Positions 1 through 64,000 are shown, numbered from the stretch's first letter. The stretch: DNA of 64,000 bases from Sedimenticola thiotaurini (GCA_007713595.1 VMRY01000020.1:1-64000), one strand, 5' to 3'. Numbers and translations: made by a program. The notes: a model not told the origin generated them from the letters alone.

Positions 1-140
1 CCCTCAAGCGCGGCACGGTTGTCGCGGTTGGGAAGCTGCTGAACAGAATCAAAGGTCAGCGCAAGGAAAAGGAGGAAGAAAAACGCGGTTCCACCATAAA
101 AGATGTTCCGCGCCATGGTTTTTGTGAAGGCCTGGGCCAT
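1..140 (-). CDS. norC: Nitric oxide reductase subunit C, N-terminal part (cut by window edge)
   Basis: The reading frame begins with ATG at 140 on the minus strand and runs off the window, so only about 46 residues are visible. They start MAQAFTKTMARNIFYGG and continue into a Phe/Leu-rich membrane anchor followed by LPNRDN. This pattern is typical of NorC, the membrane-anchored c-type cytochrome subunit of cNOR, which passes electrons to NorB for reduction of nitric oxide. The haem-binding CxxCH is not yet reached. A purine-rich ribosome site (GAGGGG) lies just upstream of the start. Two FNR/DNR boxes lie in the divergent region to hemerythrin. The neighbouring nnrS and Dnr-type regulator support a denitrification role. 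Confidence 0.8.
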   Translation of the reverse strand, partial: MAQAFTKTMARNIFYGGTAFFFLLFLALTFDSVQQLPNRDNRAALE

Positions 141-224
141 TGTTATCCCCTCTATTATTTTCCGTGTGTAAGTAACGCGAAAGACGTACAGGATGCATTA
201 AGCCTGTATGTTTTCAGCAGTTCC

Positions 225-238
225 TTGATTTGAGTCAA
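225..238. promoter_or_regulatory. DNR/FNR box TTGAT-TTGA-GTCAA
   Basis: Exact match to the TTGAT-N4-GTCAA form recognised by Dnr/FNR-type regulators. It lies 85 bases upstream of the norC start and is the nearer box to norC in the divergent region. Anaerobic or NO-dependent activation of norC is the likely role. Confidence 0.7.
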
Positions 239-279
239 TAGAATATTAAGGATCGGTAACATTTTGAATTTGCATTGGA

Positions 280-293
280 TTGATTGAAATCAA
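280..293. promoter_or_regulatory. FNR/DNR box TTGAT-TGAA-ATCAA
   Basis: Exact TTGAT-N4-ATCAA palindrome, 75 bases upstream of the hemerythrin start. Together with the box at 225-238 it gives each divergent gene its own site. The cognate regulator is probably the Crp/Fnr protein encoded at 2728-3435. Confidence 0.7.
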
Positions 294-368
294 GGTGTGG
301 AGGGTTGTGAATTTCCGATACTCACACTTTAAATCAAATTTCAGACTAAAAGAATCAGGAATAGCCAG

Positions 369-803
369 ATGACAACAATCACCGAAACAATGGCGAGTGA
401 TCACAGGCATTGTGATGAGTTTTTTGCCAAAGCCGAAGAACTGATAGCAGAGGGTAGCTGGGAGCAGGGAAGAGACGCGTTCAAGGCGTTTCATGACGCA
501 ACGGAAAATCATTTTACTATGGAAGAAGGGATACTTTTCCCCAATTTTGAGCAGCGTACGGGCCAGACAATGGGGCCAACTCAGATGATGCGTATGGAAC
601 ATACGCAGATGCGTCAACTGATGGCGGATATGGAAGCTGCCGTCACTTACGAAGATGAAGAGCGTTATCTGGGCCTTTCAGAAACCTTGATGATGGTCAT
701 GCAGCAGCACAATATGAAAGAGGAGCAGATGCTCTATCCAATGACCGATCAGGTATTTGCTGGCGATGCAGAGGCCACTCTAAGAGAGATGAAAATGTTG
801 TAA
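369..803 (+). CDS. Hemerythrin HHE-domain protein
   Basis: The 144-residue protein is a single hemerythrin-like four-helix bundle. The iron-ligand pattern is visible: an N-terminal His (SDHRHCDEFF), HDATENHFTMEEGILFP, EHTQM and HNMKEEQMLYP. This family binds a di-iron centre and carries O2 or NO, or repairs iron-sulfur centres (YtfE/DnrN type). The position opposite norC, behind an FNR/DNR box and before DUF2249 and nnrS, argues for a role in NO handling rather than oxygen storage. No signal peptide is present, so it acts in the cytoplasm. Confidence 0.85.
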   Translation: MTTITETMASDHRHCDEFFAKAEELIAEGSWEQGRDAFKAFHDATENHFTMEEGILFPNFEQRTGQTMGPTQMMRMEHTQMRQLMADMEAAVTYEDEERYLGLSETLMMVMQQHNMKEEQMLYPMTDQVFAGDAEATLREMKML

Positions 804-889
804 TTGCTGGCCTCTTTTGAGGATATGAAGCTGAGCATGGATGCTCGGCCTGAAGTTGTTGAGCTACCTCTCAGAGATATTTACTTACG

Positions 890-1144
890 ATGGAAAAAAA
901 ACTCGATGTAAGCATGCTTGAGCCTTGTGAGCCGCTTGAACGGACACTCGAGGCTATCCAACAGTTGGCACCTGGGGAGTATCTGAATGTCGTGCATCGC
1001 CGTGAGCCCCATCTTCTCTACCCATTGCTTGATAAAGGGGGGTTTGCCTGGCGCTGCATAGAGGTGCTGCCTGATCAATATGCGATTTACATCTGGCGAT
1101 CGAGTGACAAAATTGCCAGTGAAGAAGCGGCAACTCACTTTTAA
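890..1144 (+). CDS. DUF2249-domain protein
   Basis: Small 84-residue protein with the DUF2249 pattern: an acidic LDVSMLEPCEPLERTLEAI start, then HRREPHLLYPLL and a C-terminal beta-rich end. DUF2249 proteins are often found with hemerythrin and denitrification genes, as here. No catalytic residues are known for the family. It lies 86 bases after hemerythrin and before nnrS, probably in one regulated unit. The start ATG at 890 has only a weak ribosome site, so the exact start is moderately certain. Confidence 0.75.
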   Translation: MEKKLDVSMLEPCEPLERTLEAIQQLAPGEYLNVVHRREPHLLYPLLDKGGFAWRCIEVLPDQYAIYIWRSSDKIASEEAATHF

Positions 1145-1177
1145 ATTTAAGTTAAACTCCTGTTCCTGAAAAATATG

Positions 1178-1191
1178 GTATCATTTGATAC
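1178..1191. promoter_or_regulatory. Inverted repeat GTATCA-TT-TGATAC upstream of nnrS
   Basis: Perfect 6-2-6 inverted repeat ending 36 bases before the nnrS ATG. Its half-sites resemble FNR half-sites but face the other way, so it is not a standard FNR box. It may be an operator for another regulator. Function is inferred only from symmetry and position. Confidence 0.35.
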
Positions 1192-1227
1192 TATTATTTT
1201 TCTTATCCCTGTTTCATTGGTGAAGTG

Positions 1228-2571
1228 ATGCTTAATACTGCAAGTCTTTCATTGGATCAGGCGCCGCCGATCTCAATACCTTTCAGATTTTTTATTACAG
1301 CACCCTTATTCGGCCTAGCTGCAGGTTTGCTATTGCTAATATATGGCCCCAGCCTCTTGCTGACGCGCTGGTCACCGATGACATTAGGTCTAACACACCT
1401 AATTACTCTCGGCATGTTGGCGATGGTGATGTGTGGAGCGCTGTTGCAGATGTTGCCTGTCCTGGCAGGCTCCCGGGTCCCTGCTGTCGTGCCCGTGGGG
1501 AAAACATGTCATCTCTTTATTACCGCTGGTACAGGATTACTGGTGTTCTCATTTATCACCGGTGGTGATAGTGCAAATTTATTCGGACTAATATCTCTCG
1601 CTGTTGGTATTGGTCTGTTCTTTTTTGCAATAGCGGTAGCGCTGCTGCGTGTAAAGCAGGTCACGCATACTGTCACTGCTATGCGACTTGCGCTGGTTGC
1701 TTTTCTCATTACCCTGATGTTTGGTCTACTTCTGGGTAGTGGTGTTTTGGGTGCCATCGGATTTGGCCATATTGCCCCATTGGTCGATGTACATCTTGGC
1801 TGGGGTTTGCTCGGTTGGATCGGTCTCTTGCTGGTAGGTATCTCATATCAGGTGGTACCGATGTTTCAGGTGACACCGGAATATCCCATGCAGATTCGTC
1901 GATATCTTGCGCCGGCAATTTTTTTGGCGTTGCTGATCTGGTCGGTGCTGATGTTGGGTGTTATTTTTAATTGGTTTAGTGCGATTGTCCCAAGGCTCTG
2001 GATGTTGTTGATCTTACCTGGCTATATGCTTTATGCCGTAGTGACGCTAAGACTTCAACGGCAGCGAAAACGGCGGGTTCCCGATATAACGATGCAGTTC
2101 TGGCGTAATGGAATGATCTCAATTCTTCTTGGTGTTGCCATCTGGATTGCCGGGAATGTGTCTGAAGTTATTGCCAATAGCCCGCAGTATCATCTGCTTT
2201 TGGGCGTTTGTCTGGTCGTTGGTGCCGGCCTATCGCTCGTCAATGGTATGCTTTATAAAATCGTACCTTTCCTCTCCTGGTTCCATTTGCAGAATCGTCA
2301 GCTCAGTCTGATGTGCATGACGGTACAAGTGCCAAATATGAAAGAGTTTATCTCCGACAAGGCGGCCCGTCTGCAATTTAATTGCTACTTCCTCTCACTG
2401 CTTTTTCTGTTTGCCGCGGTGATAAAACCTGCGTGGTTCGCTCATCTGGCAGGTCTTTTGTTCCTAATCTCCAATCTCCTGTTATTTAAGAACCTGGCTA
2501 TGGCTATGTCGAGATTCCGTGCTACCAGTCAGGCTTTAGATGAGTATATGATTGATTCTAAAGCGGAATAA
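1228..2571 (+). CDS. nnrS: NnrS family haem-copper membrane protein
   Basis: The protein of about 447 residues is almost entirely made of membrane helices (about 12). It has the NnrS signature stretch HLITLGMLAMVMCGALLQ near residue 65 and a later VDVHLGWGLLGWIGLLLVG stretch with conserved His. NnrS proteins are haem- and copper-containing inner-membrane proteins linked to NO stress and denitrification. ATG 1228 follows a GGTGA-like ribosome site; a GTG one codon upstream is an alternative. It sits between DUF2249 and the Dnr-type regulator, as in many denitrifiers. Confidence 0.9.
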   Translation: MLNTASLSLDQAPPISIPFRFFITAPLFGLAAGLLLLIYGPSLLLTRWSPMTLGLTHLITLGMLAMVMCGALLQMLPVLAGSRVPAVVPVGKTCHLFITAGTGLLVFSFITGGDSANLFGLISLAVGIGLFFFAIAVALLRVKQVTHTVTAMRLALVAFLITLMFGLLLGSGVLGAIGFGHIAPLVDVHLGWGLLGWIGLLLVGISYQVVPMFQVTPEYPMQIRRYLAPAIFLALLIWSVLMLGVIFNWFSAIVPRLWMLLILPGYMLYAVVTLRLQRQRKRRVPDITMQFWRNGMISILLGVAIWIAGNVSEVIANSPQYHLLLGVCLVVGAGLSLVNGMLYKIVPFLSWFHLQNRQLSLMCMTVQVPNMKEFISDKAARLQFNCYFLSLLFLFAAVIKPAWFAHLAGLLFLISNLLLFKNLAMAMSRFRATSQALDEYMIDSKAE

Positions 2572-2680
2572 ATACAACACTCTTAGGTTTTCAAAGAGCG
2601 CGCGTTGATGTTATCAGATGGATTTCATTCACCATGATTTCCATTGCACTATATCTGCTGTAAAATAAGCCCTTATGATT

Positions 2681-2701
2681 GTTAACTAACTGATAGTTAA
2701 C
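2681..2701. promoter_or_regulatory. Perfect inverted repeat GTTAACTA-N5-TAGTTAAC
   Basis: Perfect 8-5-8 inverted repeat in the leader of the Crp/Fnr regulator gene, 26 bases before its ATG. It does not match the FNR/DNR consensus. Autoregulation or control by a different factor is possible. It also overlaps the region expected for the promoter. Confidence 0.45.
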
Positions 2702-2727
2702 TATTTATCACTATATATGGTGTGTGT

Positions 2728-3435
2728 ATGCAGGCCGAGCTTAAAGAAGCCTATCTATTTTCCCAGCTGAATGACGAACAGCTGGAGCGTGTACGACTGA
2801 TGAGTACGGATATTCAGTTGCAGGACAATGAGGCGCTGTTTGAGGCGGGCGATGAGGCAAAACGGTTCTTTCTGGTTCAGGAAGGCCAGATAAAACTCTC
2901 ACGACTTTCGATGAATGGCAATGAAAAGGTCATTGAGGTCGTGGTTGCGGGACATACTTTTGCTGAGGCACTGATGTTCTCTGATAATCCGGCTTATCCA
3001 GTCAGGGCAACTGCTATTGGGCGATCCCGGTTGATTGCCGTGGAGAGCAAAGGTTTTCTCAATCTGTTGAGAGAATCCACCGAGACCTGTTTTCGTGTCA
3101 TGGGTGATATGAGTATGCGTCTGCGGCGTATGATCAAGGAGATTGATGACCTGACGCTGCAGAGCGCAACAGGACGTGTTGCAGGTTTTCTGTGTGGGAA
3201 ATCGATGTTTAAGGGACAGGTTAGAGTGGCCTTTGATCTGGCTACACCCAAGGGTGTTCTCGCATCACGTCTGTCTGTGAAACCCGAGACGTTTTCCAGA
3301 ATTCTGCACAATTTTACCGATCAGGGTTTAGTTAGAGTGAAAGGTGGCCATATTGAGATTCTGGATGTAGAGGGTCTGCGCAAGCATGCCGAGTCATCCG
3401 GTATTTGCGGTCAACATATTAGCCCGGAAAGCTGA
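2728..3435 (+). CDS. dnr: Crp/Fnr-family regulator, Dnr/NnrR-like
   Basis: Protein of about 235 residues with an N-terminal cyclic-nucleotide-binding-like beta roll (LFEAGDEAKRFFLVQEGQIK), a long dimerisation helix (MRLRRMIKEIDDLTLQSA) and a C-terminal winged helix (LASRLSVKPETFSRILHNF). It lacks the N-terminal cysteine cluster of FNR, so it fits the Dnr/NnrR class that responds to NO. The neighbours norC, hemerythrin and nnrS, plus the FNR/DNR boxes, support this. ATG 2728 is chosen; GTG 2722 is possible. Neither has a strong ribosome site. A strong terminator follows. Confidence 0.85.
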   Translation: MQAELKEAYLFSQLNDEQLERVRLMSTDIQLQDNEALFEAGDEAKRFFLVQEGQIKLSRLSMNGNEKVIEVVVAGHTFAEALMFSDNPAYPVRATAIGRSRLIAVESKGFLNLLRESTETCFRVMGDMSMRLRRMIKEIDDLTLQSATGRVAGFLCGKSMFKGQVRVAFDLATPKGVLASRLSVKPETFSRILHNFTDQGLVRVKGGHIEILDVEGLRKHAESSGICGQHISPES

Positions 3436-3450
3436 CAAGCTACTCTTTAC

Positions 3451-3482
3451 AAAAAAAGGGGTGCCGGTGCGCCCCTTTTTTT
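3451..3482. terminator. Bidirectional rho-independent terminator
   Basis: A-tract plus GGGG (3451-3461) pairs with CCCC plus T-tract (3472-3482) around a GC-rich loop. It has U-runs in both directions, so it can end the plus-strand regulator gene and the minus-strand chemoreceptor gene. Confidence 0.85.
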
Positions 3483-3513
3483 ATTCAATGGCAATCTCTT
3501 GCGTTTGTCTCTA

Positions 3514-5148
3514 TTAAACCTTGAATTGACTGACCTGGGCCTGCAGCCCTTCACTGAGTCTTGAGAGTTCCTGGCTGGAGGTGGCAACCCGGTCAGAACC
3601 GTGGGTGGCTTCTTCTGCCAGCTGTGATATCTGCACAATACTACGGTCGATCTCTTGGGCAACGGCTGACTGCTCTTCTGCAGCACTGGCAATCTGAGTA
3701 TTCATGTCTGAGATCATTGATATGGATTGAACGATCTTATTTAATGATTCAGCGGCTGCATGGGCTTTGTCCACGGTGATCTGAGTAGTGGATTGGCTAC
3801 GGTTCATAACCTGGACGGCTTCAGTGGTGCCGCTTTGCAGGCGCTCGATCATCTCCTGAATCTCTCTGGTCGACTGTTGTGTGCGACTTGCCAGGGTTCT
3901 CACTTCATCGGCAACAACAGCAAACCCACGACCTTGCTCACCCGCTCGTGCTGCCTCAATAGCTGCGTTGAGTGCCAGAAGATTGGTCTGCTCGGCAATG
4001 CCGCGAATAACATCCAGCACGGAACCGATAGCTTCACCTTCAGATTCCAGTCGATTTATTACGCTGGATGCTCGTTCTACTTCACTGGCCAGGGTGTTAA
4101 TGGATTGGGAGGCTTCATCGACCACGCTGCTGCCATTTCGTGCCTCATCATTCGCTTCACGGGCTGAGCTAGCTGTCTTCTCTGCATTTCTGGCAATTTC
4201 ATGAACGGTGGCAGCCATCTCTGTGACTGCAGTGGCGACTTGATGGGTTTCACTGCGCTGTTCATTCATCCCCTCATGGCTTTTTGCCGTTATGGCAGAG
4301 AGCTCATCTGCTGAGCTGGTGAGTTGCTTGGTAGCAGAGCTAACCTGGGCAATAGTGTTTTGAACCTTGATGGCAAACTCGTTAAATGCTGCTGCCAGAT
4401 TTGCAACCTCATCACTACCGCTGCTATCGAGTCTCTGGGTGAGATCACCGTCCCCGGCCGCGATATTGTGCATGGCTTGAGTGGTCAGTTGCAGGGGGAC
4501 ACAGACACTGCGAGCGATGATCACAGACAAGGTGATGAGAATTAACAGAACGGCCCCTACAATGATGGCCAATGTGGTGGCGTTTTTCCAAAAGGCGGCC
4601 TCTACATCATCAATATAGATGCCGGTGCCAACCACCCAACCCCAAGGTTTAAACCCTTTTACATAAGATACTTTTTGTATAGGTTCCTCTGAGCCAGGTT
4701 TTGGCCAGAGATAGGGAACGGTACCCTCGCCTTTGGTTTTAACTGTATTCACGAACTCGACAAAAATTGCGGTGCCATTGGCATCCTTTAGCCCAGAAAG
4801 ATCCTTTCCTTCCAAAGAGGGTTTGATAGGGTGCATTAAAGTTATTGCATTCATATCATTGACCCAGAAATAATTACCGCCCTCGTATCTCAGTGACCTG
4901 ATACTGGTTAGCGCTCCCGACTTGGCCGTGGCCTCATCCATTTCTCCCTTACTGAAACGGGTATGGAAATCGGCGATGATGCTTTGAGCGGTCTCCGTCA
5001 GTTTTTGGGTTTGCAGAACCTTTTCATTCAACAGGCTTGTTTTGAACTGAAAGAGCGATACAGCGGTGATGACGGCAATACCGAAAACAGCCAGTGCTAT
5101 CAGCGCCCAGAGGCGGTGGGTAATCTTCAGACGGCGCAATGCATTCAT
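3514..5148 (-). CDS. Methyl-accepting chemotaxis protein with single Cache (sCache_2) sensor
   Basis: 544 residues. In order: membrane helix (about 13-32), periplasmic sCache_2-type sensor (about 35-185, with [16 protein letters not shown] and [13 protein letters not shown]), second membrane helix (about 192-213), HAMP, and the cytoplasmic signalling domain with the conserved hairpin tip [20 protein letters not shown]. Such receptors bind small ligands, often carboxylates, and control CheA. No che genes are nearby, so it is an orphan receptor. A near-match FNR/DNR box lies about 127 bases upstream and may link its expression to low oxygen. Confidence 0.93.
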
Positions 5149-5274
5149 GAGAACTCCTCATCACCGTAGGGACATCACCCCTGTCGGCTACGGTGTCAAG
5201 TGTAAGTGTTGGTTGTGTTGCTCTCCCTGGCTTGAAGTAGTTGGCGACTGTCAAATGGAAATCTTGAGCGGTAA

Positions 5275-5288
5275 TTGATCTGGCTCAA
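5275..5288. promoter_or_regulatory. Near-match FNR/DNR box TTGAT-CTGG-CTCAA
   Basis: Differs at one position from the FNR consensus TTGAT-N4-ATCAA. It lies between the nadA stop and the chemoreceptor start, where it could serve the chemoreceptor. With one mismatch, chance occurrence cannot be excluded. Confidence 0.35.
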
Positions 5289-5308
5289 TGGAACTAAAAC
5301 TTGCATTC

Positions 5309-6361
5309 CTATTTTGCCTGTTTTTTGGCGAAATCCAGCATTCTTTGGATCGATTTGACGGCTTGGTCGCGAATGTCCGGGTCGATATGGATCTCGTTGT
5401 TGCCGGTTATAAGAACCTGCTCGAGATTCTGCAATGCATTCATACCCATCCAGGGGCAGTGGGCGCAGCTCTCGCAGGTGGCCCCTTCGCCTGCGGTGGG
5501 GGCTTCGATCAATATCTTACCTGGCGCCAGTTGTTTCATTTTGTGGAAAATGCCGCCATCTGTTGCAACAATAAAGGTCTTGTTCTCCATCTCCATGACG
5601 GCATTAATCAGGGCTGTGGTTGAGCCAACAACATCGGCTTGGTCGATCACCTCTTCGGGTGATTCAGGATGAACCAGCACGGCAGCATCTGGATGCAGCC
5701 GTCTGATTCGTTCCAGTGCAACGGACTTGAACTCTTCATGTACGACGCATGAGCCATTCCAGAACAGCATGTCGGCACCGGTCTGCTTCTGAACGTATCT
5801 ACCCAGATGCTTGTCGGGCGCCCAGATTATCTTTTCACCACGTTCTGCCAAATGCTGAATGATGGGTAGCGCAATGCCTGAGGTTACAACCCAGTCAGCA
5901 CGCGCTTTTACCTTGGCGCTGGTATTGGCGTAAACCACTACGGTATGGTCCGGGTGCTGATCGCAGAACTGTGTGAATTCATCAGCTGGACACCCTTCAT
6001 CCAGTGAGCAGGTGGCATTCAGGTCAGGCATCAGAATGTGCTTCTCGGGATTCAGTATTTTTGCAGTCTCGCCCATGAAGCGAACACCGCAAACCACCAG
6101 AGTGTCGGCTGATTGCTGGGTGCCAAAGCGTGCCATTTCCAGTGAGTCTGACACGCAACCCCCCGTCTCCTCTGCCAGTTCCTGCAGGTCTCCGTCGGTA
6201 TAGTAGTGCGCAACAACTACAGCATTTCGCTCCTTTAGTAAGGTCTTGATGCGGTTTTTTGTTGCGACCTTCTCCTCCACGCTCATTTGTGGCCAGACAG
6301 GATGTGGCGGAACCGCAACAGGATGGGGCTTGAGTGCACTGGTGGATGTGGTCTCAGTCAT
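5309..6361 (-). CDS. nadA: Quinolinate synthase A
   Basis: 350-residue NadA, the [4Fe-4S] enzyme that condenses iminoaspartate with dihydroxyacetone phosphate to quinolinate in de novo NAD synthesis. The conserved features are [32 protein letters not shown], the cysteine in [14 protein letters not shown], the cysteine in [11 protein letters not shown] and the C-terminal [13 protein letters not shown]. The length matches the longer proteobacterial form. ATG 6361 fits the family N-terminus. It follows the Nudix/NrtR-like gene by 27 bases, so the two are probably cotranscribed. Confidence 0.96.
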
Positions 6362-6388
6362 GATTTTCTCTTAAATTGGCTGTCTTGT

Positions 6389-7063
6389 TCAGCGAATAAT
6401 TTCAACGTGATCCGGGTTGGTTGCCTGGTAAATTTTAGCAGGCCTGTGGTTACCGCTCATTCGTTTCTCTCCGGTCTCTGTGAGCAGATTAAGGGAGAGT
6501 ATCCATTTGCGGAAGTTTCTTTTATCTAATGTTTCATTGCGTAGGATCTCATAAACCGATTGTAGTTCGCTCAATGTAAAAGTCGGGGGTAAAAGCTGAA
6601 ATGCAATGGTTGAATAAAGTGTTTTGGCGGCCAGTCTTTCCTGGGCTTGTTGAATAATCTCTGCATGATCGAAGGCGAGTTCAGGAAGCGTATTCAGCGA
6701 GTGCCAAGCGGCATCAGCAGCATCGCTGCCGGCGCGAATCTCCAGCTTGTTCGATGGCACCAGTGCAAAGTAAGTCACACTGATAATACGTTCGCGTGGG
6801 TCTCTGTCGGGACGGCCAAAAGTAAACAGCTGCTCGATATAGAGATCAGATACACCGGTCTCTTCTTTCAGTTCGCGTTTTGCACAGCTCTCCAGATCTT
6901 CATCAATCTCAAGAAAACCGCCGGGTAATGCCCACATGCCTCGATAGGGATCCTCTCCTCGCCGTACCAGCAGGAGCTGAAGCTGCTGTTGGCGCAGGGT
7001 AAAAACAGCCACATCGGTTGTGACAGCGGGGTGAGGGTATTCGTAGCAGTATGGCACAGTCAA
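6389..7063 (-). CDS. nrtR: Nudix/winged-helix regulator, NrtR-like
   Basis: About 224 residues: a Nudix domain (about 15-145) followed by a winged-helix region (about 150-215). The Nudix box is complete (GFLEIDEDLESCAKREL then KEETGV), so hydrolase activity may be kept. This architecture is that of NrtR, which represses NAD synthesis genes and responds to ADP-ribose. Location just before nadA strongly supports this. No ATG is available near the start: TTG 7063 or GTG 7057 must be used, and no clear ribosome site is seen, suggesting weak or leaderless translation. An inverted repeat lies immediately upstream. Confidence 0.8.
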   Translation of the reverse strand: MTVPYCYEYPHPAVTTDVAVFTLRQQQLQLLLVRRGEDPYRGMWALPGGFLEIDEDLESCAKRELKEETGVSDLYIEQLFTFGRPDRDPRERIISVTYFALVPSNKLEIRAGSDAADAAWHSLNTLPELAFDHAEIIQQAQERLAAKTLYSTIAFQLLPPTFTLSELQSVYEILRNETLDKRNFRKWILSLNLLTETGEKRMSGNHRPAKIYQATNPDHVEIIR

Positions 7064-7072
7064 AGAGTACTA

Positions 7073-7089
7073 AGTGTAAATACTACACT
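7073..7089. promoter_or_regulatory. Inverted repeat AGTGTA-N5-TACACT at the nrtR-nadA promoter
   Basis: Perfect 6-5-6 inverted repeat 10 bases upstream of the nrtR start. It is the best candidate NrtR operator because NrtR normally regulates its own operon. I cannot confirm a match to a published NrtR box. Confidence 0.45.
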
Positions 7090-7238
7090 ATAGGCTTATC
7101 GTCGCACTGCAGCAAGAGGTGGATATATTTTTAAGATGACTTTATAAATAGCCTGTAATTCATTGTCAGCTAAAGTAAACTGATATTTTTCCGCTATTAT
7201 ATTTATAGTTGCTATCACCACTAGGATAGAGTGCCGTT

Positions 7239-8102
7239 ATGGATGTTGACAAAGAGGGTATAAAATACGCGGTGCTTGATGTTAAACATCTGCCGCCACT
7301 CTCTATGACTGCCAGCAAATTGATGGAAGCCATCACAGATGATGAGATAGATCTGAAAGAGCTGGCTGGAATTATTGAACAGGATCCGGGGCTTGCGGCG
7401 AGAATTATTGGTTTGGCCAATTCGGCCTACTTCTCACAGCCAACGCCCGTGTACAGCGTTGAAGAGGCCATCATTCGGGTATTGGGCCTGAATATGGTGA
7501 AGAGTCTCGCACTTGGTATTACCGTAGCAGGTGCCTTTGACTTGGATAGGTGCCCTCGTTTTGACCTGGCGGGCTACTGGTTTGAGGCCCTGGCTTCAGG
7601 GCAGCTGGCGCGTTCACTGGTCATGGCGATGCCGGTGAAAGCAAGGCCTGATATGAATGCGCTCTACTTGGGCGGTCTTTTTCATAATTTGGGTGTGCTG
7701 CTGCTGGTTCACATTGTGGGTGAGGCCTATTCTGCTGTCCTGCAGGAGGCTAAAAAACCAGAAACGAATCTTAGAGCCATTGAGCGTGATCGACTTGGTG
7801 TTGATCATCGGGTCGCCAGCCTTTGGCTGGCCGAGAAGTGGCATCTTCCGCCCCTCATCATAACCATGATGGGGCAATTGGGAGACCCGGATTACCAGGG
7901 TGATGTGCAACCTGAGATGATGCTTTTAAATGCAGCGGTTACATGGGTAAGAGATGTTCGACAAGGGCAGGTTAACGCCTTGGCAGAGTCTCCCTGGCTG
8001 CAATCTTTGCCTGACATTGACAAGGAGCGTTTGTCCCGGATCGAGGAGGCAATTCTCTGCCAAATTGATGATCTGGAACTGGTAGCCAGGCAATTAGCCT
8101 GA
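7239..8102 (+). CDS. HDOD-domain signalling protein
   Basis: 287 residues dominated by one HDOD domain (about 15-210): LPPLSMTASKLMEAITDDEI, DPGLAARIIGLANSAYF, VEEAIIRVLGLNMVKSLALG, and the degenerate HD-like ALYLGGLFHNLGVLLLV. HDOD proteins are non-catalytic or poorly understood signalling modules in stress and motility networks. The gene is followed after 19 bases by a GAF-domain gene in the same direction, so the two probably work together. No output domain is attached. Confidence 0.88.
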   Translation: MDVDKEGIKYAVLDVKHLPPLSMTASKLMEAITDDEIDLKELAGIIEQDPGLAARIIGLANSAYFSQPTPVYSVEEAIIRVLGLNMVKSLALGITVAGAFDLDRCPRFDLAGYWFEALASGQLARSLVMAMPVKARPDMNALYLGGLFHNLGVLLLVHIVGEAYSAVLQEAKKPETNLRAIERDRLGVDHRVASLWLAEKWHLPPLIITMMGQLGDPDYQGDVQPEMMLLNAAVTWVRDVRQGQVNALAESPWLQSLPDIDKERLSRIEEAILCQIDDLELVARQLA

Positions 8103-8121
8103 TGAATTGTGAGTTGATAAC

Positions 8122-8718
8122 GTGACATTTCGCCATCAGGATCATTTTTTCTCACTCGTTGACGCTCTGTCTGCGATCAGTGTGTTGGCACGGTTGCCGG
8201 TTGAAACGTTGCCTGAAAACCGATTTTTACAGCAGGCGCTTGAGGCACTGATGGCACACCAGAGCCTGGGTCAGTGCTCTATTTTTCTTACTGAAGGCAA
8301 TCTGCTCACCTGTGCTGTGGGTACAGGCATGGATCTTTTTGGTTCTGATGAAAACTCCCGACAGTCTGAATCAGTGGCGAGTATGGAGTTTGCGATTGGG
8401 GAAGGTATCATGGGGCTGGCCTGTCAGACTGGCCAGATTCAGTATTGCCGCAACTGCAAAAGTGATCCACGCTTCAAGCCTTTTGAGAGAAGAGCGTTGT
8501 TCTATGGCGACGGGTCACTGCTCTCAGTGCCGATTGCATCGGGCGATCAGGTGTTGGGTGTACTCAATGTTTCCCATCATCAGCCGGAATTTTTTGAGAC
8601 TTGGCATCAACACTTTCTGGTGCTGTTTGCGAGCACATTGGGTCGACTGTTGCATCTCCAAAGGATGATTCATCAACTCAGTGATCAGGTGACTGTCGGA
8701 TCGAAATCGCCTCAGTAG
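8122..8718 (+). CDS. GAF-domain protein
   Basis: 198 residues with a single GAF domain (about 25-180), seen in FAIGEGIMGLACQTGQ, the strand-turn around CRNCKSDPRFKPFERRALF, and GSLLSVPIASGDQVLGVLNV. GAF domains bind small molecules or haem. No catalytic output domain is fused. The CRNC pair could bind a metal or act as a redox switch, which is speculative. Start is GTG 8122, close behind the HDOD gene. It converges with the ROK kinase gene with only three bases between the stops. Confidence 0.8.
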   Translation: MTFRHQDHFFSLVDALSAISVLARLPVETLPENRFLQQALEALMAHQSLGQCSIFLTEGNLLTCAVGTGMDLFGSDENSRQSESVASMEFAIGEGIMGLACQTGQIQYCRNCKSDPRFKPFERRALFYGDGSLLSVPIASGDQVLGVLNVSHHQPEFFETWHQHFLVLFASTLGRLLHLQRMIHQLSDQVTVGSKSPQ

Positions 8719-8721
8719 CCT

Positions 8722-9639
8722 CTAGGGCCTGTGGCAGATCTCATCTTTTCCCCATAGCCAAGCTGCACCGCGAACACCGCTGGAGTCTCCGTGCAGCGGA
8801 GGCAGCAGTCTTGTCTGGACCGCATCTGAGAAAATGTATGCTGACCAGATTGCAGGAACATTCTCATAAAGCTGCATGAAGTTTGAAAGCCCGCCCCCCA
8901 GCACAATGGCGACCGGATCCAGGATATTGATGACTGTGGCAAGCCCCCGCGCGAGTCGGTCTTCATAGCGCGCCATCACCACTTTCGCTGCCGACTCTTG
9001 CTCAGCGAGTCGTTGAGCGAATTCGTGGCCAGTAATCAGCTGCCCTGTTGTCCGCAAGTATTCATGACACAGCCCCGGGCCGGAAAGAAAGGTTTCAATA
9101 CATCCGTTTTTACCGCAGTAGCAAGGCTGACCCGGTAACTCATCTGGGTTCGGCCAGGGGAGTGGATTATGTCCCCACTCCCCAGCGATACGATTCTGGC
9201 TTGGAATCAGTTGACCATTGATGGTAATGCCTGCACCGGTACCAGTGCCAAGAATGACACCAAAGACAGAGCTGGCACTGGCTGCAGCGCCATCCCTGGC
9301 TTCAGACAGTGTAAAACAGTCCGCATCATTGGCTATTCGAATAGTGCGTCTCAGCCGATTTTCAAGATCCTGCTGCAATGGTCTGCCATTCAGGCAGGTT
9401 GAATTGGCGTTGTGCATCAGTCCAGTTGTCGGTGATGCGGATCCCGGAGTACCGATACCAACAGTGCCCTGCTGTTGTGTCTCCTGTTCAATGCTGCGGA
9501 CTAAATCAGCAACGGCCCTCAGCGTAGCCTGATAATCTCCCGCAGGAGTAGGGATGCGTTTTTGACAGAGGCAATGATCTGTTTCATCTAGGGCCACTGC
9601 TTCTATTTTTGTACCCCCGAGATCAACCCCTATCCGCAT
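8722..9639 (-). CDS. ROK-family sugar kinase (fructokinase/N-acetylglucosamine kinase type)
   Basis: 305 residues with the ROK pattern: N-terminal ATP-binding MRIGVDLGGTKIEAVAL, catalytic Asp in IANDADCFTLSEA, GTGTGAGI, the glucose/hexose-binding EWGHNPLPW, and the zinc-binding CYCGKNGCIETFLSG. It phosphorylates a hexose or amino sugar with ATP in the cytoplasm. The short N-terminus lacks a DNA-binding domain, so it is an enzyme rather than a NagC-type repressor. Substrate cannot be fixed from sequence; Mak/NagK are closest. It follows the dynamin-like gene by 17 bases. Confidence 0.88.
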   Translation of the reverse strand: MRIGVDLGGTKIEAVALDETDHCLCQKRIPTPAGDYQATLRAVADLVRSIEQETQQQGTVGIGTPGSASPTTGLMHNANSTCLNGRPLQQDLENRLRRTIRIANDADCFTLSEARDGAAASASSVFGVILGTGTGAGITINGQLIPSQNRIAGEWGHNPLPWPNPDELPGQPCYCGKNGCIETFLSGPGLCHEYLRTTGQLITGHEFAQRLAEQESAAKVVMARYEDRLARGLATVINILDPVAIVLGGGLSNFMQLYENVPAIWSAYIFSDAVQTRLLPPLHGDSSGVRGAAWLWGKDEICHRP

Positions 9640-9656
9640 AGTGTGTGCTCAGTGCT

Positions 9657-11198
9657 TTAGGCTTGGCTGGTCGAGGCTGAATCCAATTCTTTATCCGCAT
9701 CCGCGACAGATGTCGGTGCATTTGGTGCATGGTGCGACATTTCGCTTAGACTGAAGGTTTCCTCTCCGGAAGGATTGGTAAATCGGTCATTCAGCGACTG
9801 AACATAGTTATCAGCGTCTTCTTTTACTTGTGCCAGCCGCTTCTTTGCGCCCCGGCCCCAGCCTGCAGGTGATTTGCTAAAGACACTGCGCCAGGGTTTG
9901 GTGTTTCGCAGGAAGGCATTGGCCAGGCTACCACGAATAGCCAGTTTATCTGACTGCTTTCGTAGCTTACGTAACAGGCTGCGTGCTGACAGTGAACGTA
10001 TAAAAAAGTGAATGCCCACAATGACCAGCACTATTCCGATCCCAGTGCTTATTTGTGCAGTCGGACTGTTCAGCAGAGATTCCAGCCAGGGCGGTGAAAA
10101 GTGTAAACCCTCCCAGTAGCCTTGTTTGATGCTAATGCCGAACATGCCAATTAACAGCAGGCTGTAGGCAATCGCATCACCCCAGAGCACCCGTTTCTTC
10201 CAGCGCGACACGGCCTCGCTGATGGCGGGTATGGCGCGCTCTTCAATATCACGTGCGGTTCTCTCCAACACGCCAACAATGCGATAGGCACGTTCAATCT
10301 CGACCTCATGCATACGGTTATGAATCTCTTCCAGATCAGCGTCCCGTTTGCGTTCAAATCGCTGGCGGAGATTGTCGTCTGCAATGGGTACTGCGGCGTC
10401 TGGATTATAGATGGTATAGAAGCGGCCGGCCGTCAGTCCGCGCTCACCCAGGGCGCGTTGCCAGGCGGCTACAACCTCCTCCGGGTTGTCTTCACGGGCG
10501 GCTGAATCAATCTGGTTAAGGATATAAAGGAACTTGCCAGCATCTGTTCGATTAATGGTGTTGCTGACCAGATGATCCAGAGTGTCATGCATGGCGCCCG
10601 GTTCAGGATGACGCGCATCAAAGAAGACCAGCACCAGATCGGAAAGGTCAATAATGTGATCGGTGATTTTCAGTGTTGATGTGCGTTGGGCATCGGCATC
10701 GAATCCGGGTGAGTCAATCAGGATTTTCCCCCTGAGCTGCTCACTGGGGCAGGTCTTTAGCTGAAGATAGGAGTCAATGCGTTGACCCTCTCCTTGTGCA
10801 ACTAGCTCAATATCTTCACTCATCTGGTAGAACGGAAAGCGGGGGTCAGAGTCCAGTGCAACACCAGGTAGTGCGTGAGCGGTTTTTTCACGGCTATAGC
10901 AGGTAACCGTAAATTTATCGTCCACCGCCTGATTGCCTGTGCGCTGCAGCTTGTAGCCCAGGTAGTGGTTAATAAAGGTTGATTTGCCTGAAGAGAATGT
11001 CCCCAAGACCGAAATAAGCGGCCACCACGGGATTTGGGTGGCATAGGATTCGTCAGTATCGAGCAGACCGGTACGGTAGGCGATTCGGTCTAATTTCTTG
11101 AAGCTCTGGACAGTTTTAAGGAGGACGGGGTTCTCTTGCTCGAGATGGGTTTCGAGATGTTTTAGGCGTCCCTCGATGAGTCTTCCTGCCGTATTCAT
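9657..11198 (-). CDS. Bacterial dynamin-like GTPase
   Basis: 513 residues. The G domain has a P-loop GTFSSGKST (66-74), switch region DDKFTVTCYS, G3 motif DSPGFDAD and G4-like NQID. It is followed by an alpha-helical region and two membrane segments around residues 340-400 (SLLLIGMFGISIKQG and IGIVLVIVGIHFFI), then a basic C-terminus. This is the layout of bacterial dynamin-like or 50S-binding-type membrane GTPases, which remodel membranes or respond to stress. It is single rather than a tandem pair. Nothing nearby fixes its role. Confidence 0.8.
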   Translation of the reverse strand: MNTAGRLIEGRLKHLETHLEQENPVLLKTVQSFKKLDRIAYRTGLLDTDESYATQIPWWPLISVLGTFSSGKSTFINHYLGYKLQRTGNQAVDDKFTVTCYSREKTAHALPGVALDSDPRFPFYQMSEDIELVAQGEGQRIDSYLQLKTCPSEQLRGKILIDSPGFDADAQRTSTLKITDHIIDLSDLVLVFFDARHPEPGAMHDTLDHLVSNTINRTDAGKFLYILNQIDSAAREDNPEEVVAAWQRALGERGLTAGRFYTIYNPDAAVPIADDNLRQRFERKRDADLEEIHNRMHEVEIERAYRIVGVLERTARDIEERAIPAISEAVSRWKKRVLWGDAIAYSLLLIGMFGISIKQGYWEGLHFSPPWLESLLNSPTAQISTGIGIVLVIVGIHFFIRSLSARSLLRKLRKQSDKLAIRGSLANAFLRNTKPWRSVFSKSPAGWGRGAKKRLAQVKEDADNYVQSLNDRFTNPSGEETFSLSEMSHHAPNAPTSVADADKELDSASTSQA

Positions 11199-11411
11199 GA
11201 ACTGCTCCTGGTGTTTGAAAAGGGTCTCTGTTGTATTCGACTTTTTGTCGCAGATCAGTATTACCCCAAAAGATTACGAAACCATACTAACGCGAGAGGG
11301 CTGCTGGTGGTAGCCTGTAAGCATTGGGCAAACGTAGCAAATGACAGCATAATCGGCTGTGTGGCATTGTCGTTTTGTCTGCTTCAGTACGTTGTCTAAC
11401 ATGAAAAAAGT

Positions 11412-11427
11412 GTATTTGGCCAAATAC
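11412..11427. promoter_or_regulatory. 16-base perfect palindrome GTATTTGGCCAAATAC
   Basis: Perfect palindrome with no spacer in non-coding DNA. It is a plausible operator for a homodimeric regulator. It does not match the FNR consensus. Which of the two divergent genes it controls is unknown. Confidence 0.4.
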
Positions 11428-11528
11428 TTATAAACAAATAGGGCCATCAATTAGCCAGTATAACTATTGCATTATATGAGTATATAAGAGATACTTAATA
11501 CACTGTTGCGCTGGTTTTTACTAACCGT

Positions 11529-11542
11529 TTGATCTTGATCAA
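11529..11542. promoter_or_regulatory. FNR/DNR box TTGAT-CTTG-ATCAA within an 18-base palindrome
   Basis: Exact consensus match. The symmetry extends to GTTTGATC-TT-GATCAAAC (11527-11544). It lies about 42-55 bases upstream of the SCP2 gene start, a good place for an activator site. This puts the SCP2 protein in the same likely regulon as norC and hemerythrin. Confidence 0.75.
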
Positions 11543-11584
11543 ACCAACAATCCTGTACATGGAAAAATATAGAGGGAGATGAAA

Positions 11585-11980
11585 ATGGCTGAACTGTTTT
11601 CTGAGGAGTGGATGCAGAGCTTTATGACGCAGTGGAATGCTGAGTCTGAATTGGTTGGGGCGCTGGAGCAGATAGGTTTTGGCAGTGTGATCGGCTATGG
11701 GTTTGAGGGCGAAGATGCGCCCCGTGGTGTGATTACCATTGAGAATGGAAAGGCTGTTGCTGCTGGGGCTTTTAACGGAGAGACGCTTAATTGGGATATC
11801 CGTTGCAGCGATGCACAATGGAAAAAGTGGATCAGTAAGCCGCCAGGAATGATGGGTCTGGGGATGGCGTTTACCTCCGGTAAAATGAAATTTAAGGTCG
11901 GCGATTACGGTTCAATGCTCAAAGATCCGAGAATGGCTGGCCCCTTTATCAAGAGTTTCACTGTGATGGGTAAGGCTTGA
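11585..11980 (+). CDS. SCP2 sterol-transfer-domain protein
   Basis: 131 residues forming a single SCP2-like fold: GVITIENGKAVAAGAFNGETLNWDIRCSDAQW, then a C-terminal FTSGKMKFKVGDYGSMLKD. SCP2 domains bind hydrophobic ligands such as lipids or isoprenoids in the cytoplasm. ATG 11585 is preferred because an AGGGAG ribosome site is well spaced before it; ATG 11579 is closer than usual to that site. The exact FNR/DNR box upstream is the interesting point: it suggests use under low oxygen or denitrifying conditions. Confidence 0.8.
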   Translation: MAELFSEEWMQSFMTQWNAESELVGALEQIGFGSVIGYGFEGEDAPRGVITIENGKAVAAGAFNGETLNWDIRCSDAQWKKWISKPPGMMGLGMAFTSGKMKFKVGDYGSMLKDPRMAGPFIKSFTVMGKA

Positions 11981-12034
11981 GTAAGTCTTTATTGAGCAGA
12001 TACAGTAATTTTTGACGACTTAGCCTGTTGTTAA

Positions 12035-12065
12035 CGGCCTTCTCAACAGCCTGTTGGGAAGGCCG
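12035..12065 (+). terminator. Long hairpin, probable terminator of the SCP2 gene
   Basis: CGGCCTTC pairs with GAAGGCCG, continued by a T-G wobble and CAACA/TGTTG around a three-base loop, giving a 14-pair stem. The T-run after it (GCTTTACT) is short, so termination may be only partial. A small processed RNA end is an alternative. Confidence 0.55.
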
Positions 12066-12228
12066 GCTTTACTGAGATCACTCGACAGTGAAAAGCGAAT
12101 ATTGTTTGGGCGCGAAGCTGAAAAAGACGCCTGAGTATCTTGAGAGTACCCTGTACTTTGTTTGTCGTGGTAAAGTCGGCAGGGTGGTATATCAATAGCA
12201 GTTCTTAATCAGCGGGATAATTATAAAA

Positions 12229-13380
12229 ATGGGTATTCAGATCCATGTGATTGCGCTGGCGGCAGCAGTGACTGTCGCTTCAGTTTTACCTCAAGCCAGT
12301 TTGGCCCAGAGTGAGAGTGATTACTTCACTGTCCAGCAGGCGCAAGGTGCTTCCACTGTTTCGCTTGGTGGTACCGTTATGCCTTATAAAGAGGTCACTC
12401 TGTCGGCACAAGTCCCTGGTCGGGTAAAGCATCTTGCCGGTATTGAGGGTGATACCTTTGAGAAGGGTGCCCTGCTCGTTGCTTTGGATGATACGGAGCT
12501 TTTGGCCAAGCGTAATGCGGCACTGGCACAATTAGCCACGGCGGATGCACAAATGCGGTCTGCTGGCATGCAGTACAATAGAGAGCTTTGGTCACCTCAA
12601 TCCAAGCAGTCCATGGGTGGAATGGGACTGCCCAATCTGTTTGACCAGATGTTTACCCGCCCGATGGAGGGGATGTCCGGTACCCGGAATCAAAGTGTGG
12701 AGCGCCGCGCTGATCTCTATAATTCGGGTGTGCAGATTACCCAAGCCCAAAATGGCATCCTCTCAGCACAATCTCAGATCCAGGCCATAGATGCCAAGCT
12801 GCGCGATGCCATCAGTCTCGCGCCATTTGATGGTGTCATCCTGAAAAAGTATGTTGAAGTGGGTGACACAATGCAGCCAGGTCAGCCACTATTGGTCTTT
12901 GCAGATGTTGAATATCTGCAGATTATGGTGGACGTACCTGCCAGTCTGCGTCCCAGTCTCTATGAGCAGATGATGCTTCAGGCTGAACTGGATGTGACCG
13001 GCCAGGTGGTTCCTGTGCGGGTTGCCCAGATCTACCCAACAGCTGATTCCCAGCGTCACACAGTAAAGGTCAAGTTTGACCTGCCGCAAGGGGTCTCCGC
13101 TCCAGGCATGTACGTGAAGGTGAGAGTGCCCGATCTTACGGCCCCTCAAAGAAATCATCCTGTAATTCCAGCTTCGGCCATCCGTTATAACGGCAGTCTG
13201 CCGGGTGTCTATGTTCAGGGAAAGAATAACCGTCCTGAATTACGCCTGATCCGCGTGGGTGAGAGCATGGATAATGGTTACGTCAGCGTCCTCTCCGGCC
13301 TGACTGCCGGTGAGCGGGTGTTACGAAATCCCGGCAATGGGGTCGCTTCCGGTTGGGCCAGTTCGGTCGAGAAGCGCTGA
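12229..13380 (+). CDS. RND efflux periplasmic adaptor (membrane fusion protein)
   Basis: 383 residues with a Sec signal peptide (about 1-26, cut after ASLAQ), a lipoyl/biotinyl-like half domain (VTLSAQVPGRVKHLAGIEGD), an alpha-helical hairpin of about 130 residues with a Met/Gly-rich loop (MGGMGLPNLFDQMFTRPMEG), the second lipoyl half (SLAPFDGVILKKYVEVGD) and beta-barrel domains. It connects the inner-membrane RND pump to an outer-membrane channel. The permease gene follows after 78 bases. No TolC-like gene is present, so a shared outer-membrane channel is probably used. Substrate unknown. Confidence 0.9.
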   Translation: MGIQIHVIALAAAVTVASVLPQASLAQSESDYFTVQQAQGASTVSLGGTVMPYKEVTLSAQVPGRVKHLAGIEGDTFEKGALLVALDDTELLAKRNAALAQLATADAQMRSAGMQYNRELWSPQSKQSMGGMGLPNLFDQMFTRPMEGMSGTRNQSVERRADLYNSGVQITQAQNGILSAQSQIQAIDAKLRDAISLAPFDGVILKKYVEVGDTMQPGQPLLVFADVEYLQIMVDVPASLRPSLYEQMMLQAELDVTGQVVPVRVAQIYPTADSQRHTVKVKFDLPQGVSAPGMYVKVRVPDLTAPQRNHPVIPASAIRYNGSLPGVYVQGKNNRPELRLIRVGESMDNGYVSVLSGLTAGERVLRNPGNGVASGWASSVEKR

Positions 13381-13458
13381 GTGATGATGTGTGACTCTCT
13401 GGTCACGCGGCGTCACTGTCTCCAACACCTGTCATGCAGCTGCAACCAAGTGTGAAAA

Positions 13459-16400
13459 ATGATGAATCAGGAAGATGCAAAAAAAGATGATCTGAGCCCA
13501 GTGCAGTTAACCGATGACCAGCTAGGTCTTGCCGGTCGCACCGCTCGTTTCTTCATAAACTCTCCGCTTTCACCCCTGTTTTTTATCTCCATGATGCTCA
13601 TGGGATTGCTCGGGCTGATGATGACCCCGCGCCAGGAAGATCCACAGATTTCTGTTCCGATGGTGGATATCTTCGTTCAGTACTCCGGTGCCTCTGCCGA
13701 TCAGGTTTCCAATCTGGCTATTGAACCGCTTGAACGGATCATGAGTGAAATTGATGGTGTTAAGCATGTCTATTCCGCGTCTCAGCGTGGCATGGGCATG
13801 GTGACCATCGAGTTTGATGTTGGCGAGGAGATGGGCCCTTCACTGGTCAAGGTGAACGATAAACTTGATTCCAACATGGACAAGATTCCACCGGGCGTCT
13901 CACCACCTCTGGTCAAGGCCAAGGGTATTGATGACGTGCCGGTGGTGAATATTACGCTCTGGTCCAAGGATCTGGATGGCAATGGAGCCCCAGATGTCGA
14001 CGATGGCCAGTTACGCATGCTGGCCCATGATGTATTGCAGAGTATCAAGGAGATTCCCGATACCGGTAACGGTTTCGTTGTAGGTGGGCGGGCTGAGCAG
14101 GTCACGATAGAGGTATCCCCAGAGCGACTCTCGGGGTATGGCATCAGCCTCGATCAGGTAGCGAACCGAATCCAGACTTCCAACAGTGAACAGCAGGCGG
14201 GCGGTGTTGAGACTGGCAATACCCGGTTGACCGTAATGACCGGCGCATTCCTGAAGTCCACAGATGATATCAGTCGCTTAGTGATTGGTACGCACAATGA
14301 TGTCCCCGTGTATGTGCATGATGTGGCCAAGGTGATTCAGGGGCCTGAAGATGCTCAGCAACTGGTGGCTTATTACACGGGTCCTGCCGGTGATCAGTCC
14401 CAGCCAGCCAGTGGAATACCGGCTGTCACGATTGCGGTGGCAAAAAAACCTGGCGTCAATGGCGTCACCGTGGCCAACGCCATTCTTGAACGGGTTGAGA
14501 TGCTAAAGGGTGTCCGCATCCCTTCAAACGTTGAAGTGAGCATTACCCGTAACTACGGTGAAACGGCTGAAGACAAGGTTAATGAGCTGATATTTAAGCT
14601 GTTTGTTGCCACTGGCTTCGTATTCCTGTTGGTACTGTTTGCCTTCCGGGCGCTGCGTCCTGCCATTGTCGTGGTACTGGTTATTCCGGTTGTGCTGTTG
14701 ATGACCATCTTCTCTGCCTGGGTTGGCGGTTACACCATCGACCGGGTGAGTCTGTTTGCCTTGATCTTCTCCATCGGTATCCTGGTAGATGACGCTATTG
14801 TGGTGGTGGAAAATATCTATCGGCGCTGGCTGGAGAACGGTAAAACCGATATTGATACCGCCGTCGATGCGGTGCGTGAAGTAGGCAACCCAACCATCCT
14901 GGCAACCTTCACCGTCATCGCAGCTCTGCTGCCGATGGGTTTTGTCAGTGGCATGATGGGGCCGTACATGGAGCCCATTCCGGCATTGGGTTCAGCGGCT
15001 ATGCTGATCTCCCTCTTTGCGGCATTTGTCTTTACCCCGTGGCTGGCCATTTCACGTTGGCTGCGCCCCAGCATGGCCTATCTGGAAGTGGCGGAAGAGC
15101 GGGAAAAAGTCGGTACGGAGCGGTTGGCGCGTTTCTATGAGCGGATTCTTACGCCACTGATCCAATCTTCTACCAAACGGATTATATTCCGCGTGGTGCT
15201 GTGGGGTACCTTCATATTTGCCTGCTCCATGTTCTATACCAAATGGGTGGCAGTGAAGATGCTGCCGCTCGATAACAAACCAGAATTCTCCGTGGTGCTG
15301 GATATGCCAGAAGGCACTGCACTGCCGGTGACGGCTAATCTGGCGCATCAGATAGCCCAGTCACTGCGACAGATGCCTGAAGTGACGGCCCTTCAGGTCT
15401 ATGCTGGTACTGCCCGACCCTTTGATTTCAACGGTATGGTGCGACACTACTATCTACGTCAGGATCCCTGGCAGGCAGAGGTACAGGTTCAGCTGCTGCA
15501 CAAGAGTAAACGCAAGCGAAGCAGTCATCAGATTGCTGTGGCTGCCCGCGAGGTGGTTAAAGGGCTGGTGGCCGAGAGTGGTGCCAAATTTGCAGTTGTC
15601 GAGATGCCGCCTGGCCCACCGGTTTTACAGTCGGTGGTTGCCGAAGTGCATGGACCGACCCCGGAGGTCCGGCGCCAGTTCGCCACTGACCTTACGCAAA
15701 TTTTTGAGCAGGCTGAGAGTCTGGTTGATGTGGATAACTACATGCGGGGCAGCTATGAGTATTGGCTGTTCAAAGTGGATACAGAAAAAGCCGTTAGACG
15801 GGGTATCTCTGTTGATGCAATCAATCGCAATCTCTCCATGGCATTGGGTGGAACGCGCCTGGGTGATGTAAAGCAGAAGGCTGGGCACGAGCCAATAAAT
15901 ATCATTATCCAGGTGCCATTGGCCGAGCGATCACAAATCAACCGCCTCGGGGATCTGCCGATCATGTCGAAGAGCGGTGTTTCATTGCCGTTGCGGGAGC
16001 TGGGATCCTTCGAACGGATGCAGGAAGAGCCGATTATTTATCACAAGGATCTGCGCCCTGTTGAGTATGTGGTTGCCGATGTTGGCGGCGATCTGGCGGC
16101 CCCGGTTTATGGCATGTTCCAGGTTCAGGATATTCTGGCGGATGGCTATACTGCGCCGGATGGTGTGGCGGTTGACGCCTTCTGGTTCAAGCCACCGGCT
16201 GATGATAATCGCTCCAGCATTGAGTGGACGGGCGAGTGGACGGTGACCTTCGAAACCTTCCGCGATATGGGTGCAGCCTTTATGGTTGCATTGGTGCTGA
16301 TCTATATTCTCGTGGTATGGGAGTTTGGTAACTTCCGCATTCCCGCCTTGATCATGGCACCTATACCCCTAACCTTGCTCGGCATTATTCCGATGCATGC

Positions 16401-17457
16401 CATCATGGGTGCTGAGTTTACCGCTACTTCCATGATTGGGTGGATTGCCCTGGCGGGTATCATTGTGCGTAATTCCATCTTGCTGGTGGATTTCTCCATC
16501 CATGAGATTCAGCGGGGGGTCCCGGTCTCAGAGGCAGTTGTCCGCGCTTGTACGACTCGAACCCGCCCCATTATGATTACGGCATTGGCCCTGGTCTGTG
16601 GTTCCAGCGTGATCTTCACTGACCCTATCTTCCAGGGCATGGCGATTTCATTGGCCTCCGGCGTTATGGTATCAACCATTTTGACATTGATTGTTATCCC
16701 GCTGGGTTGTATCAAGGCCAGCACCTCGTTGTGTGAAGTAGCCGCCGCCGGTTTTGATGGCGAAAATGGACCGGCGATCACTCCGGAGGCAGCACCACCT
16801 GCAGACACCCGGCCGGCAACACCCCGCCAGTCATTTGTCATGGCCTTATGGGGTAAGGTTGCCACTGTTCTGCTCATGCTGTTCTATGCAGTGCGTGGCA
16901 TCTTTCTCTTGTTGGGTCAGCTATTACCGAAGCGGGCACCTCAACCAGCGGAGAGTTCAGCTGAAGCTTCGTCAAACGCTGCACCGGAGACGGCCCCACC
17001 GACCACTGTGCAACCCAGTCCGATAGACGGTGCTTCTTCTGAAGAGGCAAACAATCCCTCGGCAGTAGTGGTGGAGACCCCTGTTGATGCTGCTGAAACA
17101 GCAGCGGAGACTGTCAAACCGGCGATAAAACCTTCTGTCTCTACAGTGACTAAAGAGGAGTCGATTGAGTCATTGGCAGCCCCCGAAAGTCAGGAGACAG
17201 TAAAAGCACCGAAGAAAAAGGCCGTTGCGAAAAAGCGGGTCGTGACGAAGAAAAAGGTAGCCACTAAGAAGAAGGTAGCGGCGAAGAAAAAGGCTGTGAA
17301 GCGAGCTGCAACCAAGCCTGAGCCCGTCAAACCCAAATTCCAGGAATCTAAACCGGAACAAGTATCCGATGAGACTGTCTCATTTGATCTTCCTGCGCGG
17401 AAGGGTGGGCGACGGGGGATCAGACTCAAGGTTGATAATGAAAGTGGTATCGAGTGA
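13459..17457 (+). CDS. RND-family transporter permease with lysine-rich C-terminal tail
   Basis: 1332 residues, about 280 more than a typical AcrB-type pump. The standard part covers about 1-1085: first helix FFISMMLMGLLGLMM, porter domains, and the TM4 proton-relay segment IFSIGILVDDAIVVVENIY with paired Asp. After the last family helix come an extra membrane segment (about 1125-1155), a long Ala/Pro/Thr/Glu-rich linker and a Lys/Ala/Val repeat tail (about 1249-1295, KKKVATKKKVAAKKKA) like histone H1 or AlgP. The tail is expected in the cytoplasm if the extra helix is a hairpin, but the topology is uncertain. Start is ATG 13459 or the next codon. Confidence 0.9.
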   Translation: MMNQEDAKKDDLSPVQLTDDQLGLAGRTARFFINSPLSPLFFISMMLMGLLGLMMTPRQEDPQISVPMVDIFVQYSGASADQVSNLAIEPLERIMSEIDGVKHVYSASQRGMGMVTIEFDVGEEMGPSLVKVNDKLDSNMDKIPPGVSPPLVKAKGIDDVPVVNITLWSKDLDGNGAPDVDDGQLRMLAHDVLQSIKEIPDTGNGFVVGGRAEQVTIEVSPERLSGYGISLDQVANRIQTSNSEQQAGGVETGNTRLTVMTGAFLKSTDDISRLVIGTHNDVPVYVHDVAKVIQGPEDAQQLVAYYTGPAGDQSQPASGIPAVTIAVAKKPGVNGVTVANAILERVEMLKGVRIPSNVEVSITRNYGETAEDKVNELIFKLFVATGFVFLLVLFAFRALRPAIVVVLVIPVVLLMTIFSAWVGGYTIDRVSLFALIFSIGILVDDAIVVVENIYRRWLENGKTDIDTAVDAVREVGNPTILATFTVIAALLPMGFVSGMMGPYMEPIPALGSAAMLISLFAAFVFTPWLAISRWLRPSMAYLEVAEEREKVGTERLARFYERILTPLIQSSTKRIIFRVVLWGTFIFACSMFYTKWVAVKMLPLDNKPEFSVVLDMPEGTALPVTANLAHQIAQSLRQMPEVTALQVYAGTARPFDFNGMVRHYYLRQDPWQAEVQVQLLHKSKRKRSSHQIAVAAREVVKGLVAESGAKFAVVEMPPGPPVLQSVVAEVHGPTPEVRRQFATDLTQIFEQAESLVDVDNYMRGSYEYWLFKVDTEKAVRRGISVDAINRNLSMALGGTRLGDVKQKAGHEPINIIIQVPLAERSQINRLGDLPIMSKSGVSLPLRELGSFERMQEEPIIYHKDLRPVEYVVADVGGDLAAPVYGMFQVQDILADGYTAPDGVAVDAFWFKPPADDNRSSIEWTGEWTVTFETFRDMGAAFMVALVLIYILVVWEFGNFRIPALIMAPIPLTLLGIIPMHAIMGAEFTATSMIGWIALAGIIVRNSILLVDFSIHEIQRGVPVSEAVVRACTTRTRPIMITALALVCGSSVIFTDPIFQGMAISLASGVMVSTILTLIVIPLGCIKASTSLCEVAAAGFDGENGPAITPEAAPPADTRPATPRQSFVMALWGKVATVLLMLFYAVRGIFLLLGQLLPKRAPQPAESSAEASSNAAPETAPPTTVQPSPIDGASSEEANNPSAVVVETPVDAAETAAETVKPAIKPSVSTVTKEESIESLAAPESQETVKAPKKKAVAKKRVVTKKKVATKKKVAAKKKAVKRAATKPEPVKPKFQESKPEQVSDETVSFDLPARKGGRRGIRLKVDNESGIE

Positions 17458-17948
17458 GCCTGGTGCAATACATTGGGATCAGACGTAAAGGAAAGGGTAT
17501 CTTGTTGGGTTTGGTTTGCCTGCTAATGACAACTCAGTTCGCTATGGCTGGGGGAGCGCCAACTGGTTTTGGTAATTTTCGTCCGCTTGACCAGTCGACT
17601 GAAAAGGCGCAGACCAAAAAATTGCCGGATCGTTATTCGGGCGGTATGGGGTATCAGATCCGACCACTGGCACCCGTACCACATGCGCCTGCAGTTCCCT
17701 ATCGGTATCGTACCCCCGCATCAGATGCCAAAGGTCGGTATGCTATGCCCAGAGGTCAGGGCCAGTCGATTGCGCCACGCTTTAATCCCTGGGAAAGGCG
17801 AACGGATTCTGTTGACTGGGGTAGTAATCCGCCTTTAATCCCTCAGCGGCGTGACTTTTCCAATAACCCGATCATCGCCCCCGAGCAGATACATCCGGGT
17901 TACCGTTTTCGTCCGCAAGGTAAAAAGCAAAATAAATCAAATAGATAA
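17454..17948 (+). CDS. Exported Pro/Arg/Tyr-rich protein of unknown function
   Basis: About 164 residues. The GTG start overlaps the RND stop (GTGA), showing translational coupling. A positively charged N-terminus, a hydrophobic stretch (ILLGLVCLLMTTQFAMA) and an AMAGG site make a Sec signal peptide. The mature part is rich in Pro, Arg, Tyr, Gly and Asn with motifs such as YRYRTP and GYRFRPQG, and looks disordered. It resembles the composition of the protein at 18844-19758. I recognise no domain. It may be an envelope or matrix protein linked to the pump. Confidence 0.7.
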   Translation: MSLVQYIGIRRKGKGILLGLVCLLMTTQFAMAGGAPTGFGNFRPLDQSTEKAQTKKLPDRYSGGMGYQIRPLAPVPHAPAVPYRYRTPASDAKGRYAMPRGQGQSIAPRFNPWERRTDSVDWGSNPPLIPQRRDFSNNPIIAPEQIHPGYRFRPQGKKQNKSNR

Positions 17949-18028
17949 TAAATCGCAAGGTCGATAGAGCACGGCTTAAAGGCGAGCAGTTGGTCATTTG
18001 TAGTTGGACCGGCAAATCGGAGGTAAAG

Positions 18029-18790
18029 ATGTCAGGTTTTCGTCAGGTTTTCTTTTTAAGTTGCACCATGATGTTTATTGGTGGGGGGGCTGCTAAGGCT
18101 GCCTCGCCCGCAGCTGTGGAATTTTCAGCTGATACCTACCAGACTGGCCCGGATCAGACGGAAAGGGTTGGCCATATCTATGTTGGAAAAAATCGAATCC
18201 GCAGCGAAATGGAGCAGCATGGCCAACAGGTAGTAAATATCATAGACTCGGAGAAGCAGGTGACTTGGGTCTTATATCCACAGCAGCAAAGCTATATCGA
18301 GTATCCAATGGGGGGCGCAGAGGGAGCAGCTACACTCAAGGGGAGTCCATGCGAAGGCATACCCGGAGCACAGTGCAAAAAACTGGGCGATGATAAAATC
18401 CAAGGTAGGAGTGCAACAAAATGGGATGTTTTAGTGAAGGGGCAGGGGGGATCTATGCGGAGTACCCAATGGATAGGTAAACAGCGCTCTATCCTGTTAC
18501 GCCAGGAGATTCAGGGTGGTCCAATTATGGAGCAACGCATGTTGGCTGTTGAAGAACTCAACGGTCGTCAGGTGGAGAAGTGGGAGATGACCGTGTCTCA
18601 GAATAACCAGTCGCCCCAAAGCTCTGCACGCTGGTTTGATCCGGAGCTGAACCTGGCAATTAAAGAGGTGAATGCTGCGGGTTATGTGCGTGAATTGAAA
18701 AACATCGCGATTGGCATACAAGACCCGGTGCTCTTCACTATTCCCGATTACTTTAAGAAAATTGTGCCCCAGCCACAGCCGGCCAGATGA
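18029..18790 (+). CDS. Periplasmic DUF4412-like protein
   Basis: 253 residues starting at ATG 18029 behind a good GGAGGTAAAG ribosome site. A Sec signal peptide (MSGFRQVFFLSCTMMFIGG, cut near AKAASP) is followed by a LolA-like beta-sheet domain: VGKNRIRSEMEQHGQQVVNI, WVLYPQQQSYIEYP and FTIPDYFKKI. The pattern fits DUF4412 (lipoprotein-carrier-like fold), whose exact function is not known. Two cysteines in CEGIPGAQCKKLG may form a disulfide. The gene lies in the RND gene group and probably acts in the periplasm. Confidence 0.65.
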   Translation: MSGFRQVFFLSCTMMFIGGGAAKAASPAAVEFSADTYQTGPDQTERVGHIYVGKNRIRSEMEQHGQQVVNIIDSEKQVTWVLYPQQQSYIEYPMGGAEGAATLKGSPCEGIPGAQCKKLGDDKIQGRSATKWDVLVKGQGGSMRSTQWIGKQRSILLRQEIQGGPIMEQRMLAVEELNGRQVEKWEMTVSQNNQSPQSSARWFDPELNLAIKEVNAAGYVRELKNIAIGIQDPVLFTIPDYFKKIVPQPQPAR

Positions 18791-18843
18791 ACGTTGAATG
18801 GCCTTTTTCAAATCAATGATTTAACAGCCATGGGTAAAGAATC

Positions 18844-19758
18844 ATGATCAGAATGACACAACTATTTGCGATATTGGCTGGATTAACTGTCATGCCGCTA
18901 TTTTCCGGGCAAGCCATTGCAGCACCCTATGGTTTGCCGCAAAACATGGTTCCGGCGTATATGCCGGCGTCACCTTCTCAGGGGGTTGCGCGTTTTCGCC
19001 CGCATTATCGTATGCAGCAACCGGTTCGTTATCTGCCACCCCGCTATGTAGCACAGCGTGGAATGGCACCTGTGCAGTATCGCCCTGTTCGCAGGGCTGT
19101 TGCATGGCCGCTGCCAGTCAGCTATAGACCGATTGCCCAAGCACCTCGCTCGCCAATGGGAGCCCAGTTCTATCCTCGGATGAGACAGGCAGCCCATCCC
19201 TATCCAGTCGCAATGCCAGGTTATCAGGGAAGACCCATGCCGAGAATGGCCTATGACTACCCCTATGCTCAGCGGCCGATGCCTTGGCGAGGTGCACCAC
19301 CTGCCCATCGGGGATTCAGTGGACACCGCTACCCTGCACCAGCGAATTACCGACCACCTAATGCCTGGATACCACCAGTAAGATCCGCTATGCGTCCGCC
19401 TGTCTACGGTTATCCCCAGCTGCAAAGGCCCTCCCAGCTGGTTCAGCAATCTATGCCCGGAAGAGTGGCGCGCTATCAGCCCTATAATAATCGCAATGGA
19501 TCGCACCAAAACTACCGTTTTCGATCAGTGCCACCGACAATGGCCTATCAGTCACCGCCTGTTTTGTTGCCGAATAATCCGCGCCAGGGATATCCGATGA
19601 ATTATCGCTATAGACCTGATCTTCGCTATCCCTATGCTATTTCAGGTCAACGTTCGTACCCCTTCAGGTCAGCGCCTGTGTACTATCCTGAAAGGATTAC
19701 TGCTCGGCAGAATAATGCATTAGCTTGGTCGGATGCGCCGTATCAGGCAAGGTACTGA
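18844..19758 (+). CDS. Exported Tyr/Pro/Arg-rich low-complexity protein
   Basis: 304 residues. The N-terminal hydrophobic segment (LFAILAGLTVMPLFSG) with AIAAPY is a Sec signal peptide. The rest is unusually rich in Pro, Tyr, Arg, Met, Gln and Ala, with repeated short units such as YRPxx, RYxPP, YPYA and NYRYRP, and almost no acidic residues, so the protein is strongly basic. I recognise no domain. Such Tyr/Arg-rich proteins can phase-separate or be cross-linked through tyrosine. It shares composition with the protein at 17454-17948, suggesting related roles. Confidence 0.7.
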   Translation: MIRMTQLFAILAGLTVMPLFSGQAIAAPYGLPQNMVPAYMPASPSQGVARFRPHYRMQQPVRYLPPRYVAQRGMAPVQYRPVRRAVAWPLPVSYRPIAQAPRSPMGAQFYPRMRQAAHPYPVAMPGYQGRPMPRMAYDYPYAQRPMPWRGAPPAHRGFSGHRYPAPANYRPPNAWIPPVRSAMRPPVYGYPQLQRPSQLVQQSMPGRVARYQPYNNRNGSHQNYRFRSVPPTMAYQSPPVLLPNNPRQGYPMNYRYRPDLRYPYAISGQRSYPFRSAPVYYPERITARQNNALAWSDAPYQARY

Positions 19759-19818
19759 TTTCTCGACTACATGCGGTTCTGGTTATTCCCTTACTGAGAC
19801 AAAAGCAGAGGCCTGTGT

Positions 19819-20451
19819 ATGATTACAGTTGTAGGTAGCCTGAAAGGCGGTTCTGGAAAAAGTACCGTTACATTCAATCTCGCTGTCTGGCTTGCCATGG
19901 CCGAAGTGGATGTTCAGGTTGTTGATTTAGACCCCCAGGCCACATTAAGGGATGTAGCAGAGGTTCGTGACGAAGAGGGGTATCGCCCCAAGATTTCTGT
20001 TAAGGGTAAAAAATATCTGGATATTGATAAGCTACGGCGTGCTGATGAAGTGCTGATTGATATTGGTACGGCGGATATTGAAATGATGAAGCAGGCCATC
20101 CGTTACGCGGACCGGATCCTTGTTCCAGTACCCCCATCTCAGGCTGATATCTGGTCAACCCAGCGCTTCATTCAGTTTGTAAATTCAGTAACAGACGGGC
20201 ATTCTCCTGAGATTATAGGTTTTATCAATCGGGGCGATACCCACCATGCGGTGCGCGAAACGGACGAGGCTGCAGCCGCACTGGTTACATTACCTGGTAT
20301 GAAATTCATAAAACCACGTCTCTCACAGCGGACGATATTTAGACGCTCCTTTAGTGAAGGACTTGCGGTGTTTGAACTGAATCAAAGGGGAAAAGGGGCG
20401 AAAGAGCTCTCTTCGCTTTGTGCCAAGCTTTATCCCAACGTGCTGAAATAG
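19819..20451 (+). CDS. ParA-family ATPase (orphan, VirC1-like size)
   Basis: 210 residues with the deviant Walker A motif LKGGSGKST (8-16), a nucleotide-binding VVDLDPQAT, and a Walker B-like DEVLIDIGTAD. ParA/MinD-type ATPases position DNA or protein complexes on the nucleoid or membrane. No ParB-like gene or parS-like repeat is nearby, and the gene sits in the group of RND and exported protein genes. Positioning of an envelope machine is therefore at least as likely as plasmid partition. Start ATG is clear. Confidence 0.85.
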   Translation: MITVVGSLKGGSGKSTVTFNLAVWLAMAEVDVQVVDLDPQATLRDVAEVRDEEGYRPKISVKGKKYLDIDKLRRADEVLIDIGTADIEMMKQAIRYADRILVPVPPSQADIWSTQRFIQFVNSVTDGHSPEIIGFINRGDTHHAVRETDEAAAALVTLPGMKFIKPRLSQRTIFRRSFSEGLAVFELNQRGKGAKELSSLCAKLYPNVLK

Positions 20452-20543
20452 TACTGACAAGTTATCGCCACTAGGCAGTGTTACAAGATGCCTGTGCATA
20501 ACAATAGATCCGTAAATCGGGTGAAAACGGAGAGGTATGAGTC

Positions 20544-21122
20544 ATGCGCATTATCAGGAATCTTTTTGCTCTGATTGGTTTTTTGGCAGTGATTGCTGCT
20601 GGCGTTGCTATTGTTAAAACCCAAGCGATACTGGATGGCTTTGATCCGGGGGCGGCGGGGGTGTATCAAGAGCTGGTTGAGAATATTATTAAAACGCGTA
20701 ATGCGGCTGAAGCGACTATCTGGAAGGTTCCTGTTAAAGAAGGAATTTCTCCGGAAGATGTAGAGCAGTCAATGAAAACAATCGCTAATGAGCTGAACAT
20801 CTCTAATGTCGGTGAGTTACCGCTGTATAAAGATGTAGAGGCAAAAAGCGGTAAAAAATACCGTTTTGTAAAGATCTATATGTTCTGTAATTCACTCACA
20901 GCAGCGAGCATGCTTGATTACAGCGATGCCTTCTCGGCTTACCTGCCGTGCAGGATCACAATGGTAGAGGATAAGCAGGGTAAGCTTTGGCTCTATGCAT
21001 TGAATATGGATCTGATGATCCATGGTGGGGAGCCACTGCCGCCAGCCCTTAAAGAGGAAGCCCTGCATGTCAAAAAGGTTATTCTGGAAATCATGCGGCG
21101 TGGAGCAATAGGGGATTTTTAG
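20544..21122 (+). CDS. DUF302-like protein with N-terminal membrane anchor
   Basis: 192 residues starting after a GGAGAGG ribosome site. One N-terminal membrane segment (LFALIGFLAVIAAGVAIV) anchors a soluble domain. The domain contains YRFVKIYMFCNSLTAASML and YLPCRITMVEDKQGKLWLYALNM, which fits the DUF302 fold with its conserved late hydrophobic strand. Function of DUF302 is unknown; sulfur-oxidising bacteria often have several. The two cysteines are well separated. The gene lies between orphan ParA and a membrane coiled-coil protein. Confidence 0.65.
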   Translation: MRIIRNLFALIGFLAVIAAGVAIVKTQAILDGFDPGAAGVYQELVENIIKTRNAAEATIWKVPVKEGISPEDVEQSMKTIANELNISNVGELPLYKDVEAKSGKKYRFVKIYMFCNSLTAASMLDYSDAFSAYLPCRITMVEDKQGKLWLYALNMDLMIHGGEPLPPALKEEALHVKKVILEIMRRGAIGDF

Positions 21123-21368
21123 TATCCTGGTTAGCGAGCGAACATCTGGTCGATTCTGTTTGCTGCCCCGGCCAATTTGGTAAAAAACGGCTATCACTCC
21201 GGGCTTGTCAGCCTGGGAATTTTCCTACTATAAATCAATCTCATCGCGTTATTTCAGTTAAAAGAATGGTGCTTATGAAACTTATAATGTGATACTATAT
21301 TAGAAATCTATGATATTAGCGATAATTAAATTACTTTGCTGGCATGCGTTGGTGCGAGGATAGGGATA

Positions 21369-21857
21369 ATGACCCAGAATAATGACAATATCGATCAGCG
21401 ACAGGAACCGCTAAAAGAGCCGATCTACTCAATTGATCGACTTTCAGAGGCCTTTGAAACCAGTGCACGGCGCTGGGAGCTGATTGTTTATCCCTCCTTA
21501 TTTGCGTTTATTATTCTTGCTGCGTATGGCTTTTTTCTGGTCTACAGCCTAGCTAAAGATGTGCACTATTTGGCTGTGAGTGTAGACTCCAACATGACTG
21601 TTCTCGCCGGTAATATGCAATCTGTCTCAGACAATATGGGGAATATGACCAGCAATATTAAGGTGATGTCGGATCATATGGCTGAAATTAATCAAAAAGT
21701 GGGTACGCTTGAACCCATGCTGGTCACTATCGGATCCATGGACCGTTCCATGGAATCAATGACCCAATCGACCTACATCATGCGAAATGATATCTCCAGA
21801 ATGAACCAGAATATCTCACGCCCGATGTCATTTATGAATACTTTTTTGCCCTGGTAA
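21369..21857 (+). CDS. Single-pass membrane protein with methionine-rich coiled coil
   Basis: 162 residues from ATG 21369, which follows a GAGGATAGGG ribosome site. The N-terminal 40 residues are cytoplasmic and hydrophilic, then one membrane helix (SLFAFIILAAYGFFLVYSL), then a heptad-like region with repeated Asn/Met (GNMQSVSDNMGNMTSNIKVM). The repeat resembles the periplasmic or signalling helices of chemoreceptor-like proteins, but no receptor tip is present. No known domain is recognised. An extended -10-like TATAAT lies at 21283-21288. Confidence 0.6.
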   Translation: MTQNNDNIDQRQEPLKEPIYSIDRLSEAFETSARRWELIVYPSLFAFIILAAYGFFLVYSLAKDVHYLAVSVDSNMTVLAGNMQSVSDNMGNMTSNIKVMSDHMAEINQKVGTLEPMLVTIGSMDRSMESMTQSTYIMRNDISRMNQNISRPMSFMNTFLPW

Positions 21858-22118
21858 TTCAGTGGTCAGCCCTATCTATCCCTTTGTGACTTGTACTGCA
21901 GGGTCTGTATTCCTTCTAATTTTTATTTCCCCGGTTATTAATATTTTTCCCTGATTAGCTCTTAATCCAGTCATTCTCCTTGCCTGATTATCCCGGGAAT
22001 CGCTCCCTTCAAGAGAGGTGGATCGGGTTGCCGTTACGAATCTACACACACGGTGTTACCAGTATCTGTGTTCTTCAGTAACACTATCGCTTTGTTTGTC
22101 AGGTATGTATATGATTCT

Positions 22119-22134
22119 TAATGTAATCACATTA
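22119..22134. promoter_or_regulatory. Inverted repeat TAATGT-AATC-ACATTA
   Basis: Perfect 6-4-6 inverted repeat about 315 bases upstream of the first transporter gene. Possible operator; no family assigned. Confidence 0.35.
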
Positions 22135-22410
22135 CGGCATCATAATTGCACAGAAGCATAAGTCCGGTGACGAAATCTGTATGCACCAGAAATCCGATTA
22201 ACTCGGTAATCGAAATCAGGGCAAAGACGTTTGTATAACAAATATATTTGTAGAAACTTGTCAGTGATTGCGTTGATCTGCTAGAACATCTGATCTTTTA
22301 GTTGAAATGCATATCAAGTGCTTTCTGACACTGTGGATTGTCACTGTTACCCACTAGTTCTATTGTGAAACGTAAGTAACTCGGACAACCCTGTTGTAAT
22401 TACACAAAAA

Positions 22411-22425
22411 TGGGCATTCAGCCCA
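22411..22425 (+). promoter_or_regulatory. Leader hairpin TGGGC-N5-GCCCA before the ribosome site
   Basis: A 5-base-pair GC-rich hairpin directly before the GAGAGG ribosome site of the binding-protein gene. A matching palindrome (ATGGGCTTAAGCCCAT) stands in the same place before the paralogous gene at 38508-39875. Shared placement suggests a role in mRNA stability or translation. Confidence 0.5.
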
Positions 22426-22448
22426 AAATGGAGAGAGGAAAACAAGTA

Positions 22449-23804
22449 ATGAGTGATGATAAGTCAAAGACCAGTGAACTGTCCCGTCGCGGTTTCATTA
22501 AAGTAGGTGCTGCAGCGCTGACCGCAGCCAGCATGCCTATGTTTTTCACAAAGGATGCCTGGGCAGCTAAAGAGTTCCGTAACAATCCAGGTAATGCCGG
22601 TACGGTAAAGTTTGGTTTTAATGTTCCCCAGTCTGGCGCCTATGCCGATGAGGGTGCTGATGAGCTGCGCGCCTATAAATTGGCGGTAAAACACATCAAT
22701 GGTGAAGGTGACGGCGGTATGATGAATACCATGAAGCCGCTCTCTCTCAAGGGTAATGGTATTCTCGGTAAAAAACTTGAGTACGTGACAGGTGACACCC
22801 AGACCAAGTCTGATGCGGCACGTGCTTCTGCCAAACGTATGATTGAGAAAGATGGTGTGGTGATGATCACCGGTGGATCATCTTCAGGTGTGGCGGTAGC
22901 TGTACAAGGCCTCTGTCAGGAGATGGGTGTTATCTTTATGGCGGGTTTGACCCACTCTAATGACACCACAGGTAAAGATAAGCGTCGCTACGGTTTCCGT
23001 CACTTCTTTAACGCCTACATGTCTGGTAAGGCACTCGGCCCTGTCTTGAAAGAAGAGATGGGTACGGACCGTAAGGCGTACCATCTGACAGCCGACTACA
23101 CTTGGGGCTGGACCCAGGAAGAGTCAATCAAGAACACCACTGAAGCCATGGGTTGGAAGACTGTCGCTGCAGTAAAAACCCCAGTGGGTGCCGGTGACTT
23201 CTCCCAGTACATCACCCCGGTGCTGAACTCAGGCGCCGATGTGTTGATCCTGAACCACTATGGTAAGGATATGATCAACTCATTGACTCAGGCGGTTCAG
23301 TTCGGTCTGCGTGACAAGCAGGTTAACGGCAAGAACTTCGAGATCGTCGTTCCACTGTTCTCCCGTCTGATGGCACAGGGTGCTGGTGAAAACATCAAGG
23401 GCATTCTGGGTACCACCAACTGGAACTGGTCGCTGCAGGATGAAGGCTCCAAGGCATTTGTTAAATCCTTCGGTCAAGAGTACGGTTTCCCACCCTCAAT
23501 GGCGGCTCACACCTGCTATGTACAGGCACTGCTGTATGCTAATGCAGTTGAGCAAGCAGGTAGCTTCTACCCACCTGAAGTGATCAAAACCCTGGAAGGC
23601 TTCAAGTTTGATGGCATGGGTAATGGTCCTACTGAGTATCGTGCAGAAGATCATCAGTGCTTCAAGGATGTTCTGGTTGTACGTGGTAATCAGAATCCAA
23701 CTTCTCAGTTCGATCTTCTGCAAGTGCAGAAAGTCGTACCGCGTTCAGAAGTTGAGTACGACGCCAAGATCTTTGGTGGCGAACTCGGTCCCTACGAGGT
23801 TTAA
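22449..23804 (+). CDS. Tat-exported ABC transporter substrate-binding protein (type I, branched-chain amino acid/amide family)
   Basis: 451 residues from ATG 22449; an in-frame ATG at 22410 would lie before the hairpin and ribosome site and is less likely. The Tat signal is SRRGFIKVGAAALTAAS with cleavage near AWAA. The mature protein has the two-lobe Peripla_BP_6 pattern (VKFGFNVPQSGAYADEG; MITGGSSSGVAV; GVIFMAGLTHSNDTTG; ADVLILNHYGKDM). It gives specificity to the following permeases and ATPases. A paralogue, very similar along its length, lies at 38508-39875. Substrate not known; urea, amides or amino acids are typical. Confidence 0.9.
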   Translation: MSDDKSKTSELSRRGFIKVGAAALTAASMPMFFTKDAWAAKEFRNNPGNAGTVKFGFNVPQSGAYADEGADELRAYKLAVKHINGEGDGGMMNTMKPLSLKGNGILGKKLEYVTGDTQTKSDAARASAKRMIEKDGVVMITGGSSSGVAVAVQGLCQEMGVIFMAGLTHSNDTTGKDKRRYGFRHFFNAYMSGKALGPVLKEEMGTDRKAYHLTADYTWGWTQEESIKNTTEAMGWKTVAAVKTPVGAGDFSQYITPVLNSGADVLILNHYGKDMINSLTQAVQFGLRDKQVNGKNFEIVVPLFSRLMAQGAGENIKGILGTTNWNWSLQDEGSKAFVKSFGQEYGFPPSMAAHTCYVQALLYANAVEQAGSFYPPEVIKTLEGFKFDGMGNGPTEYRAEDHQCFKDVLVVRGNQNPTSQFDLLQVQKVVPRSEVEYDAKIFGGELGPYEV

Positions 23805-23820
23805 TCCGTTCTAGCGTGTA

Positions 23821-23846
23821 TGCCGGCTACCCTTGGGTAGCCGGCA
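23821..23846 (+). terminator. Strong intercistronic hairpin after binding-protein gene
   Basis: TGCCGGCTACCC pairs perfectly with GGGTAGCCGGCA. The following TTATCCTTTCTTTC is T-rich but interrupted. Between a binding-protein gene and its permeases this commonly gives a stable, abundant upstream transcript and partial read-through. Confidence 0.75.
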
Positions 23847-23884
23847 TTATCCTTTCTTTCATTATCACTAGTGTGTAGACAGTA

Positions 23885-24901
23885 ATGGATGCGATCCTTC
23901 TTCAGATCTTAAATGGCCTCGATAAGGGCGGCGCTTATGCCCTCATTGCCTTGGGCCTTACACTCGTATTCGGAACGCTCGGTGTAGTGAATTTTGCCCA
24001 TGGGGCACTATTCATGCTGGGTGCGTTTTGCGCGGTTACCGTGCAGAAGGTGTTGACGCTTTCGTTGAAAGTAAAAGACGAAAGTATCACCTTCTTTGAT
24101 GCGTACAAAGAACAACCCTATTTAGAACTCTGGTTTGGTGATTTTGGTACCAAGATCATCGACTGGTCAGTTCCCATATCAATTCTGATTGCAATCCCGA
24201 TCATGCTACTTGTCGGGCTTATCATGGAGCGCGGACTTATCCGCCACTTTTATAAGCGACCGCATGCTGATCAGATTCTGGTAACCTTTGGTCTGGCCAT
24301 TGTAATGCAGGAGATCATCAAATCCTTCTTTGGCGCCAATCCTATTCCTACACCCGCACCTGAAATTGTTGCCGGCAGCGCACCTATTGGTGTTCTATTT
24401 GGTCTGGGTGAATCTGTGGTTTATCCCTGGTGGCGACTGATTTATCTGCTCTTTTCTGGTGTAGTTATTTTCGCCGTATTTGCGTTCTTGCAATTTACTA
24501 CCTTTGGTATGGTGGTCCGCGCAGGTATGCATGATAGAGAGACCGTTGGGCTGCTGGGTATAAATGTTGAACGAAGGTTCACCATTGTATTCGGTATTGC
24601 AGCCGTTGTTGCCGGTCTTGCTGGAGTCATGTACGTACCCATTCTTCCTCCTGATTATCACATGGGTATGGACTTCCTTGTACTCTCCTTTGTGGTGGTT
24701 GTGGTTGGCGGGATGGGATCGCTGGGCGGTGCAGTTGCCGCTGGATTTCTTTTGGGAATCCTACAGTCATTTGCATCCATGAACGAAATAAAAGACATCA
24801 TCCCTGGCATTGATCAGATTATTATCTATCTGGTTGCTGTTGTAATCATCCTGGTCAGGCCTCGTGGTTTGATGGGACGAAAGGGCGTGATGGAGGATTG
24901 A
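23885..24901 (+). CDS. livH: Branched-chain amino acid/amide-type ABC permease 1
   Basis: 338 residues, LivH/UrtB type: [20 protein letters not shown] at the N-terminus, [16 protein letters not shown], and the conserved cytoplasmic loop [20 protein letters not shown], then [17 protein letters not shown]. About eight membrane helices. Compared with short LivH proteins it has an insert around residues 60-85 ([19 protein letters not shown]). It forms the translocation path with the next gene product, two bases downstream. The gene symbol denotes family only. Confidence 0.88.
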
Positions 24902-24902
24902 T

Positions 24903-26039
24903 ATGAGTATGCCATCATTACGTAATGACTGGGTTGTCATGGCCCTGTTTACGGCTGTTGTTCTGACGGCCCCTCTCTGGCTTACCCCTGTAGGCGCCGG
25001 TTATCCGGATTTGCTGCAGAAATTTGCCATCTATGGGATTTTTGCCATTGGATTTAACCTGCTTTTTGGTCTGACGGGCTATCTCTCGTTTGGTCATGCG
25101 GTGTTTCTGGGTATTGGTTCCTACACAGCAGTCTGGTCATTCAAACTGCTTACCATGAACGTCATACCGGCTGTAGTGTTTGCGACACTGCTTGCGGGTG
25201 TGTTTGCTGTTGTGATTGGTTTTCTGAGTCTGCGCCGGTCAGGTATCTACTTTTCTATTCTGACACTCGCTTTTGCTCAGATGTCCTATAACATGGCTTA
25301 TTCGGTGCTGACGCCGATTACCAATGGTGAAACGGGTCTGCAGCTGACCATGGATGACCCGCGTGTTTTTGATGGTCCGGCTACAGCAGGACTCCCTTCA
25401 ACAACGCTGTTTGGTCTGGACATGAGTGGGTACCCTGGCTTTTATTTTTGTGGGGTGTTGTTGATTGTTGCCTTCTTTATCTCCTTAAGGATATTCCGAT
25501 CTCCATTTGGGCTAAAGCTTAGAGCGATCAAATCAAACCAGACTCGAATGAAATACACTGGTTTCAATACCAAGCCTTATCTTTTAACGGCATTTGTAAT
25601 TTCCGGTATGTACGCAGGTTTGGCAGGTTCTCTGCTGGCAATTACAGATCCACTGGCGGGCGCCGAAAGAATGCAGTGGACTGCATCTGGTGAAGTGGTA
25701 TTGATGACCATTCTTGGCGGTGCTGGCACATTGTTAGGTCCTTTGTTCGGTTCCAGTATCATTAAGTATTTCGAGAATATTTTTTCTGCGCTTAATGATG
25801 GTCAGTTGCATGAGATCTTCTCTTTCCTGCCAGATTGGCTTGAGAATATTGTGGTAGCAATCACTGGCGAATTTGTTGGCGATGGTTGGCATCTGACACT
25901 GGGACTGCTGTTTATGATTGTGGTGATCTTCCTGCCAGGTGGTGTGGTCGAAGGTATCCGTCGCGCTACAGCTTATACACGCAAACTCTTCAATAAGTCT
26001 GAGACTGATGAGATTGCTCTGTCGGCAGAGAAGGAGTGA
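24903..26039 (+). CDS. livM: Branched-chain amino acid/amide-type ABC permease 2
   Basis: 378 residues, LivM/UrtC type: [36 protein letters not shown], the loop [20 protein letters not shown] and the late [22 protein letters not shown]. It starts two bases after the first permease stop and ends four bases before the ATPase gene, so the operon is tight. It pairs with the first permease in the inner membrane. Confidence 0.9.
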
Positions 26040-26043
26040 TCTG

Positions 26044-26802
26044 ATGAGTATTGTATTAAGCATCAAGAATGTTGATAAAACCTTTGGCGGTCTGCATGCC
26101 TTGGGCGATATCAATCTGGATATTGAAGAGGGTAAAACCCATGCCATTATCGGCCCAAATGGTGCCGGTAAATCGACGCTGCTCAATTGCTGCATTGGGC
26201 GATTGATACCAGATAATGGAACCGTCGAATTTGATGGCAAGAATATGATTGGCTTGCAGCCTCATGAAATTAATCATGCAGGGATGGTGCGTGTGTTCCA
26301 GACGCCAGAGATCTTTCCAGATCTTTCGGTACTGCAAAATGTGATGATTCCTGCGCTTGCCAAACGCGATGGTATTTTTAAGTTTAATGCTTTTAAGAGT
26401 TTGGCCGCTGAGAAATCGCTTGAGGCGGATGCCATTCATACCCTGGAGGATATGGGATTGGGTGAGCATATTTATAAGCATGCGGGGAGCATGTCACGTG
26501 GTGATAAGCGGCGTCTTGAGTTGGCAATGGGCCTGGTACAACATCCACGACTGCTGCTGCTTGATGAGCCTACGGCGGGAATGGCGCGCCACGATACCAA
26601 TCGAACCATTGATCTGCTAAAGCGGATTAAAGAGCGGGGCATGACCAAGATTATTATTGAGCATGATATGCATGTGGTATTCAGTCTTGCTGATCGTATC
26701 AGTGTGCTGGCTCAGGGTCGTATTATCGCCAGTGGGACTCCAGATGAGATTCGTGGAAACCCGAAAGTTCAGGAAGCCTATCTGGGAGGGGCTGAGCTAT
26801 GA
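26044..26802 (+). CDS. livG: ABC transporter ATPase 1 (LivG type)
   Basis: 252 residues. Walker A GPNGAGKST, Q-loop VRVFQTPEIFP, a signature SMSRGDKRRLELAMGL (degenerate, SRGDK instead of SGGEQ, as seen in LivG/UrtD), Walker B LLLLDEPTAG and switch His in IIEHDM. It powers the transporter. ATG 26044 follows the permease stop. Its stop overlaps the start of the second ATPase by four bases. Confidence 0.93.
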   Translation: MSIVLSIKNVDKTFGGLHALGDINLDIEEGKTHAIIGPNGAGKSTLLNCCIGRLIPDNGTVEFDGKNMIGLQPHEINHAGMVRVFQTPEIFPDLSVLQNVMIPALAKRDGIFKFNAFKSLAAEKSLEADAIHTLEDMGLGEHIYKHAGSMSRGDKRRLELAMGLVQHPRLLLLDEPTAGMARHDTNRTIDLLKRIKERGMTKIIIEHDMHVVFSLADRISVLAQGRIIASGTPDEIRGNPKVQEAYLGGAEL

Positions 26803-27560
26803 GTAAGTTCTCAACAACCCATCGAGTCAGTCCTGTTAATAAGACAGGTTCAGATCCGGCGTTCTTTTCTGTCTGGGATATTCATTCATACTATGGTGAG
26901 AGTTACATCGTTCAGGGCGTCAGTTTTGATGTTCGTGAAGGAGAGGTTCTGGCTCTGCTCGGACGTAACGGCGCAGGCAAGACATCAACCCTGCGTTCTA
27001 TTGCGCGTGTTGATAGTCCTCAGGTAACACATGGTGAAATCTGGCTCGATCATAAGCCACTGCATAGCATGAAGTCACATGAAGCCGCCCAAAACGGCGT
27101 TGCGTTAGTACCCGAAGACCGGCGAATTATTGCCGGTATGACGGTGGAAGAGAATCTGATCCTGTCACAGATTGCACCACCGATTGGCTGGAGCATTGAG
27201 CGAATCTACGAGCATTTCCCCCGTCTGGCTGAACGCCGGGCCCAGGAAGCAACCACCTTGTCGGGTGGTGAGCAGCAGATGCTGGCTGTTGCCCGGGCTT
27301 TGGCGCGGGATATCAAACTGCTGCTGCTTGATGAGCCCTATGAAGGATTGGCGCCAGTGATTGTTCATGAGATTGAACGTATTGTGGATGGCATCAAAAA
27401 ATTGGGTATTACCACTATTATCGTAGAACAGAACGCGGTTGCTGCTCTACGCTTGGCTGATCGTGCAATCATTCTGGATATGGGCCAAATCGTATTCGAT
27501 GGTAAGGCGCAGGAAGTACTTGATAATGAGGAGCTGCGACAGCAGTATTTGGCTATCTGA
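26799..27560 (+). CDS. livF: ABC transporter ATPase 2 (LivF type)
   Basis: 253 residues with Walker A GRNGAGKTS, signature LSGGEQQMLAVARAL, Walker B LLLLDEPYEG and a switch Gln in IIVEQNA, typical of LivF/UrtE. The start (ATGA) overlaps the previous stop. An N-terminal extension of about 25 residues precedes the ATPase domain. The operon ends at the terminator 27583-27623. Confidence 0.93.
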   Translation: MSKFSTTHRVSPVNKTGSDPAFFSVWDIHSYYGESYIVQGVSFDVREGEVLALLGRNGAGKTSTLRSIARVDSPQVTHGEIWLDHKPLHSMKSHEAAQNGVALVPEDRRIIAGMTVEENLILSQIAPPIGWSIERIYEHFPRLAERRAQEATTLSGGEQQMLAVARALARDIKLLLLDEPYEGLAPVIVHEIERIVDGIKKLGITTIIVEQNAVAALRLADRAIILDMGQIVFDGKAQEVLDNEELRQQYLAI

Positions 27561-27582
27561 TTTTAAATAGTCATACTCAGAG

Positions 27583-27623
27583 AACCTGCGGTTTCCTTCA
27601 TGTAAGGAGCTGCAGGTTTTTTT
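27583..27623 (+). terminator. Rho-independent terminator of the ABC operon
   Basis: AACCTGC (27583-27589) pairs with GCAGGTT (27612-27618), with an inner CCTT/AAGG stem, and a run of T follows. Confidence 0.8.
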
Positions 27624-27632
27624 ATGTGCAGG

Positions 27633-28748
27633 TTAGGCTATGTCCCGGGCGATTCGAAAGCCCACTCTGAGGTAGTGGTAGTGGGGCAGCAGTTTATTCC
27701 GGATTGCTGATCGGATACCGCTGGGTACGTTGTGCCATGAGCCTCCGCGTACGATGCGTTCGCGCAGGTCATCCGGATTGTTACCGGTTTTCAGTTCAAG
27801 ACCTGTATAGTTTTCATCGTAGATTGAACTGCACCACTCCCAAACATTGCCATGCATATCATGCAATCCCCAGGGGTTTGGGGGGAATTGGTCGACCGGC
27901 GTGGTTTTTCCGCGCGACTCACCTTTTTCACTTCCTGCGTAGGTGTAATTACCATCAAAATTGGCTTGATCAGTAGTGATCTGCTCTCCAGTCCAGAACG
28001 GGGTTTGAGTTCCTGCACGGCAGGCAAATTCCCATTCGGCCTCAGTTGGCAGGCGTACCTTGTGTTCGGTTCGCTTGGATAGCCAGTGGCAATACTCCAA
28101 AGCATTCCAATAAGTCACATTGATGACAGGTCTATTTTCTCTGCCCCAGGTATCATCAGGAGGTCGGGTGCGTCGAGTTTCGTCGCAGAAAATATCATAC
28201 ATAGCGAAAGTTACAGGCGATTTAAGTATTTCAAATCGCTCAACTTCAACAGGGTGCTGCAGCTCGTTGCTGAATCTGTCTTGTTCAGAAAGCGGGGAGC
28301 CCATTAGAAAGGTACCGCCGGCAATACCGACCCAATCACTTTCACGCAGACCATATTTCAGCAGTTTGGCCTGAATAGCCTTCTCTTTTTGAATGCTACG
28401 TTCAACGCTACGTTCTATCTGTGCCTGGGTAAGGCGTTGCTTTACCTGCTCCTCAATAATCTCCTTTATTTGCTGTTCTTTTGAAGCGAGTAAAACGGAT
28501 TCCTTGGTAGGTGATGAGGTATCCACTGCGTACAGCACACTGGGTGCCTTTTTCGCTGGTTGACTAACAGCAGTGCCACAGCGGTCACAAAAATTAGCTC
28601 TTGGTTGCAGATGTTTTCCACAGACACAGCAGTGGTTGTCGCGGCAGAGTGATTGACCGCATTGGGCACAGAAGAGTGCCTCAGGGTCCTCGATCTTATG
28701 GCTACAGTGCCGGCACTGCTTAAGTGCGTGATCGCTTTTTTGATTCAT
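27633..28748 (-). CDS. Zinc-ribbon protein with formylglycine-generating-enzyme-like (SUMF1) domain
   Basis: 371 residues. The N-terminal 60 residues carry three or more CxxC zinc-ribbon pairs (CRHCSHKI, CAQCGQSL, CVCGKHL, CDRCGTAV). After a helical linker comes a C-type-lectin-like FGE-sulfatase domain (about 135-371): GGTFLMGSPLSEQDRFSNEL, PTEAEWEFACRAGTQTPFW, HDMHGNVWEWCSS and a final RGGSWHNVPSGIRSAIRN. Such proteins often bind ligands or act in phosphorelay and pilus systems rather than activating sulfatases. It overlaps the FimX-like stop by one base (TAATG), so it is coupled to it. Confidence 0.85.
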   Translation of the reverse strand: MNQKSDHALKQCRHCSHKIEDPEALFCAQCGQSLCRDNHCCVCGKHLQPRANFCDRCGTAVSQPAKKAPSVLYAVDTSSPTKESVLLASKEQQIKEIIEEQVKQRLTQAQIERSVERSIQKEKAIQAKLLKYGLRESDWVGIAGGTFLMGSPLSEQDRFSNELQHPVEVERFEILKSPVTFAMYDIFCDETRRTRPPDDTWGRENRPVINVTYWNALEYCHWLSKRTEHKVRLPTEAEWEFACRAGTQTPFWTGEQITTDQANFDGNYTYAGSEKGESRGKTTPVDQFPPNPWGLHDMHGNVWEWCSSIYDENYTGLELKTGNNPDDLRERIVRGGSWHNVPSGIRSAIRNKLLPHYHYLRVGFRIARDIA

Positions 28749-30835
28749 TAGGCAGAGCTGAATTCATATGAGATATTTTCAGATGGCTCCTGTAAGAAGT
28801 AGCCTTGTATATAGTTGACGCCCACTGTCCAGAGAATGGCCAGGCTATTGGCATCTTCCACTCCCATAGCAATGGTTTTCACATTATGGCTTTTTGCCAA
28901 TGCATTCAGTTCGTTCAGGTAATCCTGGCGATCCTGTTTGGTAGCAAGATCTTCCATTAAATCGAAATCAAACTTCACGAAATCTACGGGCAGGTGTTTG
29001 AGCAGTGTCTCAGCCTTTGGTGCTGAGCCAAATTGATCTACCGCCAATAGGCATTTTATCTTTTTCAGTCCATCGATAAGTTTCTTGGCTGTCTGAATAT
29101 GATTGCGCAGGTCTTTGTCGCGTATCTGGAACGTGATCCAGGCTCCTTTTGCCTTGTACTTTCGCAGACAGTCGCAGATCCAGAGGAGAATACCCTCGTC
29201 TTCCAGAGCAGCACTGGATAGGCTGATGAAGAAGTTGACCTTTCTGCCCTCTTTGCGTTGCTCGGCCAGCTCCTCAATCGCCTTGTTGATCACCCAGCGA
29301 TCAACCTTGGCCATCTGCTCACCCTGTTTGGCGTGTTTGATGAAATAGTCCGGCAGGATCTCCTCGTTGTTTTTATCCAGCAGACGGGTAAGCACAGCAT
29401 AGTTTTCCCTGCTATCGCCTTGCAGGCTGACAATGGGTTGGTAAACGAGTCGGAATCGGTCATTCTCCAGGGCGTGTTCGATCAGCTGATTGATGCGTGC
29501 TTCATCGCCGGTATTATCCTCGCCATAGCTGGCTTGCATCTCACTGGCGTCATACAGTGAGATGGCATTGCCACCGTTATTTTTTGCCGATTCATAGGCA
29601 TGATAGGCTCGATTAATAAAGTCCTGGCTACTTGAGATGTCCTCACCCAGGAGGGTCACACCAATGCAGCAGGTGATATTGATTGTCTGGTAGATGTAAT
29701 CTTCAATGACCTGGCGAAGCTGCTCAGCCATTGCCTCGGCATCAGTGCTCTCGCTTGTGGCGCTGAGTATAGTGAAAGTGTGATCACCGAAGCGGGCGAG
29801 CAGATCTCCCTCATTTGTGTTGCTTAATAATATCTGTGCCAGCTCTTTCAGTAGGTTATCGCTTGCAATGATACCCAGGTCGGCGCGTATTTCACTGAGA
29901 TTGTCTATCACAATGTAGTAAAGTGAACAGCTCCCTCCAGATTCTTGCAAAGAAGCTATCTGCTGTTCCATCTTGCCCATGAAGTACTGGCGGTTGGCCA
30001 GGCCGGTCTGGCCATCCTGATTGCTTAGCAGTTCAATCGTCTGCTCAAGCTCTTTATTTTGTGAGTCATTCCTGATAACGATCTGTGTGCAGGGCTCACC
30101 ATCATAGGTGGCGGGTGAAAACTCCAGCTTTGCATCAAAGGTTTCACCTGCACTGTTCTGGCACTCAACCCTTAGCTCCTGTTTGTCATCGCCCAGGGTT
30201 TTAAGGAAGGCTTTGATGCTTTTGTGGTCTTTTGGTGAGACCATGTCCAGGATGGGGAGTCCTTCCAGTTCATCCAGGTTGACGTAGCCAAACATCTCCA
30301 GATACGTTGAATTGGCTTGCATGTGCATGCCTTCATGTATGTAGGCAATTGCGTCCTGGGAACTTGCTATCAATGTGGTACAGCGGGCTTCGGCTTCCTT
30401 CAACTTCTGTTGAGTGATGGCCAGCCGTTTGCGTATCTGTAGATCACCCGCTTCTCTTTTGATGACCAGTTGCAGGTGATCGGGATCATTGGCAGAAATG
30501 ATGTCTCTTGCACCATCCCGCATCGCTTGAAGAAGGGTTTCAGGGTCAATGTTCTGATCTTTGTAGAGAATTACGCAGGGTAGATCGGCAAAAGCAGATC
30601 GACACAATTTGGTTGTTGTCTCAAGCTGTTCTTTCTGCTCGGGCATAGAGAGCAGAATGAGGTCGGGCTGCTCACCATCGGTAACATCAAGCAGCTTCTC
30701 ATTATCAGATACGATTGTTGGGTGGATTACCAAGCCAGCATTACGGAGGGTGCTGATGTAGGACTCCGCCTCATTTAGAGAAGGCTCTATAACCAAGAGT
30801 CTTATCGGTATATCGCTTTCAAGATGTCCATTCAT
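28748..30835 (-). CDS. fimX: FimX-like REC-PAS-GGDEF-EAL protein with degenerate catalytic motifs
   Basis: About 695 residues, the size of FimX. In order: degenerate receiver (about 10-130, RLLVIEPSLNEAESYI), PAS (about 150-260), GGDEF (about 270-430) with FGDHT in place of GGDEF, and EAL (about 450-690) with YAVLTRLLD in place of EAL and AVDQFGS instead of DDFGTG. Loss of catalytic residues suggests a c-di-GMP receptor and not an enzyme. FimX controls type IV pilus assembly and twitching. Neighbours are a PilZ-like and a zinc-ribbon/FGE protein. ATG 30835 is preferred to the TTG at 30844. Confidence 0.82.
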   Translation of the reverse strand: MNGHLESDIPIRLLVIEPSLNEAESYISTLRNAGLVIHPTIVSDNEKLLDVTDGEQPDLILLSMPEQKEQLETTTKLCRSAFADLPCVILYKDQNIDPETLLQAMRDGARDIISANDPDHLQLVIKREAGDLQIRKRLAITQQKLKEAEARCTTLIASSQDAIAYIHEGMHMQANSTYLEMFGYVNLDELEGLPILDMVSPKDHKSIKAFLKTLGDDKQELRVECQNSAGETFDAKLEFSPATYDGEPCTQIVIRNDSQNKELEQTIELLSNQDGQTGLANRQYFMGKMEQQIASLQESGGSCSLYYIVIDNLSEIRADLGIIASDNLLKELAQILLSNTNEGDLLARFGDHTFTILSATSESTDAEAMAEQLRQVIEDYIYQTINITCCIGVTLLGEDISSSQDFINRAYHAYESAKNNGGNAISLYDASEMQASYGEDNTGDEARINQLIEHALENDRFRLVYQPIVSLQGDSRENYAVLTRLLDKNNEEILPDYFIKHAKQGEQMAKVDRWVINKAIEELAEQRKEGRKVNFFISLSSAALEDEGILLWICDCLRKYKAKGAWITFQIRDKDLRNHIQTAKKLIDGLKKIKCLLAVDQFGSAPKAETLLKHLPVDFVKFDFDLMEDLATKQDRQDYLNELNALAKSHNVKTIAMGVEDANSLAILWTVGVNYIQGYFLQEPSENISYEFSSA

Positions 30836-30888
30836 AAGTGGCAACTATCCAAAGGTATCGTCTTTGTGATTTGGCAATGTAGCAAGTT

Positions 30889-32715
30889 TTAAAGTTCAGA
30901 CCAGATGTTTTCAAAGTCTTCATCATTGGTCTCTCGTTGCTTGGTCTCGTCTCCCGGTTGGGGATGGAGATAGGTAAACTGAAAATGTGCAAACGCACCA
31001 GTAGTCTCCAGCAGGCGAGTGAGTTTTCCTTTTTGCCTGGTATTTCCTGATCGTATCATTATTGCATCTTCTACCTTAAAGGGCAGTGTCGGGAGAATCA
31101 GGCTGGCGGGTTTTTCTGAAGACTTCAGCTCAGGCAAGAGCAGCCCTTTTTGTGGTATGGCGCTGGGATTGTCGCTGTTTAGCTGATCTACATCGACCGC
31201 AGAGGCGTTGGGTGAGATCATCTGCATGCCAAGTTGTAATCCTTGGCCAGGTATATTTTTCATCCATCGGCTGATGCCAATACCAAACTGATTTTTATTA
31301 CTTGCGGACTGTATGCCTATAACTTCACCAATTTTTATTTTTGGTGCATTGAAGCCCTGCCAGTTGATGCAATAGCCACCGGCGCTTTCATTAATGGTCT
31401 TACATGCGAATGTTTCGAATTGCCGTTCGGTCTGATTGGTCGCCCAGGTTGGCGCACCCATATTACCAAAACCGGCTTCGTCAAAACTGCTCGCTACAAT
31501 TGTCTCCTGAATGGAATCGTCAAATCCATCGAGTGTGAGTTTTTGCTCAGAAACGGTATACAGAGACTGATTAAGGGCCTTACCCTCTTTATGGTCAACC
31601 CAGTCCAGGTCCTTATCGGGTAACTGTTCTTCTAGCGGCTCTGTTGGGTTTTTATCGGGAGTTAGGAGTGCATGTGTGGCGGTAATTCCTACAGCAATTT
31701 TTAATTCGAAATTCAGTTTGGTGCGTACGAACTCCCGCTTTGGGGCAGAGCTCAAGACCTGGATCAACTGCCGCAAGAGATGAGCTGATGGTTGTTTACC
31801 TGCCGGATTGATTTCGCTACGTTGGTGTTCTTGCGGCAAACTGTCGAATGACTCACGCAGGAATTGAACCAAAGGTTGGGTGCTCAGTATGCGATAGCGT
31901 TGACTCAGCTCTTTGTCCTGGAGGGCGCAGTGAATTGGGGGGGTGTCAGCCGCGAGCCGAGCGACAAAATGGTTTTGTGTCAGTGCGGTGTCAGAAGGAG
32001 CTTCCAGTGTGGTCAGCTTCTCCCATGCTTCAAGTGATTCATGCAAATAAGCTATTTCACGCTGACGCATACGATAGGGCACGCAGATAGAAAAGAGCAG
32101 CACCTGTTTATACAGGCCTTCGATGGTGCTGATTGATGCTTCATCTTTTCCATCTTTAATCGGAAGGGTGTGAATTTTGTTCTGCTCTGCATAAGCGTAG
32201 AGCAGGTGCATCTCCTTCCATACCGTCTGAGGAACCGGATCATAGACAATGGTGGAGTGGTAGAACACCATCGAGAGGTAGCGAATTACTCGGTGAATGG
32301 CAATAATCAGCAGTTTACGGTCAAACTTCCCTGAACTGCCGGAGATCATGTTTTCGATGAAGATTTTGTAAGAGAGCGCCAGTTCGGTATAGAGCTCTCT
32401 GTTTAATACGGCAATCTTTCGATTTTTAGCTGAAAGAGGAAAAGGAACATCATAGTAGTGCTTGTGCAGATTTTCCGATATATAGCTGATCGGGCGTCGG
32501 AACAACTCAGCGGCTTTAATGCGATTGAGGTTGGGGATATCCAACCGGTTGAATTCGACTATTGTCTTAAATACCTGCCTGGAGGTTTCCCCCACATTTG
32601 CCATCGGTAACGCCCCTACCCAGCTGGCAACCTCCTTTGGGTTTAACAGCATGGAACCTGCGGGCGCAGACGTGCGCTCAGGTAATTTAAAACCGAGAGT
32701 GTTCTGTATCTCCAT
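30889..32715 (-). CDS. Large cytoplasmic protein with C-terminal PilZ-like domain
   Basis: 608 residues without signal peptide or membrane helices. The first 230 residues are helical (VFKTIVEFNRLDIPNLNRI, ISYISENLHKHYYDVPFPL). The last 190 contain a PilZ-like beta-barrel pattern: INESAGGYCINWQGF, IKIGEVIGIQSASNKNQFGI and GISRWMKNIPGQGLQLGMQM. The usual RxxxR and (D/N)xSxxG c-di-GMP motif is only partly seen (NESAGG). Located just before FimX in the same operon, it may be its partner in pilus control. Domain assignment is moderate. Confidence 0.65.
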   Translation of the reverse strand: MEIQNTLGFKLPERTSAPAGSMLLNPKEVASWVGALPMANVGETSRQVFKTIVEFNRLDIPNLNRIKAAELFRRPISYISENLHKHYYDVPFPLSAKNRKIAVLNRELYTELALSYKIFIENMISGSSGKFDRKLLIIAIHRVIRYLSMVFYHSTIVYDPVPQTVWKEMHLLYAYAEQNKIHTLPIKDGKDEASISTIEGLYKQVLLFSICVPYRMRQREIAYLHESLEAWEKLTTLEAPSDTALTQNHFVARLAADTPPIHCALQDKELSQRYRILSTQPLVQFLRESFDSLPQEHQRSEINPAGKQPSAHLLRQLIQVLSSAPKREFVRTKLNFELKIAVGITATHALLTPDKNPTEPLEEQLPDKDLDWVDHKEGKALNQSLYTVSEQKLTLDGFDDSIQETIVASSFDEAGFGNMGAPTWATNQTERQFETFACKTINESAGGYCINWQGFNAPKIKIGEVIGIQSASNKNQFGIGISRWMKNIPGQGLQLGMQMISPNASAVDVDQLNSDNPSAIPQKGLLLPELKSSEKPASLILPTLPFKVEDAIMIRSGNTRQKGKLTRLLETTGAFAHFQFTYLHPQPGDETKQRETNDEDFENIWSEL

Positions 32716-32871
32716 GAAATCGTTACAATCCTGACCTAGAGAATCAGCAGCTACAGGCTGCGCCTAAATTATACATAATTGTTATCGGCAGGATACGATC
32801 GTACTATAGTAATATTTTGATTGTAAGCAGGTTTCTGCCTTCAGACAGAGGCCTTGAGTGATCTCCCTGGT

Positions 32872-33879
32872 TCAGAAAACTGGCTGTTTTGCACCCAACC
32901 CGGGCTCTTCCCGGACCCATTTTGGCATCAGATAACCAGGCAGTCTGTTTCGCAGAGCCTCCTGAAGCTGCTGCGCCTGTTTTTGTCCTGCTTCAAAATG
33001 TGCTGCACCCGCGACCTTGTCCAGTAGATGCAGGTAATAGGGCAGTACACCAGCCTCAAAAAGGGTATAACTCAGATCAACCAGGGCCGGGAGGGTGTCA
33101 TTGACACCTTTCAGTAGAACAGACTGATTAAGCAGGGTGACTCCAGCCTGACTCAATCGTGTCAACGCTGTGGCCAGGGCGGGGGTTATCTCTTTGGCGT
33201 GATTGATATGCAGCACCATGACACTCTTCAGGTGGCCAGAAGTTATCCACCTGACTAGCTCGTCAGTGAGCCTCGATGGGATGACAACCGGCAGCCGCGT
33301 GTGAATACGAAGCCGTTTCAGGTGTGGCATTTTGTTGAGCCGTGTAACCAGTTCCGCCAATCTGCCATCGGACAGGGTCAGTGGGTCGCCGCCACTCAGT
33401 ATAATCTCGTCAATATCTTCAGCTCTGGCGATATAGGTCAGTGCCTGCTGCCACCGATCCCGATAGACGGTTGTCTCCTGGTAGGGGAAATGCTTACGAA
33501 AACAGTAACGGCAATTCACCGCACAACTGCCACTGGCAATCAGCAGCAGGCGTCCGTGGTATTTATGCAGAACTCCGGGGACTATGGCCGTATCAAGATC
33601 TCCAACGGGATCAGCAATAAACCCTTCAACAGTTTCCCCTTCAGCAGCAATGGGCAGTACCTGGCGTAGCAGGGGGTCTGTTGGATCACCCTTCGTAATA
33701 AGAGCCGCAAACTCGCGCGGTACTTTGAGTCCGAACTGCATGGCACTGGAGCGTGCAGCTGGCAATAAATTGCTATCCAGTTCAAGGTAATCAAGGAACT
33801 CCTCAACATCGGTAAAAGCCGCTGCAAGGGCTTGTTGCCACAGGGGAGTCTGACATACAGGCTCTATTCGATGTATCAT
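32872..33879 (-). CDS. epmB: EF-P beta-lysylation protein EpmB (lysine 2,3-aminomutase)
   Basis: 335 residues beginning [18 protein letters not shown], the normal EpmB start. The radical-SAM triad [15 protein letters not shown] is present, with the PLP lysine region GAAHFEAG near the C-terminus and [18 protein letters not shown]. It converts L-alpha-lysine to (R)-beta-lysine, which EpmA attaches to EF-P. It is divergent from efp; the start codons are about 35 bases apart, so the promoters must overlap or lie in the other gene. Confidence 0.95.
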
Positions 33880-33913
33880 GCGCGTTTCCAGTCGGTTGTT
33901 TGGTGAGGACAAG

Positions 33914-34486
33914 ATGGCAACGTATAGTACCAGTGAGTTCAAGGGTGGACTAAAGCTAATGCTTGATGGCGACCCCTGCTCTATTATTGAAAACGAATTT
34001 GTGAAGCCTGGCAAAGGCCAGGCGTTCAATCGGGTAAGAATCCGCAATCTTAAGACCGGACGCGTTATTGAGCGGACCTTTAAGTCTGGCGAGACTGTCG
34101 AGGCCGCCGATGTCCTGGAAGTCGAACTGCAGTATCTCTACAGCGATGGCGAGTTCTGGCACTTCATGCATCCTGAGTCGTTTGAGCAGATCAGTGCTGA
34201 CAAGAGTGCGGTTGGCGAGTCTGTCAAGTGGTTGAAAGATCAGGATATGTGTACTGTTACCCTGTGGAATGGCAGTCCGATCATCGTTGAAGTCCCCAAT
34301 TTTGTGACCCTGACTATTACGGAAACTGATCCCGGCCTGAAGGGTGATACTTCTGGCGGTGGTGGTAAGCCGGCAACGCTTGAGACCGGTGCAGTAGTAC
34401 GTGTGCCGCTGTTTGTGCAGACGGGCGAGCTGATAAAGGTGGATACCCGCTCCGGTGAATACGTCTCCCGGGCCAAAGAAGAGTAA
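33914..34486 (+). CDS. efp: Elongation factor P
   Basis: 190 residues starting [20 protein letters not shown]. Domain I has the modification loop [17 protein letters not shown], with the lysine in PGKGQ that receives beta-lysine. OB domains follow, ending [18 protein letters not shown] relieves ribosome stalling at polyproline. The presence of epmA and epmB beside it confirms the beta-lysine route. Starting at 33914 fits both the family N-terminus and the GTGAGGAC ribosome site. Confidence 0.97.
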
Positions 34487-34514
34487 TCTCGCCAAGTTGA
34501 GGCATTCAGAGGAA

Positions 34515-35486
34515 GTGGATAGCTGGCGTCCTATGGCATCAATTGAGATGCTTAGGACGCGTGCACAGCTGTTGGCTGATATCAGGGGTTTCTTTCGAGC
34601 GCGTGAGGTTCTGGAGGTGGATACGCCTGTCTGTTCCCGCCATGGCACGACCGATCCGGCTATCGAAAGCCTCTCCGTCCGCTATACAGGGCCAGGTGCA
34701 CCAGCAGGTGCGCCCCTCTATCTACACACCTCTCCTGAATTTGCAATGAAGCGGCTGCTGGCGGCTGATTCCGGGCCTATCTACCAGATCTGCAAGGTGT
34801 TTCGGGATGGCGAATCGGGACGGAGGCACAATCCCGAGTTCACCCTGTTAGAGTGGTATCGGCCCGGGTTCGATCACCATCAATTAATGGATGAGGTCGA
34901 GCAGCTGATTTTGAGCCTGTTGCCCACAGCCGGGCCAATCAGCAAAGTCACTTATCAGGCACTGTTTAAACAGCACTTGCAGCTGGATCCTCATCTGGCC
35001 ACTTCAGCAGAGCTTCGCGCGTGCGCCTTGGAGCACGATACAGCGGGCTTTGAGCACCTGGAACTGCCGAACCGGGACGCTTGGCTGGATATCCTGATGA
35101 CACACTGCATAGAGCCTAAAATCGGTCCCGGGCTCTGTTTTGTCTATGACTACCCAGCCAGTCAGGCGGCACTCGCACGGATTCGCCCTGGACCTCCTGC
35201 TGTCGCTGAGCGATTTGAACTCTATATGGATGGTGTCGAGGTAGCGAATGGCTTCCATGAATTGACGGACGCCGCTGAGCAGCAGGGTAGATTTGAGCAG
35301 GATCTGCGCCAGCGAGCTGTGTCAGCGCAACCGTTAATTCCCCTGGATCAGCATCTTATCGCGGCACTGGAACATGGTATCCCTGACTGTTCTGGCGTCG
35401 CCCTGGGTATTGATCGCCTGCTGATGCAGATAACCGGTACAACCCATATTGAGTCGGTGATTGCCTTTCCCCTGGGGCGGGCGTAA
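34515..35486 (+). CDS. epmA: EF-P--(R)-beta-lysine ligase
   Basis: About 323 residues, a truncated lysyl-tRNA-synthetase-like enzyme (GenX/PoxA) without anticodon domain. Class II motifs: motif 2 FRDGESGRRHNPEFTLLEWY and motif 3 GVALGIDRLLMQITG. It attaches (R)-beta-lysine to the EF-P lysine. The family N-terminus (SWQPSASIPNLL type) aligns with DSWRPMASIEMLR, which requires a start before the first ATG; GTG 34515 is chosen, TTG 34497 is possible, ATG 34533 would cut the conserved end. The gene lies just behind efp. Confidence 0.93.
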   Translation: MDSWRPMASIEMLRTRAQLLADIRGFFRAREVLEVDTPVCSRHGTTDPAIESLSVRYTGPGAPAGAPLYLHTSPEFAMKRLLAADSGPIYQICKVFRDGESGRRHNPEFTLLEWYRPGFDHHQLMDEVEQLILSLLPTAGPISKVTYQALFKQHLQLDPHLATSAELRACALEHDTAGFEHLELPNRDAWLDILMTHCIEPKIGPGLCFVYDYPASQAALARIRPGPPAVAERFELYMDGVEVANGFHELTDAAEQQGRFEQDLRQRAVSAQPLIPLDQHLIAALEHGIPDCSGVALGIDRLLMQITGTTHIESVIAFPLGRA

Positions 35487-35492
35487 CGCAGG

Positions 35493-36398
35493 CTAATCCA
35501 GCAGTGTGGCAATCTCCTGCCCCATCTCAACCTGGCTGTCTGCTTTCAATCCGCTCACCCATTCAATTTGATTCTTTTCAAATAGCAAAACCACGGTTGA
35601 GCCCATATTGAATCGTCCCATCTCCTGACCTTTTTCAAGATTTACCGAATCCCTGGTCGACTCCTCGCCATACTGCCACTGATTAATACGTCGGCTGGCC
35701 GGGGCGACTGTCCCAGCCCAGACGGTATCCATACTGGCAACAAAAATAGCCCCTACCATGATCACAGCCATTGGACCGTTATCGGTACTGAACAGGTTAA
35801 CCAGGCGTTCATTGCGGCTGAACAGCCGGGGCACGACACGGGTAGTAGAGGGACTGACGCTGAATAGCCTGCCCGGTATATGCAGCATCTTGTGTAACTT
35901 GCCAGCGAGCGGCATATGGATACGGTGATAATCTCTGGGAGAGAGATAGATGGTTGCAAAGTGCCCATCGTTGAATTTTTCACACCAGTTGGTATCCGCA
36001 CCAAGCAGTTCGCTCAATGTGTAGCTTTGTCCTTTTGCCTGGAATAGACGCCCATCCTGAATACGGCCAACTTGGCTGATCGTGCCATCAACTGGTGACA
36101 GGACCGCATCATCGGCCTCATTGATAGGCCGGGCTGATGGATCGAGGGCTCTGGTAAAAAAAGCATTGAAACTGGCATAACGCTCGGGGTTTTTCTCCAG
36201 TGCCAACTGCATGTCGATCTTATAAAGCTTGATGGCGCCTTGTATCAGACGATCTTTCAGTGGTGGCCACTCAATTCGGGTCAACCAATGCATGCCTTGC
36301 GACAGGAGGTGATGGGGGAGGAGATAAAGCAGCAGAGCGAATAGCTTATCGAGCAGGCTGGCATCTTTGCCCGTGCCCTGAATATCGGCATGATTCAT
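35493..36398 (-). CDS. psd: Phosphatidylserine decarboxylase proenzyme
   Basis: 301 residues, the type I bacterial form. It makes phosphatidylethanolamine at the inner membrane. The self-cleavage site is in FNMGSTVVLLF (Gly-Ser bond, pyruvoyl serine), and the conserved LSPRDYHRIHMPLAGKL and AVLSPVDGTIS are present. It converges with epmA with only six bases between the stops. The epmA-psd neighbourhood is common in gammaproteobacteria. Confidence 0.96.
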   Translation of the reverse strand: MNHADIQGTGKDASLLDKLFALLLYLLPHHLLSQGMHWLTRIEWPPLKDRLIQGAIKLYKIDMQLALEKNPERYASFNAFFTRALDPSARPINEADDAVLSPVDGTISQVGRIQDGRLFQAKGQSYTLSELLGADTNWCEKFNDGHFATIYLSPRDYHRIHMPLAGKLHKMLHIPGRLFSVSPSTTRVVPRLFSRNERLVNLFSTDNGPMAVIMVGAIFVASMDTVWAGTVAPASRRINQWQYGEESTRDSVNLEKGQEMGRFNMGSTVVLLFEKNQIEWVSGLKADSQVEMGQEIATLLD

Positions 36399-36473
36399 TC
36401 AAAAAGGTCCGTAATGTGTCGGATATTCGAATAGATACTACCGATATCAGACTTGCAGGTAAATCAAACAATC

Positions 36474-37289
36474 TCAGTCGACGGGAGTATCCTGGCGATT
36501 GCCCCAGTCTGACCATGAGCCTGGATAGCCCTTGACCCGGGGAAAGCCCAATGACTTGAGCATGATATAGGTGAGCGAAGAGCGGTGATGGGTATGGCAA
36601 TAGGTGACCAGCTGCTGATCCTTGGTGAGACCAAGCTTGCTGAGTAGGCCCTCCAACTCAGACTGACTCTTCAGGCGCAGATTGCGCTGCTGATCGAGCG
36701 CCAGCATCCAGTCCATATTGACTGCCCCGGGGATATGTCCGCCCCGTTCTGCGAAGCGTTTGTTGCCGTTGTACTCATCTGGCGTGCGAGCATCCAGTAG
36801 ACCCAATGTTCCATCCTGCAGATGCTCCATGATGTATTCTGCAGTTGCTACAGGTGTCTCTGTTGGTTTTGCATGGAACACTTTTGGTACGGGTGGAGTG
36901 ACTGCTTGTTCGACCGGATGGCCTTCATTGGCCCAGGCATGCAGTCCGCCATTCAGCAGAGAGAATCCAGTGTGCCCCATAGCCTCCAGTGTCCAGAGCA
37001 GTCGGCCGGCCTTGCCGCCGCCCTCGTCATCATAGGCAACAACATGGATTGTGTCGTCAATGCCGATGTCAGAGAAGCATTTCTCCAGCAAGGCAGGTTC
37101 AGGCAGCAGCCCCATAGCGGGTTTACGTATGCCAATGATCTGTCCGTAGTCGAGGTAGACCGCCCCTGGGATATGAATTTGGGCATAGGTTGAGGGTTTG
37201 GTCATATCAACAACCAGTAAATGACTCTCTTCCAAGAGGGGTTCGAGCATCGCCGGTTCGATAATTAATGGCAGATCCAGTTTGTTCAT
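36474..37289 (-). CDS. Tandem-rhodanese sulfurtransferase
   Basis: 271 residues with two rhodanese domains (about 10-130 inactive, 150-270 active). The active-site loop is YCHTHHRSS, with the catalytic Cys after QLVTY. The loop CHTHHRS is closer to thiosulfate sulfurtransferase than to mercaptopyruvate sulfurtransferase (CGSGVTA type). No signal peptide, so cytoplasmic. It may provide persulfide sulfur. It lies 75 bases upstream of psd in the same direction. Confidence 0.9.
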   Translation of the reverse strand: MNKLDLPLIIEPAMLEPLLEESHLLVVDMTKPSTYAQIHIPGAVYLDYGQIIGIRKPAMGLLPEPALLEKCFSDIGIDDTIHVVAYDDEGGGKAGRLLWTLEAMGHTGFSLLNGGLHAWANEGHPVEQAVTPPVPKVFHAKPTETPVATAEYIMEHLQDGTLGLLDARTPDEYNGNKRFAERGGHIPGAVNMDWMLALDQQRNLRLKSQSELEGLLSKLGLTKDQQLVTYCHTHHRSSLTYIMLKSLGFPRVKGYPGSWSDWGNRQDTPVD

Positions 37290-37374
37290 GTTCGTCTGTC
37301 CAGTTAAGCCGTGCTAATGACAACAGATGGTGGCATTTATGGGGCTTTCAAGGGAGTGGGCCACTGCTAAGGGT

Positions 37375-38367
37375 CTACAATAAACCCTTTTCCATAAAGT
37401 ATTTTCTGGCTCCCTCATGGAGAGGGGCGGGGAGATTTTCATCAATCATTTGTGCTTTTGTGAGATTGGAAAATGCCGGGTGCAGGGCATTAAATGCCGC
37501 AAAATTGTCAAACAGTGATTTGACGATACCATAGACGGTTTGATTGGGGAGATTGGTCGTACTGACAAATATTGCACCCACTCCAAATGTTGTTATGTCA
37601 GTGGGATTGTTGTCGTACATGCCACCAGGGATAGTGGCCTTTCTGTAGTAATCATTCTTTTCGATCAGCTCATCAATAATAGGCCCGGTCACACTGACAA
37701 TCTTTGTCTGACACGTCATTGTGGCCTCTTTAATTGACCTTGATGGGTGACCAACTGTGAAGACCATGGCATCTATCTTGTCGTCACACAGTGCCTTTGA
37801 CTGTTCGGCTGAGCGCAACTCGGAAACCAGTGAGAAATCACTGACTGTCCAACCATAGGCTTGCATGATCACCTCCATGGTGTCCCGTTGCCCTGATCCT
37901 GGATTGCCGATGTTGACCCGCTTTCCCTTCAAGTCTTCAAAGCTGTTGATCCCAGAATCAGCTCGCGCAACCACGGTAAAGGGTTCGGGATAGATGGCGA
38001 ACAGCGCCCTGAGTGTCGTATGGCCGGGTGTATCTCCGCTATCTCCTGTCCCGTGATAGGTATGAAAAAGCACATCAGACTGGGCAATGGCGAGATCCAG
38101 TCCGCCAATAGCGAGCTGTTCAAGGTTGTAGACGGAGCCGCCGGTCGACTCTATGGCGCAGCGGATATCATGCGATGGAAGGTCGCTGTTGATTAGTTTG
38201 CATATACCGCTGCCAGCAGGGTAGTAGACGCCCGTTACGCCGCCAGTGCCGATTGTAACAAAAGTCTCAGCGACTGCTATTGGGCCGATAAAAGTCAGGC
38301 CAATCAGTAGCGTCAATAAGCTTTTTATTTTCGATGCCATGGATCTGTTTGTATGTGATTGACTCAT
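37375..38367 (-). CDS. TAXI-family TRAP transporter substrate-binding protein
   Basis: 330 residues with a Sec signal peptide (LLTLLIGLTFIGPIAVAE). The mature part begins FVTIGTGGVTGVYYPAGSGI, the TAXI hallmark, with GSVYNLEQLAIGGLDLAIAQSD and GKRVNIGNPGSGQRDTME. TAXI proteins feed TRAP transporters with carboxylates or glutamate. No TRAP permease gene is seen here, so it is an orphan subunit. Start ATG 38367; ATG 38340 is possible. Confidence 0.9.
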   Translation of the reverse strand: MSQSHTNRSMASKIKSLLTLLIGLTFIGPIAVAETFVTIGTGGVTGVYYPAGSGICKLINSDLPSHDIRCAIESTGGSVYNLEQLAIGGLDLAIAQSDVLFHTYHGTGDSGDTPGHTTLRALFAIYPEPFTVVARADSGINSFEDLKGKRVNIGNPGSGQRDTMEVIMQAYGWTVSDFSLVSELRSAEQSKALCDDKIDAMVFTVGHPSRSIKEATMTCQTKIVSVTGPIIDELIEKNDYYRKATIPGGMYDNNPTDITTFGVGAIFVSTTNLPNQTVYGIVKSLFDNFAAFNALHPAFSNLTKAQMIDENLPAPLHEGARKYFMEKGLL

Positions 38368-38467
38368 ACACCCAAAATAACCCTAATGTTACTACTGAAC
38401 AATCGGTATTAAATGGGGTTTTTGTTAAATACAGATGGGGTAGCGACGGATCAGTTTAGTCAAAGAA

Positions 38468-38501
38468 GAAACTAGCCGCCCCGTATTGGGCGGCTAGTTT
38501 C
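38468..38501 (-). terminator. Rho-independent terminator for minus-strand binding-protein gene
   Basis: A perfect 14-base-pair stem (GAAACTAGCCGCCC with GGGCGGCTAGTTTC), six-base loop. On the minus strand it follows the stop of the gene at 38508-39875 by a few bases and is followed by TTCTTT. Confidence 0.85.
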
Positions 38502-38507
38502 AGATTT

Positions 38508-39875
38508 TTAGGTCGGGATATAGGGGCCTAACTCGCCACCGAATGTTTTATGATCATAGACGGTGTCCTCCCGTTTCACCTGTTCAACGATCTTCAGTAG
38601 GTCGTATTGGCCGGTTCTGCTGTCAGGCCCATTTCCTTTCATCACCAGCATATCTTTAAAGCACTGATGGTCTTCACCGCGATAGAAGGTTTCGCCTGGG
38701 CCGATTCCTGTGTAACGGGAGTTTTCCAGGGTTTTTATCACCTCTGGCGGATAAAAGGTACCGGCCTTTTCACAGGCATTCGCGTATAACAAGGTCTGCA
38801 CATAACAGGTATGTGCAGCCTGAGAGGGTGGGAAACCATATTTTTCAGTGAATGATTTTACAAATGCTTGAGAGCCCTGGTCTTGTAGCGTCCAGTTCCA
38901 TCCAGTGGTGCCAAATACACCATCAACGTTTGTGGCCCCGGCGCCTTTTGCCATCACTCGGCTGAACAGGGGTACAACAAACTCAATATTTTTACCGTTC
39001 TTCTGCAGGTCACGCATGCCGAACTCAACGGCCTGGGTCAGTGAGTTGACCATATCCTTGCCATAGTGGTTAAGGATAATGACATCAGCATCTGAGTTCA
39101 TAATGGCAGTAAGGAACATGGAGTAATCATTCGAGCCCAATGGGGTCATGATATTGTTAACCGTGGTCCAGCCCTGCTTTTCAGTAAACTCTTTCATGGA
39201 GGCATACTGGGTATGTCCCCAGGAGTAATCGGCTGTCAGATGATAGGCGCGACGATCTTTGCCATAGGTTTTTGCCAGTACGGGCGCGAGCGCCTTTCCA
39301 CTCATGTAAGCGTTAAAGAAATGGCGGAAGCCATAGCGGCGTCGATCTTTGCCTGTCGTGTCATTTGAGTGGGTCAATCCACACATGAAGATAACACCCG
39401 TCTTCTGTGCCAGGTATTGTTGTGCGATTGCGACCGCACTGGATGAGCCACCAGAGAACATGATGACACGGTCCTGTTCAATCATGCGGCGTGCACTGGT
39501 GACTGCCCGGGATGGATTGGAAGAGGTGTCACCAATGACATACTCAACTTTCTTGCCTAGTATGCCATTGCCTTTTAATGCGAGTGGTTGAAGGGTCGAC
39601 AACATGCCGCCGCCGTTGTTGATATGCTCAACGGCCAACTTATAGGCACGACCCTCGTCAGCGCCTTCGTCTTTATAAGCACCGCTCTGTGGGTAGTTAA
39701 AGCCGAATTTTACGCTGTTGCCCTTGACCGGATAGTTGCCGATGGCTTTCTCGTCTGCCCAAGCGTCTTTAATGAAAAACAGGGGAGAACTGGCCGCAGC
39801 AACTGAGGCGGCTCCCAATTTTATAAAGCCACGCCGGGAAAGGGTGCTGAACTTGTCAGAACTATGATCTGTCAT
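38508..39875 (-). CDS. Tat-exported ABC substrate-binding protein, orphan paralogue
   Basis: 455 residues from ATG 39875 (an upstream ATG at 39896 lies in the hairpin). Tat signal LSRRGFIKLGAASVAAASS. The mature protein is a close paralogue of the one at 22449-23804: VKFGFNYPQSGAYKDEGADE, GVIFMCGLTHSNDTTGKDRR, NHYGKDMVNSLTQAVEFGMR and an almost equal end (FGGELGPYIPT). It has its own promoter region and terminator and no permease genes. It probably uses the transporter at 23.9-27.6 kb with a different ligand range. Confidence 0.9.
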   Translation of the reverse strand: MTDHSSDKFSTLSRRGFIKLGAASVAAASSPLFFIKDAWADEKAIGNYPVKGNSVKFGFNYPQSGAYKDEGADEGRAYKLAVEHINNGGGMLSTLQPLALKGNGILGKKVEYVIGDTSSNPSRAVTSARRMIEQDRVIMFSGGSSSAVAIAQQYLAQKTGVIFMCGLTHSNDTTGKDRRRYGFRHFFNAYMSGKALAPVLAKTYGKDRRAYHLTADYSWGHTQYASMKEFTEKQGWTTVNNIMTPLGSNDYSMFLTAIMNSDADVIILNHYGKDMVNSLTQAVEFGMRDLQKNGKNIEFVVPLFSRVMAKGAGATNVDGVFGTTGWNWTLQDQGSQAFVKSFTEKYGFPPSQAAHTCYVQTLLYANACEKAGTFYPPEVIKTLENSRYTGIGPGETFYRGEDHQCFKDMLVMKGNGPDSRTGQYDLLKIVEQVKREDTVYDHKTFGGELGPYIPT

Positions 39876-39894
39876 CTCTTTCTTATCCTCTCGC

Positions 39895-39910
39895 ATGGGC
39901 TTAAGCCCAT
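39895..39910 (-). promoter_or_regulatory. 16-base palindrome before the paralogous binding-protein gene
   Basis: ATGGGCTTAAGCCCAT, a perfect palindrome directly upstream of the GAGAGGA ribosome site. It matches the position and the TGGGC/GCCCA arms of the hairpin at 22411-22425. Confidence 0.5.
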
Positions 39911-40164
39911 CTCGTTATCTAGTGTTGAATCAATGCATTCTGGAAAACCAGGCATAGAAGAGGCCCTGTTGAACTCTTGTCAGAAGCAACGAGACTGCAT
40001 GTAACTCATTGAACAAAAGGGGAACCAGCTCTTTTGGCATTGCAATGCTTTTACTTTTCACTACAAAAGTGGGCGCACGAATATGTGCATGACACCCAGC
40101 ATAAGCAGTACATCGGCTGCTTTTCAAATAAATTAAGGAATTAGTGCAAACTGTTCGTTTTCTC

Positions 40165-41349
40165 TCATAGGAATAGCGATATTCCTTCGGGATGGAACGC
40201 AAGATATTTGCGACTCTTCTGATCTGCAGGGTCAGCCCAGCGTGCAGTGGTGCTGGACAAGTAGTTGAAATGGATTCGTGGCTTTGCTCTGGCGTTATGC
40301 TCTGTCAATAAGAGCTCTACCGTCCTGCTATGGGGGTGGTTGAAGAGGGCTCCACTGGTTGAGATGAGATAATGTGTACAGTTTAAACGCGCCATCAGAG
40401 CAGGCGATATGTTGGCAATGCTGCCGTGATGTGGCAGTTTGAATCCAGTCAATTTTAGTTTTGTTGATTCGGGATTGAGCCTGTCAATACTTGATTCAAG
40501 CACGGATGCCCAGGCATCGCCCGCCAGTAGAAAACGGGTTGTCGGGTTAGTCTTGGGATACTCTAGCAACAGGGCGATGCTACTGCCATTTGCCAGGCTG
40601 GTATCGCTGCCAAACGGGGCGTCGTTTCCCGCCTCGCCCTGGCTGCTGCCGAGACTATCATCCGGTTCCCAGCTGTTGATGCTTTCCAGCTCTTCTGCCT
40701 CAGTATCTTCCTCTCCAAGCACATCCCCCATTGGTTTCAGTTGTCGATTATTTGCTAGCTTCAGTTTGAGGGTTTGCAGGTCGCCTGACTCAAATCCGGC
40801 CTTGTCCAGCTCATTATCCCAGTGATCTTTCAGTTCGAGCAGGCGTTCGTGATCCGGCGAGAGCAGGGTCAGGCGACACTCTCCCGGCAGGTCGATTACC
40901 GGGAGGCTGTTTGCCTCGGCGGCGATATAGGCGATCTGATCGGGGAGGTCCCGATTCCAGACGGATGTTCCGCAGCGGATTTCGTACTCTTTGATCAATA
41001 GTCCCAGGATTTCGCCCTGCATGGCTCCCAGTGATTCACCAGCAGGGTCAGGCACCTGATTAAGCTGGTCTGCACCATTGAACCAGATGCGATCAAACAC
41101 ACAGTTAAGTGATTGCGCATCCTGTAACAGCCGTATGATCCCTTCGATATGATCCGCATCAATGTGGGTGATGACCAGAAGATCAAAATGGCGCTGATCA
41201 GCGGGTAGGTGAAGCACTCTTTCGCGTAGCGATGGATAGGTGTGTGCGGGACCGCCGTCAATCAAAATGCGACGAACCTGATCACCCGTACCGTATTCAA
41301 TCCACAGACAATCGCCGTGAGCGGCGGGTAGCATCTCAATACGGAACAT
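40165..41349 (-). CDS. ComEC-like metallo-beta-lactamase-fold hydrolase (putative conflict-system effector)
   Basis: About 394 residues with no signal peptide or membrane segment. The metal site is THIDADHIEG (H62, D64, D66, H67), the HxDxDH form of ComEC-like enzymes. Later motifs are LLAGDAW, KLPHHGSIANIS and HPHSRTVELLL. A long acidic insert lies near residues 195-260. ComEC C-terminal domains act on DNA or nucleotides, and free cytoplasmic versions occur with CHAT and similar effectors in conflict systems. Its start overlaps the CHAT gene stop by 14 bases, so the two are coupled. ATG 41349 is chosen since the sequence MFRIEMLPAAHGDC fits the family. Confidence 0.85.
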   Translation of the reverse strand: MFRIEMLPAAHGDCLWIEYGTGDQVRRILIDGGPAHTYPSLRERVLHLPADQRHFDLLVITHIDADHIEGIIRLLQDAQSLNCVFDRIWFNGADQLNQVPDPAGESLGAMQGEILGLLIKEYEIRCGTSVWNRDLPDQIAYIAAEANSLPVIDLPGECRLTLLSPDHERLLELKDHWDNELDKAGFESGDLQTLKLKLANNRQLKPMGDVLGEEDTEAEELESINSWEPDDSLGSSQGEAGNDAPFGSDTSLANGSSIALLLEYPKTNPTTRFLLAGDAWASVLESSIDRLNPESTKLKLTGFKLPHHGSIANISPALMARLNCTHYLISTSGALFNHPHSRTVELLLTEHNARAKPRIHFNYLSSTTARWADPADQKSRKYLAFHPEGISLFL

Positions 41350-44074
41350 GGTTACTCTCCGAAGGGGTTGCATGGCTTGTCAATCTCGGGGTGAGACGCC
41401 ACTCGGCATCACCCAGGGCTACCAGACAGAATGCCATCAGGTATCCATTTGCCAGCATCCGGCGGCGCACTTGCCGCATAATGGTTCCAAAATCAGCCTC
41501 TGGGTCAGATGCCTCAACCAATTGTGTAACCAGCTCCCTGGCGACGGGTGCTGCATGTCTTCCCAGAATTTGCGCCATGGTACCCAGAACTATGGATGTC
41601 TTGAGTTGTTGAAAACGGCGTGTTAACCGTACGTAACCATCCTCCGTGGTGGTGCCGGTTCTGCAACCCAGTATCAGTAAAATAGGGCCTGGATCGGCTC
41701 CTGTAGGGTTGACATAAAGATCCGTTATCTGGGCGCGACTGAGTCGGCGCTGTTTGATTGGTAGCTGGTCGTCGCCAATCTCAAGGAAATCCAGTGCGGC
41801 TGAAACATCATGGTGTGGAATGGTCAGTAGCAGCGGTGGTGTGGCGCGCTGTAATGCTGTCTTCCATTCATCCCAGTTGTTGGCGAGTTGTGGTTGTCTG
41901 AATTGCTGTTGCAGTTCCTGGAAAGTGGCCTGACGTTCGTCTTCCGGTACCTTGTGACTGGTGGCGTAGAGAATATTATCTATCGGTGGCAGGCTTCTTC
42001 TTACAAGGCTGGGATGGGATTGGCCATCGGTCGTCTCTGTCGCACCGGCCTTATCTGGATCAATCCGCTCAATTATCTTCTGCATAGACCAGAATCCCAG
42101 AGGACAGATGGTGGGTGTCCAGTCGCGCTGTTCTGACGTCAATGATTGTTGACTGCATACGGGGCAGTGCTGGTCGTTGGAGTGCAGAGCGGCATGCCAA
42201 CCATCACATAGTTTGGCATCATCTGCTGGATAGCCCCGGTCATAGATAAATTCCAGGGGTACATAGGCCTGCGGCTCCCGATTCAGCAGCTGGATGCGCT
42301 CACCTGGATCGATAAAATGTTGCGCGTCAAGTTCGTTATATAGGGTGGCGCCATGTCTTGCCATGTCACGCAGCAGTGCCAATAGTTCAGGCGAGTCGGC
42401 ATCCAGTTCAGGTTCGGCATTAGCTGTTACCGAAGCACGTTGTCGAATAAGACTTTTCTGCGTGTTAAAGAGTGACTGGTTGAGCCAGTTCAATGCAGTA
42501 ACAGATCCTGGCAACTCAAAACGTTGCCCCCCTTGGCCACCAAAAACTCTCAGACTCGCAGGGGCAGCTGCTTCTGCTGGGCTGCTCTTTTCCGCGTCCC
42601 CACCCCAGATCAGGGTGGCGTCAAACGGATGGCTGTCCGGTAGTTCGATCAGCTGCCGCCGACTTGCCAGGATCTTGATCTGAACTGTGTGATGAGGCTG
42701 CTCCTCTTCACCCGGGCCGATGGCAAAGGCTTCGATCTGTACCGCCTCGAAGGCGCGTCCCCGATAGCGAAATACAATCTCGGCACTGACATAACGTTCA
42801 CCCTCGGGTATGAAGATCTGCAGATCACAATCACCACTGCGGGCTGTTCGGTTAGCGGGCAAAATTAACAGCTGCGCATCGCTCTGCTCTTTCCAGCAAA
42901 GTTCGGCTGTCAGGGGTAATCCCTCGCTGGGTATGGCTATCTCTGGAATTGCGTCGGGTGCAACGGCCGCTGATTCGATGTCCGACAGGCCGATCCAGCA
43001 ACGTATCGTGTTGTCTGCGCCAGCCAGAAAGGTTAAGCGCCGTTTATCCTGCTGGCGTAGTTGGGCATGTACCCGTCGTGATTCGGCGATGGACTCAATG
43101 TGGGTTTCGTTTGACGCTACAGTTGATTCTGCTGCCGCTGGTGCCTCTTCAGCCGCTTCCATGCGGTGCCCTGCAGATGGCGCGGATGAGCGAGCAGACA
43201 TTTTTGGTCGAGGGGTAATTATCGCACCGGCATGCCCCGATTTCTGGTTACTGCTTGATCTGGATAATGTTGCTTTATTCGTTCTACCACTGCCGGTCAG
43301 GTAGTCGCCTGTTCTGGCCAGTAAGTTAAGCAGGTGGTACCGCTCATCTGCTGAGCGGTTATCTTTCAATAGGTGTGTGACCTGTCGCGTGATATGACCT
43401 GGCTGGCTTCGGGAGATGATCCAGGCTATTTGATCGTCATCCAGTGCGGGTGTAGCTGTCTTTACGTGTCTCTCAGCTATCTCGGCTACTGGCCAATCAG
43501 CGTTCATCGTTTTATCGGCTATCTGTTGCCGGGTGGATTTAATTAACTCTTCTCCAAGCCAGGTTTTATCTGCATCGCCTGCTGTCATTGTCTTGAAGTG
43601 CCGATCAATGGCCTTGATGGACTCCAGTAATGCGCTGCCAATATTGCGGGTGGCTTGGGTAATACCTGTTACAGGTCGATTACCCGATAGTGGGCCTTGC
43701 ATGCGCCGTGCACCAAGGGCTGAGTTCTGGTGGGCGATTATCTTGGCGTGCTGCTTCTCGGTCTTCAACAGTGCCTGACGAATAACCTCGTGGTCTGGCT
43801 CGGTTTCTGAATTGGCTAGATCACGCAGTTGTTGTCGGAATGAGGATAACGGTATCCGGATGGCGCAGTTCAGCAGTTTTAATCGAAAAGCAGAACCGCT
43901 GATCTCTGTTTTGATCAGTTTAAAGATAGCATTTGCAAGATCCTGCCAGGCCGTATTAGAAAGCGGGAGACGTGTAGCGGCCTCAAGGGCCTCAATGCGT
44001 ACTTTCTCATCTGGATCGGATTGAATAATTGCGATCAATGGTGCCAGTGTGAGTTGGTCGACAGGTTCTGCCAT
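41336..44074 (-). CDS. CHAT-domain (caspase-like) protease with HEAT-like N-terminus
   Basis: 912 residues. N-terminal helical repeats (1-100, IIQSDPDEKVRIEALEAATR) look HEAT-like. A Ser/Ala-rich disordered linker (about 255-325) and a beta-rich middle follow. The C-terminal CHAT domain (about 590-895) includes YVPLEFIYDRGYP, the catalytic His region LLLTIPHHD (H754/H755) and catalytic Cys in ILLILGCRTG (C804), then SIVLGTMAQILGRHAAPVA and LMAFCLVALGDAEW. Cysteines in CPVCSQQ and CPLGFW may bind zinc. CHAT proteases are cysteine peptidases activated in immune or cell-death systems. Assignment rests on motif order; overall similarity looks low. Confidence 0.75.
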   Translation of the reverse strand: MAEPVDQLTLAPLIAIIQSDPDEKVRIEALEAATRLPLSNTAWQDLANAIFKLIKTEISGSAFRLKLLNCAIRIPLSSFRQQLRDLANSETEPDHEVIRQALLKTEKQHAKIIAHQNSALGARRMQGPLSGNRPVTGITQATRNIGSALLESIKAIDRHFKTMTAGDADKTWLGEELIKSTRQQIADKTMNADWPVAEIAERHVKTATPALDDDQIAWIISRSQPGHITRQVTHLLKDNRSADERYHLLNLLARTGDYLTGSGRTNKATLSRSSSNQKSGHAGAIITPRPKMSARSSAPSAGHRMEAAEEAPAAAESTVASNETHIESIAESRRVHAQLRQQDKRRLTFLAGADNTIRCWIGLSDIESAAVAPDAIPEIAIPSEGLPLTAELCWKEQSDAQLLILPANRTARSGDCDLQIFIPEGERYVSAEIVFRYRGRAFEAVQIEAFAIGPGEEEQPHHTVQIKILASRRQLIELPDSHPFDATLIWGGDAEKSSPAEAAAPASLRVFGGQGGQRFELPGSVTALNWLNQSLFNTQKSLIRQRASVTANAEPELDADSPELLALLRDMARHGATLYNELDAQHFIDPGERIQLLNREPQAYVPLEFIYDRGYPADDAKLCDGWHAALHSNDQHCPVCSQQSLTSEQRDWTPTICPLGFWSMQKIIERIDPDKAGATETTDGQSHPSLVRRSLPPIDNILYATSHKVPEDERQATFQELQQQFRQPQLANNWDEWKTALQRATPPLLLTIPHHDVSAALDFLEIGDDQLPIKQRRLSRAQITDLYVNPTGADPGPILLILGCRTGTTTEDGYVRLTRRFQQLKTSIVLGTMAQILGRHAAPVARELVTQLVEASDPEADFGTIMRQVRRRMLANGYLMAFCLVALGDAEWRLTPRLTSHATPSESNHVPY

Positions 44075-44105
44075 CTGCTGTTCCTAGGTCGTGGTTCTCT
44101 CTATC

Positions 44106-45116
44106 TCAGTCGCTGTTCAGAAGTTCAGGTGTGTAGTTTTCTAATCGATGCATGAGTAGTGCGCCGGCGTGTCGAGTGAGTACGTTGATTTCGGCGCTGT
44201 TAAGCCGTTTGAGATTGGTTTTGATAGAAGAGGCAAATACGGCATCGCCACTTTGCGTTTCTCCTTTCTCACTATTGATTGAAAACCAGAGTGGCTTTGG
44301 CCCTCCTTCATTGGCGCTTAACTCCAACCGTTTGAACTGCAGGCCGCGCACCTGTTCCATCAGAATGCCAATGGATTCCGTTAGTACGGCTGTACTTGAT
44401 TCAGTGGGGTGGATATCCATATCAAAGGGTTTGCCAGCATCACTCACTATCACATAGTCGAGTGCGTTGCGCTTTCTGAGTAGTGGGTTGACACCCAGAT
44501 TGTCATACACACCGCCATCGGTCAGGGTGACATAATCGACTCCTGCAACGGGATAATCGGTCTGATCAACTCTTAGTGGTGGGAAAACGGGAGGAAAGGC
44601 TGATGAGGCCGCCACTGCTTTACTCAGTCTGAAATGATCGGCAGGTGCAGTGCCCAGCTCCCATTCACCCATCTCGGCTGTGCTGTTGCCCCCGGTTACA
44701 AAGAAGAACATGTTTCCCGTCGCCAGGTTTGTGGTGTTGAGATAGAGCCGTGGACCATTTTTTAATGCCCCAAGATCGCTCTGGCCGAAGAGATCTCTCT
44801 CATAGGTCTCGGCCAGTTTGTCCAGGCGACTGTTGAAGGGGTCAAAAATGCCGCCAATGACAGAGGATACCGCGATGGAGGTATTGCGAAGATAGCTGTC
44901 CAGCTTTTCCAGAACGGTATCGTCGCCCCAGTGTGCAGCCAGGAAGGCCCCAGCAATACTACCGCCACTGACGCAGGTGAGAAGATCGAGTTTCCATAGT
45001 ACACCTAACTCCTTGAGTTGCCGAAAAACCCCCAGATGAAAGGCCGCCGCTCTGAACCCCCCGCCTGACAGTGCCAGCCCAATCCGTTTTTCAGTGCCGT
45101 CGATAATGATAGACAT
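44106..45116 (-). CDS. Patatin-like phospholipase
   Basis: 336 residues forming one patatin domain. Oxyanion motif LALSGGGFRAAAFHLG, nucleophile in CVSGGSIAGA (S53), and the dyad Asp in LTDGGVYDNLG (D200). The catalytic set is complete. No signal peptide or autotransporter domain, so a cytoplasmic lipase that could attack the inner membrane. Such enzymes are effectors in CBASS (CapV) and other abortive systems. It is first in the minus-strand order patatin, CHAT protease, metallo-beta-lactamase, with 31 bases to the next gene. Confidence 0.88.
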   Translation of the reverse strand: MSIIIDGTEKRIGLALSGGGFRAAAFHLGVFRQLKELGVLWKLDLLTCVSGGSIAGAFLAAHWGDDTVLEKLDSYLRNTSIAVSSVIGGIFDPFNSRLDKLAETYERDLFGQSDLGALKNGPRLYLNTTNLATGNMFFFVTGGNSTAEMGEWELGTAPADHFRLSKAVAASSAFPPVFPPLRVDQTDYPVAGVDYVTLTDGGVYDNLGVNPLLRKRNALDYVIVSDAGKPFDMDIHPTESSTAVLTESIGILMEQVRGLQFKRLELSANEGGPKPLWFSINSEKGETQSGDAVFASSIKTNLKRLNSAEINVLTRHAGALLMHRLENYTPELLNSD

Positions 45117-45725
45117 CTTTTCTCTCCCTGATTATTTCTCCCGAACTCTACAGGAAAGCATATGACATTCCTGATCGAGCTGCCACAGATGAATAGAGTG
45201 AACTTGCCGATGCGGAGTGTCATGGATTGTAAAGTAAAGTAAAATAAATCAGTTATTGAGTGGGTATTAGGCTATAGTGGCCGAGTATCTCTACAAAAGA
45301 TGGCAGTGGGTTCTGTCACCTCCCCATGATTAAGGAGCATGACTGTAGTCTCTTTAAAAAGTCAGAGAGATACGTTCTTGACTATTTTGACATCGAATCC
45401 ATATCGCCAAATACAACTCAATTCATCCAGTTGGTTTAGCGCTGCGTTGAACCCATGCAAGGTTGCAATGACAAAACTGGGGCTCACCATTACAGAGTAG
45501 TTAATTGGGCAGAGCGAACTGTGACTCTACCTGGGTCGACTGACTTAATTGCAACTGTTGCTGGTTTACAGAGTATCTGGCGACTAAGTTAATACTTTTC
45601 TACGCCGACTGTACGTCGATCACAAACGAAGTTTATGTCCCTCTGTGATTTAGAGAAGGAATGATTTGCAGTCCCGCATAAATACAAATCAGTTACCGCG
45701 TATAGCACAGATAATAGGAGTTTGC
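45117..45725. other. Non-coding region upstream of the patatin-CHAT-MBL operon
   Basis: About 600 bases between the divergent patatin and DUF1488 genes. No supportable gene, tRNA or clear operator was found. The part 45220-45260 is AT-rich (a likely promoter region for the patatin operon). Translation of 45440-45595 gives a short run with no clear family match. Confidence 0.5.
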
Positions 45726-46025
45726 ATGCAGTTAAGCCATCCTCGATCATCTCCCGCAGGCGTTACAGGAATAGTATTTCCAATGCTTGAGTGTTGGAAT
45801 GCAGTGACAAAAGTGGCGACGCTTGCAGCTGATGTAAACAAAAAACGAGTGCTTTGCCGAGTCTCCCTGGATGTCTTGATAGATAAGTTTGGCGCTTCAG
45901 ATGAAGCACCCATGCTGACTGTGTCCCGGCAACGAAAGGCTATCCGAGGTGCGGCAAGAAGACTTATAGAGCGCGAGGTTTTTGAGGAAGATGGCTCGGT
46001 TCTAATCCGCGCATGCGATCTGTAA
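45726..46025 (+). CDS. DUF1488-like small protein
   Basis: 99 residues from ATG 45726 behind a TAGGAG ribosome site. It contains VLCRVSLDVLIDKFGAS, then RQRKAIRGAARRLIEREVFE and DGSVLIRACDL, which matches the general pattern of DUF1488 (a short beta strand, CRVS, a helical part and a final DGSVxI). Function unknown. It lies between two long non-coding stretches and may be regulated separately. Confidence 0.55.
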   Translation: MQLSHPRSSPAGVTGIVFPMLECWNAVTKVATLAADVNKKRVLCRVSLDVLIDKFGASDEAPMLTVSRQRKAIRGAARRLIEREVFEEDGSVLIRACDL

Positions 46026-46638
46026 CAAGTAAGCCAGTCACCCAGGTTGCTGTGACTGTTCGCTGCCTGGATCACTCCTCTGGACATTATACCCGGCTAT
46101 CTGGAGAGGATAGTGCGTACAAAGCCTGTGGCATTTTATTGATCTTTGCTATGCCAGCAGCATTTGCGACTTTCATATCACCAAGCAACAGAATAAACCA
46201 GGGAACAACGTCGCTACTGATTGCGCGAGTAAGTTTTGCGATGATTCTGGGTTATGAGTAGTGCAGGGCACCCGCATAGTGTTAACAGACCCTGGCATTT
46301 TGTTATGCATCAACCACTAAACTATGGAGTCTGAGATGATCGCTTTTATGCCCCTGTCTCCGTCAAGGCATAGATAAGATCTTCTAAGAGCTGAATTGTA
46401 TGAATGGCGTTCACGGGGAAGCTGCCAGTGATCTCATACAGCTAGAACAACTGGATTTTGTAGGCAAGGCTTCCAGTAGCATAAAATAGTAAGTAAATTA
46501 TATACTTGTTTGGTTCGTGCTAACCAGTACAGAGATCAAGGCGCATTTTATATGTTGGTCTCAGCAACTGAATGCTATTGTATGATAAGTGGCCAACATG
46601 TCCTGACGGTCTAGAATCAAATAATATGGAGGCGATAG
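46026..46638. other. Long intergenic region upstream of ercA-like gene
   Basis: About 610 bases. A possible sigma70 promoter lies at 46458-46487 (TTGTAG, 18 bases, TAAAAT), about 150 bases before the ercA-like start. An overlapping open frame (46013-46261) lacks coding character and is not annotated. No further feature is seen. Confidence 0.45.
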
Positions 46639-47802
46639 TTGAATAACGACTTTTCCAACCTGAGGAAATTTGTTTCACCCGAGGTTATTTTTGGCGCTGG
46701 CGCCCGGAAAAATGTTGCCAACTATGCCAGAAATTTTGGAGCACGTAAGGTTTTACTGGTATCTGACCCGGGAGTAAAGGCTGCCGGCTGGGTGGATGAT
46801 ATTGCCGGCTTGCTGGAAGAGGCTGATATTGACTATGTGACCTTTACCAACGTATCTCCCAATCCCAGGTCAAATGAGGTGATGGCGGGGGTCGACTGTT
46901 ATAGAGAGCATGGTTGTAATGTTATTGTTGCCATTGGTGGTGGTAGTCCAATGGATTGCGCCAAGGGCATTGGCATTGTCAGTGCCAATGGTCACCATAT
47001 TCTTGACTATCAAGGCGTGGACCAGATTGTTGCACCTATCCCACCACTTATTTTTATCCCGACAACAGCCGGCACCTCAGCAGATGTTTCTCAATTCGCT
47101 ATCATCAATGATGAAACAGAGCGGGTAAAAATATCGATTATAAGCAAGGCTGTGGTCCCCGATGTGGCACTGGTGGACTCAGATACAACTGAAACGATGG
47201 ATCCCTTTTTGCGCGCTTGTACCGGGGTAGATGCTCTGGTGCATGCTATTGAAGCTTTTGTGTCGACGGCCTCTGGTCCCATGACCGATATGTTTGCTTT
47301 GGATGCTATTCGCCTGATCAATGGCAATCTAGAGCAGCAGGTGGCTAATCCACATGATAAAATATTGCGTGAAAATATAATGCTTGGTTCCATGAAGGCA
47401 GGTTTGGCTTTTTCCAATGCAATTCTGGGTGCTGTTCATGCTATGTCCCACAGTTTGGGGGGGTTCCTCGATTTACCTCACGGTCTCTGCAACTCAATGT
47501 TGTTGGAGCATGTAATTAGGTACAACTACAGCTCAGCACCGGATCGTTTTAAAGTGATTGCAGAGACGATGGGGCTGGATGTACGTGGTTTAAACAGTCC
47601 ACAAGTGCAGGCATTACTGCTGAATAGAGTCGTAGAACTGAAACACAATATAGGGCTCTATCAGAAGCTCTCCGAGCTAGGCGTTAAAATAGCTGACATT
47701 CCGACTCTCTCCGAAAAGGCGATTAAAGACCCCTGTCTGCTTACGAATCCGCGTAAATCCAATAAACGTGATGTCGAGGTCGTTTATGAAGAGGCACTCT
47801 GA
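46639..47802 (+). CDS. ercA: Iron-containing alcohol dehydrogenase, ErcA-like
   Basis: 387 residues of the group III Fe-ADH fold: GGGSPMDCAKGIGI, PTTAGTSADVSQFAI, and the metal-binding His in HAMSHSLGGFLDLPHG. ErcA of Pseudomonas is a regulatory member that helps control the PQQ-dependent ethanol oxidation system, together with hybrid kinases. The hybrid kinase gene follows and overlaps the end of this gene, and the PQQ genes are nearby, so ErcA is the best assignment. The start is TTG at 46639, the only codon suited to the GGAGGC ribosome site. Confidence 0.85.
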   Translation: MNNDFSNLRKFVSPEVIFGAGARKNVANYARNFGARKVLLVSDPGVKAAGWVDDIAGLLEEADIDYVTFTNVSPNPRSNEVMAGVDCYREHGCNVIVAIGGGSPMDCAKGIGIVSANGHHILDYQGVDQIVAPIPPLIFIPTTAGTSADVSQFAIINDETERVKISIISKAVVPDVALVDSDTTETMDPFLRACTGVDALVHAIEAFVSTASGPMTDMFALDAIRLINGNLEQQVANPHDKILRENIMLGSMKAGLAFSNAILGAVHAMSHSLGGFLDLPHGLCNSMLLEHVIRYNYSSAPDRFKVIAETMGLDVRGLNSPQVQALLLNRVVELKHNIGLYQKLSELGVKIADIPTLSEKAIKDPCLLTNPRKSNKRDVEVVYEEAL

Positions 47803-49531
47803 GCCAACTGACTCAGATGCTGCCGAAGAGAGTCTCTCGTTCCAAGCGCTTATTGGCTTAGGCACTCACTCTGCGCGAAAAAATTACCACTCTGTTTTGG
47901 AAGGCAAACTCGCAGAGCTGGAGGCAGAGCGGAATCGTTACAAATGGCTTTTTGAAAATGCGTTGCATGGAATCTTTCAGGCGGATTTTGACGGTGTTGT
48001 GCGCGCTGCAAATCCAGCCTTCGCATCCATATGCGGTTTTCAAGATAGTCAGCAAGTGCTCGAAAAACTCGACTCTTTAAAATTCCTCTTTGCTCATCCT
48101 GAAGAGTATGAACGGCTAACGAATAAGTTGTTAGCTGAAGGGAAGGTCTTTCGCTATCTGGCGACTTTGAAGCGCTGTGACGATACGCTGATCTATGTGT
48201 CGATGAATGCAATTCTCAAGCATGAAGCGGGAAGCGATATCTTTGAGGCATTTGTACTGGATGTCAGCGCCTTCAAGCAGGCTCAAGATGAATTGGAAAG
48301 GCTAAATGAAGAGCTGGAAGGACGGGTTGAAAGTCGTACACAGGAACTGACGGCATCGAATGAGAAGCTGATTCAGGAGATCGCTGAACGAGAAAGGATA
48401 CAGGAACAACTCCGCGTGGCTAAAGAGGCAGCGGAGCAGGCCACTCTGAGTAAAGATAAATACCTCGCGGCCGCCAGTCATGATCTGTTACAGCCAATGA
48501 ATGCGGCTCGACTGCTGGTTTCTGCCTTGCGTGAAAGAATGCAGGAGAGTGAAGAGAGTTACCTGGTGGAGCGGATCCATATGGCGCTTGAAGGCGCAGA
48601 GGAGCTGCTCAATGACCTATTGTATATCTCTAAACTTGATCAGGATGCGGTACAGCCGCGGTTGGAGGTTTTTTCCATTCAACAACTTCTTGCTGGCTTG
48701 GAGGGTGAATTCAATGCTCAGGCCAAAAGCCTGGGTCTGCAGCTCCATGTTCTACCATCGCGCTTGAGTGTGCAGTCTGATGCCCGTTTGCTGGGGCGAA
48801 TCTTACGTAACTTTATAAGTAATGCCTTACGCTATACACATAAGGGTCGCGTGTTGGTGGGTTATCGGCGTAGAGGTGAGAATCTTAGTATTCAGGTTTG
48901 GGATACGGGTGAGGGTGTACCCCATGACCGTCTGCATGACATTTTTCAGGAGTTTCGCCAGCTTAATCGCCAGCAACGGGGTGTACGCAAGGGTGTTGGA
49001 TTAGGATTGGCAATTGTTGATCGCCTTGCCCGTATGTTAGATCATCCCATTGAAGTTAATTCTTGGCCCAATCGCGGATCCATGTTTGCGGTAGAAGTGC
49101 CATTGGCTGAATCCGCTGCGACGGGCTCTTCCAAAATACAACCTGCCTTACCCATTAATAGTTTGGAAGGTGCATGCATACTGGTACTGGATAATGACGA
49201 TAATATCCTGATCAGCATGGAAGTCCTGCTTAAACAATGGGGCTGTGTAGTATATCTTGCCAGAGATCAATACGAAGCCATCGAACTCTGTAAGGCCGAG
49301 TCATTGAGGCCGGATGTGATACTGGCAGATTATCAGCTCGATGATAATCAAACCGGTACCGACGCGGTGCTGGCAATGCGTAAGTGTGCCGGTGAGGAGA
49401 TACCTGCAGTGATTATTACCGCAGATTATAGTGATGAAGGCAGCCAGCTGTTTAAGACACTCGGCCTACCTATGCTGAACAAGCCATTGAAACCGGCAAA
49501 ACTAAGAGCCCTATTAAGTCATCTACTCTGA
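47786..49531 (+). CDS. PAS hybrid sensor histidine kinase, ErcS'/NahK-like
   Basis: 581 residues from ATG 47786, overlapping the previous stop by 17 bases. PAS domain (about 40-165: WLFENALHGIFQADFDGVV), coiled coil (170-215), HisKA with H232 in AAASHDLLQPMNAARLL, HATPase (about 330-450), and a C-terminal receiver (about 465-580) with phospho-Asp D515 in ILADYQL. No membrane segment, so a cytoplasmic sensor. The HisKA sequence is typical of the ErcS'/NahK kinases that regulate quinoprotein ethanol oxidation and, with NosP, respond to NO. Context with ErcA fits. Confidence 0.88.
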   Translation: MKRHSEPTDSDAAEESLSFQALIGLGTHSARKNYHSVLEGKLAELEAERNRYKWLFENALHGIFQADFDGVVRAANPAFASICGFQDSQQVLEKLDSLKFLFAHPEEYERLTNKLLAEGKVFRYLATLKRCDDTLIYVSMNAILKHEAGSDIFEAFVLDVSAFKQAQDELERLNEELEGRVESRTQELTASNEKLIQEIAERERIQEQLRVAKEAAEQATLSKDKYLAAASHDLLQPMNAARLLVSALRERMQESEESYLVERIHMALEGAEELLNDLLYISKLDQDAVQPRLEVFSIQQLLAGLEGEFNAQAKSLGLQLHVLPSRLSVQSDARLLGRILRNFISNALRYTHKGRVLVGYRRRGENLSIQVWDTGEGVPHDRLHDIFQEFRQLNRQQRGVRKGVGLGLAIVDRLARMLDHPIEVNSWPNRGSMFAVEVPLAESAATGSSKIQPALPINSLEGACILVLDNDDNILISMEVLLKQWGCVVYLARDQYEAIELCKAESLRPDVILADYQLDDNQTGTDAVLAMRKCAGEEIPAVIITADYSDEGSQLFKTLGLPMLNKPLKPAKLRALLSHLL

Positions 49532-49577
49532 TGGCTGATGATAGCCTGCAATCACAGTAAGCTACATTGTTATCCAG

Positions 49578-50270
49578 TCAACCTGGCCGATCAAAAAATT
49601 GATTAACAACCTTAGCGATAAGCGTGTTGTCTCGCCTCTCTGCAGCTGAAAGATTGATGGGGATTCGTTGTTGGAGTTTGCTGGGAGTACCGCCCATTAC
49701 GAGGATTTGGTGTGCCAGCTGGACGGCTTCGTAAGGATCATGGGTGACCAGCAGAGCTTTAAGCTTATACCGTTCAATAATATCCAGTAGCAGTAGTCGC
49801 AGCTGACTCGCTCGTTCTCTGTCGAGGGACACAAAAGGTTCATCCAGTATCAAAGCCTCCGGTTCTATAATCAATGCTCGGGCCAATGCGACACGGCGTG
49901 CCATGCCCAGCGACAGTTTTGAAGCCTCCAGCGCGGCTACATTCTGAAGTCCAGTCTCTTCCAGCAACTGTTCTATTCGTGCGCTTTTGTCAGGGGCTAC
50001 CATGGCGACGTTTTGATACACTGTTCGCCAGGGCAATAAACGCGGTTCCTGAAAGACAACCCCCAGCCGCGTCTCTCTATGTGTCAGTTCCCCTTCAAAT
50101 TCTATGTCCAGTCCGGCCAAAAGGCGTAGCAGGGTGGATTTTCCACATCCTGACGGCCCGAACAAAACAGTGGTTTCACCGGTGTTTAACTCAAACTGGA
50201 TTTTTCCTAATACCGGCTTCTGTTGAAATGCTTTATGCAGAATGGAAATTTGCATCACGCTTTCCGCCAT
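49578..50270 (-). CDS. ABC transporter ATPase (nitrate/sulfonate/taurine type)
   Basis: 230 residues. Walker A GPSGCGKST, Q-loop VVFQEPRLLPW, signature LSLGMARRVALARAL and Walker B ALILDEPF. It belongs to the SsuB/TauB family. The signature has SLGM in place of SGGQ, which is a little unusual. Start overlaps the permease stop by 16 bases. Together with the following permease and binding protein it forms a transporter close to PQQ genes; such ABC sets occur with quinoprotein alcohol oxidation. Confidence 0.92.
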   Translation of the reverse strand: MAESVMQISILHKAFQQKPVLGKIQFELNTGETTVLFGPSGCGKSTLLRLLAGLDIEFEGELTHRETRLGVVFQEPRLLPWRTVYQNVAMVAPDKSARIEQLLEETGLQNVAALEASKLSLGMARRVALARALIIEPEALILDEPFVSLDRERASQLRLLLLDIIERYKLKALLVTHDPYEAVQLAHQILVMGGTPSKLQQRIPINLSAAERRDNTLIAKVVNQFFDRPG

Positions 50271-51010
50271 GAGTTGACGTGTTGTTCCCAGGGTCGGACT
50301 GCAGCGTATTCAATTACCCATATGATCACGATAAATGCGATTGAGTATGCCAGTATTCCGGTAATATCAAACATCTGGAAATAGAGATGTAGCTGAAAAC
50401 CCACGCCGTTGCTGCGACCCAGCAGTTCAACAACCAATACAATCTTCCATACCAATGCAAGCCCAGAGCGGGCGGCAGCAGCAATGAAGGGTGTTAGCTG
50501 CGGCCAGATAACTTCCGTAAGCGTGGTTCGTTTAGATAATCGATAACAACGCGCCATCTCAAGAAGATCCCGGTCTAATGCTTTAGCACCCTCACGCAAT
50601 GTGACTGCCACATTAGGGATTTTATTAATTGTCACTGCCAGTATCGCGGCGACTTCATTTAATCCCACCCATAAATAACACAATATGATTATCACCAGTG
50701 CGGGCAGGTTGAGCATCAATAGAAGCCATGGATCAAAAAATCGTCCGATAGCTTTCTGCAAGCCCATCACCAGCCCAATCATGATCCCAATCACCATGGC
50801 AAGGGTGAATGCGGTAATGACACGTCCGAGTGTTGCCATGCAATGGTAGACCAATTCACCACTGCTTATCTCGTCATAGATTCGCTCAAAAACCTGCCAG
50901 GGTGGTGGTAAAAGTTCTGTGGGAGCGAAGGCAGCCATCACTGTCCAGATCAACACGAGTGATAGCAGAGAGAGTAGCTGGATGCCGATTGCCCTGGAGT
51001 TTATACGCAT
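50255..51010 (-). CDS. ABC transporter permease (SsuC/TauC type)
   Basis: 251 residues with six membrane helices. The EAA-type cytoplasmic loop is in EMARCYRLSKRTTLTEVIWP. The N-terminal IWTVMAAFAPTELLPPPWQV is typical for this family. It pairs with the ATPase (overlapping) and the binding protein 51 bases upstream. Confidence 0.92.
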   Translation of the reverse strand: MRINSRAIGIQLLSLLSLVLIWTVMAAFAPTELLPPPWQVFERIYDEISSGELVYHCMATLGRVITAFTLAMVIGIMIGLVMGLQKAIGRFFDPWLLLMLNLPALVIIILCYLWVGLNEVAAILAVTINKIPNVAVTLREGAKALDRDLLEMARCYRLSKRTTLTEVIWPQLTPFIAAAARSGLALVWKIVLVVELLGRSNGVGFQLHLYFQMFDITGILAYSIAFIVIIWVIEYAAVRPWEQHVNSWRKA

Positions 51011-51061
51011 AACGCTAATGTTTAAGCATAGAATGACAGCGCATCATAAGTTGCCGCACCC

Positions 51062-52036
51062 TTAGTAGTGAACATCAGCGATAAAGGTGCCATGATCGAG
51101 CACTGATACTTTTCCCACCAGTTTCTTCCCGCCTAAATCAGCGAGTATTTGGAATAACATAGCTGCTTGACTGCGTTCTTCCACTCCCCAGTGACTTGGT
51201 ATGCTCTGTGAAAATCCCACTTTCAGTGCCTGATAGATTTTCTCAGACTTCGCTCGCATCATCGGCTTAACTATTTCCCACGCCTCTGGCTGCGTGCGCA
51301 GAATTTGCTTTGCCTTGCGCGATGCCCGGGAAAAAGCCTGGACGAGCAGGCTTTTTGTATCTGCCATATCCGAACTAAACACATAGCCTATCATTGGCAC
51401 ATCACGATCCATTCCCAGCTGTGTCAATACATCCGTTACACCGATCAAGCGCTTAAATCCTTTGGTCTCCAATTCGGCCGCGTAGTGCCAGAACGTAATG
51501 ACAGCATCAAGCTCGCCATTTTCCAGTTTGCTAGCTAGCAATGGTGGCGCAGCGTAAATGGGATTAACCGATTTTGCCAGATTGATATTGTACTTTTTTT
51601 GCGCAAATGCCCGAATCAATAGCCAGTTTTTGTCTATAGGACCTCCGGCAATTCCCAATGTTTTCCCTTGTAGATCAGCCAGAGTCTTGATGCCGCTATT
51701 GGGTGCTACCATTAATGCACCATTCATGCGGGAGTAGGGTATGAAGCTGTATGCACGTCCTTCACTGCGTTGACGTGAAACCCAAACCCAATCGTTAACA
51801 ATGACATCAACCGCACCCCCATGCAGTGCGGTTGTAGTTGCCAACTTACCCGCATAGGGCACAATTTCCAGATTGAATCCTTCAGCCTGATCCAGCTTAT
51901 AGGCCTTTATGATTTGCAATTCCCAGTTTACTGTGCCGAACTTAAGTACGCCTACGCGAATGGTTGGGGTGACAGACCAGGCGTTAGCTGTTAGGAGTAG
52001 TGAGACTAGAAGCAATAGTGTTGCAAATCGCTGCAT
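51062..52036 (-). CDS. ABC transporter substrate-binding protein (SsuA/NMT1-like)
   Basis: 324 residues with a Sec signal peptide (LLLLVSLLLTANAWS). Mature fold: IRVGVLKFGTVNWELQII, GGAVDVIVNDWVWVSRQR, LADLQGKTLGIAGGPIDKNW. The family binds sulfonates, aromatic or small organic molecules. Similar binding proteins near PQQ genes are described as linked with quinoprotein alcohol catabolism; the substrate here is unknown. The cytochrome c gene lies 18 bases upstream. Confidence 0.88.
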   Translation of the reverse strand: MQRFATLLLLVSLLLTANAWSVTPTIRVGVLKFGTVNWELQIIKAYKLDQAEGFNLEIVPYAGKLATTTALHGGAVDVIVNDWVWVSRQRSEGRAYSFIPYSRMNGALMVAPNSGIKTLADLQGKTLGIAGGPIDKNWLLIRAFAQKKYNINLAKSVNPIYAAPPLLASKLENGELDAVITFWHYAAELETKGFKRLIGVTDVLTQLGMDRDVPMIGYVFSSDMADTKSLLVQAFSRASRKAKQILRTQPEAWEIVKPMMRAKSEKIYQALKVGFSQSIPSHWGVEERSQAAMLFQILADLGGKKLVGKVSVLDHGTFIADVHY

Positions 52037-52054
52037 AGTAAAATCCGCTAATGA

Positions 52055-52438
52055 TTAGAATGTTTTTAGATATTCTATAACCGCTCTACGCTCATCTTCT
52101 TTCTTCAACATAAAACTCATCTTGGATCGACCACCGCCTTTCGATTTAAGATATTTGGTTGGGTTGTCAAGATAGGTATGGATTTCTGGTTCGGTCCACT
52201 TAATGTTTGATGATTTACAGGCTTTCAGATAGCCTTCTGAGTATTCATAGCCCTCAACTGCACCACAGTTTCTACCTATAATGCCACTTAGGTTTGGGCC
52301 AAACTTCTTCTCACCATCTGCCTTTGCTGAGTGACAGGATTGGCATATCTTGAATACTTGCTCTCCATCTGCGGAGCTGACAGGGCTGGCAAAAATAGCA
52401 AGGCTTGTTGCAAGTGTTAAAGTCAAAGTCTTACTCAT
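52055..52438 (-). CDS. Small periplasmic cytochrome c (class I)
   Basis: 127 residues from ATG 52438, behind a GAGGAG ribosome site. A Sec signal peptide (LTLATSLAIFASPVSS) is followed by one haem site CQSCHSAK and a C-terminal Met ligand in SKMSFML. GPNLSGIIGRNCG is the class I pattern. Two extra cysteines (in GRNCGAV and YLKACKSS) may form a disulfide. It probably accepts electrons from a periplasmic dehydrogenase such as a quinoprotein. It is divergent from pqqB and first in the ABC operon. Confidence 0.93.
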   Translation of the reverse strand: MSKTLTLTLATSLAIFASPVSSADGEQVFKICQSCHSAKADGEKKFGPNLSGIIGRNCGAVEGYEYSEGYLKACKSSNIKWTEPEIHTYLDNPTKYLKSKGGGRSKMSFMLKKEDERRAVIEYLKTF

Positions 52439-52667
52439 TTGGAATCTCCTCAAATTAAAAGCTCGTCAATATTGGCCGAGATAATCACCGAAAATTTGTA
52501 TTGTTTTCCATTAGCCTTTTGTCTGAGGAGACCCTAAGAAGCAGGACGGCTATTTCAGGTAAACAGAAAAGCGCTATTTCCCGTTATATGCCATTGAACT
52601 TTTGTCGCATTGTGATCAGCCCTCTCCGTCACTAATGTGTTTTCACTAACATATGATGAGGAGCGTT

Positions 52668-53597
52668 ATGAGATTTCTTGTACTTGGTTCAGCTGCAGGG
52701 GGAGGGTTTCCTCAATGGAACTGCAATTGCGATAACTGCCAGCGTGCCCGCTCAGGTGATCCGTTAGCTAAATCACGTTCACAATCCTCTCTGGCGGTAA
52801 GCGCGGATGATGCGAATTGGTTTCTGCTCAATGCATCGCCCGATTTACGACAGCAGATAGCTGACAATCCGCTACTTCATCCCAAGAGTGGCAAGCGGCA
52901 CAGCCCTATTCAAGGCGCTGTATTAACCAATGCCGATGTTGATCATATTGGCGGATTACTAACACTGAGAGAGAGCCAGCCGCTGAATATCTATGCAACA
53001 CAGCGTGTGCATAAGGTACTTCGTGACAACTCACTTTTTAATATCCTCAATCCTGCATTTGTGGAACGCATTAATGTGCCCTTTGAACAGCAGTTTGAGC
53101 TGAAGGCTGCTGATGGTTCTCCGTCAGGTATAAATCTTACGGTTTTTCCTGTGCCCGGAAAGGTGGCGCTGTACCTGGAGAATGAAGCCGCTGGACCGAA
53201 CTTTGGAAGTGTTGCAGAGGATACGATCGGTCTTCGTATCAGCAGCGCTGATGCTGATAGGGTAGCCTACTATCTGCCGGGCTGTTCATCCCTGCCTCCC
53301 CAGCTTGGGGAGCGAATTGCAGGTGCAGATTTGGTGTTCTTTGACGGTACTACCTGGACTGACAATGAGATGATTACTACCGGCGTTGGCCATAAGACAG
53401 GTCAACGTATGGGGCATATGTCCATGTCAGGCGACGATGGCAGCATAGCGGCATTTTCTGACTTGCAGATTGAGCGACGTCTTTATATTCATATTAATAA
53501 CACTAACCCGGTACTGCTCGATAACAGCCCCGAACGGGCCAAGGCAGAACAGGCGGGGTGGGAAATCGGATTTGATGGTATGGAGATAATTCTATGA
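52668..53597 (+). CDS. pqqB: PQQ biosynthesis protein B
   Basis: 309 residues starting MRFLVLGSAAGGGFPQWNC at ATG 52668 (AGGAG ribosome site). PqqB is a metallo-beta-lactamase-fold oxygenase that hydroxylates the tyrosine of the processed peptide. Visible features are CNCDNCQRAR (zinc-binding), LTNADVDHIGGLLTLRE and MGHMSMSGDDGS. Its stop overlaps the start of pqqC by four bases (ATGA). Confidence 0.97.
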   Translation: MRFLVLGSAAGGGFPQWNCNCDNCQRARSGDPLAKSRSQSSLAVSADDANWFLLNASPDLRQQIADNPLLHPKSGKRHSPIQGAVLTNADVDHIGGLLTLRESQPLNIYATQRVHKVLRDNSLFNILNPAFVERINVPFEQQFELKAADGSPSGINLTVFPVPGKVALYLENEAAGPNFGSVAEDTIGLRISSADADRVAYYLPGCSSLPPQLGERIAGADLVFFDGTTWTDNEMITTGVGHKTGQRMGHMSMSGDDGSIAAFSDLQIERRLYIHINNTNPVLLDNSPERAKAEQAGWEIGFDGMEIIL

Positions 53598-54325
53598 CTG
53601 AGCTACTGACCCCCGATCAGCTGGAAGAGGCGCTTCGTGCCATCGGTGATAAGCGTTACCACAACCTGCACCCCTTTCATGCCATGTTACACGGGGGCAA
53701 ATGCAATAAAGGGCAGGTACAGGCCTGGGCTTTGAATCGCTATTACTACCAATGTGGGATTCCTCGCAAGGATTGCGCCTTGATGGCCAACATGGAAGAT
53801 AAGGCGATGCGGCTAGAGTGGCGCCAGCGCTATTTTGATCATGATGGACTCGGCGATGACGAGGGGGGAATTGAGCGCTGGCTCCGATTGACCAGTGCGC
53901 TGGGGCTTGATAGAGACTATGTCATCTCAACTGAAGGTATTTTGCCAGCTACCCGGCACGCCGTAGACGCCTATATTCATTTTGTGCGCGATAAACCGCT
54001 ACTGGAAGGGATCGCCTCATCGCTGACGGAGTTGTTTGCGCCATCGATTCATCGGGAGCGTATCTCTGGCATGCTGGAACATTATGATTTTGTTGATGAT
54101 TCGATGGTTGGTTATTTTCGTGAGCGATTGACTCAAGCCCCTCGGGATGTGGATTTTGCGCTGAAATATGTCAAGCAGCATGCCCGAACAGTACCCCAGC
54201 AACAGGCGGTACTGAATGCACTTATCTTTAAAACAAACGTGTTGTGGGCGCAGCTGGATGCGCTCTATCTGGCCTATGTGGAGCCTGGGATGATAGCGCC
54301 AGGTGCCTTCAGACCAGAGAGCTAA
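53594..54325 (+). CDS. pqqC: Pyrroloquinoline-quinone synthase
   Basis: 243 residues. PqqC catalyses the last step, an O2-dependent eight-electron oxidation and ring closure without metal. Conserved regions are RYHNLHPFHAMLHGGKCNKG, RYYYQCGIPRKDCALMAN, LTELFAPSIHRERI and MLEHYDFVD. Note the need for O2, which contrasts with the oxygen-sensitive AOR close by. It is coupled to pqqB. Confidence 0.97.
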   Translation: MTELLTPDQLEEALRAIGDKRYHNLHPFHAMLHGGKCNKGQVQAWALNRYYYQCGIPRKDCALMANMEDKAMRLEWRQRYFDHDGLGDDEGGIERWLRLTSALGLDRDYVISTEGILPATRHAVDAYIHFVRDKPLLEGIASSLTELFAPSIHRERISGMLEHYDFVDDSMVGYFRERLTQAPRDVDFALKYVKQHARTVPQQQAVLNALIFKTNVLWAQLDALYLAYVEPGMIAPGAFRPES

Positions 54326-54437
54326 ACAGGCTTAGACTTTTGACTAATTGATGCAGTCGTGGATGAGCAATAGAGTGGTTTTGTGCTATGGCACCTTGAT
54401 GTTCTGGCGTTTTCTCAGGTAGGTATGGGGAAGTGGT

Positions 54438-54468
54438 TTGACGACACAAGACACCGGGATGGTAATTA
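54438..54468 (+). promoter_or_regulatory. Candidate sigma70 promoter for pqqA
   Basis: TTGACG at 54438-54443 and TAATTA at 54463-54468 with a 19-base spacer, 22 bases before pqqA. Spacing is suboptimal, so this is tentative. A promoter here would let pqqADE be transcribed separately from pqqBC. Confidence 0.3.
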
Positions 54469-54490
54469 AATACTGTATGAGGAGAAATCT

Positions 54491-54565
54491 ATGAAATGGG
54501 AAACACCTGATTTTTGTGAGCTCCGTATGGGCTTTGAAGTAACTGCCTACGTTTACACTCGCTGA
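54491..54565 (+). CDS. pqqA: PQQ precursor peptide
   Basis: A 24-residue peptide, missed by length-based calling. It has the PqqA pattern with E16 and Y20 in EVTAYVYTR, the residues that PqqE cross-links to build PQQ; these positions are the same as in short PqqA proteins such as that of Klebsiella. The start ATG 54491 has an AGGAG ribosome site at good spacing. It is placed between pqqC and pqqD, rather than first in the operon as is usual. A strong hairpin follows 12 bases after the stop. Confidence 0.93.
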   Translation: MKWETPDFCELRMGFEVTAYVYTR

Positions 54566-54577
54566 GCAGTGGTAGTC

Positions 54578-54603
54578 GGGGGGCTTCCTTGCGGCAGCCC
54601 CCC
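54578..54603 (+). terminator. Strong hairpin after pqqA (attenuator or processing element)
   Basis: GGGGGGCT (54578-54585) pairs with AGCCCCCC (54596-54603), 10-base loop. No T-run follows, so it probably reduces read-through or protects the 3' end of an abundant pqqA mRNA, giving more peptide than enzymes. Confidence 0.75.
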
Positions 54604-54662
54604 AATAATCTCCTTGGTCCGAGTACCAGCGCGGATGCAAACCCTATCACGGGAGCAACATC

Positions 54663-54953
54663 ATGACGGTGCAAGATGTGCCCTTTAATCTGAATGATCG
54701 ACCGGTACTAAACTCAGTTTTTCTTTTCCGTTGGGAAGAGCAGGAGCAAGCCTTTCTGCTTCTCTACCCAGAAGGGATTATTAAGCTTAATGATTCCGCG
54801 GGCAATATCCTCAAGCTATGCGATGGTGAAAAAACTTTAGCGGTCATCATCGCAGAACTTAAATCTCTGTTCGGTAGCGATGATATCGAAGGTGATATTT
54901 ATAACTTTATGGAGGTGGCCCATGGCAAAGGGTGGATCGAAGCTAAGAATTGA
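54663..54953 (+). CDS. pqqD: PqqA-binding peptide chaperone
   Basis: 96 residues. PqqD binds PqqA and presents it to PqqE. Recognised by FRWEEQEQAFLLLYPEGIIKL near the N-terminus and NDSAGNILKLCDGEKTLAV (RiPP recognition element fold). The end of pqqD overlaps the pqqE start by 32 bases, showing coupling. Confidence 0.93.
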   Translation: MTVQDVPFNLNDRPVLNSVFLFRWEEQEQAFLLLYPEGIIKLNDSAGNILKLCDGEKTLAVIIAELKSLFGSDDIEGDIYNFMEVAHGKGWIEAKN

Positions 54954-56070
54954 TGGCACTGGCAAACCGCTTTGGTTAGTTCTGGAACTCACCTATCGCT
55001 GCCCACTGAAATGTCCCTGGTGTAACAACCCCCTGGATTTTGATGAGCTAAAAAACGAGTTGACTACCGAGGAGTGGAAAACAGTACTTCGGGATGCCCG
55101 TAAAATTGGTAGTCTGCAACTCGGGTTTTCCGGCGGTGAACCGATGTTAAGGCCAGATCTTGAAGAGTTGGTCAATGAAGGTAACCAGCTCGGCTATTAT
55201 ACCAACTTAATCACCTCTGGTATGGGGCTGACCAAGGATCGACTCATTGAACTGAAACGTTGCGGACTGAAACAGATTCAATTGAGTTTGCAGCACAGCG
55301 ATCGTGAAAAAAATGACATCATGGTCGGTGTTCAATCCTACGACGATAAAATAGCTGCGATTGAAGAGATCAAGGCGCAGGGGTTTCCTGTCGTACTCAA
55401 TGTTCCGCTTTCACGCTACAACATTGATGCCGTGGATGACATCATTGATATGGCTGCCCGCACCGGCGTGGAGTACATTGAATTCGCCAATATTCAATAC
55501 TACAACTGGGCACTGTTAAACCGGGCCGCGCTGTTACCTACCAAAGAACAGATTGAGTATGCCGAGGCACGGGTCAATGCGGCACGCGAACGGCTGGGTA
55601 AAAAACTGACGATCTACTTTGTAGTGCCAGACTATTTCGATGGGCGACCGAAGGCCTGCATGAATGGTTGGGGTGCTATCCATTTGACCATCGCACCGGA
55701 TGGATCGGCACTCCCATGCCAGGAAGCCCAGGTGCTGGAGGGTGTGGTCTTCCCTAATGTGCGTGATAATGATCTTGGCTGGATTTGGCACGAATCACCC
55801 GCCTTCGAGATGTATCGAGGCGATTCCTGGATGAAGAAGCCCTGCGTTGATTGTGATGAAAAAGAGAAAGACTTTGGCGGGTGCCGTTGCCAGGCCTACC
55901 TGTTGACAGGAGATGCCACAAATACCGACCCTGCCTGCTCAAAATCCAGTCATTTCAACATTATTCAATCCGCAGTAGCTGCAGCTCGAATCAATCAATC
56001 ACCACAGATGCCACTGGTGATGCGCTCACGAGGCGCCATCAACGGCAAGATGAAATTGATACAGCCATGA
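54922..56070 (+). CDS. pqqE: PqqA peptide cyclase (radical SAM)
   Basis: 382 residues from ATG 54922 (GGAGGT ribosome site). Radical SAM triad C27-x3-C31-x2-C34 in RCPLKCPWCNN; the SPASM domain at the C-terminus has CQEAQVLEG, CVDCDEKEKDFGGCRCQAY and a last Cys in DPACSK for two auxiliary clusters. It joins E16 and Y20 of PqqA. The stop overlaps the start of a small membrane peptide (ATGA). Confidence 0.97.
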   Translation: MAKGGSKLRIDGTGKPLWLVLELTYRCPLKCPWCNNPLDFDELKNELTTEEWKTVLRDARKIGSLQLGFSGGEPMLRPDLEELVNEGNQLGYYTNLITSGMGLTKDRLIELKRCGLKQIQLSLQHSDREKNDIMVGVQSYDDKIAAIEEIKAQGFPVVLNVPLSRYNIDAVDDIIDMAARTGVEYIEFANIQYYNWALLNRAALLPTKEQIEYAEARVNAARERLGKKLTIYFVVPDYFDGRPKACMNGWGAIHLTIAPDGSALPCQEAQVLEGVVFPNVRDNDLGWIWHESPAFEMYRGDSWMKKPCVDCDEKEKDFGGCRCQAYLLTGDATNTDPACSKSSHFNIIQSAVAAARINQSPQMPLVMRSRGAINGKMKLIQP

Positions 56071-56165
56071 GATTGCCCCACGAAAGTCTGGGTGGAACGG
56101 TGTTTGCCGGAATTACGTTGATTGCACTGCTATCGTTTCTGGCGAATCTGCTTGTGGGTGTCTAA
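56067..56165 (+). CDS. 32-residue membrane peptide coupled to pqqE
   Basis: Starts at ATG 56067 overlapping the pqqE stop (ATGA) and ends at TAA 56165, four bases before the next gene. Sequence begins MRLPHESLGG and then has one membrane helix (TVFAGITLIALLSFLANL). No family is recognised. Coupling on both sides supports real translation. A role as small subunit of the following PuuD-like membrane protein is possible. Confidence 0.55.
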   Translation: MRLPHESLGGTVFAGITLIALLSFLANLLVGV

Positions 56166-56169
56166 CGAC

Positions 56170-56679
56170 ATGTTGAGTATTGATCTCATTGATGTTTGTG
56201 CCCGTTGGTTACATGTTATGGGAGTATTGGTCTGGGTCGGACATAACTATGCCAGTGTCGTAGTCAGTCCGGTCTATAAGCCAGCCAATCCGGAAGCACC
56301 GCTTGATGTGCTGGGAAAACAGTTTGAGGCGGCTTTACAGCGCGAGCATGGTATTTTTCGTTACGCCTCGCTGGTTGTCTTGGCGACAGGATTTTTTATG
56401 CTGTGGCACCGGGGGATCCTGCTGGATGTTTTATCCATGAGTGGAGGGAACGCGGTATTGGGCGTCGGTGTCTGGGTCGGAATCCTTATGCTAATAAATT
56501 TGTGGTTCATCCTTTGGCCGCATCAGAAAAAAGTGATTGGTTTTGTGCCTGCATCCCATGCAGAGCGCATCCGCTGCTCACGCATTACTTTCCTCTCTTC
56601 CCGATCCAATACCATCCTCTCTTTTTCAACACTCTTCTTTATGGTAGCCGGTACGCATGGCGCTTTCCTATTTGGCTGA
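56170..56679 (+). CDS. PuuD/urate-hydroxylase-like (DUF989) membrane protein, short form
   Basis: 169 residues from ATG 56170. It resembles the membrane part of PuuD: ARWLHVMGVLVWVGHNYASV, then QREHGIFRYASLVVLATGFF, FILWPHQKKVIGF and SRSNTILSFSTLFFMVAGTH. Conserved His residues in helices could bind haem. The usual C-terminal cytochrome c domain is missing, so it may pair with a separate cytochrome such as the one at 52055. It has four or five membrane helices and lies in the pqq gene train. Confidence 0.7.
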   Translation: MLSIDLIDVCARWLHVMGVLVWVGHNYASVVVSPVYKPANPEAPLDVLGKQFEAALQREHGIFRYASLVVLATGFFMLWHRGILLDVLSMSGGNAVLGVGVWVGILMLINLWFILWPHQKKVIGFVPASHAERIRCSRITFLSSRSNTILSFSTLFFMVAGTHGAFLFG

Positions 56680-56693
56680 CCGGCTGATAGGTC

Positions 56694-57809
56694 ATGGATA
56701 GATATAACTTTGCTGCTGGACCTGCGGCACTGCCTAGTCCGGTTCTGGAGGCTGCCAAGGCAGGGTTGAGTAACTGGAAAGGCAGTGGTCAATCAGTCAT
56801 GGAGATCCCCTTTACTGGAGATGAGTTCGCTGAGATCCACCAGGAGGCGCTCTCGTCGCTGCGTCTGCTGCTGGATATTCCTTCTGACTATCATATTCTT
56901 TTTCTCCAGGGGGGCGCCTACGGCCAGTTCTCCATGCTGCCGATGAATCTACTGCGGGGAAAAGACCGTGCGGATTATGTGGTGACTGGCCACTGGTCCA
57001 GGCGTGCGGCGGATGAGGCGAGGAAATATTGTTCGGTGAATATTGCGGCCTCTGGATCAGCGAGCAGGTATACGGATATTCCCGATTGGGCCGACTGGTC
57101 CCTAGATCCTCAGGCGGCCTATTGCCACATCACAACCAATGAAACAGCCGATGGCGTGCAATTCAGTGCACTGCCCGATACAGGGCCGGTGCCTCTGGTT
57201 GCCGATGTAACGTCAGATTTTCTGACACAACCCGTCGATATCAAACTTTTTGGTGCACTCTATGCTTCTGCACAAAAAAATGCGGGCACAGCCGGTTTAA
57301 CGGTAGTAATCATTAAAGAGCGTTTGTTGGGTCAGCCGTTACCAATAACTCCAGCTGTTTTTGATTATACCCGGCTGGCCAAGAATGCTTCCAAGGTCAA
57401 TACACCGCCAGTCTGGTCAGTATTTATTGCCGGCTTGATGTTTAAATGGATTCAGTCGGAAGGTGGACTTGAAGAGATGGCAGTCCGCAATCGGCGCAAG
57501 GCTGCAATGTTGTACGAAGTGATCGATGAGAGTGGGCTGTATCGCTGTGCGGTAGCCGAGAAAGTACGTTCGTCAGTCAATGTCTGCTTTCATCTGCCCG
57601 ATCAAGACCTGGAAAATGCGTTTCTTTTCAGCGCGCAACAGCGTGGTCTACTCAATCTTAAGGGACACTCAGCATCAGGTGGTATACGCGCAAGCTTCTA
57701 CAATGCAGTGAGTGAGGAGGCGGTAGCCGCGCTGGTTGTTTTCATGCGTGATTTTGCGGCTGAAAATAGTCGTGCCAGCTATTATTATGTGCGGGATAGC
57801 AATGGATAG
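56694..57809 (+). CDS. serC: Phosphoserine aminotransferase-like protein
   Basis: 371 residues of the SerC fold with PLP lysine K195 in ASAQKNAGTAGLT, start YNFAAGPAALPSPVLEAAK, FLQGGAYGQFSMLPMNLL, THITTNE-type substrate loop (CHITTNETADGVQF) and KGHSASGGIRASFYNA. SerC makes 3-phosphoserine for serine and is also used for pyridoxal phosphate. It sits inside a PQQ operon, so either the host's serC lies here or it is a second copy working on another substrate. Differences such as SGSASRYTDIPDWADW reduce identity to typical SerC. It overlaps the next gene by eight bases. Confidence 0.85.
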   Translation: MDRYNFAAGPAALPSPVLEAAKAGLSNWKGSGQSVMEIPFTGDEFAEIHQEALSSLRLLLDIPSDYHILFLQGGAYGQFSMLPMNLLRGKDRADYVVTGHWSRRAADEARKYCSVNIAASGSASRYTDIPDWADWSLDPQAAYCHITTNETADGVQFSALPDTGPVPLVADVTSDFLTQPVDIKLFGALYASAQKNAGTAGLTVVIIKERLLGQPLPITPAVFDYTRLAKNASKVNTPPVWSVFIAGLMFKWIQSEGGLEEMAVRNRRKAAMLYEVIDESGLYRCAVAEKVRSSVNVCFHLPDQDLENAFLFSAQQRGLLNLKGHSASGGIRASFYNAVSEEAVAALVVFMRDFAAENSRASYYYVRDSNG

Positions 57810-58683
57810 CCTCATTGGACCCTATGTGCGAAATATACCCCTTGCTTTAGCCGCAGCCAAACTCTGGGCACTGGGAATTGGTCGTGTCCATCCCCCGCTA
57901 GAAAGGCTAGGCTATTCACGTTCTTTAATGGGGCTTAGCATCCGAAACCCGATTGGACTTGCCGCTGGCCTTGATCGAACAGGATCACTACTGAAAGGTA
58001 CACTTCGCGCGGGTTATGGTTTTACCGAAGTGGGATCTGTCACAGTGCGTACCTTGGGGATGACCGTGCGTAACCTGTCTCGCGCCAGGCGACAACAAAC
58101 TGATTTAGTGGTCGGTGTGAATATCCGTTCGGCACCAGATAAATCCGAAGAGACGGTTATTGCCAACTATATAACCTGCTTGCATGAGCTACTCCCCTTT
58201 GCCGATTACATCGTCCTTAATCTCAATGCATTTATCTCCCCAGAACATTCCCATAGAAATAGTGAGTGGCTGGAACGGTTACTATCAGCCGCATTAAATG
58301 AACGAGACTTATTCTGGCAGATGTGTGGCAAGCGTATCCCTCTGGCAATCAAGTTTCCACTCGCCGCCGAGTTATCTAATGTTCACCGATTCCTCCTTCA
58401 ACTGTGCAGCGAGATCAATCTGGATGGGGTGGTCGCGGTAGCACCGACGGCGCTGACTGAGCCACATGTCTGTGAACTTATACGCGGGATCAAGCGTATT
58501 GTGGGGGATGTGAATATTATCTCGGTTGGTGGTGTCGGCAGTGCAGATCAGGTTACAGCGCGCATGGAGGCCGGTGCTGCCGCAGTCCAGGTGTTCAGTT
58601 CTGTGCTGAAGCATGGGCCGTATGTCTCCCTGCGTTTGCTAGAAACCCTACCGACTTCCACCGACACGGAAGTGCCGGCATGA
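57802..58683 (+). CDS. Divergent dihydroorotate-dehydrogenase-like flavoprotein
   Basis: 293 residues from ATG 57802. The class 2 PyrD scaffold is clear: IRNPIGLAAGLDRTG, GYGFTEVGSVTVRTL, VGVNI, FPLAAELS and the FMN phosphate region GGVGSADQVTARMEAGAAAV, QVFSSVLKHGP. The motif with the catalytic serine (NISSPNTPG in PyrD) is replaced by LNLNAFIS, and the PRPQPGN loop is lost. It is therefore unlikely to be a pyrimidine enzyme. A flavin-dependent oxidation or a structural role in the pqq gene train is inferred. It overlaps both neighbours. Confidence 0.75.
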   Translation: MDSLIGPYVRNIPLALAAAKLWALGIGRVHPPLERLGYSRSLMGLSIRNPIGLAAGLDRTGSLLKGTLRAGYGFTEVGSVTVRTLGMTVRNLSRARRQQTDLVVGVNIRSAPDKSEETVIANYITCLHELLPFADYIVLNLNAFISPEHSHRNSEWLERLLSAALNERDLFWQMCGKRIPLAIKFPLAAELSNVHRFLLQLCSEINLDGVVAVAPTALTEPHVCELIRGIKRIVGDVNIISVGGVGSADQVTARMEAGAAAVQVFSSVLKHGPYVSLRLLETLPTSTDTEVPA

Positions 58684-59885
58684 GGGGGGCCATAACTATG
58701 GGCACTACTGTCATGTTGCTGGCTGCATTGCAGATCTGGTTGCACAGGCGGGAGGCTTGCTATCAGCGTCAACACTTTTCAAGCAGGCGTGCCAAGGCTC
58801 ATGGCTATGCCATTGCAAAACTCAGGGTGACAGCGATAGCGATTGCTATTGAAGCCGTGTTTGTCATTGTCATGATCAATCTTGGGCTTGCCCAGCTCTA
58901 TGATCTATTTGCCTGGCTGGGTCTAGCCGAATGGATTGTGCAATGGGCGGTATTCGTTTCCACGCTGCTGCTGATTGCGGTTGTCAAACGATCTTTGACG
59001 TTGGTGCTGATTTGGCTGGTAGAACGACGTTTTGGCTATACAAATCAACATATGGGCGTATTTTTAAAAGACACACTGCTCAAGGCTGCACTTCTGTTTG
59101 CGTGTGGTGGTAGCTTGGGCCTGGTCTCAATTCAAATACTGCAGCAGGGGTGGTCAACAGGTTGGATCTGGCTAGTGCTGATATGGAGTGGATTTGTCTG
59201 GGGCCGAAGCTGGCTCTATCCGGTGATTATCGCACCACTGTTTAACCGTTATCAAAGCCTTAATAATCCGGAACTGGCAGACGCAGTGCGCGCAATTGGA
59301 CAAAGTGCAGGTGTTCCTGTTCACGCTGTACTGATCATGGATGGCTCACGCCGTTCTTCGCATGGTAATGCCCATGTTACTGGACATGGTTCAAGCCGAC
59401 GTGTTGTTCTTCTGGATACACTTGATAGCATCCTTGATCGAGCCGAACTACTCGCGGTTGTTGCCCATGAGATTGGCCATATCCGTCACGGTCATATGCT
59501 CTACTATCAACTCTGTCAGTTTCTGACTTCGACAATCTGGATCGGTCTGTTTGGTTTCTGGGCCGGCCGAGTCGCTATCGATCCTGGCACAGGATTGGCC
59601 TTACTCTGGTTGTTGACCCCAATAGTGGCATTTTTGGTTAAACCGCTATTTTCCGGCCTCATTCGCAAGTTTGAATACCAGGCCGATGCGTTTGCTGCCT
59701 CGAAGGGACATGGCGTGAATCTTGGGCGTGCCTTGATGAAACTGCTGGATAATAATGGTGCAACATATAAGTCGGATCCCTGCTTTTCATGGATCTACCA
59801 CACCCATCCATTACTTGATGAGCGATTGGCTAGTCTTGATCAGCAGGCCGTCTCTCCCGCTAATCAAGTAGTTGAAGGTCACTAG
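58680..59885 (+). CDS. M48 (Ste24-like) membrane metalloprotease
   Basis: 401 residues; start ATGA overlaps the previous stop. Five or more membrane helices flank the zinc site H263-E264-x2-H267 in VVAHEIGHIRHGH with third ligand E332 in KFEYQADAFAAS. The C-terminal SDPCFSWIYHTHPLLDERLA is the Ste24/CAAX-protease hallmark. Such enzymes cleave peptides at the membrane. No PqqF/PqqG (M16) gene is present, so this is a candidate for PqqA processing. Alternative: general protein quality control. Confidence 0.87.
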   Translation: MRGAITMGTTVMLLAALQIWLHRREACYQRQHFSSRRAKAHGYAIAKLRVTAIAIAIEAVFVIVMINLGLAQLYDLFAWLGLAEWIVQWAVFVSTLLLIAVVKRSLTLVLIWLVERRFGYTNQHMGVFLKDTLLKAALLFACGGSLGLVSIQILQQGWSTGWIWLVLIWSGFVWGRSWLYPVIIAPLFNRYQSLNNPELADAVRAIGQSAGVPVHAVLIMDGSRRSSHGNAHVTGHGSSRRVVLLDTLDSILDRAELLAVVAHEIGHIRHGHMLYYQLCQFLTSTIWIGLFGFWAGRVAIDPGTGLALLWLLTPIVAFLVKPLFSGLIRKFEYQADAFAASKGHGVNLGRALMKLLDNNGATYKSDPCFSWIYHTHPLLDERLASLDQQAVSPANQVVEGH

Positions 59886-59891
59886 GATCAT

Positions 59892-60644
59892 ATGGGAGTA
59901 CCGGGTATGTTTCTTTCAGATCTTACTTGGCCTGCTGTAGAGGCTTATCTTCAACATAAAGATGGCATTATTATACCGATTGGCTCAACTGAACAACACG
60001 GTCCAACGGGTGCTATCGGTACCGATGCAATGCTTGCCGAGATGATCGCCAGACAGGTAGGGGATTTAACTCAAGCGATGGTAGGGCCGGTGCTTAGCAT
60101 AGGCATTGCCGAACACCACATGGCGTTTCCGGGTACGCTCTCTCTGCGACCCACCACACTGATTGCTCTAATTACAGACTATATTGCTTCATTGGCCCAT
60201 CATGGATTTCGTCACTTTTACTTTGTTAATGGTCACGGTGGTAATATTGCTACGCTCAGGGCTGCCTTCTCCGAAATTCAATCGAAACAGAGGCAGAGTG
60301 CGGTTGATTATCACATTTGTTGTACCTTCATAAATTGGTATGACGTAGAGGGTGTAGTTGCACTGCGTAGAAAATATTATGGCGAACGCGAGGGTCGACA
60401 TGCAACACCGAGTGAGATAGCCGTGGTTCAATATCTCCGATCTGATCTAATCCATAGTGAACCGTTACCTCCCCCCGTTCCCTATCAAGGTGAGATTCAG
60501 GGTGCAAAGGATTTCAGAGAAAAATACCCGGATGGTCGGATAGCCGCCTATTCGTCCATGGCGAATCCTGAACAGGGAAAAGTGCTGTTTGATACGGCAG
60601 TTAAAGGGATCGTCAAACAGGTCAATCAGTTTTTTGTCGGTTAG
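59892..60644 (+). CDS. Creatininase-family metallohydrolase (MftE-related fold)
   Basis: 250 residues. The binuclear metal site is intact: E34 and H36 in GSTEQHGP, D45 in GTDAM, H115 in VNGHGGN and E175 in HATPSE. The family includes creatininase, FAPy-deaminase and MftE, the peptidase that trims the mycofactocin precursor. Its place at the end of the pqq train suggests a peptidase step on PqqA, by analogy with MftE. It follows the M48 gene by six bases and converges with the NosR-like gene. Confidence 0.88.
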   Translation: MGVPGMFLSDLTWPAVEAYLQHKDGIIIPIGSTEQHGPTGAIGTDAMLAEMIARQVGDLTQAMVGPVLSIGIAEHHMAFPGTLSLRPTTLIALITDYIASLAHHGFRHFYFVNGHGGNIATLRAAFSEIQSKQRQSAVDYHICCTFINWYDVEGVVALRRKYYGEREGRHATPSEIAVVQYLRSDLIHSEPLPPPVPYQGEIQGAKDFREKYPDGRIAAYSSMANPEQGKVLFDTAVKGIVKQVNQFFVG

Positions 60645-60654
60645 TTGGGGTTCT

Positions 60655-62745
60655 TTAGTGGAGGCTCTGGTTAAACGTGACTTTTTCGCGTCTTTTGCTC
60701 TCTTGTACCAAGGGTACGCAACGGTTCTCATCATCATATATCTCTATACACTCAAGGCACTGAAAGCAATCGTCATATTTTATCGTACCACTCTGTCGTT
60801 CGATTGCGTCATAGCGACAGGTCACCGAGCAGAGCTTGCAGGGAGTTCCGCACTCGTCACGCCGTACCAACCAGTCCCATAGTCGGAGTTTTCCGCCAAG
60901 GGCCAGAGCTGCACCAAGGGGGCAGAGGAAGCGGCAATAACCCTTGAAGATCACCATCGATGCAAACAGGCAGATTAGCGCATAAAGTACATAGGGCCAG
61001 GCACGCTCGAATGTCAGCGTAATAGCGGTCTTAAAAGGTTCCACTTCAACAAGTTTGTCGCTTAGGGCGGGTGAGATAAACACGGAACCCACCAGTACAG
61101 ACAAAACGGCATACTTAACCAGGCCGAGTTTCTGTGTTGTCGAATGAGGGAGGTTAATCTCTTTTATGCCCAGCTTTTGTCCCAGCTGGTGTGCAAACTC
61201 TTGCAAGGCGCCAAAAGGACAGAGCCAGCCACAAAAGGTGCCGCGGCCCCAGATAAACAGGCTCGCTAAAACGTAGAGCCATAGCACAAGCGAGATGGGG
61301 TCATACAGCAGAAAAGAGAAGTTGTGCGTCTGAAAAATTGCCCGGATAAAACCGAGCAGGGTAACGATACTCAACTGCCCCTGTTCCAGCCAACCGACAT
61401 AAATTAGCGTAACAATAAGCAGCGAAAACCTTACGGGGGCGAGTCGCTGTGGCCCCGTGATTGTTTGTCGGTGATTGTAGAGGTAATAACTCAACAGTCC
61501 GAGGAACAGAAGCAGCAGAGAGATAGCCACCTTTTTTTCTACCCAGGGCAGTAGCCAATAGGGGAAATTTTGGGTGTTTTCTTGTAAATCTTCAAAGTAG
61601 CGCTCATCAAGTTTATGGGTCAACTTAAAATCCTGACTGCCGATTTCAGGCCTGAACGAGCCGTGCTTTCTTAATGCCTTGATAATAAAATCCCAAGGTG
61701 AAGAGGGGTCAAAGCCATAGCGGGTGTCGACACGAATAATCATCTTCTGATCGAATTCAGGTATCGTGGGCAGGAATGCCATCTCGGCATCTGCATCACG
61801 CAGGCTAATGGGGAAACCCTGTTGCATGATTCCCATATGATCTGGAACTGAATTGCGAACGAAGTCCTGTGCGACCAGTTGATGGCGCCCGTTGGCAAGG
61901 ATCAATAGGGGCTCTTCATTGTCAGCCAGTTGTCCCTGAAGCGTATTCAGTGTTTCGGGAAGCAGAATATTTCGTGCCACGCTTGGTACACCAAGATCCG
62001 CAATCCAGAGATCAAGGTAGAGCGCATCTGGGTTCTGCCTAGCCTCCATGTCATCAGTTGAAAATTGTGTGCCGTAAAAAGCGCGTTCCAGATCACGGTT
62101 ATTAAGATGCAGGTTTTTTATTAATCCTGCATCGATGAGCTGTTGCCATTGCATGGGTTCAAACAGCGCTTGTCTGGGGCGTCTTGCCGCTTTTGGCGCG
62201 ATATTGGCGAGTTTTTCCCGGGCGACTTTCAGTGCGGAAGCAAGAATGGTTTCGTTGGCGATTCTTACTGAGGCTGTTGCTTTTGTGACGCCATCGATAT
62301 AGGTGTTGGCGCCAGACTCTGAGTCACTGGGTTTTTCTGCGCTTGCTGGTAGGACTTTGATATTACTGGCTAGAGAGTGGCCTCGATACTGACTGACGAA
62401 TTCGTGAAATGGACGTGCACCAAGACCACTCACGAACACAGGCTCATTTTGATCCAGTACATTGACGTCGATAAAGCTCCCGTTGGTATCGATTGTTACC
62501 AACAGATTCATCGGCGTACCTGAAAATCCCGGGATTGGTGTTAGCTCACGGGTCTCGAAAATATAACCGGCCAGGGCACCGCCACTGTTTAGAACTTGCC
62601 AAACGGGTAATACGTTATCTTTTGTACCGAGCTCCATGGGTGGTGCAACATAACGGGAGAGTTGTTCTTCATTAAGTGCTGCCTGGCTAGTGGCCGATGC
62701 ACCAAGCAGTAACCCCCAGAATAAAAGCTTATAAACCAGTCGCAT
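60655..62745 (-). CDS. NosR/NirI-family membrane iron-sulfur flavoprotein
   Basis: 696 residues. Signal peptide (LLFWGLLLGASATSQA), periplasmic FMN-binding domain (about 80-190, IDGVTKATASVRIANETI with the covalent-FMN Thr), five or six membrane helices (about 415-640), CGWLCPFGALQEF and CRFLCPLGAALALG ferredoxin-like loops, and a C-terminal cluster site CGTPCKLCSVTCRYDAIERQ plus CFQCLECIEIYDDENRC. NosR transfers electrons from quinol to nitrous oxide reductase. Here it lies between the creatininase gene and the AOR operon, with no nosZ, so it may serve another periplasmic reductase or the PQQ/AOR system. Confidence 0.88.
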   Translation of the reverse strand: MRLVYKLLFWGLLLGASATSQAALNEEQLSRYVAPPMELGTKDNVLPVWQVLNSGGALAGYIFETRELTPIPGFSGTPMNLLVTIDTNGSFIDVNVLDQNEPVFVSGLGARPFHEFVSQYRGHSLASNIKVLPASAEKPSDSESGANTYIDGVTKATASVRIANETILASALKVAREKLANIAPKAARRPRQALFEPMQWQQLIDAGLIKNLHLNNRDLERAFYGTQFSTDDMEARQNPDALYLDLWIADLGVPSVARNILLPETLNTLQGQLADNEEPLLILANGRHQLVAQDFVRNSVPDHMGIMQQGFPISLRDADAEMAFLPTIPEFDQKMIIRVDTRYGFDPSSPWDFIIKALRKHGSFRPEIGSQDFKLTHKLDERYFEDLQENTQNFPYWLLPWVEKKVAISLLLLFLGLLSYYLYNHRQTITGPQRLAPVRFSLLIVTLIYVGWLEQGQLSIVTLLGFIRAIFQTHNFSFLLYDPISLVLWLYVLASLFIWGRGTFCGWLCPFGALQEFAHQLGQKLGIKEINLPHSTTQKLGLVKYAVLSVLVGSVFISPALSDKLVEVEPFKTAITLTFERAWPYVLYALICLFASMVIFKGYCRFLCPLGAALALGGKLRLWDWLVRRDECGTPCKLCSVTCRYDAIERQSGTIKYDDCFQCLECIEIYDDENRCVPLVQESKRREKVTFNQSLH

Positions 62746-63083
62746 GCGTCATCATCCTGGTAACAGAGATCCGTAATACACCAAGGCTATCTAATAAAGT
62801 GTGGGTCGGCCTATTCAACCTAAGTAGAAGATGTTGCTGTCATTGCGATCAGAATGCGCTTCAGGTCTGTTTATAGAAGACTTGTTCTAGTTTTATATGA
62901 CCCCGTAGTTTCTGGGATCACGCGCTTAGAACGGCCTATTCGCCTTTAGTCGAATTGTGGGTTTGAAATAGAGAGGTAGACTTACCCGTGGATGAATAAG
63001 GTTATTCACTCATACATGACCTGATATCAGTCGCACCGGTGTTGTCGAGGTGGTCGAACAGGTAAATCCCCCGGGGAGGAAAA
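62746..63083. other. Divergent intergenic region between NosR-like and aorA genes
   Basis: About 340 bases. A 10-base direct repeat CGGCCTATTC occurs at 62807-62816 and 62932-62941, and a short inverted repeat ATTCG/CGAAT at 62938-62955. No FNR box, gene or terminator found. A GGGGAGG ribosome site precedes aorA. Confidence 0.45.
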
Positions 63084-63563
63084 ATGCAAAAATCGTTGCA
63101 CATTATTCCTGAGAAATGCACCGGCTGTACGCAATGTGAAATCGCTTGCTCAATGCAGCACGATGGCATATTCAGTCCAAGCAAATCACGGATTCGAGTA
63201 TTTAAGTTCCATGATGAGGGACGCTTTGTTCCCTATACCTGTACACAATGTTCCGAGGCCTGGTGTCAACGAGCCTGCCCAACAGGGGCTATTGGGATTA
63301 ACGGAGAGACTGGCGCAAAAGTGGTGAGCGATACTGTCTGCGTAGGTTGCAAAGTGTGCACCATCGCCTGCCCATTTGGGACCATTAATTATGTTGCAGA
63401 TAGTGGAAAGGTAGCCAAATGCGATCTTTGTGATGGCGATCCGGCTTGTGTCAAAGCCTGCCCTACAGGGGCAATTGTATTTATCGACGCGCAAAATACG
63501 GGGTTCGAGAGGATGCGTTCCTGGGCGGCCAAAACCGACAGCGGCACACCAGCTAAAGCATAA
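63084..63563 (+). CDS. aorA: Four-cluster ferredoxin-like electron-transfer subunit of aldehyde oxidoreductase
   Basis: 159 residues with four [4Fe-4S] motifs: CTGCTQCEIACSM, CTQCSEAWCQRACPTG, CVGCKVCTIACPFG and CDLCDGDPACVKACPTG. No signal peptide. This is the AorA type of Fe-S subunit seen with tungsten AOR in betaproteobacteria (AorABC) and also HycB-like. The AOR gene follows after 24 bases, which fixes the role as electron carrier. Confidence 0.88.
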   Translation: MQKSLHIIPEKCTGCTQCEIACSMQHDGIFSPSKSRIRVFKFHDEGRFVPYTCTQCSEAWCQRACPTGAIGINGETGAKVVSDTVCVGCKVCTIACPFGTINYVADSGKVAKCDLCDGDPACVKACPTGAIVFIDAQNTGFERMRSWAAKTDSGTPAKA

Positions 63564-63587
63564 AAACTGCATCAGAGGATTATACCT

Positions 63588-64000
63588 ATGGCATGGGCTA
63601 GAAAGCTTCTTCGTGTCAACCTGACGACTGGCACCTGTACTACCGAACCGCTCAATATGGATTGGGCAAAATTGTATCTTGGCTCACGAGGACTTGCTGC
63701 AAAATATCTTGTAGAGGAGATTGATCCGAAGGTCGATCCTCTCTCTCCAGAGAATAAGATGATCATGGCGACTGGACCTTTAACCGGTACTGCTGCATCA
63801 ACCGCAGGACGATATACTGTCACCACCAAGGGTGAATTGACGGGTGTAATAGCCTGTTCCAACTCCGGTGGATTTTTCGGCAATGAGTTAAAAAATGCCG
63901 GATTGGATATGATTATCTTTGAAGGTAAATCACCGAAACCTGTTTATCTGTTGATCCAAAATGAACAGGCTGCATTAATTGATGCAGACGAATTCTGGGG
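63588..64000 (+). CDS. aorB: Aldehyde ferredoxin oxidoreductase, N-terminal part (cut by window edge)
   Basis: 137 residues are visible from ATG 63588. They show the AFOR N-terminal domain: [54 protein letters not shown] and [20 protein letters not shown]. The family contains a tungsten bis-metallopterin and a [4Fe-4S] cluster and oxidises aldehydes to acids. The rest of the gene and a possible FAD subunit (aorC) lie beyond the window. Confidence 0.93.

Follow-up and report, generated by a model that had tools for sequence, protein, structure and literature searches.

The C-terminal tail of a Sedimenticola RND permease and its RRGIRLK motif: a candidate tether for an orphan ParA

A tailed RND permease and its neighbours

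RND pumps are generally regarded as being passively placed in the cell envelope, and the unequal inheritance of AcrAB-TolC has been discussed in terms of a passive old-pole bias. A locus of Sedimenticola thiotaurini that encodes an RND permease with a long C-terminal tail and, further downstream, an orphan ParA-type ATPase raises the question as to what this tail does, and whether the pump and the ATPase are connected. The window analysed here is a 64,000-nucleotide stretch from the genome of this organism (3.86 Mb in 162 contigs); Sedimenticola is a gammaproteobacterium, and the best named relatives are 81-88% identical. All features described below lie on the plus strand of the window. The permease gene (13459-17457) forms an intact frame of 1332 amino acids, running from ATG to TGA.

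The core of the protein (13459-16704; residues 1-1082) is that of an RND transporter. The PF00873 (ACR_tran) model matches residues 29-1082 over profile positions 2-1015 of 1021 (E 5.5e-144), and the solved structure nearest to the core by sequence is the RND efflux transporter 6vej (E 3.5e-67); the best NCBIfam score for the permease is 434 bits against a model cut-off of 1250. Since the NCBIfam RND models end at residues 1081-1084, residues 1083-1332 (16705-17454; 250 residues) represent an extension, and the claim of an earlier note on this DNA that the permease is longer by about 250 residues holds. With its full-length core domain and its paired periplasmic adaptor the protein resembles the HAE-type RND permeases (6vej; NF033617), from which it differs by these ~250 extra C-terminal residues with the motif RRGIRLK. 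The adaptor of the same pump, a membrane fusion protein encoded at 12229-13380 (TIGR01730, 153.9 bits, over the cut-off), adjoins the permease gene in nearly all complete loci.

Untailed RND paralogues, which are either 55-65% or ~44% identical, are present as ORFs of ~1070-1130 amino acids in genomes from the window's family. The tail is thus not a general RND feature, and its earlier description as very unusual for such a pump is borne out. Furthermore, a frame error or a one-off sequence is ruled out by homologous tails from other genomes, of which 134 non-redundant examples with a minimum length of 80 residues were collected. Tailed homologues occur across the window's family, among the Thiotrichaceae and in Magnetococcales, a second class, and their tails span 97-411 residues.

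AlphaFold2 predicts the tail to be disordered (pLDDT mostly <45) with the exception of one helix. The lysine-rich repeat and the single hydrophobic segment that had been reported for this region are indeed both present. The segment corresponds to a 30-residue helix (16834-16923; residues 1126-1155, equivalent to residues 554-583 of the modelled construct, which covered residues 573-1332), while the lysine-rich block is located at 17203-17316 (residues 1249-1286), is variable among homologues and includes an 18-bp tandem unit in 2.7 copies (17245-17293).

Several further genes surround the pump. A conserved protein of 133 amino acids (11579-11980), without Pfam or NCBIfam family, accompanies it on the upstream side. 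Downstream of the permease, the gene order is a 164-aa protein, a DUF4412 protein (17990-18790; PF14371, 22.3 bits; 41 loci), a 304-aa protein, the orphan ParA (19819-20451; 210 aa), a DUF302 protein and, 3' of these, a single-TM coiled-coil membrane protein (21336-21857). Promoter and terminator scans gave results at about chance level.

The orphan ATPase carries the deviant Walker A motif KGGSGKST together with the A' motif DLDPQ, the signature of the ParA/MinD family. Among 45 sequences, the residues K9, G10, G11, G13, K14, S15, T16, D36, D38 and Q40 are invariant, with further invariant positions in the blocks PSQADxW, NRxDxH and RxSFSEG. The predicted model of the protein (pLDDT 93) adopts the ParA fold, its top PDB matches being TP228 ParA/ParF, including 5u1g, the complex of ParA with AMPPNP and ParB (E 9.4e-13, TM ~0.82); TP228 ParF is also its nearest relative by sequence, at an identity of only ~22%. 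In those Thiotrichaceae loci that were read, ParA has no recognisable ParB as a neighbour, and in the window it is flanked by the DUF302 and coiled-coil genes, so that the arrangement is not that of a ParABS system. A positioning ATPase of the ParA/MinD type would be expected to bind DNA nonspecifically in the presence of ATP and to have its ATPase activity stimulated by a partner. In most sufficiently long loci, including those of Magnetococcales, ParA and the permease share a strand, and ParA follows the permease start at a distance of 4-10 kb.

A conserved seven-residue motif near the tip of the tail

Close to its end the tail carries the sequence RRGIRLK (17410-17430; residues 1318-1324), for which we propose a role as a ParA docking peptide. 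This motif is the sole strongly conserved block of the tail, the rest of which does not align. In an alignment of 46 sequences, mostly motif-bearing tails, the first arginine is invariant and each of the next five positions is conserved at 90% or above. The pattern [X]RGI[RQ][LIMV][KR] is matched by 120 of the 134 non-redundant tails, most of them reading exactly RRGIRLK; the other 14 comprise five tails that are cut by contig ends, two near variants (RRGIRLL and WRGIRLN) and seven that are motif-less. In Magnetococcales, the motif takes the form RRGIR[LM][KR] at the end of all 34 intact tails that were read, 30 of them from loci of ParA-selected genomes and four in addition.

At the nucleotide level, the motif is encoded by 97 distinct 21-mers in 138 tails, a diversity which indicates that selection acts on the peptide. 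RRGIRLK occurs once in the whole genome, versus zero occurrences for a reversed control pattern, and a common genomic peptide is ruled out by this single match. The string was not encountered in the literature searched, and it is also missing from the earlier note.

The lysine content of the same 134 tails (each at least 80 residues) varies from 2.4 to 21% while RRGIRLK persists, which rules out the lysine repeat as the conserved element. The proposal of a functional histone H1-like repeat is consequently not supported, and the tails do not show the conserved lysine-rich repeat of an H1-like or AlgP-type sequence. The extra membrane segment, which the earlier note had pointed out, proves to be dispensable, as the hydrophobic helix is absent from most second-class (Magnetococcales) tails. 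What was a vague histone-like oddity is now reduced to a testable motif of seven residues.

Co-occurrence of the motif and ParA

A ParA orthologue (E<=1e-40) is present in 166 of the 194 genomes of the window's family. When these genomes were scored for the motif by means of a strict DNA pattern, 137 possessed both motif and ParA, 6 the motif only, 29 ParA only and 22 neither (Fisher p 3.6e-10, a value that ignores the relatedness among genomes). The pattern-negative, ParA-positive genomes that were read contain complete tails with the variants RRGIRLR, RRGIQLK, RRGIRLL and WRGIRLN, and in some other ParA-only genomes the tail is cut by a contig end. One of the motif-only genomes, G014, contains part of a ParA, with 78% identity, where a contig breaks off; in another, G017, the match is SSGIRLK, situated on a different contig from the permease. 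With the exception of G014, a relaxed ParA search of the 28 ParA-negative genomes returned distant relatives only, or nothing.

The association is also visible at the level of the individual tails. For 121 tailed homologues in which both states are known, 109 have motif and ParA, seven have neither, five have the motif only and none has ParA only. The five motif-only homologues (L083/G055, G018, G084, G048 and L089) all derive from draft genomes; the contigs of G018 and G084 end ~2 kb past the pump, and G055 shows no ParA in the nearly 14 kb downstream of it. The motif-less complete tails are those of L098 and L102, which have no motif, L104 (RRGMELK), L105 (RNSIQLK), L109 (QRSVPLK), L112 (RRSLELK) and G008/L145 (TRKSVRIK), and the ParA orthologue is absent from all genomes to which these tails belong.

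L111, which has RRGIQLK and ParA, is nested inside a motif-less and ParA-less clade of Thiotrichaceae, and this position implies several events in that clade. On the core tree, motif and ParA change in the same way in about five of six independent pairs and never in opposite ways (sign test p 0.03-0.125, with 3-4 pairs only if tail-bearing proteins alone are considered), so the joint change seen on the tree is suggestive rather than strong. The proposed partner and the ATPase are, in short, kept or lost together, though through few independent events.

Outside the window's class, 38 genomes of a phylum-wide sample carry a ParA orthologue, and permease matches were found in 36 of these, the other two being drafts that are <85% complete. 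The second-class genomes were chosen solely for having ParA, and the tail scan covered their ParA-positive members. In several second-class families the permease and ParA are located on different contigs, while in the Thiotrichaceae no same-strand ParA was found within 8 kb of the pump, yet both are kept. This unlinked retention of motif and ParA means that linkage is not the whole explanation, and it weakens an account of the co-occurrence purely in terms of operon linkage; linkage does account for part of the co-loss. The orphan ParA, which co-occurs with the motif across two classes whether linked or unlinked, is thus probably connected to the tail, as the earlier note had hinted, by way of the motif rather than the lysine repeat.

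A putative cargo tether and its alternatives

We lean towards the interpretation that the permease tail is a candidate cargo tether for a dedicated ParA, in which RRGIRLK would act as the docking and ATPase-activating peptide. Whether this ParA positions or partitions the RND efflux or export machine through such a C-terminal tether-and-tag is a question on which we are evenly divided. The tether, a disordered extension of the permease's cytoplasmic end, would present RRGIRLK near its tip, and the peptide would dock on an ATP-bound ParA dimer that is itself bound to DNA at the nucleoid. Once docked, it may stimulate ATP hydrolysis in the way that the ParG tail acts on ParF, and release would follow, such that repeated binding and release could space the pump complexes out over the nucleoid or share them between the daughter cells when the cell divides. 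The lysine-rich and Pro/Ala/Gly/Ser-rich stretches would then serve as a spacer, possibly with weak nonspecific binding. The predicted disordered tail and the conserved RRGIRLK have the properties of a basic, disordered partner segment, as would be needed for this putative interaction.

If this is correct, ParA systems would acquire a new class of cargo and a trans-envelope pump would be under active spatial control; the orphan ParA would gain a partner, and the two together, one tag and one ATPase, would offer a compact means of moving cargo in the membrane. A search of the literature on RND pumps with ParA and with polar or nucleoid localisation found nothing relevant.

The nearest relative of this ParA, in fold as well as in sequence, belongs to the TP228 ParF/ParG system (5u1g; ParF 4dzz). 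In the TP228 complex, a segment of ParG (residues 15-23) that is disordered when free activates ParF, with Gly16 packing at the ParF dimer and Arg19 stimulating the ATPase (PMC5393062). ParG acts, that is to say, via a short Gly/Arg-containing segment in a disordered tail and, by analogy, the glycine of RRGIRLK, flanked by arginine and aliphatic residues in a tail predicted to be disordered, fits a ParG-like pattern. The two systems also differ, in that ParG, a plasmid adaptor that binds DNA, has its peptide at the N-terminus, whereas RRGIRLK is C-terminal and lies within an integral membrane pump, and in that no centromere is involved in the RND/ParA case. The ParA partner peptides known so far are usually N-terminal, which counts against docking by a C-terminal RRGIRLK.

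A further likeness is to the McdA system of carboxysomes, FlhG of flagella and the ATPases of chemotaxis clusters, where a single ParA-type ATPase without ParB is likewise encoded near cargo genes. According to work on several ParA/MinD ATPases of one sulfur oxidiser, partner proteins interact by way of a disordered terminus with positive charge and may themselves belong physically to the cargo (PMC10241942). The permease tail would share both properties with these systems. It differs from them in that the cargo would be an RND transporter, the text of PMC10241942 being without mention of efflux.

Other explanations must be weighed against the tether. It is conceivable, albeit unlikely, that tail and ParA do form one module, but that the coiled-coil protein encoded at 21336-21857 is the partner of ParA while the tail binds another component of the complex. 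In Magnetococcales and in the majority of Chromatiales loci the coiled-coil gene adjoins ParA; however, in the loci of Thiotrichaceae with ParA no recognisable coiled-coil gene lies beside ParA or the pump. Moreover, the nearly complete genome G008 has kept the tailed pump, the adaptor, the 133-aa protein and the coiled-coil gene, and both ParA and the motif are absent from it. In this case the motif follows ParA and not the coiled-coil gene.

A different difficulty concerns the side of the membrane on which the tail resides. The RND core is expected to finish on the cytoplasmic side after TM12, as is established for the family; the core of the present permease ends at TM12, and the further hydrophobic helix then follows. 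If this helix spans the membrane, RRGIRLK would be periplasmic and the ParA model would fail for the Chromatiales clade, and the membrane side of the tail is the weakest point of that model in the Sedimenticola/Chromatiales clade. A 13th transmembrane segment, with a periplasmic Chromatiales tail that binds peptidoglycan, LPS or an envelope protein and a ParA association that merely reflects operon history, appears distinctly improbable to us. The 30-residue helix is borderline between transmembrane and in-plane (KD-19 of 2.3 and a simple insertion sum of -0.8 in the window), and with a median insertion sum of -0.58 across 100 tails it is hydrophobic enough to insert. Against this, second-class tails without the helix keep both motif and ParA, which would require the motif to act on opposite sides of the membrane, and in 70% of cases the flank that follows the helix holds more Lys and Arg than the one that precedes it, contrary to what the positive-inside rule predicts for a tail that faces outwards; operon history, for its part, sits poorly with a motif and a ParA that co-occur unlinked. 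Structure prediction yields one single helix for the hydrophobic segment, the distinction between spanning and non-spanning being beyond such prediction. The topology data could be brought into agreement if the helix were in-plane or re-entrant, and the Chromatiales tail would then presumably be cytoplasmic, as the tether requires.

It is very unlikely that RRGIRLK represents a general tag, for degradation, membrane-surface or chaperone binding, whose co-occurrence with ParA stems from ancestry and linkage only: the small number of independent losses and the five motif-only cases are compatible with such a tag, but motif and ParA are retained across classes without being linked and decay in parallel in several lineages, which is not what it would lead one to expect. 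Equally improbable is direct anchoring of the pump to the nucleoid by a lysine-rich repeat that binds DNA or an acidic polymer, with ParA as an incidental neighbour, for although the repeat in the window, with 17 Lys among 40 residues, is strongly basic and several relatives possess long KKA/KKP arrays, this would leave the co-occurrence with ParA unexplained, and lysine drops to only 2-5% of the tail, without a conserved repeat, in many homologues that retain RRGIRLK.

Membrane helix and proton relay of the permease

The membrane helix GIIVRNSILLVDF of the permease (16456-16494; residues 1000-1012) is near-invariant among 46 homologues. In AcrB-type pumps, the position corresponding to the Arg of this helix is occupied by the proton-relay Lys, which the Arg replaces here; the proton relay of the tailed permease may differ from that of the AcrB type.

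Tail variants and untailed paralogues

The tail of the L098 homologue appears to contain a duplicated hydrophobic segment (FYxxRA occurs twice), and this homologue has neither the terminal motif RRGIRLK nor an accompanying ParA in its genome. Untailed paralogues, approximately 60% identical, are encoded in the same genome as a tailed pump at L248 (genome G018, contig C60) and L249 (genome G006, contig C4), and this pairing within one genome constitutes a natural control for the role of the tail.

Neighbouring genes

Upstream of the RND adaptor gene lies a gene for a 133-aa protein (11579-11980, + strand) with no match in Pfam or NCBIfam. It precedes the adaptor in many loci, including those of Thiotrichaceae and Rhodobium without the ParA, and its product is 55-88% identical wherever detected; by eye alone, this protein resembles SCP2-type proteins.

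The gene of a dynamin-family GTPase (PF00350; 9657-11198, - strand, opposite to the pump) is a conserved neighbour (49 loci); two genomes that do not belong to the Gammaproteobacteria (L238 and L239) likewise carry it close to the genes for pump and ParA. Between pump and ParA are encoded a 164-aa protein (17454-17948, +) and a Pro/Tyr/Arg-rich 304-aa protein (18844-19758, +), neither with a family match and both with recognisable counterparts in close relatives only. At a similar position ahead of the ParA, Magnetococcales (L122, L124 and L125) encode small Gly/Asn/Trp-rich proteins.
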